Positions 1 to 35,821 of a stretch of 35,821 nt of DNA are shown in pieces. The stretch is from NCBI GenBank assembly GCA_025928585.1, contig JAICJG010000017.1, positions 1-35,821 on the forward strand. The letters are read 5' to 3'. The DNA is from Rhodanobacteraceae bacterium (GTDB lineage Bacteria > Pseudomonadota > Gammaproteobacteria > Xanthomonadales > Rhodanobacteraceae). The notes below the pieces were generated by a model, which saw only the letters and a list, made by a program, of their open reading frames with translations, was not told the DNA's origin and ran no database searches. Each line of letters begins with the position of its first letter. Position 1 is the stretch's first letter. The translations under genes and the position numbers were made by a program.

Positions 1-293
1 CGCGCGCCCTGGAGCGAACCCAGCACGGCCGCGCCCCGATCCATTCGATTCCGGACGGCCAGCTCGACGGCGCCATCCGCGCGCCACAGCAGCGACTGCA
101 CCCGCGGCCGCAGCAAACGGGCCAGCGAAACGGTGCCGGACAATACGACCGAAACGAGCAGGAGCACGCGCAGCCATTCCGGAACGCCGCTGATCGCGAC
201 GGCCCACAGCGCCAGCAACGAGACGCCGGCTGCCGCCGCCACCAGCATCCGCGAAACGCGGCATTCGAATGCGACCGCGGGTGCCGCCCTCAC
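1..293 (-). CDS. ygfX: YgfX-like inner membrane protein (partial, 3' end outside window)
   Basis: Translating the minus strand from a GTG at 293 gives 97 residues open to the window edge. There are two adjacent hydrophobic segments at about residues 15-35 and 40-55, followed by a hydrophilic part with a WRADGAVEL stretch. Two N-terminal helices and then a small soluble domain is the layout of YgfX/CptA, the usual partner of SdhE. The GTG overlaps the sdhE stop by four bases (GTGA), so translation is probably coupled. YgfX was first described with SdhE/YgfY as a toxin-antitoxin-like pair, but SdhE is now understood as a flavinylation factor, so the role of YgfX is uncertain. The C-terminus is not visible. 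The assignment rests on topology and position more than on a diagnostic motif. Confidence 0.72.
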   Translation of the reverse strand, partial: MRAAPAVAFECRVSRMLVAAAAGVSLLALWAVAISGVPEWLRVLLLVSVVLSGTVSLARLLRPRVQSLLWRADGAVELAVRNRMDRGAAVLGSLQGA

Positions 294-559
294 GGCGCGA
301 GCCCCGCCTGTTGCCGGATTTCGGCCACGATGGTTTGCCAGTCCCTGCGCGGCGGCTCGGCGTGCCCCATCAACCAATCCCAGAGGTCCGGATCCTGCCG
401 GTCGAGCAACGCGTCGAACGCCGCGAATTGCGCTTCGTCCATCGCCGTGCCGCGCGCTTCCAGCCACCCGCCGAGCAGCGCGTCGAGTTCGCGCGTACCT
501 CGGCGACAACGCCACTGCAGGCGTTTGAGGCGTTCGTCAGACACCGCGCCGGCGGGCAT
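290..559 (-). CDS. sdhE: FAD assembly factor SdhE
   Basis: This 89-residue protein matches the SdhE/SDHAF2 family in size (about 80-90 aa). It has the conserved RGxxE signature (R20, G21, E24 in RRGTRELD) and a C-terminal LLDRQDPDLWDW stretch. SdhE helps attach FAD covalently to SdhA and acts in the cytoplasm. It is the sixth gene of the leftward sdhCDAB transcript. Its start overlaps the end of the upstream membrane-protein gene by 23 bases, and its stop overlaps the ygfX start. AAGG lies about seven bases before the ATG. Family and context agree well. Confidence 0.95.
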   Translation of the reverse strand: MPAGAVSDERLKRLQWRCRRGTRELDALLGGWLEARGTAMDEAQFAAFDALLDRQDPDLWDWLMGHAEPPRRDWQTIVAEIRQQAGLAP

Positions 560-1118
560 GTTCGGCCTTCGCCGCGGCGTGGATTTCGCGGGGGGTCATG
601 GTGAAGAGCGCTGCCGAGCGCACGCTTGCCTTGCCCCAGCGTCCCGTGGCGAGCGGGGCGAGCAGGTACCAGAACGTGACGATGACCATCACGCATGCCG
701 GGAGGGTGGACAGCCAAGACGCATCCCCCGCGGCCACCTTGTGCAGTTGCGCGATCAGCAAGATCAGCATCCCCGCACAGACGATTCCCGCCCACACGCG
801 CACGTACCAGGGCAGGCGCGGCGCGACCGGACGATGGTCGATCCACGTGGCGCCCTTGATCTGGAAGTGACCGCGCCAGGCCAGCGTGCCCAGGTAGCCG
901 GCACCGAGGACGCAGCAACCGCAAGCGACGCCCGCCGATTCGAGTGCCGTCCACCACGCCGTCGCGGACGGCGTCGACGACGTGGCGTGGAAGAACGGCG
1001 CAATGGCAATCGTGCACAGCAACGCCAGGCACAAGGCGGCCAGCACCCACATGACGCCGCGTACCAGCCAATGGATGCTCGGCTCGGAATCGTGCGGCGC
1101 GGGTTCGGAACCATCCAT
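537..1118 (-). CDS. Four-helix membrane protein of unknown function between sdhB and sdhE
   Basis: This 193-residue protein has four predicted membrane helices (about residues 18-38, 58-80, 105-125 and 138-158) and a basic cytoplasmic tail ending KAEHARRRGV. I do not recognise a family. The ATG at 1118 is preferred over a GTG at 1133 because GGGAGA lies seven bases upstream of it. It starts 61 bases after the sdhB stop, and its end overlaps the sdhE start by 23 bases, so it lies inside the succinate dehydrogenase operon. A role in complex II assembly or membrane anchoring is only an inference from position. Its two adjacent cysteines in helix 2 (ACGCC) are the only obvious metal- or thiol-like feature. 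Confidence 0.8.
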   Translation of the reverse strand: MDGSEPAPHDSEPSIHWLVRGVMWVLAALCLALLCTIAIAPFFHATSSTPSATAWWTALESAGVACGCCVLGAGYLGTLAWRGHFQIKGATWIDHRPVAPRLPWYVRVWAGIVCAGMLILLIAQLHKVAAGDASWLSTLPACVMVIVTFWYLLAPLATGRWGKASVRSAALFTMTPREIHAAAKAEHARRRGV

Positions 1119-1179
1119 CGCGCGGTCTCCCACGGCAGGCTTCGTGACGATTCTACGCCCGCGCCGCCGGGGCAGCGGC

Positions 1180-1959
1180 TCAGACCGTCCGGTTCATCAG
1201 GAGCTGCTTGATCTCCCCGATCGCCTTGGCGGGGTTCAGGCCCTTCGGGCAGGTATTGGTGCAGTTCATGATCGTGTGGCAGCGGTACAGCTTGAACGGA
1301 TCGTCGAGGTCATCCAGGCGCTCGCCGGTCGCCTCGTCGCGCGAATCGACGATCCAGCGGTACGCCTGCAACAACACCGCCGGCCCGAGGAACCGATCCG
1401 GATTCCACCAGTAGCTCGGGCAGGAAGTCGTACAGCAGGCGCACAGGATGCACTCGTAGAGACCGTCGAGCTTCTTGCGATCCTCGGGCGACTGCAGGCG
1501 TTCGCGGGAGCCGAACGAACTCTGCGACTGCAGCCACGGCTTGATCGAGGCGTACTGCGCATAGAAATGGGTGAGGTCGGGAACGAGGTCCTTGACCACC
1601 GGCATGTGCGGCAGCGGATAGATGCCGACGTCGCCGTCCGGCAGTTCGTCGAGGCCCTTGGTGCACGCGAGGGTGTTCTCGCCGTCGATGTTCATCGCGC
1701 ATGAGCCGCACACACCTTCGCGGCAGGAACGGCGCAGGGTCAGGGTCGGGTCGATCTCGTTCTTGATCTTAAGCAGCACGTCGAGGACCATCGCCGAGCC
1801 CGTGACGTCGACCTCGTAGGTGTCCACCCGCGGATTGCCGCCGACGTCCGGATCCCAGCGGTACACCCGGAAGTTGCGCACCTTCTTGCCGCCCGGCTTG
1901 GCGGCGAAGCGCTTGCCCTTCTGGACCTTCGACATCTGCGGAAGCGTGAATTCAGCCAT
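1180..1959 (-). CDS. sdhB: Succinate dehydrogenase iron-sulfur subunit
   Basis: The 259-residue protein carries all three cluster sites of SdhB. Cys79, 84, 87 and 99 fit the [2Fe-2S] centre (CREGVCGSC...C). Cys170, 173, 176 and 237 fit the [4Fe-4S] centre. Cys180, 227 and 233 fit the [3Fe-4S] centre. It passes electrons from SdhA flavin to ubiquinone at the SdhCD membrane anchor. The start ATG at 1959 follows GGATGTGAG, and those bases adjoin an inverted-repeat element that fills most of the 170-bp gap to sdhA. The order C-D-A-B is standard, but the gap to sdhA is unusually long. Confidence 0.98.
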
Positions 1960-1968
1960 GGCTCACAT

Positions 1969-2124
1969 CCGGGAATCGGGGGTTGGGAATCGGGAGTCGC
2001 AAAAGCCGCGCACGCGGCTGCCTTGTCGGGTTTTCGGGTAACGGAATGGACGCCCACGAAGCGTCTGCACCAGGATCGCGACAGCCGACATCGCGATTCC
2101 CGATTCTCCATTCCCCAATCCCGG
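1969..2124. repeat. Long inverted-repeat element between sdhA and sdhB
   Basis: The arms 1969-2000 and 2093-2124 are 32 bases each and match at 25 of 32 positions as an inverted repeat. The inner half (GAATCGGGA-TCGC) matches best. The enclosed 92 bases include a perfect hairpin AGCCGCG-CA-CGCGGCT at 2004-2019. The arms are built of GGGAATCGGG-like units, a type of intergenic repeat I associate with Xanthomonadaceae genomes. There is no ORF inside. It occupies nearly the whole sdhA-sdhB spacer, so the sdh mRNA should fold here. It could be a small MITE/REP-like element or an mRNA processing site. Confidence 0.7.
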
Positions 2125-2129
2125 CCTCA

Positions 2130-3926
2130 TCAATACACCCGCTTCTTCGGCGGCACCGTCTCGACCTCGTCGGTCATGGTATTGAGGTGCACCGGGCGAT
2201 ACCCGAAGCTGCACTCGCCCTTGTCGTTGACCGCGACCAGGGTGTGTTTCATCCAGTTGGCGTCGTCGCGCTCGGGGAAGTCCTCGCGCGCGTGCGCGCC
2301 GCGGCTCTCGTGCCGCTGTTCGGCCGAATGCATGGTGCCGACCGCCTGCCCGAGCAGGTTGGCCAGCTCGAAGGTCTCGACCAGGTCCGAGTTCCAGATC
2401 AGCGAACGGTCGGTGACACGAATGTCCTCGAACTGCGCATATACCTCGTCGATTTTCGCGCAGCCTTGCTTGAGCGTCTCGGCAGTGCGGAACACCGCGG
2501 CGTCCGCCTGCATGGTCTTCTGCATCTTCTGGCGCAATTGCGCGGTCGGGGTGCCGCCATCGGCGTGGCGAAGCTTGTCGAGGCGGGTCAGCGCCGGCTC
2601 GATCGCATCGGCCGGGAGGTCGTGGTGCGGCGTGTTGGGCGCGATGACCTCGGCGCAGCGATTCGCCACCGCGCGCCCGAACACCACGAGGTCCAGCAGC
2701 GAGTTGGACCCGAGCCGGTTGCCCCCATGCACCGAAACGCACGCCGCTTCGCCGATCGCGAACAGCCCCGGCACCACCACGTCGGGATCTTCACCGACCC
2801 TCTGGACCACTTCACCGTGGTAGTTGGTCGGGATGCCACCCATGTTGTAGTGCACGGTCGGCAGTACCGGAATCGGTTCCCGCGTGACATCGACGCCCGC
2901 GAAGATGCGCGCGGTCTCGGAAATGCCAGGCAGGCGCTCGTGCAGCACTTCGGCGCCGAGGTGCGCCAGGTTGAGGTGCACGTGGTCGGCGTGGTCGCCG
3001 ACCCCGCGGCCCTCGCGGATTTCCATCGTGATCGCACGGCTCACCACGTCGCGCGAGGCGAGGTCCTTCGCATTCGGCGCGTAGCGCTCCATGAAGCGCT
3101 CGCCCTTGGAATTGGTGAGGAAACCGCCCTCGCCCCGCGAGCCTTCGGTGATCAGGCAGCCGGAACCGTAGATGCCGGTCGGGTGGAACTGCACGAACTC
3201 GAGGTCCTGCAGCGCGATCCCCGCGCGCAGCGCCATCCCGCCGCCGTCACCGGTGCAGGTGTGCGCGGAGGTGCAGGAAAAGTACGCGCGACCGTAACCA
3301 CCGGTCGCGATCACGATCGCGTGCCCGCGAAACAGGTGCAGGGTGCCCTCATTGAGATCGATCGCGAGGACTCCGGAAATCCGTCCCGTGCGCGGGTCCT
3401 TCACCAGGTCCGTCGCGAAGTATTCAATGAAGAACCGGGCGTCGTGCCTGAGCGCCTGCGTGTAGAGGGTATGCAGGATCGCGTGGCCCGTGCGGTCGGC
3501 CGCGGCGCAGGTGCGCTGCGCGGTGCCCTCACCATAATGCGTCGTCATGCCGCCGAACGGACGCTGGTAGATCTTGCCCTCCGCGGTGCGCGAGAACGGC
3601 ACGCCGAAATGTTCCAGCTCGATCACCGCCGGAATCGCCTCGCGGCACATGTATTCGACGGCATCCTGGTCGCCCAGCCAGTCGCCACCCTTCACGGTGT
3701 CGTAGAAATGGAAGCGCCAGTCGTCCTCGCCCATGTTGCCGAGCGCGGCAGCGACGCCACCCTGCGCGGCGACCGTGTGCGAGCGGGTCGGGAACACCTT
3801 GGTGACACAGGCGGCCGAAAGCCCCTTGGCGGCCAGTCCCATGGTGGCGCGCAGGCCGGCACCGCCGGCGCCGACGACCACCACGTCGTATTCATGGGTT
3901 TCGACCTTGTAACTCTCGTTGGGCAT
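2130..3926 (-). CDS. sdhA: Succinate dehydrogenase flavoprotein subunit
   Basis: The 598-residue protein has the N-terminal FAD-binding motif [13 protein letters not shown] (residues 15-27). His50 in [11 protein letters not shown] is the residue that binds FAD covalently in this family. Substrate-site residues are visible in HPTGIYGSG, the Arg of [14 protein letters not shown] and GGNRLGSNS. It oxidises succinate to fumarate on the cytoplasmic face. The ATG at 3926 is chosen over an upstream in-frame start because AAGGG lies six bases before it and the protein then begins like other SdhA proteins. It is preceded by a 179-bp spacer after sdhD. Confidence 0.98.
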
Positions 3927-4075
3927 GTGGAACCCTTGTCCGGAATTTCGGGATGCCCTGGACCAATCCATCCAAGATCGTGAGGGCGTACCGGTCCCGG
4001 CACCTGCCGGACCCGGCCTTGCGCATCAGGCACGTGCGTGCGTGATTCGCGGGTGGCGCATCCCTGCACCGCGCA

Positions 4076-4092
4076 GGCCTCCAGCGGAGGCC
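4076..4092. other. Hairpin in the sdhD-sdhA spacer
   Basis: GGCCTCC-AGC-GGAGGCC is a perfect seven-base-pair stem with a three-base loop, 13 bases past the sdhD stop. No T-run follows, so it is not a standard intrinsic terminator. It may stabilise or partly terminate the sdhCD message. The rest of the 3927-4105 spacer holds no gene. Confidence 0.5.
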
Positions 4093-4105
4093 CTGGCTGC
4101 CGGTT

Positions 4106-4516
4106 TCAGCCGGCGCCGTTGAGCCAGAGGGCGAGCACGGCCATCACGGAGGCCAGCGCGCCGAGGAACGCGCCGAAGCGGAGCGCGATCGCGAGGGTCA
4201 CTTCCAGCCAGCGGGTGTGCACGTAGTCCTCGATGATCACCTGCAGGCCGAGCGCCCCGTGCCAGAACATGCACACGGTGAACACGATCAGCAAGATCGC
4301 CTGCACCGGCTGGGCGACCATCGCCACCACCGCGGCGTAGTCCGCCGCGTGCAGCATCCCGCCGAGCACGAACAGGAACCAGATCGACAGCGGCACCAGC
4401 GCAATCGCGGTGACGCGTTGTACCCACCAGTGGTGGACTCCGGTCTTCGACGACCCCCAACCGCGCGCCACCTTGAGCGGCGTGCGCAAGCCTTCCTGCC
4501 CCGGATAACTGCTCAT
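4106..4516 (-). CDS. sdhD: Succinate dehydrogenase hydrophobic membrane anchor subunit
   Basis: The 136-residue protein has three membrane helices (about residues 35-55, 68-92 and 105-128). The family residues are present: R34 in HHWWVQRVTA, H86 in WHGALGLQ, and D97-Y98 in IEDYVH, which correspond to the quinone-site Asp-Tyr of E. coli SdhD. With SdhC it binds haem b and ubiquinone in the inner membrane. Its ATG overlaps the sdhC stop by four bases (ATGA), which fixes the start and suggests translational coupling. Confidence 0.95.
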   Translation of the reverse strand: MSSYPGQEGLRTPLKVARGWGSSKTGVHHWWVQRVTAIALVPLSIWFLFVLGGMLHAADYAAVVAMVAQPVQAILLIVFTVCMFWHGALGLQVIIEDYVHTRWLEVTLAIALRFGAFLGALASVMAVLALWLNGAG

Positions 4517-4932
4517 GCGCCACCTCCGGCGATCCGCAGTGCCAGCAGCACCCACACCAGCACGGTGAGCGCGACGCTGACGGCGAGGATCATCCAGCCC
4601 GTGGACCAGTAGGACGGATCGTGCGCACGGTCGCGATTCGCCGGTCCATAGCCGCGCCCGGCGTCGCGAACCAGGTGCTGGATGCCGTTGCAGAGGTGGT
4701 ACCACAAGGACCACAGCCAGAGGAACAGCAGGATCTCGCCGATCCAGCCGGTCCAGAACGAGGCGAACACGCTCCACGCGCCCTCGTTGGTCGCGGCGAT
4801 CAGCGCCCACGCGACCAGCAACGCGCCCAGGCACAGGAACAGTCCGGTCAACCGGTGCAGGGTCGACTGCAGCATGTTGACGCGCCAGCGGTAAACGCCG
4901 AGGTGCGGCGACAACGGTCGTGTATTCGGCAT
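4513..4932 (-). CDS. sdhC: Succinate dehydrogenase cytochrome b556 subunit
   Basis: The 139-residue protein has three membrane helices. S23, H26 and R27 in STLHRLTG fit the quinone-binding segment, and H86 in GIQHLVRD fits the axial haem ligand of the family. It is the first structural gene of the leftward sdhCDAB operon. The ATG at 4932 (protein begins MPNTRPLSPH) has AAGGA nine bases upstream. An in-frame ATG three codons earlier would have no space for a ribosome site. Confidence 0.96.
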   Translation of the reverse strand: MPNTRPLSPHLGVYRWRVNMLQSTLHRLTGLFLCLGALLVAWALIAATNEGAWSVFASFWTGWIGEILLFLWLWSLWYHLCNGIQHLVRDAGRGYGPANRDRAHDPSYWSTGWMILAVSVALTVLVWVLLALRIAGGGA

Positions 4933-5002
4933 GTCCCTCATTCCTTGTCGATCTCGCGCAACCCGGTCCCCGCGTCGGTGTGGGCGCCGATGATCGTCGT
5001 TC

Positions 5003-5032
5003 ATTATCGCATGAAGGCACGGGCGCTGCGAA
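5003..5032 (-). promoter_or_regulatory. Probable extended -10 promoter of sdhCDAB
   Basis: Read leftward, TGCGATAAT (5003-5011) matches an extended -10 element (TGn then GATAAT). A weak -35-like TTCGCA lies 18 bases upstream (5027-5032). Transcription would start near 4996, about 64 bases before the sdhC ATG. It lies between the dispersed repeat copy at 5059-5167 and sdhC, so sdhCDAB need not depend on transcription of the upstream small gene. Confidence 0.5.
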
Positions 5033-5058
5033 CAGAACCCTTGAGCCATGCTTCCTAC

Positions 5059-5167
5059 GAGGCGGCTGTTGCGAAAAGTCAGGCCATAGAGGCATTCTGG
5101 TGCAGCAGATTCGAGGCGAAGCCGCTTATCGCTTCATCCAGCGAGGCAGTGATCATGGACGATCGCA
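5059..5167 (+). repeat. Dispersed ~110-bp repeat, copy 1
   Basis: The left part (GCGGCTGTTGCGAAAAGTC then AGGCCA) is identical to copy 3 over 25 bases with one difference. The right part is GATCATGGACGATCGCA, close to copies 2 and 3. It is 109 bases long and stops right at the TAG of the SDHAF4-like gene (5168-5170). No ORF lies inside. Read on the minus strand, it would form the 3' untranslated end of that gene's mRNA. Confidence 0.75.
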
Positions 5168-5332
5168 CTAAAAGTCGATGCAGCGCCCGTTCTTCTCCCA
5201 ATCGCCGTAACGCGTGGGATCGAGGCCGTCGCCTTCCGGCGTCGGACGTTCGCGGGGCGCGGGCGCCTGCGGCGATGGCTGGCTGGGCGGCGCCTCGCCC
5301 GGTGCCGGCGTGTCGGATGATGGTTCGGCCAT
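5168..5332 (-). CDS. DUF1674 / SDHAF4-like succinate dehydrogenase assembly factor
   Basis: This 54-residue protein has a Pro-rich, probably disordered N-terminal half and ends DPTRYGDWEKNGRCIDF. That is the diagnostic C-terminal motif of the DUF1674/SDHAF4 family. In eukaryotes SDHAF4 binds flavinylated SdhA and protects it until it joins SdhB. The gene lies on the sdh strand, 235 bases upstream of sdhC, which supports the same role here. The ATG at 5332 is preferred over one at 5374, which would add 14 unrelated residues. The ribosome site is weak (GGAAGA about 11 bases upstream). Confidence 0.88.
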   Translation of the reverse strand: MAEPSSDTPAPGEAPPSQPSPQAPAPRERPTPEGDGLDPTRYGDWEKNGRCIDF

Positions 5333-5438
5333 CGTGCTCGGATCTTCCGGAATCGCAAATGCACATTGTCGCACTCGGCGCTCGCTCGCGCATCGACAAC
5401 GCTGCTACGGTTACGCGAGTTCTTCCGGCGAACCTGCG

Positions 5439-6242
5439 ATGACCCGGTCCTGTCCAACGCTCGGCCATGCCCACTGCCTCGCGATCGAAGGCGCCGACGC
5501 GCGCCGTTTTGCGCAGGCGCAATTCTCGGGCAACCTGGATGCGCTCGTGCCGGGACACTGGCAGTGGAACGCGTGGCTCTCGCCGCAGGGGCGCGTGCGC
5601 GCGCTGATGCACCTCGTGGACGCGGGCGACGGCAACCTGCTTGCCGTGCTGCGCGGTGGTGACGCGCAGGAAATCCGCGCCGCGCTGGCGCGCTTCCTGT
5701 TGCGGGCGCGTGCGACGCTGGCGGTGCAGGCGTTCGAATGCCTCGCGGGTGGCCCGGCCGCGACGGGAACGGCCGTGCGCGAGGTGGGCGCGATCGTGCT
5801 TGGCCATGGTTCGCGCAGCCTGCGCCTCGAGACGGCTGCGGCAGCAGCGGCGCCGCGCGACCCCGCCGCGCGCATGGCATGGCGCCTCGAGGACATCCGC
5901 CGAGGTTGGCCCACCCTGCCCCGGGGGGAACCGCAATTCCTTCCGCCGGCACTCGGGCTCGAGCACCTGCGGGCGGTGTCGTTCGACAAGGGGTGCTACC
6001 CCGGCCAGGAAATCGCGGCGCGCCTTCGCTATCGCGGCGGGCAGAAGCACCGCCTGTACCACCTGCGGGGTCCGGCGCCGCCGGCGGGCGATGGGCCGAC
6101 CCTCCCGAAGGGAATCACATGCCTGGATGCAGTCACCCGCGAAGGTACCACCGACATGCTGGCGGTCGGCCCGGTGGACCTGCCGCAGGAAATCACGGTG
6201 GCAGACCGGACCCATCGGGTCATCACCGCGTTCGATCCCTGA
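5439..6242 (+). CDS. ygfZ: YgfZ/GcvT-domain folate-binding Fe-S maturation protein
   Basis: The 267-residue protein carries the YgfZ signature KGCYPGQE with Cys186, followed by ARLRYRGG. YgfZ is a tetrahydrofolate-binding protein that helps build or repair certain iron-sulfur enzymes, succinate dehydrogenase included. It is shorter than E. coli YgfZ (about 326 aa), as in related Xanthomonadales proteins. It is divergent from the SDHAF4-like gene and its ATG lies 107 bases from that start, so the two share a regulatory region. The start was set by the onset of family-like sequence. No strong Shine-Dalgarno is visible. Confidence 0.92.
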   Translation: MTRSCPTLGHAHCLAIEGADARRFAQAQFSGNLDALVPGHWQWNAWLSPQGRVRALMHLVDAGDGNLLAVLRGGDAQEIRAALARFLLRARATLAVQAFECLAGGPAATGTAVREVGAIVLGHGSRSLRLETAAAAAAPRDPAARMAWRLEDIRRGWPTLPRGEPQFLPPALGLEHLRAVSFDKGCYPGQEIAARLRYRGGQKHRLYHLRGPAPPAGDGPTLPKGITCLDAVTREGTTDMLAVGPVDLPQEITVADRTHRVITAFDP

Positions 6243-6903
6243 ACGGTTGGCGTCCGGCCGCGCCGTTCCGCGCCGTCTGCCGGGGCCGGTCGAAGCCGCC
6301 GTGATCGCCCCTTGGCCCGCGCTTGCAGGTCAACAATTTCAGTGGCTTGTGCGAACAATTTTGCGACGTTTCTTGCGTGGGTTTCCCAACCCAATCTAAA
6401 CGTCCCGGTGTCCGCCGGCAGCATGGCACTTGTGCCGGCCGCGAGCCGCCCGTAGGCTTCCCCCCGTCCAGAGCCCGGGCCTGCTTCAGCCCGGGGGCCG
6501 CACGCGATCCGCGGATCCCGCATCACGTGCGACGGCGAACCTTCGCCGATTGCCGAACGTCGTTGGCACATTGCGGAACCTCCCAGCCCCGGCCCCTTGC
6601 CGGCGATCGCTTCCAGGTTCCGGCCGACGCCCAACCATTGCGGCGCAGCCCCTGCGCGCCGTGTTCCAGAGCCAGGTGCCGGCCTGACCCGGCATGTGGT
6701 GCACAGGGTGTGTCCACGCCATGCGTGGTCGCGCAGATGGCCCCTTGCCTGCAGCGCAAGGAACAGCGAGGAAGAGGTATGGCGACACCCAGACGAGCGA
6801 AGACCCAGCCAGGCGGTCAAGGGGTCCCGGCCCCCGAGCTTCCTCCGTGGCAAACGCCCTGCGGCGATGCCCGCCCTGACCTTGCGTCAGGGAGTACGCC
6901 CCG
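6243..6903. other. 660-bp gene-free stretch with multiple hairpins
   Basis: No ORF here has family character or a ribosome site. Bases 6330-6400 are much more AT-rich than the surroundings and look like a promoter region (TTGCGA, TTGCGT, then TCTAAA near 6395). Downstream there are strong hairpins: GCCGGCA/TGCCGGC at 6414-6439, CCCGGGC/GCCCGGG at 6474-6495, and GGCGAA/TTCGCC just after 6530. The stretch ends in the hairpin next to the 6904 start. It may be a long structured 5' leader for the hydrolase or contain a small RNA. I could not match it to a known riboswitch, RNase P RNA, 6S RNA, SRP RNA or tmRNA. Confidence 0.4.
6874..6892 (+). promoter_or_regulatory. Hairpin covering the ribosome site of the SleB-like gene
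   Basis: CCCTGAC-CTTGC-GTCAGGG is a perfect seven-base-pair stem. The likely Shine-Dalgarno AGGGAG (6889-6894) lies mostly in its 3' arm, nine bases before the ATG at 6904. Folding would hide the ribosome site. Confidence 0.55.
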
Positions 6904-7335
6904 ATGACCCTGGGCCTGTTGCTCGGCATGATCGCGCTGCTTCCGCGGCCGGTTGCCGACCAGACCTGCCTTGCCGCCACCGTGTACATGGAGGCGCGCA
7001 GCCAGCCGACCCGCGGCCAACTGGCCGTCGCCGAAGTGGCACTGGACCGTCTCGACATGGGGCGTTACGGCGACAACATCTGCGAAGTCGTGACCGCTCC
7101 ACACCAGTTCGCGCTGACGACCAACTCGAAGAACTTCCGGATCGACAATCCCCGGGCTTGGGACAAGGCGTGGAAGATCGCCGGCAAGGCCATTGCGATC
7201 TGGAACGAACCGAGCAAGGACCGCAAACTGGTGGTGCCGGGCGCGGACCATTTCATACGCCTGGGTTCCAGCGCGAACTGGGCGAAGAACCCGATCGCCA
7301 CCATCGGCGACCACGAGTTCTACGCGGTCGATTGA
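6904..7335 (+). CDS. SleB-family cell wall hydrolase
   Basis: The 143-residue protein starts with a short hydrophobic signal-like segment (MTLGLLLGMIALLP). It then has CLAATVYMEARSQ, matching the Hydrolase_2 (SleB/CwlJ) core in which the Glu of the EAR motif is the likely catalytic residue. GQLAVAEVALDRL and the late IGDHEFY also fit the family. SleB-type enzymes are lytic transglycosylases acting on peptidoglycan. Non-sporulating Proteobacteria carry them as general wall-remodelling enzymes in the periplasm. It is monocistronic, with a structured leader and an intrinsic terminator 18 bases after the stop. Confidence 0.87.
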   Translation: MTLGLLLGMIALLPRPVADQTCLAATVYMEARSQPTRGQLAVAEVALDRLDMGRYGDNICEVVTAPHQFALTTNSKNFRIDNPRAWDKAWKIAGKAIAIWNEPSKDRKLVVPGADHFIRLGSSANWAKNPIATIGDHEFYAVD

Positions 7336-7352
7336 GCGTGACGCCCGGCAAG

Positions 7353-7379
7353 AAAAAGCCCTCGATGAGAGGGCTTTTT
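7353..7379 (+). terminator. Intrinsic terminator after the SleB-like gene (bidirectional)
   Basis: AAAAAGCCCTC-GATGA-GAGGGCTTTTT forms a GC stem flanked by A- and T-runs. It ends the rightward hydrolase transcript. Because the stem is symmetrical it can also stop the leftward lipoprotein transcript after it passes the repeat at 7405-7515. Confidence 0.93.
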
Positions 7380-7404
7380 CCTGGACGAAACGAACGGTCT
7401 GTGC

Positions 7405-7515
7405 GGAGTGCCTTTGGTGGAAAGCCAGGCCATGGACGGCCGTTCCGGCGCTTCATGGCCACGAGGAATCCGCACGACGAACCGCTTGGGGCTACCGCGA
7501 TCATGGATGATCGCA
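7405..7515 (+). repeat. Dispersed ~110-bp repeat, copy 2
   Basis: This is the most diverged copy on the left (TGGAAAGCCAGGCCATGGACGG). On the right it holds the perfect palindrome GCGATCAT-GG-ATGATCGC (7497-7514). An inner palindrome-like GGCCATGGACGGCC is at 7428-7441. It ends one base before the TGA (7516-7518) of the leftward lipoprotein gene. The orientation is the same as copies 1 and 3. Confidence 0.7.
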
Positions 7516-8037
7516 TCAGTAATGAAAGACCTGATCGCCGCGGATCATCACGTAGTCGCCGACCTGAACCTGCGGCGGATTGCGCTGGGTGACCGTTGCG
7601 TACTGGCCGTTGTTGAGCTGTACCACCACCTGCCAGCCGTAATCGCCGTGACCCGTGCGCTCACCGATGGCGTGCCCCGCGAACCCGCCGCCGACCGCGC
7701 CGGCGACCGTCGCGGCGGTCTTGCCCTTGCCTCCGCCGATCTGGTGTCCGACCAGGCCGCCGACCACGGCACCGATCACGGTGCCGAGCGCGGCACCGCT
7801 GCTGTTGCCGAGCTGGACTTCGCGGATGTCACGCACGTATCCGCAGCCCTGGTAGCACTGTCCGCCGCTGCCGTAGCTGGGCGGCGGTGCGCCGTAGCCG
7901 GGCGGCGGTGCGCCGTAACCGGGACGCGTGCTGTAAGCCGGCGCGCAGCCGGCCATCATCAGCGCGGCGACCGCAAGGCAAATCATCGGGACCACGCCGC
8001 GTGCGGCGAAACGGTGTCCGGGTATTCGTTTCCACAT
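7516..8037 (-). CDS. Glycine-zipper 2TM-domain lipoprotein
   Basis: The 173-residue protein has an N-terminal signal with lipobox MAGC (cleavage before Cys). A Gly/Pro/Tyr-rich spacer follows with three PGYG/PSYG-type repeats. Then comes a glycine-zipper hairpin, AALGTVIGAVVGGLVGHQ then GGGKGKT then VAGAVGGGFAGH (17-kDa surface antigen / Gly-zipper_2TM type). A C-terminal QVVVQLNNGQY domain closes the protein. It is predicted to be an outer-membrane lipoprotein. The start at 8037 has GGAGCAG upstream, and an upstream ATG at 8076 would precede this site. It is a paralogue of the next gene upstream, 35 bases away. Confidence 0.87.
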   Translation of the reverse strand: MWKRIPGHRFAARGVVPMICLAVAALMMAGCAPAYSTRPGYGAPPPGYGAPPPSYGSGGQCYQGCGYVRDIREVQLGNSSGAALGTVIGAVVGGLVGHQIGGGKGKTAATVAGAVGGGFAGHAIGERTGHGDYGWQVVVQLNNGQYATVTQRNPPQVQVGDYVMIRGDQVFHY

Positions 8038-8072
8038 GGCTCTGCTCCTTTTTCGTGCGTCATGCACTGAAA

Positions 8073-8750
8073 TCATTGGTGGGAATCGCCAGCCCCTCCG
8101 CCGTTGGCCACGACCACCCCGTTGTGCACCGGCAGCCCCGTGCCCACGCGCGGGTTGTGATCCATGCGGACGTGCCCGGTGTGGCCGTTCAAGGTGTAGG
8201 TCACGTCATAGCCGACCGTCCTGGTGGAGGTGGACTTGTCGGTGACGGTATGGCAAACGTTGCGGGTTTCCGTGGTGGCCTGGTTGTTTTCCTGGTGGTG
8301 CTTCTGGATCTCGTGGCCCGCGTACGCGCCCGCCGCCGCACCGCCGATGGTCGCGAGGGTCTTGCCCTTGCCGCCGCCGACCTGGTGCCCGGCGAGCGCA
8401 CCGACCAGTCCGCCGACCACCGCGCCACCGATCTGGTTCTTGTCCTTGTAGGTCTCGGGCACCGCCACCTGTTCGTCGCGGCACACCTGGCGCGGGTGGC
8501 TGCTGGTGGTCGATTCGGTGACCGGTTGCACCGCCACGACCCGCGCGAACCGGGCCTGCGCGGCGCCAGACGGCTGCTCCGGCGCGGCCTGCCCCGGCGG
8601 CAACGGGGCGGTCGCCGCCGAAGTCGTCATGTTGGCGGGCATCGCCTGCGCCTGCGGATTGCCTTGTCCCCCGCATCCGGCGAGTGCGACCGCCAAGGCG
8701 GTGGCGCACGACACCGGTGCGGCCCGCATCAATCCTGCGATGTATCCCAT
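8073..8750 (-). CDS. Glycine-zipper 2TM-domain lipoprotein (paralogue)
   Basis: The 225-residue protein has a signal with lipobox LAGC, an Ala/Pro-rich linker, and a Cys-containing central part (RQVCRDEQ). A glycine zipper (GGAVVGGLVGALAGHQ, GGGKGKT, then IGGAAAGAYAGHEI) follows, and the C-terminus has TVGYDVTYTLNG. The GHQ-x-GGGKGKT segment is nearly identical to the downstream neighbour, which shows tandem duplication. GKGKT sits in the turn between the two zipper helices and is unlikely to be a nucleotide-binding P-loop. AGGGAG precedes the ATG. The two genes likely form one leftward envelope-lipoprotein operon. The function is unknown. Confidence 0.87.
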   Translation of the reverse strand: MGYIAGLMRAAPVSCATALAVALAGCGGQGNPQAQAMPANMTTSAATAPLPPGQAAPEQPSGAAQARFARVVAVQPVTESTTSSHPRQVCRDEQVAVPETYKDKNQIGGAVVGGLVGALAGHQVGGGKGKTLATIGGAAAGAYAGHEIQKHHQENNQATTETRNVCHTVTDKSTSTRTVGYDVTYTLNGHTGHVRMDHNPRVGTGLPVHNGVVVANGGGAGDSHQ

Positions 8751-8860
8751 CTTGGTCTCCCTGCAACGTCGTTATGGCGATGCGATTCAAACAAGCCGAG
8801 AATGAACGTGACGTCAACTGCCCCCATTCCGTTCATGTTCCGTTCGAACGTGGCAACACC

Positions 8861-9658
8861 ATGACGGACCGGCCCGTACTCTTCGACAGCCACGTGCACC
8901 TGGATGCCGCGGAGTTCGACGCGGATCGTCCCGAGGTCCTGCGGCGTGCGCGCGACGCGGGCGTCGAGCAGTTGCTGATCCCCGCGGTGAGCGCGGACGG
9001 GTGGCCACGACTGCACGAGCTCTGCGCTGGGGATCCCGGCCTGCATCCGGCATACGGTCTGCACCCGTGCTATCTGTCGCGGCATGCGGATGATGATCTC
9101 GCGCGGCTGGGGGACTGGCTGCGCAGCCACCCTGCCGTGGCCGTGGGCGAATGCGGGCTCGATCATTTCGAAGAAGGCCTGGACCGCGCCCGGCAGTTGC
9201 GCCTGTTGCACGGTCACTTTGAATGGGCGCACCACTTCGACCTGCCGTTGGTGCTGCACGCGCGCCACGCGTTCGCACAGGTGATCGAAGCCGTGCGCGC
9301 CTTCGGCAAACCGTTGCGCGGTGTCGTACACAGCTTTTCCGGCAGCCTCGAGCAGGCCCGCGAACTGTCGCGGATCGGGTTCCTGGTGGGAATCGGCGGA
9401 CCCGTGACCTACGAGCGCGCACACCGGCTGCGGCGGATGGTCGCCTCGTTGCCGGTCGAATGCCTGGTGCTCGAAACCGATGCACCCGACCAGCCGGGCA
9501 CGCAGCACAAGGGCAAACGCAACGAACCGGCCTACCTTGCCGATGTCCTCGGTTGCGTCGCTGCGCTGCGCGGCGTCGATGCGGATGAACTCGCGCAGCG
9601 AACCACCGGGAATGCACGCCGGCTGTTCCTGCGCGAGCATCTACCCGCGGTTCGGTAG
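8861..9658 (+). CDS. TatD-family metal-dependent hydrolase
   Basis: The 265-residue protein has the TatD metal-site motifs in order: DSHVHLD (HxH), VGECGLD (Glu), LVLHARHA (His), GVVHSFSG (His) and LETDAPD (Asp). These define a TIM-barrel two-metal hydrolase. TatD-type proteins act as DNA 3'-exonucleases in repair. This subfamily is closest in look to YjjV/YcfH, whose substrate is less clear. The ATG at 8861 begins directly with the first strand, and longer in-frame starts add unrelated sequence that overlaps the divergent lipoprotein promoter. It is convergent with tcdA, and the 145-bp gap holds nothing notable. Confidence 0.94.
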   Translation: MTDRPVLFDSHVHLDAAEFDADRPEVLRRARDAGVEQLLIPAVSADGWPRLHELCAGDPGLHPAYGLHPCYLSRHADDDLARLGDWLRSHPAVAVGECGLDHFEEGLDRARQLRLLHGHFEWAHHFDLPLVLHARHAFAQVIEAVRAFGKPLRGVVHSFSGSLEQARELSRIGFLVGIGGPVTYERAHRLRRMVASLPVECLVLETDAPDQPGTQHKGKRNEPAYLADVLGCVAALRGVDADELAQRTTGNARRLFLREHLPAVR

Positions 9659-9803
9659 GTGGAGCCGATCCCGCGTTCGTTCCGGCAGAAGCCCGACAGC
9701 CGATTCCAGCGGGGTGCGACTTCGTGACGAGAGGCTTGGTCCGCGCGGTCGCTGGCCTTCACTGCGCCCAGCACCAACCCACGGGAGCACCGTCGCGCAC
9801 GGA

Positions 9804-10580
9804 TCAGCGCTTCGGCTTCAGCAACATTTCCAGCGCCCGCCCTGCCGCGGCGAAGCCGAACGCCGCGGTCACGTGGGTTGCCGCACCGAGTCCACCGCCG
9901 CAATCCAGTTTCATGGAATCCGCGCCATCGGGCCGCACGCCGCACACGCTGCCGTCGGATTGCGGATAGCGCACGTTCTGCAGCGAATACACGGCCGGAA
10001 CGCCGAAATAGCGGTCCGGATTCGCCGGGAACCGGAACTCCTGCCGCAACTTCCGGCGCACCAACCCGAGCAGCGCGTCGTGCTCGGTACGCGACAGATC
10101 GCGTACCCGGATCTGGGTCGGGTCGGTCCGGCCCCCAGCCGAACCGCACACGATCAGCGGCAGCTTGCGGCGCCGGCACCACGCGGTCATCTCGACCTTC
10201 ACCCGGAACGCATCGCAGGCATCCAGCACCAGGTCGAATCCCCGATCGAGCAATTCAGCGAGCGTCGCCGGCGTGACGAACCGTTCAACCGGCCGCACCT
10301 CGAGCTTCGGATTGACCGCGCGCAGCCGCCCGGCCATCACCACGACCTTGGGCATACCGTGGGTATCGGCCAGCGCGTGCAGTTGCCGGTTGGTGTTGGA
10401 GACGCAGACTTCGTCCGCATCGATCAGGGTGAGCGCGCCGACACCGCTTCGCGCCAGCGACTCGGCGGCCCACGACCCCACCCCGCCCAGCCCGATGACG
10501 GCCACGTGGGTGCCGGCGAGGCAGGCGACGCTGCCCGAGCCGTAAAGACGCTCGATTCCGGCAAAACGGGGATCGATCAT
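9804..10580 (-). CDS. tcdA: tRNA threonylcarbamoyladenosine dehydratase
   Basis: The 258-residue ThiF/MoeB/HesA-type protein has a nucleotide motif IGLGGVGSW near residue 30, the adenylation residues of DADEVCVSNTNRQ, and the TcdA-like VLDACDAFRVK. TcdA activates the carboxylate of t6A37 in tRNA with ATP to form the cyclic ct6A. The length (E. coli 268 aa) and the downstream YSLQNVRYP region fit TcdA better than MoeB or ThiF. It follows the DUF962 gene by 19 bases on the same strand, so the two are probably co-transcribed. Confidence 0.92.
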   Translation of the reverse strand: MIDPRFAGIERLYGSGSVACLAGTHVAVIGLGGVGSWAAESLARSGVGALTLIDADEVCVSNTNRQLHALADTHGMPKVVVMAGRLRAVNPKLEVRPVERFVTPATLAELLDRGFDLVLDACDAFRVKVEMTAWCRRRKLPLIVCGSAGGRTDPTQIRVRDLSRTEHDALLGLVRRKLRQEFRFPANPDRYFGVPAVYSLQNVRYPQSDGSVCGVRPDGADSMKLDCGGGLGAATHVTAAFGFAAAGRALEMLLKPKR

Positions 10581-10599
10581 GCGCGGGCAGCGGCCACGG

Positions 10600-10896
10600 T
10601 CAAAGCCGGATCCGCCCGCGCAGGATTCCCGCGAACATCACCCAATCGCCCATCAGGCTGTACCAGGGATGCCGGAACGTGGCCGGGCGGTTGCCCTCGA
10701 ACGCCAGGTGCCCGATCCACGCGCAGCCGTAGCCGGCCACCGGCATGCCGATCAGCCACCACGGATGGCGGGTGACGATCGCCACGACGAGGAAGGCGAT
10801 CACCAGCCACGATCCGAGGAAATGCATGCGACGGCAGCGTCGATCGGCATGCTCGCCGAGATAGAACGGATAGAACTCGCGGAAACTTCTGTACAT
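10600..10896 (-). CDS. DUF962 / Mpo1-like membrane protein
   Basis: From the ATG at 10896 this 98-residue protein begins MYRSFREFYPFYLGEH and has two or three hydrophobic helices. The conserved polar positions of DUF962 are present: H in LGEH, H in RMHFLGS, and the GHLAFEGN and PATFRHP stretches. Yeast Mpo1 of this family is an Fe-dependent 2-hydroxy fatty acid dioxygenase, and the bacterial role is unproven. Starts at 10905 or 10908 are also possible, because GTGGG lies just before them. The ATG at 10932 is rejected since it falls in the cspA terminator. Confidence 0.82.
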   Translation of the reverse strand: MYRSFREFYPFYLGEHADRRCRRMHFLGSWLVIAFLVVAIVTRHPWWLIGMPVAGYGCAWIGHLAFEGNRPATFRHPWYSLMGDWVMFAGILRGRIRL

Positions 10897-10918
10897 GCGG
10901 CGCATCATCCCACCAAAC

Positions 10919-10948
10919 AAAAAACCCCGCATGGCTGCGGGGTTTTTT
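10919..10948 (-). terminator. Intrinsic terminator of the cold-shock gene
   Basis: On the minus strand, AAAAAACCCCGC-AGCCAT-GCGGGGTTTTTT gives a six-base-pair GC stem flanked by A- and T-runs, 22 bases past the cspA-type stop. It separates that gene from the DUF962-tcdA pair, whose first codon is about 22 bases further on. Any expression of that pair from the cold-shock promoter would need read-through. Confidence 0.93.
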
Positions 10949-10970
10949 GTATGGCAGGGACAATGCTGGC

Positions 10971-11180
10971 TTAGGCGGGCTGGACCTGGTCGGCCTGCAG
11001 TCCCTTCGGGCCCTGGACGACGTTGAACGTCACCTTCTGGCCTTCCTGCAGAGACTTGAAGCCGGTGCCGGTGATCGCGCGAAAATGCACGAACACGTCT
11101 TCGCCATTTTCACGGCTGATGAAACCGAAGCCCTTGGCATCGTTGAACCATTTGACGGTGCCGGTCTGACGCTCCGACAT
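10971..11180 (-). CDS. CspA-family cold-shock protein
   Basis: This 69-residue cold-shock-domain protein has both RNA-binding motifs, KGFGFIS (RNP1) and DVFVHF (RNP2). It begins [14 protein letters not shown]. It binds single-stranded nucleic acid and melts RNA structure. AAGGAG lies eight bases before the ATG, which fixes the start. The upstream region is long and structured, as is usual for cold-shock genes. Which paralogue it is cannot be told from the sequence. Confidence 0.96.
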
Positions 11181-11215
11181 AACTGACTCCTTACTACTCG
11201 ATTTGGTTGAAAACA

Positions 11216-11231
11216 GCGCACGCGCGTGCGC
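11216..11231. promoter_or_regulatory. Perfect 16-bp palindrome upstream of the cold-shock gene
   Basis: GCGCACGCGCGTGCGC is a perfect palindrome 35 bases upstream of the cold-shock start. It is probably in the mRNA leader, where it could form a hairpin, or it could be a protein-binding site. Confidence 0.4.
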
Positions 11232-11303
11232 AACCTGAAGCACTGACTAGCGAGCGTGAAGACAGCGATGCGATCGTTGACACGGTCAGCAACCAGCCCC
11301 AAA

Positions 11304-11325
11304 CAAACCGCCCCCCGACGGTTTG
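11304..11325 (-). promoter_or_regulatory. Hairpin with weak T-rich tail upstream of the cold-shock gene
   Basis: CAAACCG/CGGTTTG is a perfect seven-base-pair stem with an eight-base G-rich loop (minus strand), followed by TTTGG. It lies 124 bases upstream of the cold-shock start. If transcribed, it could be an attenuator or temperature-sensitive leader element. It may instead end an upstream transcript (the small membrane protein at 11408). Confidence 0.35.
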
Positions 11326-11407
11326 GCTAACTCAGCGGGCGCGATCCTACAGCAATTTTGCCCCCAAGCGCCAGTGCATGCCCAGGGTGGATTTTCGCCC
11401 GGATGGA

Positions 11408-11698
11408 TCAATCGCGCTCGGCCCGGCGGCACAGGTTTTCCTCGATGCCGACGAGCGCCGCGAGGGTGCCACTGACCACCAGCGCGGCCAGCCCATAGCC
11501 GATCAGGCCAAGCACCGTCCCGAGCGCCAGCGCGGCGAGGCTGCTGCCGGTACCGTGGACCGCGAGCGCGACCCCGTACGCGACTCCGGCCGCCACCAGC
11601 AGCATCCCGATCCAGGCGATTACCCGGGCGGTGGCGAGCGCCAGCCCGAGACGGCGACTTTGCAACCGTTGGTACGGGAGCCAGCGGCGTGGTTCCAT
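11408..11698 (-). CDS. Small two-helix membrane protein, unknown function
   Basis: This 96-residue protein has a basic N-terminus (MEPRRWLPYQRLQSRR), two long hydrophobic helices (about residues 24-48 and 53-82) and a charged tail. GAGGAAA lies eight bases before the ATG, which supports translation. I recognise no family. It stands alone between the repeat at 11724-11836 and the cold-shock gene, all on the minus strand. Confidence 0.72.
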   Translation of the reverse strand: MEPRRWLPYQRLQSRRLGLALATARVIAWIGMLLVAAGVAYGVALAVHGTGSSLAALALGTVLGLIGYGLAALVVSGTLAALVGIEENLCRRAERD

Positions 11699-11723
11699 CA
11701 GCGGTTTCCTCGTTGCTCGGTAC

Positions 11724-11836
11724 GGAGCGGCTGTTGTGAAAAGTCAGGCCAGGGATGGCCGTTCTCGTGCTCGTGACCCCGGCAACACCTCTCGAACACG
11801 AGCCGTTGGAAGGTGCCGCGATCAGAGATGATCGGA
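11724..11836 (+). repeat. Dispersed ~110-bp repeat, copy 3
   Basis: The left end (GGAGCGGCTGTTGTGAAAAG then TCAGGCCAGGGATGGCC) matches copy 1 closely. The right end is GCGATCAGAGATGATCGG (11818-11835). The TGA of the leftward M14 peptidase gene (11822-11824) lies inside this right palindrome. CTCGTG and CACGAG in the middle can pair. Read leftward, the end is a GGCCATCCCTGGCC stem followed by TGACTTTTC, which resembles a weak terminator. Confidence 0.78.
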
Positions 11837-14587
11837 TGACCAATGCGTGATGGCGTTGAAGAACATCCGGTAGCTGCCGATCGTCTCGCCCCGCCACACC
11901 GGGTTGTTGGCGAACAGCACCACGTGGCCCTTGCCGTAGCGCGCATCGACCACCGCCGCGTGGCCCGCCATGCCACCAGCGTTTTCCAGCAGTCCGCTGA
12001 CCAGCAACCGGCCGGAGTCCGCCCAGCGGGCGACGACCGTCGGCCGCTCGTTCTGCGGAATCACGAACGGATTGTTGCGGGCCTGTTCGGCATTCAGCGG
12101 CACCGGCTGCCAGGGTTTCACGTCGGGCAGGCCGGGTGGGGCCTGGTAGGGACGGCCTTCCGGGACGTCGGCATCGTCCGGACCACCGCGCCCGGTCGGC
12201 CGATGATAGTCCTTTGCGGTAGTGAGGCCGCGGTTGCCGATCGTCTGGTTCGCCACGTCGAAGGACATGCCCCCGGAACTGTACAGCGCAAAAGACTTCC
12301 GGTAACCCGCGGCGAGCGGGCTTGCCTTGTCCACGAGGTCGGCGCGCAGCACGCTGCCGACCACCCGCAGGTCGCCCGGTTTGGCGACTGACACTCCGGG
12401 GGCGAGGCCGATGTCGATCGCGAAGCGGGCGGTATCTTCCGAAGCCACCAAGAGGCCGCCCGCGGCAACAAAGCGCTTCAGGTTCTCGACGCCCGACTCG
12501 CCGAGGCCCGGACGCACGTCGGGCGTGGAATCGATCACGCCGAGGTTCGGCGTGAGTGCCGTCTTTTCCCACGGCATCGGATTGCCGTACCTCGGCAGGC
12601 CGTCAATGATCAACCTGCTGTTGGCGTAACCCACCGGCCCGAACAGGATCACATCGTACTTCGCCCGCAGGTCCGGCGCGCGCGAGACATCCTGGGTACT
12701 GATGTAGGTGTAGGGCACGTGCAGCTTGTCGAGCGCCATCCGCCACCAGCCTTCGGTTTGCGTCGAAAGCCAGGTGTGCATCAGCGCGATCCTCGGCACC
12801 CGGCCCTTCACGCCCAGCGATGCCAGCGAAAAGGCGGACTGGTCGAACCCGCCCTGCACTTCCTGCATCGGCACCTTCAGCACCGAGGTGTCGAGGACCC
12901 GCGCGACGTCCACGCCGAACAGGTCGCCGAACGACCAGCCGGTATCGTCGTAGGGGTGCTTTTGCGGATCGTCCGGAGACCAGTACTGGCGATCCAGCAG
13001 GGCATCGGCGATCCGCGAATACGGCTGGTCCATCCGGATGATCCAGCTTCCCGCCGGGAAGGTGCGCTCGACCGTCGCCACCCTGGGCGGCACCACCGCT
13101 TGCACGGATTTGCCCTTCGGGTTGGCGCTGCCGCTGCTTTCGGTGTCGTCCGCGACCTCGACCGTGAACGGCGCACTGGCGCGGCTGATTTCGACGTGTT
13201 GCAGATGCAGCGCGTGCAGCAGGTGCATCTGCGCGCCCTTGTGCTGCTCGTCGGCGGTGAGCACGTACGCCGCCGGCCCCGCGAGCCGCGGCTTCTCGAC
13301 CGACCGCTTGGACTTCAACCAGAAATTCTCGAGGAAGTGGTCGCGGTGCTGCGCGAAGTAGTACAGCGCGGTCAGGAGCCCCGATTCCTCGTAGTTGTTG
13401 TTGTCGCGCTGGGACCACTGCACCTTGGGCAGCGGCGGGTTCGGCTTGTACCAGGTGCGCGCATACTCGTCTGGATCGAGGATGCGCTCCTCGGTGTCGG
13501 CGCCGCCGTTGCCGAAGGTCTCGTACAGCCGGCTGATGCCATTGTGCATCGCCGCGATGAACATCAGATAGCCCGGGCTCCAGGTGTCGAAATCGCCATG
13601 GGTGAAGACGCCCGGCAGGCCGAGCCTGGTCAACTGCTCGACGTTGTTCCAGCCGATCTGCTGCCACTCGCTGGTGAGGATCGGGTCGATCCACGCGTTG
13701 TAGGGTCCGTCGCCCACCGTGTTGTCGTACAGGAACGGCACCGATTCGTGCAGGTCGTGCAGCACCTGCGCGTGCCAGCCGACATAGGTGTTCAGCACGT
13801 TCCGCGTGAGATCCAGCGTCACGCCCATCGCATCGCGGTTGTTGTCGTGCGCGACGTAATGGCCCCAGTAGAGCAGGTGCGGATAGTTCTCGCCGAGGTG
13901 GGCGCGGTGCCACTTGTACAGGTCGACCATCCGGTCGCGCCCGTCGACCTCCACGACCGGCGTGATCAGGGTGATCATGTGCGAGCGGATGTAACGGATG
14001 TACGGCGCGTTGTCGACGGCGAGGCGATATGCGAGTTCCATCAGCGCGGTCGGTGCGCCGGTTTCCGTCGAGTGGATGGTGCCGGTGATGTAGTAGACGG
14101 GCACCGTCTGCTTGATGAGCGCTGCGGCTTTCGCATCGTCCATGCCGAGCTTGCGCGGGTCGGCAAGCTGCGCGAGGCGCGCCCTGTTGGCCTCCAGTCC
14201 GGACATCAGCGACTCGTCGGCGATCGCGACGGCGATCATCTCGCGGCCTTCCTCGGTCTTGCCGATCGTGAAGACCTTCACCCGTGGCGTGGCCTTGGCC
14301 AGCATCCGGAAATAGCGGTACACGTCTTCCGCGTACGGCAGCATGTTCGGCGCACCGGCGATGTCGCCGAGCACCGCCGCGGGGGTGGGCACCGTCTGCG
14401 ATGCCGGCAGGTAATCGGTCAACGGCGTATTGAAATCGGGTCGCGTGGTGTACTTCGCGATCTTCGCCGTGTACGCCTCGGCGACCGGCTGCTCCGGGTC
14501 CCGCGCATAGGGATTGCCGGTCGCGGCCATCGCCGTGCCGCACAATGCCACCGACAACCATGCCAAAGCCAACGCGCTGCGCCGCAT
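11822..14587 (-). CDS. Secreted M14-family zinc carboxypeptidase-like protein
   Basis: The 921-residue protein has a signal peptide (residues 1-21, ending CGTAMA). The catalytic M14 domain has zinc ligands H172 and E175 in TIHSTETGAP and a later His in VLHDLHES (about 277-280). The long C-terminal half includes a glutamine-amidotransferase-like segment often seen in large M14 proteins. It is predicted to hydrolyse C-terminal peptide bonds in the periplasm or outside the cell. The ATG at 14587 follows GGTGGGGAG closely. An ATG at 14608 would add seven residues. Its stop lies in repeat copy 3. Confidence 0.9.
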   Translation of the reverse strand: MRRSALALAWLSVALCGTAMAATGNPYARDPEQPVAEAYTAKIAKYTTRPDFNTPLTDYLPASQTVPTPAAVLGDIAGAPNMLPYAEDVYRYFRMLAKATPRVKVFTIGKTEEGREMIAVAIADESLMSGLEANRARLAQLADPRKLGMDDAKAAALIKQTVPVYYITGTIHSTETGAPTALMELAYRLAVDNAPYIRYIRSHMITLITPVVEVDGRDRMVDLYKWHRAHLGENYPHLLYWGHYVAHDNNRDAMGVTLDLTRNVLNTYVGWHAQVLHDLHESVPFLYDNTVGDGPYNAWIDPILTSEWQQIGWNNVEQLTRLGLPGVFTHGDFDTWSPGYLMFIAAMHNGISRLYETFGNGGADTEERILDPDEYARTWYKPNPPLPKVQWSQRDNNNYEESGLLTALYYFAQHRDHFLENFWLKSKRSVEKPRLAGPAAYVLTADEQHKGAQMHLLHALHLQHVEISRASAPFTVEVADDTESSGSANPKGKSVQAVVPPRVATVERTFPAGSWIIRMDQPYSRIADALLDRQYWSPDDPQKHPYDDTGWSFGDLFGVDVARVLDTSVLKVPMQEVQGGFDQSAFSLASLGVKGRVPRIALMHTWLSTQTEGWWRMALDKLHVPYTYISTQDVSRAPDLRAKYDVILFGPVGYANSRLIIDGLPRYGNPMPWEKTALTPNLGVIDSTPDVRPGLGESGVENLKRFVAAGGLLVASEDTARFAIDIGLAPGVSVAKPGDLRVVGSVLRADLVDKASPLAAGYRKSFALYSSGGMSFDVANQTIGNRGLTTAKDYHRPTGRGGPDDADVPEGRPYQAPPGLPDVKPWQPVPLNAEQARNNPFVIPQNERPTVVARWADSGRLLVSGLLENAGGMAGHAAVVDARYGKGHVVLFANNPVWRGETIGSYRMFFNAITHWSSDHL

Positions 14588-14687
14588 CTCCCCACCCCGC
14601 TCGCCCATGGACCGGACAAGCGTAGCCAAATTCACGCCACCGCGGGGGTGTCGAAAGGCATGGAGGGACGGCCGGACGCCGTTCGTC

Positions 14688-15677
14688 TCAGGCCGCGACC
14701 AGCCACTGCACGCTGAACTGCCTGGCCGGGTCGGTCCAGACCTTGGCGACGCGCAACTCCGCGCGCGCAGCAAGGCGAGCGAATCCCTCCAAGGTGTACT
14801 TGCAACTGTATTCGACCAGCATCGCCTCGCCGCGCGTGAAATGGAACGTGCGATCCTCGATGTGCACGTCCTGCTCGCGCCGGCTGACGATGTGGGTTTC
14901 AATGCGCCCGGCGAGCGGGTGCCAATGCGCGCTGTGGCGGAAACCGGCCGGATCGAAATCCGCGCCGATCTCGCGGTTGAGCCGCACCAGCAGGTTGAGG
15001 GTGAATGCCGCGGTGACGCCCGCGGCATCGTTGTAGGCGGCTTCCAGTGCGGCCCGGTCCTTGACCAGATCGATGCCGATCAGCACGCCGCCGTCGAGCA
15101 CCCCGCCGCCCTGCCTCGCTTCGCTGCGCATCTGCCGCAGCAGCCGCAGGGCTTCGTCCGGCCCGAAGTTGCCGAGCGTCGAACCGGGGAAGTACACGAC
15201 CGTCTGGCGCGGCGCGCGCGCCGCGCGCGGCAGCGCGATCGGCGTGGTGAAATCCGCGCAGACCGGCAACATCTGGATGCGCGGGAACAGGCTGCCGAGT
15301 CTCGCCACGCTGGCGGAAACCGCCGTGCGCGAAATTTCGACCGGCACGTAGGCCACCGGGGATTCGAGGTTCCGCAGCAACATCCGGGTCTTGAGCCCGC
15401 TGCCGCTGCCGTACTCGACCAGCCGCACGTCGGGCCCCAGCGCCGCGGCGATGTCGCCGACGTGCTCGCGCATGATCGCGAGCTCGGTACGCGTCGGGTA
15501 ATACTCGGGTTGCTCGCAAATCCGCTCGAACAGGCCCGACCCGCGGGCGTCGTAGAAATACTTCGATGGCAGCCGCTTGGGTTCCGCGGCGAGGCCGCGC
15601 ACGGCATCGGCGAGGATGTCGCCGCGACCGGGGCGGCGGTCGTCGAGGCGAACCGCGCGCGCAGCGCGGCCACTCAT
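14688..15677 (-). CDS. egtD: L-histidine N(alpha)-methyltransferase (ergothioneine pathway)
   Basis: The 329-residue protein has the EgtD pattern PSKYFYDARGSGLFE near the N-terminus, the SAM motif VEYGSGSGLKTR (residues 87-97), FPGSTLGNF, and a conserved C-terminal EYSCKY region. EgtD trimethylates histidine to hercynine with three SAM. Its ATG overlaps the egtB stop by four bases (ATGA), so it is coupled to egtB. EgtD second in the operon after EgtB is a common proteobacterial layout. Confidence 0.95.
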   Translation of the reverse strand: MSGRAARAVRLDDRRPGRGDILADAVRGLAAEPKRLPSKYFYDARGSGLFERICEQPEYYPTRTELAIMREHVGDIAAALGPDVRLVEYGSGSGLKTRMLLRNLESPVAYVPVEISRTAVSASVARLGSLFPRIQMLPVCADFTTPIALPRAARAPRQTVVYFPGSTLGNFGPDEALRLLRQMRSEARQGGGVLDGGVLIGIDLVKDRAALEAAYNDAAGVTAAFTLNLLVRLNREIGADFDPAGFRHSAHWHPLAGRIETHIVSRREQDVHIEDRTFHFTRGEAMLVEYSCKYTLEGFARLAARAELRVAKVWTDPARQFSVQWLVAA

Positions 15678-16948
15678 GCGTCCCTCGCCAGCCGCATGCC
15701 GCTGAACTGCCAGCGGGCCGCGGGATGAAAGAAGTTGCGGTAACTGGCGCGGACGTGCCCGGCCGGGGTCGCGCACGAGCCGCCACGCAATACCCATTGT
15801 CCACTCATGAACTTGCCGTTGTATTCGCCGATCGCGCCTTGCGCCGGCCGGTAGCCCGGGTAGCCGACGTATGGACTCGCGGTCCACGCCCAGACGTCGC
15901 CGAACATCTGCAGTGGGCCGCCGGACGCTCCGCCCGTGGACCGCGCCGGCAATGGCCGCAGCATACCGGAATCCGCAAAGTTGCCCTGAACCGGAAGCTC
16001 CCCGGCGAAGCTCTCCCACTCGGCCTCCGTCGGCAATCGCGCGCCCGCCCAGCGGGCAAAGGCATCGGCCTCGAAAAAACTGATGTGGCAAACCGGCGCC
16101 GCGCCCACGTGGGCGCGCCGGCCGGCCAGCGTGAATGTGGTTTCGAGGTCGTCGTCCCAGTACAGCGGATGCCGCCAGCCCTCGCGGCACACCGTATCCC
16201 AGCCCTCGGACAGCCACAGCACCGGATTGCGATATCCGCCGTCGTCGATGAACGCCCTGAATTCTTCGTTGGTGACGCAGCGGTTGGCGATCGCATGCGG
16301 ATGCAACCATTCGCGGTGGCGCGGACCTTCGTTGTCGTAGGCGAAGCCTTCGCCCGCATGGCCGGTTTCGACGACACCGTGGCGCCCGGCGACGAACCGC
16401 AGGTCGACCGCGGCGGACGTGGGCGCGGCCCGCGATTCGCGGTACGCCGGCTGCAGGGGATTCAATGAGAACAGGTGCTGGATGTCGGTGAGCAGCAATT
16501 CCTGGTGCTGTTGCTCGTGGTGCAAACCGAGCGTGACCCGCGCGAGCAGGCCGGCGTCGTCGCGCTCCACCAGCAATCTCCGCATCGCCGCATCGACGTG
16601 TGCCCGGTAATCGAGTACCTCGTCCAGCGTCGGACGGGTCAGGAGCCCGCGCCGCGCGCGCGCGTGCATCGGTCCCACCGTCTGGTAATAGGAATTGAAG
16701 AGATAATCCCAGCCGTCGCGAAAGCGGCGATAGCCGGAGACGAACCGCGCCAGCACGAACTCCTCGAAGAACCACGTGGTGTGCGCGAGGTGCCACTTCG
16801 CGGGACTGGCATCCGGCATCGATTGCGCCACCGTGTCTTCCGGGGCCAGCGGGGCGCACAGCGAAGCGGTCCTGTCGCGAACGTACGCGTAGGCCGGCGC
16901 GATGTCGGGGCCGGGGCGATCGACCCTCGGCGGGGCAAGTGCGGGCAT
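15674..16948 (-). CDS. egtB: Hercynine oxygenase / sulfoxide synthase EgtB
   Basis: The 424-residue protein has an N-terminal DinB-like domain and a C-terminal formylglycine-generating-enzyme-like domain (GRRAHVG, LPTEAEWE, VLRGGSC, ASYRNFF). The non-haem iron His residues fit WHLAHTTWFFEEF (H53/H56) and HHEQQHQE. EgtB joins hercynine to a cysteine-type thiol with oxygen. No egtA, egtC or egtE is present here, so the thiol donor and the lyase cannot be told from this window. OvoA is less likely because no methyltransferase domain is fused and egtD is adjacent. Divergent from the Rieske gene across 125 bases. Confidence 0.94.
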   Translation of the reverse strand: MPALAPPRVDRPGPDIAPAYAYVRDRTASLCAPLAPEDTVAQSMPDASPAKWHLAHTTWFFEEFVLARFVSGYRRFRDGWDYLFNSYYQTVGPMHARARRGLLTRPTLDEVLDYRAHVDAAMRRLLVERDDAGLLARVTLGLHHEQQHQELLLTDIQHLFSLNPLQPAYRESRAAPTSAAVDLRFVAGRHGVVETGHAGEGFAYDNEGPRHREWLHPHAIANRCVTNEEFRAFIDDGGYRNPVLWLSEGWDTVCREGWRHPLYWDDDLETTFTLAGRRAHVGAAPVCHISFFEADAFARWAGARLPTEAEWESFAGELPVQGNFADSGMLRPLPARSTGGASGGPLQMFGDVWAWTASPYVGYPGYRPAQGAIGEYNGKFMSGQWVLRGGSCATPAGHVRASYRNFFHPAARWQFSGMRLARDA

Positions 16949-17073
16949 GTGTGGATGCTTCCTCGCGGTGCGCGATCCCTTGGTACCCTACTACGCACCA
17001 TGTTAATGCCACCATTCCGCACGTTCAGCCAGGGTGACGGACCGCGCACGGCCTCTCCCGGCGAGCCGAACCC

Positions 17074-18147
17074 GTGCAGTACCTGACGATGCAGGACGAT
17101 CTCGCACCCCAACCCCTCGATCGGGCATCCGCGCTGCCCGCGCACTTCTACGTCGGTGCCGAGAGTGCCGAACGCGATCGCCGTCAGGTGTTCACGCGCG
17201 GCTGGCAGTTGCTTGCACGCGCGGACCAGCTCGCCGATCCGGGCGATCACGTCGTCGGCGAAATCGCGGGCGTGCCGCTGCTGCTGGTGCGCGGGGACGA
17301 CGGCGTGCTGCGCGCGCTGCACAACGTGTGCAGGCACCGCGCGGGTCCGCTCGCGCTGGGCAACGGGCGCGGTGCGAAGCGGCTGCGCTGCCATTACCAC
17401 GGCTGGAGTTACGGGCTCGATGGCTGCCTCTTGAGCGCAACCGAAATGGAGGGTGCGCGCGATTTCGATGCGGGATCGGTGCGGCTGCCCGAAGCCCGCG
17501 TAGCCGAATGGCGCGGGCTGGTGTTCGCGGCGCTCGATCCCGCCGCGACCTTTCCGGAGACCATCGCGGCCATCGACGACCGGCTGGCCGGCCGGCGCCT
17601 GGACGGCTACGTCTTCCATCGCCATTACGACTACGACATCGCCTGCGACTGGAAGAACTACATCGACAATTACCTCGAGGGTTACCACGTGCCGCACATC
17701 CATCCGGAATTGAACCGGATGCTGGACTACCGCGACTACGTGGTCGAAACCGGCCGCTGGCATTCGCTGCAGCACAGCCCGCTCGCAAGCGACGCGGCGC
17801 TGTACGGCGACGGCGAGGCCTTGTACTGGTTCGTCTGGCCCAACACCCTGCTCAACGTGATGCCGGACCGGATGCAGACCAACCGGGTGATCCCGCTGGC
17901 GCCGGGACAGTGCCGGGTCACGTTCGACTATTTCTATCCGCCCGATGCGGGCGAGGTCGAGGCGCGCCACGCCCGCGATCACGCCTTCAGCGATCTCGTG
18001 CAGCGCCAGGACATCGACATGTGCGTAAACGTGCAGCGCGGCCTCGCCTCGGGCTCGTACCACGCCGGGCGCCTGAACCCGAAGCGCGAGGACGGGGTGC
18101 ACCATTTCCATGAATTGCTGCGCGAGGCGTACAGGACCCCTGGATAG
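17074..18147 (+). CDS. Rieske non-haem iron oxygenase, alpha subunit, quaternary-ammonium type
   Basis: The 357-residue protein has a Rieske site (C86-x-H88 in VCRHRAG; C106-H109 in CHYHGW). The mononuclear iron site has H205 and H210 in NYLEGYHVPHIHPEL and an Asp near 313 in QRQDIDMC. NYLEGYHVP resembles oxygenases of choline, glycine betaine and carnitine, which oxidise N-methyl betaines. No reductase gene is adjacent. The start is GTG 17074 or ATG 17089, and an in-frame TGA at 17035 rules out longer forms. It is divergent from egtB, and since ergothioneine is itself a trimethylammonium betaine, a related substrate is a reasonable inference. Confidence 0.88.
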   Translation: MQYLTMQDDLAPQPLDRASALPAHFYVGAESAERDRRQVFTRGWQLLARADQLADPGDHVVGEIAGVPLLLVRGDDGVLRALHNVCRHRAGPLALGNGRGAKRLRCHYHGWSYGLDGCLLSATEMEGARDFDAGSVRLPEARVAEWRGLVFAALDPAATFPETIAAIDDRLAGRRLDGYVFHRHYDYDIACDWKNYIDNYLEGYHVPHIHPELNRMLDYRDYVVETGRWHSLQHSPLASDAALYGDGEALYWFVWPNTLLNVMPDRMQTNRVIPLAPGQCRVTFDYFYPPDAGEVEARHARDHAFSDLVQRQDIDMCVNVQRGLASGSYHAGRLNPKREDGVHHFHELLREAYRTPG

Positions 18148-18186
18148 GCAGGTGCGCGCGGGGCGGCATGGCCCGCTGGCGGATGC

Positions 18187-18203
18187 GGCGGACGGGGTCC
18201 GCC
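18187..18203. other. Hairpin between convergent genes
   Basis: GGCGGAC-GGG-GTCCGCC is a perfect seven-base-pair stem between the Rieske stop (18147) and the DUF885 stop (18237). No T-run is present, so it is only terminator-like. Confidence 0.4.
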
Positions 18204-18236
18204 CTGCCTGTACCGTGCCCGTTGCCCCCCGCGGAC

Positions 18237-20030
18237 CTACAAAACCGGCGAATCGTCGTGCAGCATCTCGCGGCGCACGATCGCGATCGGCGCGAACCCG
18301 TGCTGCATGAAGTCATCGTGGAATCTTTCGAGATCGAATTTCGCGCCTTCCTTCTTCTCCACGTCGGCGCGCAGCTTCAGGATTTCCAGTTTGCCGAGCG
18401 TGTAGTACAGGTAGGTCGGATCGGAGGTCCCGCGCTTGGTTTCGACCTCGCCCACCGCGGGCGACTGATAGCCTTGCTGGACGAAGAATTCCTTCGCCTG
18501 GCCCAGCGTCATCTGGCCGGTGTGCAGCTTGATCCCGACGATGAATCGCGCGTTGCGCAGCAGCGCGTCCTGCAACTGGCCGAGCTTGAGCAGCAGTTGC
18601 TGGCGGCGATCGTGCGGGTACTCGTACTGCGCGAGCCCCTCGTCCAGCATCATCTGTTCGCAATAGTGCGCCCAGCCCTCGGCGTTGGTCGCGGAGCCGA
18701 GCAGCTTGCGCACGCGATCGTGCACCTTGTGCATCCACAGGAACTGCACGTAGTGGCCGGGATACGCCTCGTGCGTGGCGATGCTGGTGATGACGGGGTA
18801 GCTGAACTGCGCCATGAACTCGTCGGTGCGCTGCTTCGGCCAATCGCTTTCCGGCAGCGTCACGTTGAAGTACGCCGTGGTCGCCCTCGTTTCATAGGGG
18901 CCGGGCGTATCCATCGACGCAAAGGTGGTCGCGCGCATGAACGGTGGCGTCTCCTCCACGGTCGGGCGCACCCTGGAGGGAATCGTGATGATGTGGCGAC
19001 TCTGGATGAAACCGGTCAGTGCATCGAAGGTCGAGCGGAAGGTATCGAGCAGCTTGTCCGGCTGCGGATGATCCGCGGCGAGTTCCGCCAGCACTTCGCG
19101 CGGCGTCTTGTCGGGGTCGAGTTCCTTCGCCACCTTCGCGAACTCGGCCTGGTTGGCCTTCATGTTGGCCTCGTCGAGGGCGACCAGCTTGTCCAGCGGC
19201 AGGTCGACCATTTCGTCGTATTCCAGCTTCTCGCGAAACACCTTCGCGCCGATCCGGAAATCGCCGTGCGATTTCGGCAGCACGGCGTTCTTCAGCCAAG
19301 CCGCGTAGTCGCCGAGCGCCTTGATCACAGCGGCATTGGACTTCGCGAATTCCTTTTTCAACGCGGCGTCGCCGACATCCGTGAACGCCGACGGCACGTC
19401 GTGCCGGAAAAACTGGATCAACCCGGGTAGCTGCTCCAGCGCGATTTCGGTGTAGATCCTGGGCGGATCCTCCAAGTTCGCGCGCGCGGCGCGCAAGGCG
19501 CCCGGCATCTGCCTCTCGCGCGAGACCAGGTCACGCAGGCGCGTCTCGGGCGGCGCAAATTTGCGCTCCATCAACGTGAAGGCGCTGGACGTGATGCCAC
19601 TGGAATAGAAGTCGGGATTCTTTTGCCAGGGACGGATCGCCTGCAACGTCAGCAATGAACTGCGGATGCTGTTCAGCACCAGGTCGCGATCGCCGCGGAT
19701 GTACAGGCTCAGCGATGCGGGTTCGACTGCGGCGACGCGCCGCTCCCACGCCTTCAGCGCCTCGACCTGCCGGGCAATACCCGCGCGCGAATAGTCCTCC
19801 AGCTTGCCGTCGTACCTGTGGATGCCATAACTGGTCGCCGCCGACGGATTGGCCGGCAGGTAGGACTCGTCGAAATAGCGGTCCGCCAATACGGCGAACG
19901 CACGGTCCGCCGCCATCGCCCCGGCCCCGGCCTTCGCCGCGTTCGCGGCGGGCGTCGCGAACGCCAGCAGCGGCACGCACAGCAAAGCCAGCACCGCGGC
20001 GCGCCACCGGTTGCCCCTCCGAATCGTCAT
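18237..20030 (-). CDS. DUF885 family secreted metallopeptidase-like protein
   Basis: The 597-residue protein begins with a signal peptide (about residues 1-31, ending ATPAANA). It has the DUF885 zinc-type motifs HEAYPGH at 420-426 and EGWAHYCE near 451. The combined HExxxGH and Glu pattern suggests a gluzincin-like peptidase. The function of DUF885 is not settled. GGAGGG lies about five bases before the ATG at 20030. It is predicted to be periplasmic and faces the Rieske gene convergently. Confidence 0.92.
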   Translation of the reverse strand: MTIRRGNRWRAAVLALLCVPLLAFATPAANAAKAGAGAMAADRAFAVLADRYFDESYLPANPSAATSYGIHRYDGKLEDYSRAGIARQVEALKAWERRVAAVEPASLSLYIRGDRDLVLNSIRSSLLTLQAIRPWQKNPDFYSSGITSSAFTLMERKFAPPETRLRDLVSRERQMPGALRAARANLEDPPRIYTEIALEQLPGLIQFFRHDVPSAFTDVGDAALKKEFAKSNAAVIKALGDYAAWLKNAVLPKSHGDFRIGAKVFREKLEYDEMVDLPLDKLVALDEANMKANQAEFAKVAKELDPDKTPREVLAELAADHPQPDKLLDTFRSTFDALTGFIQSRHIITIPSRVRPTVEETPPFMRATTFASMDTPGPYETRATTAYFNVTLPESDWPKQRTDEFMAQFSYPVITSIATHEAYPGHYVQFLWMHKVHDRVRKLLGSATNAEGWAHYCEQMMLDEGLAQYEYPHDRRQQLLLKLGQLQDALLRNARFIVGIKLHTGQMTLGQAKEFFVQQGYQSPAVGEVETKRGTSDPTYLYYTLGKLEILKLRADVEKKEGAKFDLERFHDDFMQHGFAPIAIVRREMLHDDSPVL

Positions 20031-20151
20031 GCCGCCCTCCTCGTCGCTGACGCAGCCCTGCCGGCCGGGGTCCGCTCCCCGCAAACTAGCAAGCTCGTCC
20101 GGGCAATCCCTGTGCCAAAGGTTGGCCACGCCCGGGCCATCCGGATATGAA

Positions 20152-20179
20152 AAGGCCCGGTTGCGAACAACCGGGCCTT
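20152..20179 (-). terminator. Intrinsic terminator of the Gly/Tyr-rich protein gene
   Basis: AAGGCCCGGTTG-TTCG-CAACCGGGCCTT is a twelve-base-pair stem with a tetraloop, followed on the minus strand by TTTTC. It lies 21 bases past the stop at 20201 and isolates this gene from the DUF885 gene. Confidence 0.9.
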
Positions 20180-20200
20180 GGATCGGTGCAGGGGTTCAGG

Positions 20201-20743
20201 TCAGTGCCCGTGGTAGTAATGACCCCGGCCGCCGCGGTCGCCGTCGCCGTCGCCGCCCCGCCAATGGCCGTACGAGCGGTCGTCACGCCCGCGGTACTCG
20301 CGACCACGATAGCGGTCGCCGCGATTCGAGTACACCACGCCGATCCTGACACGGCTGCCGTAGCTGGGCGGATAGGAGTAGCCGCCGTAGTAGGCCGGAT
20401 AGCCGTTGTACGAATACGCCGGATAGCTGTTGTACGAGTACGCGGGATAGCTGTTGTACGAATAGGCCGGGTAGCCGCCGTAATAGCCCGAGGGATAAGA
20501 CTGCGCCGGGTAGCCGTACCCGCCACCGTAGTAGCCGCCGTAGTAATGGTCATGATGGCTTGCGCTCGCCACCACCCCGCCGATCACGGCGCCGACGACC
20601 AAGGCGCCGACCACGGCTGCAGTGCGGTCACCGTCACCGCGATGTTCATGTGCCATCGCCACCGGCGTGGCGAGCACCGCCGCTGCGACCAGCGCGCAGG
20701 CGACCATCAGCTTGTTGCGAAACGAACCGGATCTGGCTTGCAT
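20201..20743 (-). CDS. Secreted glycine/tyrosine-rich repeat protein
   Basis: The 180-residue protein has a signal peptide (cleaved near residue 31, after PVAMA). A short glycine-zipper-like hydrophobic stretch follows (AVVGALVVGAVIGGVVA). Next comes a low-complexity Gly/Tyr/Pro region with three copies of an eight-residue YPAYSYNS-type unit. The tail is Arg/Gly/Asp-rich and ends GHYYHGH. It is probably exported and disordered, or a surface coat component. I recognise no specific family, and the low complexity makes homology weak. AGGG lies about ten bases before the ATG at 20743. Confidence 0.78.
   Translation of the reverse strand: MQARSGSFRNKLMVACALVAAAVLATPVAMAHEHRGDGDRTAAVVGALVVGAVIGGVVASASHHDHYYGGYYGGGYGYPAQSYPSGYYGGYPAYSYNSYPAYSYNSYPAYSYNGYPAYYGGYSYPPSYGSRVRIGVVYSNRGDRYRGREYRGRDDRSYGHWRGGDGDGDRGGRGHYYHGH
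20397..20468. repeat. Three 24-bp tandem repeats inside the Gly/Tyr-rich gene
   Basis: Units at 20397-20420, 20421-20444 and 20445-20468 follow GGATAGCTGTTGTACGAATA plus four bases, with two to four differences each. A partial fourth follows. Each unit encodes eight residues (YPAYSYNS type), so gain or loss of units keeps the frame. Confidence 0.85.
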
Positions 20744-20869
20744 GAGTGTCGGCCCTGGTGGAGACGGGGCCAGTATCCCACATGGGGGTAAATTTAAACT
20801 GAAGAGTTTTGTTATCGAAGCGCTAACCCGCAAGCGCCCCATCGCGCGAAGAAACGGAAACGCTTCGCA

Positions 20870-21433
20870 TCAGGCGCCCTTGCTCGCCGAGCCACCCGCA
20901 TCGCCACCCCGGTCCTTGCGCTTGCGTGATTCCAGCAGCGCCTTCAGGTTCGCCACCGCCTGTTCATGGCTGATCGCCTTCGGCTTGGGCGCGCGGGGCT
21001 TGGGCGGCTTGCGCGTCGGCGTGTGCGCGGCGGGATTCGGCTGCCGCGGCAGTTCCACGGGGCCGCCGGGCATCCAGTCGTCGCTGAAGCGCGAACGCGG
21101 AATGTAGGAAGGTGGCCGCCGCTTGGCGGCGCTCGCGCGGGCAGCTGCGACCGCTTTCGCGGCGGTCTTGACGGAGGCGGGCCGCGCGACCGGCTGCTTT
21201 GCGGGGGCCGCCGGCTTCTTCGCGGCCGTCCGGGATTTCGCGACCGGCGATGCCGCCGACTTTTCCCTGGACCGGCCCTTTGCGGGTACCGAGCGTGGCC
21301 GCTTCGGCGCTGCCTTGGCGGATTTGCGCGGAGCGCTTGCCGCCGTCTTGCGCGCGACACCCTTTTTGGCTGCCGTCTTGCGGACTGTCTTGCCGCCCTT
21401 GCGGGCGGGTTTGCTGTTCCGTTTGGTGGCCAC
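20870..21433 (-). CDS. Lys/Ala-rich histone H1-like basic protein
   Basis: The 187-residue protein is very rich in Lys, Ala, Arg and Pro for its first 120 residues (repeated KKTAA/RKTAA/AKKPA-type units). A more ordered end follows with PRSRFSDDWMPGG and a helix EQAVANLKALLESRKRKD. The basic part resembles bacterial histone H1-like or AlgP-type DNA-binding tails. The GTG at 21433 is chosen because AGGAAAG lies five bases before it. An ATG at 21448 is possible but has no good ribosome site. DNA or RNA binding is likely from charge alone. Confidence 0.75.
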   Translation of the reverse strand: MATKRNSKPARKGGKTVRKTAAKKGVARKTAASAPRKSAKAAPKRPRSVPAKGRSREKSAASPVAKSRTAAKKPAAPAKQPVARPASVKTAAKAVAAARASAAKRRPPSYIPRSRFSDDWMPGGPVELPRQPNPAAHTPTRKPPKPRAPKPKAISHEQAVANLKALLESRKRKDRGGDAGGSASKGA

Positions 21434-21533
21434 TGCAGCTTTCCTCATGTTGTCGCTTCGCACACCGACCCAGCGGGCCGGACTGGCGAGCTTGATCAAG
21501 CGAGAAGGAACATCCCCGCTGCGCCGACGCCTG

Positions 21534-21881
21534 CTAAAAACTGCGCCCGTCGACGTGCTCGATGTTCAGTTCCGTCGGTTCGACGCCTTCCAGGCAGCGG
21601 ACGTTCACCGCCGCCATCGCCTGGCCGTCCTGCTCCCCATCCGCAAACGGCGCGACGCCGCAAACCGGGCAAAAGTGGTGGGCAATGGCGTGCCTGTGGA
21701 ACCGGTACGTGCTCATGTCGGCCTCCGGCGTGGACAGCCGCAACGCCTCGCGCGGCCGGAACCAAAGCAGGTAGCCCTTCGGGCGGCAATGCGAGCAGTT
21801 GCATTCCACCACGGCGCCGATTTCGCCCTCGACCTCGAAGGCGATCCGGCCGCAATGGCACCCACCTTTCCAAGTCGTCAT
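21534..21881 (-). CDS. GFA (CENP-V/glutathione-dependent formaldehyde-activating-like) family protein
   Basis: The 115-residue protein has the zinc-binding cysteine pattern of the GFA family: GGCHCG, ECNCSHC and HFCPVCG. The family is named for glutathione-formaldehyde adduct formation, but most members have no proven activity. From the ATG at 21881 the protein starts MTTWKGGCHCG. It is divergent from the small gene at 21970, with a probable promoter at 21912-21920. Confidence 0.9.
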   Translation of the reverse strand: MTTWKGGCHCGRIAFEVEGEIGAVVECNCSHCRPKGYLLWFRPREALRLSTPEADMSTYRFHRHAIAHHFCPVCGVAPFADGEQDGQAMAAVNVRCLEGVEPTELNIEHVDGRSF

Positions 21882-21911
21882 GCGCGTACCGCCGAGCATC
21901 ATGCACGCGTT

Positions 21912-21920
21912 ATTATCGCA
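21912..21920 (-). promoter_or_regulatory. Probable extended -10 element of the GFA gene
   Basis: TGCGATAAT on the minus strand matches an extended -10 element, 30 bases upstream of the GFA start. The same TTCATGCGATAAT stretch occurs in the sdhC promoter. No clear -35 is seen. Confidence 0.45.
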
Positions 21921-21969
21921 TGAACCGGCCCCGACCGCACGCGTATCCCGTTGATCGCCCTCCCATCGC

Positions 21970-22200
21970 ATGCGCACTTTCGACGACAACAGCGGCAATC
22001 AGTGGCAGGCGGCCCTGATGGAAGCCTCGTTCGGCAACGTGTTGCTGGTATTCACCCGGATAGGGGCGGAAGGCGTGCGGCACGGGGCGCTCGACGCGGC
22101 CAACTACCGCCAAGCCGAGGACTGGCTCGCCGGAGCCGACGAGGAACGGTTGCGGGAATGCCTCGCCGAGTCCAAGCCTTTCCTGTCCGATCCGCCCTGA
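21970..22200 (+). CDS. Small conserved-looking cytoplasmic protein, unknown function
   Basis: This 76-residue acidic protein has no signal or membrane segment. It begins MRTFDDNSGNQWQAAL and has a predicted mixed fold (a strand around NVLLVFTRIG, then helices RQAEDWLAGADEERLRECLAE). It looks like a real domain because of its balanced composition and ordered layout. I know proteins with this MRTFDD-WQAAL opening from Xanthomonadales only as hypotheticals. There is no clear ribosome site. It is divergent from the GFA gene. Confidence 0.75.
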   Translation: MRTFDDNSGNQWQAALMEASFGNVLLVFTRIGAEGVRHGALDAANYRQAEDWLAGADEERLRECLAESKPFLSDPP

Positions 22201-22245
22201 TCCCCGGCTAACAACGACGGCCGCTCCGGATCCAGCGCCCGGGTG

Positions 22246-22707
22246 TCAAGCGGGATGGCTCATGGCCGAAATTCCGAGTCCGATCAGGGCGCTGAGGGAA
22301 ATCAGCGCCAGCAGGGCCCGATAGGCGATGCCCCAGCCACGCCGGCGGCAGTGCCGCACGCCGTACAGGAACCAGCCGATCGCCGCCACGAACAGCAGCG
22401 TTCCGGCTGCCACGATCCCCGTCCGGTTGCAGAGCGTTCCGCCGACCACGCCCGCATTGCCGAGGTTGAACAGCGCCCACTGGCTCCAGACGATCCGCGC
22501 GGGCGGCGGGCCCTCGGCCAGCCAGGCCTGGCCGCTGCCGAGTACCCCTTGCATCGCGCCGACCACCAGCACGAGATAGGCGACCATCCACACCAGGTGC
22601 TCGGTGGGGTGGTAGGCGATGGCCGCGGCAGTCGCGCCGCCGGCAACGATTGCGGCCGCACCAAAGGCCAGGAACGGGGCCACGGCTGCCGCGCGGCGGC
22701 TCAGCAC
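22246..22707 (-). CDS. Small polytopic membrane protein coupled to lipA
   Basis: The 153-residue protein has five predicted membrane helices and few polar residues. I recognise no family. It starts with GTG at 22707, which overlaps the lipA stop (22701-22703) by seven bases, so it is almost surely translated from the lipA mRNA. Nothing in it points to lipoate metabolism. The downstream stretch to 22200 is short and empty. Confidence 0.75.
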
Positions 22708-23729
22708 CGCAGTGATGCCGTTTGCCGGATGCCTTCGGCGACGGCCACATCGAGGCCGACGTTGTTGTGCTCGAGCACCTGCTCGGCGCGGTAGCTGGAG
22801 CGCACCAGCGGGCCCGAAACGACTTCGAGGAAGCCCTTGGCGAGCGCCATCTCCCGGTACCGCTGGAATTGCTCGGGCGTCACGAAGCGCTCCACCGGCA
22901 GGTGATTCCTGGTCGGGCGCATGTACTGGCCCATCGTCACCACGTCGACGTCGGCCGCGCGGATATCGTCAAGGGTGCGATCGATTTCCGCGTCGGTCTC
23001 GCCGAGCCCCAGCATCATGCTGGTCTTGACGATCGTTTGCGGCGCGTGCGCCTTGGCGAACTTCAGGATGTCGAGCGTCTGCCGGTAGCCTGCGCGCGGG
23101 TCGCGCACCGGGTGGGTCAATCTTTCGACTGTTTCGAGGTTCTGCGCATAAGTGGCCAATCCTGCATCGAGAACCGTCGCCACGTGCTGGTGGCGGCCGG
23201 CAAAGTCCGGGGTCAGCGCCTCGACCGCGGTGGCCGGCATGCGGCCATGGATCGCCCGGACGCAGGCCGCGTAATGCCCTGCCCCGCCATCGGGCAGGTC
23301 GTCGCGGTCGACCGAGGTCAGCACCACGTATTTCAGGTTCATCAGCGCGACCGCGTCCGCAACGCTGGCCGGCTCCAGCGGATCCAGCCAGCCCTGCGGA
23401 TTGCCGGTGGACACCGAGCAGAACTTGCACGCGCGGGTGCATACCGAACCCATCAGCATCAGCGTCGCGGTGCCGCGGCCCCAGCACTCGGCGATGTTCG
23501 GGCATTTGGACTCGGCGCACACCGTCGACAGCTTGTGACTGCGGACGATGTCGCGTACTTCCTCGTACTTGGCTCCGGCCGGCAGCTTCACCCGCAGCCA
23601 GGGCGGCTTGCGGTCCGCGTCGGGAAGCCGGCTCAGCTTGCTCGGACGGATGCCGTCCTTGACCGCGCGGGTGCCTTGCGGGCTGGTGAACTTGCTGCCC
23701 GGCAGCGGGCGCGGAGAGGATTCGGTCAT
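22701..23729 (-). CDS. lipA: Lipoyl synthase
   Basis: The 342-residue radical-SAM enzyme has the auxiliary-cluster motif [12 protein letters not shown], the SAM-cluster motif CTRACKFC, and the C-terminal VRSSYRAE that contacts the auxiliary cluster. It inserts two sulfurs into octanoyl groups on lipoyl domains. GGAAGGG precedes the ATG at 23729. The upstream in-frame start would add 15 unrelated residues. lipB is not next to it in this window. Confidence 0.97.
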
Positions 23730-23816
23730 GGCCCTTCCAATGCGGCGCGCCGGCACGTACGGAAGCCGGCACATCCCTTCATTGTAACGCCGCCGTGGCT
23801 TCGACTCGCCCCGCGC

Positions 23817-24428
23817 TCACATTCCGAAGTGCGGGTGGCGCAACTGCTGCAGGAAGAACGGAATGATCCGCGGCTCCATGATCACCGTGAACACGATGCC
23901 GTAGGCCGCGCCCCACATGTGGGCATTGTGGTTGATGTAGCTGTTGCCGCGCCGGTCCGCCCAGATCGAATAGCCGACGAACGCCACCGCGTACAGGATG
24001 GCCGGCACCGGGAGCACGAACACGATGATCATCGACCACGGCGACATCAGGATGAAGGCGAACAGCACCGCCGACACCGCGCCCGATGCGCCGAGGCTGC
24101 GGTAATTCGGATTGCGGCGATTGGCGAGGTAGGTCGGGAGGATCGAGACCAGCAGCGCACCCAGGTAGAACCACAGGAAGCCGAGCGGCCCCAAATGCTG
24201 CGCGTACAGCCACGCCATCGCCCGCCCGAAGAAGAACAGCGTGATCATGTTGAACAGCAGGTGCTGGAAGTCGGCGTGCACCAGGCCGTAGCTCAGCAGC
24301 CGCCAGTATTCGTGCTTCTTCTCAACGGCCGGCGGCCACAGCAGCAAGCGATCGAGCAGCTTGGCGTCCTTGAAGGCCATCCAGGAGATGACGCAGGTGA
24401 CCGCGACGATGGCGAGCGTCAACAACAT
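23817..24428 (-). CDS. Rhomboid-family intramembrane serine protease
   Basis: The 203-residue protein has six membrane helices and the rhomboid catalytic pair. Ser115 lies in LGASGAV (GxSG), and His170 lies in NHNAHMWG. HLLFNMITLFFFG matches the conserved helix 2 (HxxxN). It cleaves membrane proteins within or near the membrane, and the substrate is unknown. The ATG at 24428 starts just before helix 1. Longer in-frame forms run into Arg-rich non-coding-looking sequence. The 24429-24703 gap upstream holds only short hairpins (for example TTCGCC/GGCGAA around 24594-24613). Confidence 0.92.
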   Translation of the reverse strand: MLLTLAIVAVTCVISWMAFKDAKLLDRLLLWPPAVEKKHEYWRLLSYGLVHADFQHLLFNMITLFFFGRAMAWLYAQHLGPLGFLWFYLGALLVSILPTYLANRRNPNYRSLGASGAVSAVLFAFILMSPWSMIIVFVLPVPAILYAVAFVGYSIWADRRGNSYINHNAHMWGAAYGIVFTVIMEPRIIPFFLQQLRHPHFGM

Positions 24429-24703
24429 GCAGGATTCCGGATCGCGCGCAGGCAAAGCGCAAGGCCCGCGAGGGTAACGCCTCCACGCACGCGGTACCAG
24501 ACCGGCGGAGCCGGCTTCGCGCGGCGCAGTCCGTGGCCCGAGGCCGCACCGCCCTCCGGATCGTGACGGCCGCGCCGCTTGCAGCGGCCGCGGCTTCGCC
24601 GCAAGATAGGCGAATGCCGCGATGAGCGCCGGGGACGCTCCGCTCCCCGTTCGGTCCGTCCCGCGCCCCGCGCCGGCCATTCCCATTCCAGCGAGGATCC
24701 GTC

Positions 24704-25588
24704 ATGTCACCTTCCGGGCTTTCCCGCTTCGCCGCCGGCATCGCGTTCGGCATCGCCGCTGCCTGCACCGCATTGCCGGCCTTCGCCGACGCACCGGCCA
24801 CGGTCAGTTTCCAGGCGAACAATCCGTGGACGCAGGAAATCGGGAGCGTCGACCGCTTCAACGATTCGCACGATTACCAGATCCAGGTCGCGGCCGGCAA
24901 GACCCTGCAGATCAACCTCGTCACCCGTGATCCCAATGTGTTCTTCAAGGTCAGGAACGAGACCGAAGACAAGCAGCTCGTCGATACCTTCCAGACCGGC
25001 GCGACCACCTGGTCGACCCCGGTCACGACGGCGTCGACGTACGTGGTCCACGTGTATGTCGACCCCAACGCGATGACACGCGGCGAAGTCGCGAAATACG
25101 CCTTGCAGATCGGCCAATACGGTGCGGCGGACATGCAGGCCGCCACGACCGAGGTGAACTTCGAGGCCAACCAGCCGTGGGCACAGGAGGTCAGCCGGCT
25201 CGATTCGCAGGCGCCCTCCCACGATTACACCGTCGCGATCCCGGCCGGCGAAACACTGCAGGTCAACCTCATCTCGCAAAACCCGAAAGTGCATTTCAAG
25301 GTGGCAGCGAGTGGCGGAAGCCAGGCGCTGGTCGATACGGCCCAGGCCGGAACCACCACCTGGTCCACCGCGGTTGCCGCGGCGACCACGTACAGGATCG
25401 AGGTTTACGTCGATCCTTCCGCGTTGCCACCGGGGCGCGAGGCGAACTACGCGCTGCAGGTCGGCCACTACCCCTCCGCGAATGCATCGCCCGCGACCGC
25501 AGCGTCGGCAGGCAGCGCGCCCGATGCACCGGCGGCCGCGGCTTCCACGGCCGGTGCTGTTCCCGCGGCTGCGGGCAGCGGCGACTGA
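24704..25588 (+). CDS. Secreted protein with two tandem beta-sandwich-like repeats
   Basis: The 294-residue protein has a signal peptide (residues 1-28, ending LPAFA). Two copies of a domain of about 110 residues follow (about 33-140 and 147-257), and then an Ala/Pro-rich tail. Both copies share NxPWxQE, SHDY, AAGxTLQ(I/V)NL, FKV, LVDT, TTWST, VYVDP and YALQ(I/V)G. The layout resembles bacterial pre-peptidase C-terminal (PPC) type domains, but no peptidase domain is attached. GAGGAT precedes the ATG. It is followed 113 bases later by a S10 peptidase on the same strand, so a functional link is possible. Confidence 0.82.
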   Translation: MSPSGLSRFAAGIAFGIAAACTALPAFADAPATVSFQANNPWTQEIGSVDRFNDSHDYQIQVAAGKTLQINLVTRDPNVFFKVRNETEDKQLVDTFQTGATTWSTPVTTASTYVVHVYVDPNAMTRGEVAKYALQIGQYGAADMQAATTEVNFEANQPWAQEVSRLDSQAPSHDYTVAIPAGETLQVNLISQNPKVHFKVAASGGSQALVDTAQAGTTTWSTAVAAATTYRIEVYVDPSALPPGREANYALQVGHYPSANASPATAASAGSAPDAPAAAASTAGAVPAAAGSGD

Positions 25589-25673
25589 GCAGCACGCTGG
25601 TACACGCACTGCTTCGCGGCGGCATGCAACCATGCCTTTCAGCACGGTCGCCTGCGGGTCCGCGGCGATAAGC

Positions 25674-25693
25674 TCCCCGGCTTTTGCCGGGGA
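25674..25693 (+). promoter_or_regulatory. Hairpin covering the ribosome site of the S10 peptidase
   Basis: TCCCCGGC-TTTT-GCCGGGGA is a perfect eight-base-pair stem. The only plausible Shine-Dalgarno (GGGGA) lies in its 3' arm, eight bases before the ATG at 25702. With no T-run after it, a translation-control role is more likely than termination. Confidence 0.55.
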
Positions 25694-25701
25694 ACCTGTC
25701 G

Positions 25702-27195
25702 ATGTATCGAAACCTGCTCGCCGCGGTTTTTGCCGCGGCCACCGTCGCTGCACTTGCTGCGCCGCCGCTCGCCCGCGCCGATAGCGCCAAGGATGCCCCC
25801 AGCGCGTCCGCGTTCCAGTTGCCGCCGCTGCCCCCGGCCGCGCACAAGGCGCAGAGCGTCGTGGTCGACGGCCACACGCTGAAGTACACGGTCACGGTCG
25901 GCTGGTTGCCGGTTCGCGATGACAAGGGCAAGACGATCGCGCAGGTGGTCTACACCGCCTACCGCATGCCCGGCAAGAACCGTCCGGTCACGTTCGCATT
26001 CAACGGCGGCCCGGGCGCGGCCTCGGTATTCCTCAACTTCGGCGCGATCGGTCCGAAGATCGTCGACTTCGGCGTCAACGGCGATTCGCCGTCGGACCCC
26101 GCCAGACTGCATGACAATCCGAGCACCTGGCTGCCGTTCACCGACCTCGTGTTCATCGATCCCGTCGGTACCGGCTACAGCCGCGCGCTGGTCGACGACA
26201 AGCAGGCCACCAAGGACTTCTATTCCACCGACGCCGACATCGCGTACCTCTCGCGGATCGTCTACGACTGGCTGGTGAAGAACGGACGGATGGAGTCGCC
26301 GAAGTACATCACCGGCGAAAGCTACGGCGGGTTCCGCGGTCCGCGCATCACCTACTACCTGCAGACGCGCCTCGGCGTGGCGATGAACGGCATGGTGCTG
26401 TTGTCGCCCTACCTCGACCCGAGGGCGTGGAGCGACGAATTCGTCTCACCGATGGCATGGATGACCACCCTTCCCTCGATCGCCGCCGCGCACCTCGAGC
26501 GCGAGGGCAAGCTAACCGCCGCGAACATGGCGCCGATCATCGCCTACACCCGCGGCGCGTATGCCGAGGCCCTGATGAAGGGCCGCGGCGATCCCGCAGG
26601 GTATGCGGCGATGGTCAAGAAGGTTACCGAACTGACCGGGCTCGATCCGGCGTTCGTCCGGCACTCCGGCGGGCGGCTGGAAACGCAGGCCTACCTGCGC
26701 GAGGTGTATCGCTCGGAAGGCAAGCTCGGCAGCCGCTACGACTCCAATTTCACGGCGTGGGACCCATTCCCGTACGCACCGCACCAGCGCTCGGGCGACC
26801 CGATCCTGAACGGCATCATCGCCCCGACCACGACCGCGATGGTGCAATTCGTGACGCAAACCGTCGGCTGGAAATACGACGGACGCTACAACACGCTGAG
26901 CTACGACGTGAACCGGTTGTGGCACGACGACGAGGATGCCGAGGAGGGATCGGTCAAGCAATTGCGCGAGGCGGTGGCCAACGATCCGAACCTGCGGGTG
27001 CTGATCGCGCACGGCTGGGACGACCTGTCCTGCCCCTTCATGGTGTCGGTGCTGGCCGTCGACCAGATGCCGGCGATGGGCGATCCGAACCGTGTCCAGG
27101 TGAAGGAGTACCCGGGCGGGCACATGTTCTACGCGCGGGCCGCGAGCGACGCGATGTTCGTGAAGGACGTGCGCACGCTGTTCGACAAGCGCTGA
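25702..27195 (+). CDS. Secreted S10-family serine carboxypeptidase
   Basis: The 497-residue protein has a signal peptide (about 1-26). It carries the S10 catalytic triad: Ser207 in TGESYGG, an Asp at 440-441 in HGWDDLSC, and His474 in GGHMFY. FNGGPGAAS near residue 100 is the oxyanion-site motif. It removes C-terminal residues from peptides, in the periplasm or outside the cell. It is the third peptidase-like secreted enzyme in this window. The ATG at 25702 is chosen because the signal peptide begins there (MYRNLLAAVF). A TTG at 25684 is rejected. Confidence 0.94.
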   Translation: MYRNLLAAVFAAATVAALAAPPLARADSAKDAPSASAFQLPPLPPAAHKAQSVVVDGHTLKYTVTVGWLPVRDDKGKTIAQVVYTAYRMPGKNRPVTFAFNGGPGAASVFLNFGAIGPKIVDFGVNGDSPSDPARLHDNPSTWLPFTDLVFIDPVGTGYSRALVDDKQATKDFYSTDADIAYLSRIVYDWLVKNGRMESPKYITGESYGGFRGPRITYYLQTRLGVAMNGMVLLSPYLDPRAWSDEFVSPMAWMTTLPSIAAAHLEREGKLTAANMAPIIAYTRGAYAEALMKGRGDPAGYAAMVKKVTELTGLDPAFVRHSGGRLETQAYLREVYRSEGKLGSRYDSNFTAWDPFPYAPHQRSGDPILNGIIAPTTTAMVQFVTQTVGWKYDGRYNTLSYDVNRLWHDDEDAEEGSVKQLREAVANDPNLRVLIAHGWDDLSCPFMVSVLAVDQMPAMGDPNRVQVKEYPGGHMFYARAASDAMFVKDVRTLFDKR

Positions 27196-27233
27196 CTTCG
27201 CGCAATGGGGGCAGGCATCAAGTACCGCCCCGC

Positions 27234-27263
27234 GCGGAGCCGCAGAAGCGTCTGCGGCTCCGC
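27234..27263. terminator. Strong hairpin after the S10 peptidase
   Basis: GCGGAGCCGCAG-AAGCGT-CTGCGGCTCCGC is a perfect twelve-base-pair stem between convergent genes. It has no T-run, so it may be a rho-assisted terminator or mRNA-stabilising hairpin for either strand. Confidence 0.5.
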
Positions 27264-27311
27264 ACCCGGTCGCCTTTGCCGCAGCCCGCAGGCGGGTCCC
27301 GTTGATTGGAG

Positions 27312-27782
27312 CTACGGCGAAGGCGGCTGCGGTCCCCGGTCAGGATGGCCCAACAGCCAGTCCAGCGCCGGCTCCTCGCTTTCGAACACGTTGCTGACGA
27401 AGCCCAGGTTCCTGCCGACGATGATGGCGAAGCGGTCGGGGTCGATGAACTCCGGCCGCACCAACATCGCCGCACGCACGCTGCCCCGACCCTCCCGGGC
27501 CCACTCGCCCATCATCCAGTGACGCGTGGCGATCCCCGGCGGTTCGACACCGGTGATGCCACGTATATCCACCAGCAACTTGTCCAGACCGGCCGCCTTG
27601 GTGCGTGCGATGGCGTCCGCGATTTGCCGGACGCCGTCCACCAATTCCTGCTGCCCGGTCAGTCGAAATCGGGCAATGCCTCCGACCACTTCGAACCAGG
27701 CCTCACCCATTCGACACCTGTCGACGCACGTTCGATCCGCGTCCCCGATACTAGCGCCCGGCGTGGCGCGCGAATCGCTCAT
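27312..27782 (-). CDS. STAS/SpoIIAA-like domain protein
   Basis: The 156-residue protein has a predicted STAS-like fold: strands around WFEVVGGIARFRLTG, helix VRQIADAIARTKAAG, strand KLLVDIRG, and a late strand FAIIVGRN followed by helix FESEEPALDWLLG. Such domains act as small cytoplasmic regulators or lipid-binding modules. Its ATG overlaps the stop of the SGNH gene by four bases (ATGA), which decides the start at 27782 and means translational coupling. A second start at 27710 has a closer AGGTG. The placement with an SGNH/MBOAT pair is unusual. Confidence 0.75.
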   Translation of the reverse strand: MSDSRATPGASIGDADRTCVDRCRMGEAWFEVVGGIARFRLTGQQELVDGVRQIADAIARTKAAGLDKLLVDIRGITGVEPPGIATRHWMMGEWAREGRGSVRAAMLVRPEFIDPDRFAIIVGRNLGFVSNVFESEEPALDWLLGHPDRGPQPPSP

Positions 27783-28990
27783 CGGCGCCGAACCCTTGCG
27801 ACGCTTTTCGGCGTCTTTCGCTCGATGTCGCGCTCGACGATCGCGTACAGCGCCTGCGTGAAGCGAACCGCATCGCCTGCGGCGAGATGCGACCATTCGG
27901 GCAGCCAAAAACCCTGCAACTCCGGATGGTCCTGGAAGTGCACCCCGGGCGCGCCGGTTTTCGCCAGCAGCACGTCCCACGTCTTCGCGCGCGGAAACAC
28001 CTTGTCCTCGAAGGCGAGGTATTTCTGCGCGCTCGGCGTGCGAACGAAGATCACCTCCACGTTGCGCTTGCGCAGCTTGCCCACCGCTTTCGCGGCGCGG
28101 GCTATCTGTTCGTCGGCGCCCTTCTGCAACGCCGCCGGCGAATCGCCCGGCCGCAGCGCGAAGTGCTGGGCCCAGATGCCTTGCGCCAGCGCCGCGTACG
28201 CCGGATCCTCTTCCAGCTTGTCCCAGATGTGGCTTGCCCGATCCTCATCCACCACCACCATCAGCTTGCGCACGTCCTTGCGCGGATGCATGCCCGCGCG
28301 CACCGGCCACCAGTTTTGGCGCTCGAGCACGGTGGGCAACGCGAAATCGGGATCGTCGAAGGCGAGGAACGGCTCTACGAAATGCATCGACAACCACTGA
28401 CCGATGCGCTGCGACGGCGACTGCTTGTCGAAATATCGGAGGACATCGGCGCGATAGGCGAAGCCGCTGAAGAAAATATCCGGCGCCACGCCCACCAGCA
28501 GACGGCCATTCCTGAAGTTCGGATCGTCGGCGAGGTCCTCCAGCGCGAACATCGGCGAGGTGCCTTCCAGCGCGAGCTGGATCGGACGCGTTCCGGAAAG
28601 TTTCTGCCAGACCGGCAATTGCAGGTCGAACAGCATGCGTGAGGAACCGATCAGCACGGTCGCGCCATCGCCCTCACCGTGGTCGATGCGGCGGCGCTGC
28701 GTTGCCCAGAGTGCATCGCTGTTGGCGAGGCTCGGCTCAACGCCGAAGCTGCGCCAGTGCCATTCCCACGCCCCGAGCATCAGCGCCGTCATCACCAGGG
28801 CGGCGAGCAGGATCGCGCCCCAAGGCCGATCCGGGATGTCGCGCTCGGGAACCGGTTGTGCCACGCCGGGGCGGTCGGCCGCGGTCAGGCGCAGACCGGG
28901 GCGCACCGCGATTCGCGCTTCGGCGCTTGCCGACCGCTCGACCACCAGTGTCGAATCGGCTGATCCAGGGAATGCGTTTTCCTGACTCAC
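27779..28990 (-). CDS. Membrane-anchored SGNH-hydrolase-like protein (AlgJ/AlgX-like)
   Basis: The 403-residue protein has a cytoplasmic N-terminus of about 56 residues, one membrane helix (57-75), and a periplasmic SGNH-like domain. VLIGSSRM (Ser116 or Ser117) is the block I nucleophile region. The C-terminal LPEWSHLAAGDAVRF matches block V, except that the usual DxxH is ExxH here. Proteins like this accept acetyl groups from a MBOAT partner and place them on a polysaccharide. Its upstream neighbour on the same strand, 117 bases away, is the MBOAT. Start is GTG at 28990. No polymer synthesis genes are nearby. Confidence 0.82.
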   Translation of the reverse strand: MSQENAFPGSADSTLVVERSASAEARIAVRPGLRLTAADRPGVAQPVPERDIPDRPWGAILLAALVMTALMLGAWEWHWRSFGVEPSLANSDALWATQRRRIDHGEGDGATVLIGSSRMLFDLQLPVWQKLSGTRPIQLALEGTSPMFALEDLADDPNFRNGRLLVGVAPDIFFSGFAYRADVLRYFDKQSPSQRIGQWLSMHFVEPFLAFDDPDFALPTVLERQNWWPVRAGMHPRKDVRKLMVVVDEDRASHIWDKLEEDPAYAALAQGIWAQHFALRPGDSPAALQKGADEQIARAAKAVGKLRKRNVEVIFVRTPSAQKYLAFEDKVFPRAKTWDVLLAKTGAPGVHFQDHPELQGFWLPEWSHLAAGDAVRFTQALYAIVERDIERKTPKSVARVRRR

Positions 28991-29012
28991 GACGATCGTT
29001 TCCGAACTTCAG

Positions 29013-29029
29013 CCCCTTGAGCCAAGGGG
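29013..29029. other. Hairpin in the MBOAT-SGNH spacer
   Basis: CCCCTTG-AGC-CAAGGGG is a perfect seven-base-pair stem about 22 bases upstream of the SGNH start. It may tune expression between the two coupled genes. Confidence 0.4.
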
Positions 29030-29107
29030 ACGAAGCCGTTGCGAAGCGGCGGTTTGCAGCTTGCGGAGGCAAGACGCCATTGAATGCGCGGCACGCCATC
29101 GACGGTT

Positions 29108-30523
29108 TCAGAACTGGAAATAGATAAATGCATTGCCATTGCCTTGCGTCGCGATGATCGCGAACGCCATCACCGCCCAGGTGCACGACAGCACCGCTGC
29201 CGGCGCACGCGCCAGCAGCGATTCGAGTGTGCGATCGCGCATCAACCAGTGGGTGACGACCAGGCCTGCGATGATCGCGGTCACCACCACCAGCGACTCG
29301 GTGCCGAGCAACGGCACAGCCTTGTCGTTGGCACCGACCATGCCGCCAAGCACCGTCCATGCGCGGGAAAAGGTCTTGGCGCGGAAGAACACCCAGGTCA
29401 CGTTGACCAGGGCATAGGTGATCAGGCCGAATGCCAGCAAGGCCCAGACATTCGGTCGGAATCCGGCGAAATGCCTGCGCAGCCAGCGTTCGACGGAAAG
29501 ATAGATACCGTGCAGGCCGCCCCACGCGACGAAGGTCCAGCTCGCGCCGTGCCACAAGCCGCCGAGCAGCATGGTGCCCATCAGCGCGGCATAGGTGCGC
29601 CGCGGGCCGTGGCGATTCCCGCCCAGCGGGATGTAGAGGTAATCGCGCAACCACGACGACAGCGTGATGTGCCAGCGCCGCCAGAAATCGGAAAAGCCGA
29701 TGGCGCCGTAGGGAAAACGGAAATTGTCCGGCATCGCGAATCCGAGGCACATCGCGACGCCGATCGCGATCGTCGAATACCCGGCGAAGTCGCAGAAGAT
29801 CTGGCCGCTGAAGGCCAGCGTGCCCATCCACGCATCCAGGGCCCCGGGAATCTTGTCCGTGTCGTACACCGTTTCCGCCGCCTTCGCGAGAAATCCGTCG
29901 GCCAGCACCACCTTGTTGAACATCCCGATGGTCATCAGCGCCAGCCCGAAAAACAGTTGCCGCCGGGTCGCCCGGCGCGGCTGCTCGAACTGCGGCACCA
30001 GCTCGGTCGGACGCATGATCGGACCGGCGACAAGGTGCGGAAAGAACGTCACGAACAGTGCGTAGTCGAGGAAATTGCGCGCCGGCAGCGCACGGCGCAG
30101 ATACACGTCCAGCGTGTAGGACATCGTCGCGAAGGTGTAGAACGAAATGCCCACGGGCAGCACGATGTCCGGCGCGGGCGCGTGATAGGCCACGCCGACC
30201 GACGCCAGCAGCGCGGTGAAGTTCGCCAGCAGGAAGCCGCCGTACTTGAAGTAGCCCAGCATCCCGAGGTTGGCGACCACCGACAGCAGCATCCATGCGC
30301 GGCGCGCCACCGGACGTTGCGCCCTCACCAGGCCCTGCGCGGCATACCAGTCCACCACCGTCGAGATCCACAGCAGGATCACGAACGGCGGATTCCATGC
30401 GGAATAAAACAGGTAACTCGCGATCAGCAGGTTGACCTTGCGGATCTTCCACGCGAGCGGCAGCGAGTGGATCGCCAGCACGATCGCGAAGAACGCAATG
30501 AACGTGAGCGAGTTGAAGACCAC
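29108..30523 (-). CDS. MBOAT-family O-acyltransferase (AlgI-like)
   Basis: The 471-residue polytopic protein begins with the AlgI-like VFNSLTFIAFF. It has the MBOAT hallmarks FPHLVAGPIMRP, FWRRWHITLSSWLRDYLYIPLGG and the catalytic His in GGLWHGASWTF. It moves acetyl groups across the inner membrane for addition to an exported polymer. The GTG at 30523 is preferred because GGAGG lies five bases before it. The 34-base longer form is not supported. Together with the SGNH gene it looks like an AlgI/AlgJ-type pair. The acceptor polymer cannot be told here. Confidence 0.93.
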   Translation of the reverse strand: MVFNSLTFIAFFAIVLAIHSLPLAWKIRKVNLLIASYLFYSAWNPPFVILLWISTVVDWYAAQGLVRAQRPVARRAWMLLSVVANLGMLGYFKYGGFLLANFTALLASVGVAYHAPAPDIVLPVGISFYTFATMSYTLDVYLRRALPARNFLDYALFVTFFPHLVAGPIMRPTELVPQFEQPRRATRRQLFFGLALMTIGMFNKVVLADGFLAKAAETVYDTDKIPGALDAWMGTLAFSGQIFCDFAGYSTIAIGVAMCLGFAMPDNFRFPYGAIGFSDFWRRWHITLSSWLRDYLYIPLGGNRHGPRRTYAALMGTMLLGGLWHGASWTFVAWGGLHGIYLSVERWLRRHFAGFRPNVWALLAFGLITYALVNVTWVFFRAKTFSRAWTVLGGMVGANDKAVPLLGTESLVVVTAIIAGLVVTHWLMRDRTLESLLARAPAAVLSCTWAVMAFAIIATQGNGNAFIYFQF

Positions 30524-30622
30524 GCCGGCCTCCCGCCCGGCCGCAGCGCGGACCACGGGTGGCGGGAGTATGTCACAACCGAAGGGCGGCGCCAGTGCCG
30601 GAGCCGCACCCGCCTGGAAGGT

Positions 30623-30658
30623 AAAAATTCCCGGGCGCAGTGGCGTCGCGCGCCCGGG
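30623..30658 (-). terminator. Intrinsic terminator of the exported methyltransferase gene
   Basis: CCCGGGCGC and GCGCCCGGG form a nine-base-pair stem with an eleven-base loop, followed on the minus strand by AATTTTT. It lies 14 bases past the stop at 30673. Confidence 0.88.
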
Positions 30659-30672
30659 AGGTTCTTACGCCA

Positions 30673-31497
30673 TTACTTCGCCGGCTTCTTGAACCGATAA
30701 ATGAATTGGCTGGTGTGGCCGCGGATCGACGGATCGAACACCTTGGCGTTCAGCGGATCCTTGGGGTTGACCAGCGCATCGCTGGACCCGTCGAACACGA
30801 AGCCCGCGGATTCGACTTCCTGCTTGACGACTTCGGGATCGATCCGGTGCAGCGTGTTGGTGTCGCTGGTGCCCGAGCCAGCGGGTGCCGCGTGGTCGAT
30901 CACGACGAACACGCCGCCTGGCTTCAACGCCTCGTACACCTGCTTGTCGAACTTCTGCATGTCCACCGGACCCATGAACGGGTCGTGGTAGTCGTGGTAA
31001 TTCTGCGCAGTGAACACGAGGTCGACCTTCTGCGGCACGCTCAGTTTTGCCGCCGGTTCCTTCAGCAGGCTCACATTGGTGTACGTGCTCTTCACCAGGC
31101 CCTGCCAATCCGCGAAACTCTTGTCGGTGAACTTCGCCATCTCGTCCGGCCACACGGTGTACACGTGGCCACCGGGTCCGACGATCCGGCTGAAGACACG
31201 CGTCCAGTAACCCGACGCGGGCACCAGCTCGAGCACCTTGTCGCCGGGTTTGACGCCCGCAAAAGCCATGACGTCCGCGATCTTGCGGCGCTGATCATCC
31301 TTCCTGTCGGCGGCGCGCGCGGGATCGTTGATCGCCCGGCTGACGTACGCGGGAATTCCGGTGGCCGCAGCGGCCGGCGCGGCGACGCGTGCGGCCGTTT
31401 GCGTCGCCGATTTCGCGGAGGATTGCGCGCTGGATTGCGCGAGCGCCGCGAGCGGCAACGCCAGGGCGGCGAGCAGGAAGATACCGGACATTCGCAT
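30673..31497 (-). CDS. Exported SAM-dependent methyltransferase-like protein
   Basis: The 274-residue protein has a clear signal peptide (MRMSGIFLLAALALPLAALA). A class I methyltransferase-like domain follows: motif I VLELVPASGYWTRVF, DLVFTAQNYHDYHD, and LKPGGVFVVIDHAAP. It resembles the COG4798 'predicted methyltransferase' group. AGGAG lies seven bases before the ATG, which supports the signal-bearing start. Export is odd for a SAM-dependent enzyme, since SAM is not known to be available in the periplasm. It may bind another ligand. It is monocistronic. Confidence 0.85.
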   Translation of the reverse strand: MRMSGIFLLAALALPLAALAQSSAQSSAKSATQTAARVAAPAAAATGIPAYVSRAINDPARAADRKDDQRRKIADVMAFAGVKPGDKVLELVPASGYWTRVFSRIVGPGGHVYTVWPDEMAKFTDKSFADWQGLVKSTYTNVSLLKEPAAKLSVPQKVDLVFTAQNYHDYHDPFMGPVDMQKFDKQVYEALKPGGVFVVIDHAAPAGSGTSDTNTLHRIDPEVVKQEVESAGFVFDGSSDALVNPKDPLNAKVFDPSIRGHTSQFIYRFKKPAK

Positions 31498-31620
31498 GAC
31501 GTTCTCCTCGGGATGGGTGGGCAACCATTGTGCTCCCAAACCGGGCGACCGGTGGCAGGGGGCCGGCCGACCGCTGCCCGTGTGCCGCACCCGGCCACTG
31601 CACACCGCGCCCCGGGAAGC

Positions 31621-32676
31621 TCAGCTCGCCACCACGAATCGGTTGCGGCCGGACAGCTTGGCGCGGTACAGCGCCGCGTCGGCCTCCCTGACCCATTCCG
31701 CGGCGTTGCGGAAATCGCTTCGCCCCTGCGCCACGCCGATGCTCAAGGTGCAATGCAGGCCGGTGACGCCCTTGACCAATGCACAGGCGACCCGCGACCG
31801 GATCCTTTCGGCCACCTGTTCGGCGGCGTCGGGGCCGGCGTCGCGCAGCACCACGCAGAATTCATCGCCGCCGTAGCGTCCGGCGAGGTCGCCCTCGCGC
31901 AGGCTCTCGCGGATCATCGCCCCCACCATCCGCACGACATCGTCGCCCACGGTGTGGCCATGCTGGTCGTTGACCCGCTTGAAATGATCGATGTCGATCA
32001 GCAGCATCACCGCCTGCGGGCGATGGCGGGCCGTGAGCAGCGCGTTCACCACGTCTTCCCAGTGGCGGCGATTGAACAATCCGCTCAGCCCGTCGATGGT
32101 GCTCATCTCGCGCAGCACGCGGTTCTGTTGCCGCACCCGCTGCGCGAGCCCGTGCATGATCACGCTGAGTGCCATCGGGAACACCACCAGCAACGGGATG
32201 GCCGCGAGCAGCTCCGGCAGGCGCGTTGCGAGGTCGATGGACAGGCCATCGAACGCGGCCGCGATGCCGCAGGCCGCAACCTGCACGACCGTTCCGCGCA
32301 GCAGCAACGCCCCACCACCGATCGCGACCAGCGTCATTGCGAACAGCACGGCCAGCAACACGCTCGGCAGCAGGTTGAACTGCATGAAGGCGATCCACAC
32401 CCCGATCATCGCGGCGTCCGCCACCAGGAAGCGCCGGTCGGTCGCGACCGGGCGCTCGCTGCGGCAAGCCAGCAGCCATGCCACGTGCGGCCACACCAGG
32501 ACATAGAGCGCCAGCAGTACCCAAACCGGTACCGGCGCGCGGTGCCGGAACAGCACCGTGCCGACCATCAGGGATCCCAGCGCGAGGCCCAGCGAGCGCA
32601 ACGCATGCGAGCGGTGCATGGCTCGCCGCAGCTCGCCGGCGATCACATTGTTCCCGCTTGGCAAGGCAACGGACAT
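31621..32676 (-). CDS. Diguanylate cyclase with MASE2 sensor domain
   Basis: The 351-residue protein has an N-terminal membrane MASE2 domain (about residues 18-180, multiple helices, HRSHALRSLG opening) as in AdrA/DgcC. A C-terminal GGDEF domain follows with active site GGDEF at 269-273 and the inhibitory I-site R260-E-G-D263 five residues before it. It makes cyclic di-GMP from GTP and can be product-inhibited. GAGGG precedes the ATG at 32676. The upstream gap to 32968 holds no gene. The signal is unknown. A link to the O-acetylation genes 1.1 kb away is only possible. Confidence 0.93.
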   Translation of the reverse strand: MSVALPSGNNVIAGELRRAMHRSHALRSLGLALGSLMVGTVLFRHRAPVPVWVLLALYVLVWPHVAWLLACRSERPVATDRRFLVADAAMIGVWIAFMQFNLLPSVLLAVLFAMTLVAIGGGALLLRGTVVQVAACGIAAAFDGLSIDLATRLPELLAAIPLLVVFPMALSVIMHGLAQRVRQQNRVLREMSTIDGLSGLFNRRHWEDVVNALLTARHRPQAVMLLIDIDHFKRVNDQHGHTVGDDVVRMVGAMIRESLREGDLAGRYGGDEFCVVLRDAGPDAAEQVAERIRSRVACALVKGVTGLHCTLSIGVAQGRSDFRNAAEWVREADAALYRAKLSGRNRFVVAS

Positions 32677-32881
32677 CGGAATCGGGCCCTCGATGGGACA
32701 GTCGGTTTCCGTCGAGCAAGTTGGATGCCATCGGGGCCGATCGGCGCGCGCAAACGCCGCCCTGCGCACGGAAGTGTGACCGGGCACACCCGCCGAAACC
32801 GTTGTTCACGGATGGGCAGGCGGTATCGCCCCTTCGAACCGGGCCAGCCTGCGCCCGAGACACCGGCGATTCCCGAGGGAG

Positions 32882-32901
32882 AAAAGCCGCGCTTCGGCGG
32901 C
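32882..32901 (-). terminator. Weak intrinsic terminator after the ABC permease
   Basis: On the minus strand, GCCGC-CGAAGC-GCGGC is followed by TTTTC. The stem has only five pairs, so this is uncertain. It lies 67 bases past the permease stop, in the 292-bp gap 32677-32968, in which I see nothing else clear. Confidence 0.45.
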
Positions 32902-32968
32902 CGGTGCCCGTCCCGTGGCCGGGTCCCGCAAGCCATGCGAGGGCGGCGCTGGGGGCGGCCGCTGCTCC

Positions 32969-33730
32969 CTACGCCTTGAGCCGCCAACCGGTGCGAAAAA
33001 TCCACCACACCCCGGCGAGGCACAAGATGAGGAAACCCAGCGTCGCCGCCACGCTGATCCCGACGTTGACGTCGGCAATGCCGTAGAAGCTCCAGCGGAA
33101 ACCCGAGATCAGGTACACCACCGGGTTGAACAGCGTCACCTTCTGCCAGAACGGCGGCAACACGTGGATCGGATAAAAGCTGCCACCGAGGAACGTCAGC
33201 GGGGTGATCACCATCAGCGGCACCACCTGCAGTTTCTCGAAGTTGTCGGCCCAGATCCCGATGATGAACCCGAACAGGCTGAAGGTGACCGTGGTCAGCA
33301 CCAGGAACACGATCATCACCCCCGGGTGCGCGATCGAGTAGTCGACGAAGAGCCGCGCGGTGCCGAGGATGATCAGGCCGACGACGGTGGCCTTGGTCGC
33401 CGCAGCACCCACGTAGCCCATCAGCACCTCGATGTAGGACAAGGGCGCCGAGTGCACCTCGTAGATCGTGCCTACGAACTTCGGAAAATAGATTCCGAAC
33501 GAGGCGTTCGACACGCTCTGCATCAGCAGCGACAGCATCACCAGCCCCGGGACGAGGAAAGCCGCGTAGCTCACGCCTTCGAGGCTGGTCATCCGCGAGC
33601 CGATCGCCGACCCGAACACCACGAAATACAGCGACGTCGACAACACCGGCGAAAGCACGCTCTGCATCAGCGTGCGGCCGGTACGCGCCATCTCGAAGCG
33701 GTAGATCGCGCGAACACCGTGCAGGTTCAT
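32969..33730 (-). CDS. ABC-2 type transporter permease (YadH-like)
   Basis: The 253-residue protein has six membrane helices and the ABC-2 signature region ([20 protein letters not shown], then [14 protein letters not shown]). It matches the length and layout of YadH (256 aa). It pairs with the ATPase 28 bases upstream on the same strand. The ATG at 33730 has GGAGG four bases before it. The substrate is unknown. ABC-2 permeases of this type export lipids, polysaccharides or drugs. Confidence 0.92.
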
Positions 33731-33758
33731 GCGTCCTCCATCACGTGCGGCGACGAAC

Positions 33759-34718
33759 TCATGCGCCTTGCCGCACCAGGTCCACGAAAATCTGCTCCAG
33801 CGAATCCTGCCGCGTGCTGAGGTCCTTGAACGCGATCCCGGCCGCGGCAAGGTCGCGCAGCAGCCCGGTGATGCCGGTGCGATCGCCCTGGGAGTCGTAG
33901 GTGTAGGTCAGCTCGTCGCCCTGGCTGTTCAATTCCAACCGGTAGGCGGACAGGGTTTCCGGAAGCGCGCCGACCGGCTCGTGCAGTTGCAGCCGCAACT
34001 GCTTCTTGCCGAGCTTCTGCATCAGCGCGGTCTTCTCCTCGACCACGATCAGTTCACCCTTGTTGATCACGCCCACGCGGTCGGCCATGTCCTCGGCCTC
34101 CTCGATGTAGTGCGTGGTGAGGAGGACCGTGACGCCGGAACTTCGCAGCCGGCGCACCATCGCCCACATGTCCCGGCGCAGCTCGACGTCCACCCCGGCG
34201 CTCGGCTCGTCGAGGAACAGCACGCTCGGCTGGTGGGACAAGGCCTTGGCGATCATCACGCGGCGCTTCATTCCGCCCGACAGCGTCATCACCTTGTTGT
34301 TGCGCTTGTCCCAGAGCGACAGGTCCTTGAGCAACTGCTCGAGGTAGGCATCGTCCGGCGGCTTGCCGAACAGCCCGCGGCTGAAGCGCACCGTGTTCCA
34401 GACCGATTCGAACGCATCGGTGGTGAGTTCCTGCGGCACCAGTCCGATGATCGAGCGGGTCCTGCGCCACTCGCGGATGATGTCGTGCCCATCCACGGTG
34501 ACCGAGCCCCGCCCCGGATTGACGATGCCGCAGACGATGCTGATGAGAGTGGTCTTGCCCGCGCCGTTCGGACCCAGCAGTGCGAAGATCTCGCCGCGGT
34601 ACACCGTGAGATCGATGCCTTTCAATGCCTGGAAGCCGCCAGCGTAGGTCTTGTCGAGGCCGCGCACCTCGATCACCCTATCGGTGGACACCGCACGCGA
34701 CCTGGAATCGGTTTGCAT
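33759..34718 (-). CDS. ABC transporter ATP-binding protein (YadG-like)
   Basis: The 319-residue ATPase has Walker [10 protein letters not shown], signature LSGGMKRR, Walker [13 protein letters not shown] and a switch His in [15 protein letters not shown]-terminal extension of about 80 residues ([16 protein letters not shown]) is typical of the drug/polysaccharide exporter (YadG/NodI) group. It energises the downstream permease. The ATG at 34718 has a weak ribosome site, but shorter forms would lose conserved sequence only slightly, so the true start may be at the next Met-like codon. The two genes form a simple exporter operon. Confidence 0.94.
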
Positions 34719-34750
34719 GGGGATCGCCACGATCGCCTGGACGGGCGGGC

Positions 34751-34780
34751 ATTCTATTTTTGCGCGCACGGGCGGCACAA
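34751..34780 (-). promoter_or_regulatory. Possible promoter of the YadGH-like operon
   Basis: On the minus strand, TAGAAT (34751-34756) resembles a -10 box. TTGTGC (34775-34780) lies 18 bases upstream as a weak -35. The predicted start of transcription would be about 25 bases before the ATG at 34718. A hairpin, GCACGGG(T/C)GGC (34766-34791), overlaps the -35. Confidence 0.35.
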
Positions 34781-34791
34781 GCCACCCGTGC
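34766..34791. other. Eleven-base-pair hairpin between amidohydrolase and ABC genes
   Basis: GCACGGGCGGC-ACAA-GCCACCCGTGC is an eleven-base-pair stem with one G-T pair, 12 bases past the amidohydrolase stop. No T-run follows on either strand. It may end the upstream transcript with Rho or act as an operator. Confidence 0.45.
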
Positions 34792-34802
34792 GGAGGCCTT
34801 CC

Positions 34803-35821
34803 TCAGCGACCGCTTCCGCGCGCATGCACGCGGCCGTGCTTGACCACGAAGTCGATCTTCGTGGTGTTGCGGATGTCGGCCGACGGATCGGCGTCCAGCA
34901 CCACCAGGTCGGCCAGCTTGCCCGGCGTGACGGTGCCGCGGTTGGCGGCCTGGCCGAGCGCCGCGGCGCCGACTTCGGTGGCAGCCTCGATGGCCTCCAG
35001 GGGCGTGAAACCGCAGTGCCCGACCAGCAGCGCCATTTCCTGATGTACCGATGGCGGCCCATCGAGTTGCGGTCCGCCCTTGCCGTTCGCGAAGCCGGAG
35101 CCGTCGGTGCCGGCGTCGATCAGGACGCCGCGCTGGTGCGCCAGTCGCGTCACCGCGTAGCTCCACGGCATGATGCCCGCGCCGACCTTGTGCGGATGGC
35201 GCGCTGCTTCGTTCCTGAACACCAGCAGCGTTGCGTCGAGGATCGTGCCGCGCCGCTTCATCGCGTCGAACAACGCGAGGATCGGTGGCGCATCGGGCGC
35301 GATGTGCCTGAAATCGCCCTGCGCGCGCATCCTGTAATCGTCCGGCACGCTCGGTGCCGCTTGCCACACCAGGTACGGACTGTGCGAGATGGTGTCGACA
35401 CCCGCCTTGACCGCGTCGCTCGGCCTGGCCGGGAAGATCGTCGCGTGCGTCCATACCCGCAACCCCTGCCGGTGCGCTTCCGCGGTGATCCCCCGCACCA
35501 GCGGCGCGGGAAGATTCGCGTACAGCTTGATTCCGGTCGCACCGGTGCCCTTGGCTTCCGCGACCGCCAGCGGGAGATCGGTCTTGGCGGTGATCGCCTG
35601 CATCCACGGAGCGAAGCCCAGCGGTTCACCCCTCGATGCAGCCTGCGCGCGCAGGTCTTCCTTGAAGAACGTCGGTCCTGCCATCAGCGCCACGTAGAAA
35701 ATGTCCGGTGCGGCGAACGTGTCCGAATTCGCCTGATCGGCCAGGAACTGCAGCAGGCGATCATCCCCCGCCATGTCGCGGATGCCGGTGACGCCGCCCA
35801 TCAGCAACGCGTGCAGGAACG
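34803..35821 (-). CDS. Amidohydrolase family protein (partial, 5' end outside window)
   Basis: About 339 C-terminal residues are visible, open at the window edge. TSHSPY, VWTHATIF and DAGTDGSG fit the metal-dependent amidohydrolase (imidazolonepropionase/prolidase-like) superfamily, with a typical final beta domain TPGKLADLVVLDADP. The N-terminal HxH metal site and any signal peptide are outside the window. The substrate cannot be told. It is the last gene of its transcript before the YadGH-like operon. Confidence 0.88.
   Translation of the reverse strand, partial: FLHALLMGGVTGIRDMAGDDRLLQFLADQANSDTFAAPDIFYVALMAGPTFFKEDLRAQAASRGEPLGFAPWMQAITAKTDLPLAVAEAKGTGATGIKLYANLPAPLVRGITAEAHRQGLRVWTHATIFPARPSDAVKAGVDTISHSPYLVWQAAPSVPDDYRMRAQGDFRHIAPDAPPILALFDAMKRRGTILDATLLVFRNEAARHPHKVGAGIMPWSYAVTRLAHQRGVLIDAGTDGSGFANGKGGPQLDGPPSVHQEMALLVGHCGFTPLEAIEAATEVGAAALGQAANRGTVTPGKLADLVVLDADPSADIRNTTKIDFVVKHGRVHARGSGR

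Follow-up and report, generated by a model that had tools for sequence, protein, structure and literature searches.

A dispersed REP-like repeat of two same-strand hairpins behind genes of a Rhodanobacteraceae bacterium: a possible 3'-end element

Related repeat families

REP-like repeats are well known, and where one lies right behind a gene, translation or a resident transposase is the usual explanation of its place. PATEs and non-autonomous IS200/IS605 elements carry left- and right-end hairpins on one strand and no inverted repeats. The element described here, first noticed as three copies in a 35,821-nt window (the whole stretch of DNA that was analysed), has such one-strand end hairpins and no inverted repeat between its consensus ends; unlike those elements, it showed neither an autonomous relative with these ends (only a weak tail likeness at one Y1_Tnp gene) nor recent copies. 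It also resembles REPs and BIMEs, as the available text of PMC2817692 presents them, in its high copy number, extragenic location, GC-rich palindromes, pairs or tandem groups and, for some copies, a place directly behind genes. REPs and BIMEs that go with RAYT have a GT(A/G)G head in that text, whereas the consensus of the present element has none at either hairpin; moreover, its two stems are unlike each other, co-oriented and separated by a spacer of ~53 or 11 nt, and the element, unlike a REP/RAYT pair, is independent of a resident Y1_Tnp gene (matches to which occur in 7/16 genomes). Small palindromes and dimers are shared with the CGTC-tagged REP super-family (available text of PMC3733652), although no CGTC tag stands at the foot of either consensus hairpin, where the sequences are T-rich + TGT|GCGATC and CCAGAA|CGGCC. 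An integron attC site was considered and rejected, the consensus ends being non-complementary and the copies lying on many contigs with no cassette array. The element was not found described in the literature on REPs of Xanthomonas, Rhodanobacter and Dyella or by a text search for both hairpin strings on both strands.

A dispersed family around three copies

The coordinates, common orientation and lengths that the initial annotation gave for the three copies were correct on re-checking (Table 1). Copies 1 and 3 do have in common GCGGCTGTTG(C/T)GAAAAGTCAGGCCA, 25 bases with one mismatch, and the right-hand palindrome is present in all three, imperfectly in copy 1. The right ends touch or overlap stop codons as described: the stop codon (TAG for copy 1, TGA for copy 2) is followed by a T and then by the hairpin, a gap of 1 nt, while the M14 peptidase gene has its TGA within the left hairpin of copy 3. 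The proposed boundaries are about right as well, since the copy-2 junction measures 62–83 nt in nine genomes without the element and 180–181 nt in three with it.

Table 1. Positions of the three copies, their parts and neighbouring genes in the window
Feature	Position	Strand	Description
Copy 1	5059..5167	-	Model match 5051-5176(-), 91.7 bits
Gene before copy 1	5168-5374	-	Pfam DUF1674; named "SDHAF4-like" in the initial annotation
Copy 2	7405..7515	-	Model match 7397-7524(-), 91.6 bits
Gene before copy 2	7516-8076	-	Glycine-zipper protein, Pfam PF05433
Gene downstream of copy 3	11408-11698	-	Called start ~24 nt beyond model core
Copy 3	11724..11836	-	Model match 11716-11845(-), 97.5 bits
Copy 3 right hairpin	11747..11761	-	C-GGCCATCCCTGGCC
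Copy 3 spacer	11764..11817	-	54 nt
Copy 3 left hairpin	11818..11835	-	CCGATCATCTCTGATCGC
Gene overlapped at its end by copy 3	11822-15028	-	Pfam Peptidase_M14

A family model built from 31 copies, the starting three included, gave at least 144 matches in the 2.73-Mb genome (129 at E<1e-6), spread across many contigs and including tandem copies. The suspicion of a REP-like dispersed family was thus borne out, and the feared outcome of no match beyond the three copies did not occur. Copy 3 alone, used as query in a DNA similarity search, matched 43 further genomic places (best other E 4e-15), a lower bound as 40 of the 90 candidates were scored; these places include neither copy 1 nor copy 2, and it takes the family model to unite the three. 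The 43 places and the 144 model matches argue for a dispersed family and not for chance. Model searches found elements in all 16 searched genomes of the genus. In a look at replication polarity, the matches in one complete genome, at least 71, lay on both strands. The whole-genome model searches scored at most 150, 56 or ~22 candidates per genome, depending on the search, so that copy numbers are lower bounds.

Anatomy and sequence conservation

Read in the direction of the gene, the ~110-base element consists of a T-rich leader, a left hairpin (family consensus GCGATC[AG]TCC[N]TGATCGC), a spacer, a right hairpin and a tail, both small hairpins carrying the same loop (N-TCC-N-T) on the same strand. 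Both hairpins were recovered in 91 of 133 copies by a search motif in which TCC is already written out (at most 5 substitutions on the left and 10 on the right), which flatters the conservation of the loop. The spacer is held at 50–55 nt in 83 of these 91 copies while its sequence is unconserved; in the 35 copies with a 53-nt spacer no structure was found in the spacer RNA (mean z 0.08, no convincing pairs). Past the right hairpin follows a conserved tail, ACAACAGCCGCTTCG, and the sequence beyond the T-tract is conserved too; in copy 3 the hairpin is followed by TGACTTTTC and then by the tail ACAACAGCCGCTCCG as far as ~11723.

The stems covary across genera, 6 of 14 pairs having changed on both sides, a number reached in none of 500 shuffles, and within this genome one left-stem pair occurs as A-T (67), T-A (8) and G-C (2). 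Leaving the loop-closing pair aside, G-T cells (14) and A-C cells (11) are about equal in the left stem; folding on the sense strand is therefore not proven. Over 21 orthologous pairs, drawn from 16 different copies of this genome, similarity is 0.88 in the left hairpin and 0.85 at the right end, 0.60 in the spacer and 0.80 in upstream coding DNA, the hairpins keeping close to the consensus of the family and the spacer drifting. Pairs of unrelated copies give hardly different values at the hairpin ends (0.875 and 0.827), and the finder itself demands motif similarity; purifying selection on the hairpin ends is consequently suggested rather than measured, the argument being weakened by this control.

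Position at the ends of protein and tRNA genes

Genomic context was scored for 133 of the 144 matches, and the element typically lies at a gene's 3' end, in agreement with the initial annotation: 61 of the 133 copies have a co-oriented stop codon at -15 to +12 nt from the left hairpin, against 3.4% at random and 5/133 in a mirror control. An ORF-end test gave similar proportions in this genome (77/120 vs 7.5% expected), in other genomes of the genus (47/78 vs 7%) and in other genera (19/33 vs 11.6%, 33 of 39 loci being counted as five had no recognised left hairpin and one was a duplicate). The alternative that copies would be found equally inside or upstream of genes did not materialise: apart from those with a stop codon in the left hairpin, one of the 133 lies inside a called gene and two overlap one broadly. 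A divergent gene start lies upstream of 44/133 copies, and only part of these can be put down to tandem followers, ends of tRNA genes or small genes that escaped the calling.

The stop-to-hairpin distance is mostly 1–5 nt or -14. REPs of Escherichia coli within 15 nt of a stop codon stall ribosomes (according to the available text of PMC12306157), and a translational brake of this kind would fit both the distance and the precedent. The same position is, however, occupied where there is no translation. Three of the 37 tRNA genes of this genome are directly followed by the element (at 7–8 nt by ARAGORN ends), which indicates that the placement rule is "end of gene" and not translation; in relatives it lies behind tRNA-Glu in four other genera and behind tRNA-Sec in one, and a compact relative of the element sits within the 16S-23S spacer of an rRNA operon, between tRNA-Ile and tRNA-Ala. 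A role as translational brake is thus very improbable. The tRNA genes also widen the earlier description of the element, from a 3' mRNA end to a gene end.

Gain, loss and possible mobility

Orthologous junctions without the element are mostly ~100 nt shorter, and the whole unit is gained or lost between species, the flanks at these presence/absence sites being too diverged to place the junctions to the base. Such discrete presence and absence, the tandem copies, and a pair of hairpins that have strand and loop in common and lie near ends without an inverted repeat between them are all consistent with a non-autonomous mobile element of IS200/IS605 or REP/RAYT type. Its hairpins would then mark the left and the right end and be the binding sites of a trans-acting Y1 transposase, with strand-specific insertion without target duplication and with gene ends as what selection or target choice leaves. 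One Y1_Tnp flank of this genome (GACTTTTCCCGACAGACGCTTCCG) also resembles the tail of the element, weakly (14.3 bits, E 0.004). Against this stands the distribution of the transposase: Y1_Tnp matches occur in 7/16 genomes (6/13 of the more complete ones), over the cut-off in six, and no Y1/RAYT transposase was found in the other nine, several of them drafts, whereas all 16 carry elements. Up to 1.5 kb of flank at 13 Y1_Tnp loci yielded only two weak element matches (that of 14.3 bits and one of 8.3 bits). The RAYT partner that the initial annotation had suggested looking for is not upheld by these counts or by a consensus without GTAG or CGTC tag, and a resident RAYT was rejected as partner.

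Signs of recent transposition were likewise not found. Neighbours within one array and two pairs with flanks in common aside, no freshly copied pair was seen among 91 compared copies: the most similar pair (0.98) is a duplicate at a contig end, identical in its flanks, and the second (0.80) also has common flanks, whereas all other pairs stand at or below 0.73 against a mean of 0.50. In only 4 of 21 orthologous pairs does the similarity of the spacers lie above the 99th percentile for unrelated copies; this speaks for descent in place at at least four sites, which does not favour mobility, and the copies at the remaining orthologous sites may stem from independent gains. Taken with this evidence, a mobile element as the full account of the family is possible but rather unlikely, and the initial annotation's mobile element with gene ends as its target may or may not apply.

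Candidate function in the transcript

Our tentative preference is for a REP-like composite repeat of two same-strand, same-loop hairpins that would serve as a 3'-end element of genes, a reading we hold with some reserve since it draws on sequence comparison. The element would be transcribed together with the preceding gene, and in the RNA its hairpins may block 3'-to-5' exonucleases, serve as a processing signal, or both, and so set where the upstream cistron or tRNA precursor ends; a protein could read the conserved loop. In favour of this reading count the position at stop codons and tRNA ends, the covarying stems, and the occurrence in an operon-like junction and, for the compact relative, inside an rRNA operon; against it count the near-equal G-T and A-C cells of the left stem and the 44/133 copies with a divergent gene start upstream. 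By origin it may be a mobile REP-type dimer that was retained by selection where useful to its neighbour. An exonuclease barrier leaves the conserved tail past the right hairpin unexplained. The placement at tRNA ends, the nine of 16 genomes in which no Y1 transposase was found and the hairpins at a nearly fixed distance with a drifting spacer separate the candidate functions and make them testable. Above the gathering score, Rfam 15 gave no match over the window, and nothing but rRNA and tRNA families over seven related loci; if the preferred reading is right, the Lysobacterales would gain a two-hairpin 3'-end element that can be recognised by a covariance model.

Besides a possible role as mRNA stabiliser, the initial annotation had raised a terminator role, and an intrinsic terminator family, in which the right hairpin and TTTTC would stop transcription with help from the left hairpin, has several points in its favour: CTTTTC comes after a GC-rich hairpin, a simple terminator scan accepts copy 3, and the element is located behind genes. 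Canonical terminators are also fewer in the 100 nt past the element (2/58) than past gene ends without it (10/131), but neither this difference (Fisher p 0.35) nor that at a looser threshold (3/58 vs 19/131, p 0.085) reaches significance. The T-tract, on the other hand, has 3–4 T with a C (ACTTTTC and ACTTTCC being the commonest) and is poorer in many copies of the sister form (ACTCTTCA). The element is present in an operon-like junction too tight to hold a promoter for the gene that follows, its compact relative lies in the rRNA spacer, a native terminator-like hairpin (AAAAAGCCCTC..GAGGGCTTTTT, ~7353–7379) is kept past copy 2, and the conservation beyond the T-tract does not fit either. Strong termination by the element is disfavoured, the earlier suggestion remaining a weak one, and a terminator family appears improbable.

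The opposite strand

On the antisense strand both loops become ANGGAN hexaloops on a C-G-closed stem. In the available text of PMC4005645 the CsrA/RsmA hexaloop ANGGAX sits directly on a stem, and the element, in antisense only, resembles RsmZ-type sponge hairpins in its hexaloop, its short stem and the presence of two such hairpins per unit. It would therefore be conceivable that the copies, dispersed over the whole genome, each form a double site at which a protein of the CsrA/RsmA family binds RNA transcribed antisense to gene ends, although we regard this as highly doubtful. This reading would require an antisense transcript, and the tail, inspected by eye only, showed no promoter-like sequence; moreover, position and orientation track the sense gene. 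The element also differs from CsrA/RsmA sponges in being dispersed over at least 140 places, on the strand opposite the gene. What speaks for such a site is that, among the better-matching hairpins of the 91 copies (85 left, 62 right), 65 of the left and 49 of the right have the antisense core CANGGANG without any change, whereas the same core occurs in none of them on the sense strand; both cores are found in 49/91 copies. The two most variable loop positions coincide with the free positions of the CsrA/RsmA consensus. If it were true, the two hexaloops at a near-fixed distance in each copy would let at least 100 gene ends act jointly as a scattered sponge or a layer of antisense control in place of one dedicated small RNA. 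A csrA gene is present in one locus of a same-genus relative.

Anatomy and abundance of the repeat

The three repeats of the initial annotation are present in the window as it described them (see table), next to genes with Pfam matches to DUF1674 (the gene labelled SDHAF4-like in that annotation), a glycine-zipper protein and a zinc carboxypeptidase. Rfam returned no family match anywhere in the window. An array of 24-base direct repeats also lies in it.

Coordinates of the features discussed
Feature	Location	Strand	Remark
Copy 1	window 5059-5167	minus	starts 1 base past the stop codon: TAG-T-GCGATC
Copy 2	window 7405-7515	minus	starts 1 base past the stop codon: TGA-T-GCGATC
Copy 3	window 11724-11836	minus	M14 peptidase gene ends at the TGA within the left hairpin
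Example ANGGAN hexaloops	window 11747-11760 and 11818-11835	opposite to element	on C-G-closed stems
Array of 24-base direct repeats	window 20389-20508
Y1_Tnp genes, locus L141	contig C88 of G000, about 5476-6336 and 11780-12410		RAYT-like

Read in the gene direction, the consensus comprises a leader of about T-R-T-T-T-G-T, a left hairpin GCGATC[AG]TCC[N]TGATCGC followed by GC[N]GCTTC, about 40 unconserved bases, ACCAGAA, a right hairpin CGGCC[N]TCC[N]TGGCCTG, ACTTT[TC]C and a tail, ACAACAGCCGCTTCG. The distance between the motifs is 50–55 bases in 83 of the 91 copies with both hairpins recovered and exactly 53 in 35; these 35 have spacer cores with a mean identity of 0.317 (0.273 when shuffled) and no folding signal (z 0.08). 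Pairing was found in 96.8% of the cells of the 25-sequence alignment behind the second model (R2, below). This percentage is biased towards the structure, since a hand drawing based on the consensus defined it and model score decided which sequences entered; less biased are the two-sided changes, which occur in 6 of 14 stem pairs, a number reached by 0 of 500 shuffles. One left-stem pair in the window's own genome (G000) is A-T in 67, T-A in 8 and G-C in 2 of the 91 copies.

With their closing pair, both loops read C-N-T-C-C-N-T-G on the sense strand, and the opposite strand carries C-A-N-G-G-A-N-G exactly in 65 of 85 left and 49 of 62 right hairpins among the better-matching of the 91 copies. 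It thus presents two ANGGAN hexaloops per element at a nearly fixed spacing, and the free positions of the CsrA/RsmA consensus are also those of these loops. In the high-affinity CsrA/RsmE site, the hexaloop ANGGAX sits immediately on top of a stem (PMC4005645). A CsrA/RsmA site in opposite-strand RNA is an unlikely reading of this motif; the position and orientation of the element track the sense gene.

The genome-wide copy number, which the initial annotation had proposed to establish, is high. In G000 (2.73 Mb, 183 contigs), a DNA search with copy 3 gave at least 44 matches, counting copy 3 itself, after scoring 40 of 90 candidates. A covariance model (R1), built from 31 G000 copies, gave at least 144 at E<=0.1 (150 candidates scored); 129 of these lie at E<1e-6. 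Some are arranged as tandem pairs and triples, about 100–117 bases from start to start. Every one of the 16 congeneric genomes searched carries the element, with 23–56 matches each; at most 56 candidates were scored per genome, so that these counts are lower bounds. When named genomes were scanned with a strict two-hairpin pattern, 46 stretches came up, every one in a metagenome-assembled genome with the title Lysobacterales, Lysobacteraceae, Rhodanobacteraceae, Rhodanobacter, Gammaproteobacteria or Proteobacteria; the host therefore most probably belongs to an uncultured genus of the Lysobacterales.

Position at gene ends

The usual place of the family is at gene ends, as had been proposed: among 133 G000 copies with context, only 1 lies inside a called gene and 2 overlap one broadly, and 61 have a co-oriented stop codon of a called gene within -15 to +12 nt of the left hairpin, compared with 3.4% when elements are placed at random within those intergenic gaps and 5 of 133 in the mirror arrangement. 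Independently of gene calls, 77 of 120 G000 copies (7.5% at random) and 47 of 78 copies in other genomes of the genus (7% at random) have the end of an open frame of 100 codons or more within this range. The distances from stop to left hairpin peak at 1–5 nt and at exactly -14, the latter in part because TGA is fixed within the left hairpin; without this peak 54 of 120 are left (compared with the random rate for the full range, binomial p is about 6e-29). Against a simple gene-end picture, a divergent gene start lies upstream of 44 of the 133 copies.

Non-coding genes are also followed by the element. ARAGORN found seven tRNA genes in the G000 stretches examined, three of which (Glu, Pro, Pro) precede a same-direction element 7–8 nt from their 3' end; when all 37 tRNA matches of G000 were compared with all 144 elements, these three alone had one within 60 nt. 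In other genera, tRNA-Glu is followed by the element, or by the unit that opens its array, in four genomes (G020, G022, G030 and G033), and tRNA-Sec in one (G019). At two loci of G032 (L305 and L308, from two rRNA operons), a compact relative with a weak R1 score (23.9 bits) and a clearly readable right hairpin and tail sits in the 16S-23S spacer, with tRNA-Ile on one side and tRNA-Ala on the other. Translation is thus ruled out as the shared factor.

Gain, loss and descent

Orthologous sites were located with the window's region as query. At the copy-3 site, where the element separates two genes otherwise in a tight, operon-like pair, it is present in 6 of 12 readable genomes (G000, G004, G008, G009, G011, G012) and absent in 6; the projected junction measures 115–160 with it, -1 to 16 in four genomes without it and 130–135 of other sequence in the remaining two. 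At the copy-2 site it occurs in 3 of 14 genomes (G000, G011, G013), always 1 base behind TGA, with junctions of 180–181, compared with 62–83 in nine genomes lacking it and 108 in a tenth. These lengths indicate that the unit comes and goes whole. In G014 (L215), the element at the copy-2 junction points the other way, behind the convergent gene for a cell-wall hydrolase; no terminator-like hairpin was seen there, unlike at this junction in most of the other genomes read.

In 21 orthologous pairs drawn from 16 different G000 copies, identity is 88% in the left hairpin, 85% in the right end, 80% in the upstream coding DNA and 60% in the spacer; unrelated copies give 87.5%, 82.7% and 53% for left hairpin, right end and spacer. 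Both ends therefore stay close to a single family consensus at whatever site they occur. Only 4 of the 21 pairs have spacers (0.68–0.82) above the 99th percentile of unrelated copies, showing descent in place at these sites. No recently moved copy was seen among the 91 G000 copies compared.

Relation to REP elements and proposed role

A RAYT-type transposase, suggested as a companion by the initial annotation, could not be tied to the family: the Y1_Tnp domain is matched in 7 of 16 genomes of the genus (6 above cut-off), and R1 gave only two matches, both weak, beside 13 such loci. The best hint of a mobile origin is at the first C88 gene, whose flanks GGGGTCAGAGTCGACTTTTCCCGACAGACGCTTCCG (CCGGGGTCAGAGTCGACTTTTC-type ends) partly resemble the element's tail; mobile origin or continuing mobility keeps some plausibility. 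The element is most like a REP dimer at a gene 3' end, which preserves this part of the earlier proposal. It differs from the known REP/RAYT family in two defining features, tag and transposase, and is therefore set apart as a variant rather than a member.

At the RNA level, we infer that the element would act as a 3' barrier or processing element, a role consistent with where it lies, behind mRNAs as well as tRNAs, with the cases in an operon and in an rRNA spacer, and with the covariation of its stems. Strong termination is disfavoured but still conceivable.

Sister form in other genera

In other genera, R1 matches reveal a sister form with AGCGGCCATCC[N]TGGCCGCACT as its right hairpin. Its spacer is either of the long kind or of only about 11 bases, near GA[AG]GATCAAGAA. 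The exact right-end pattern of the window's genus occurs in 14 of its 16 genomes and in 0 of 217 other genomes of the family. A second model (R2) was built from 25 sister-form sequences. Among 151 genomes from the order, with about 22 candidates scored in each, at least 27 had an R2 match at E<=1e-4; 17 of these belong to the window's family, G000 among them, and at least 8 genomes of that family gave none under the same scoring. At 19 of the 33 loci examined outside the genus, the element stands at the end of an open frame of 60 codons or more (11.6% at random); at 3 more it lies behind a tRNA. At locus L309 of G049, a short tandem array of CCCGGCCATCCATGGCCGGACTTTTCAAACAAGCC-like units may represent one more compact form, here in a different family of the order.
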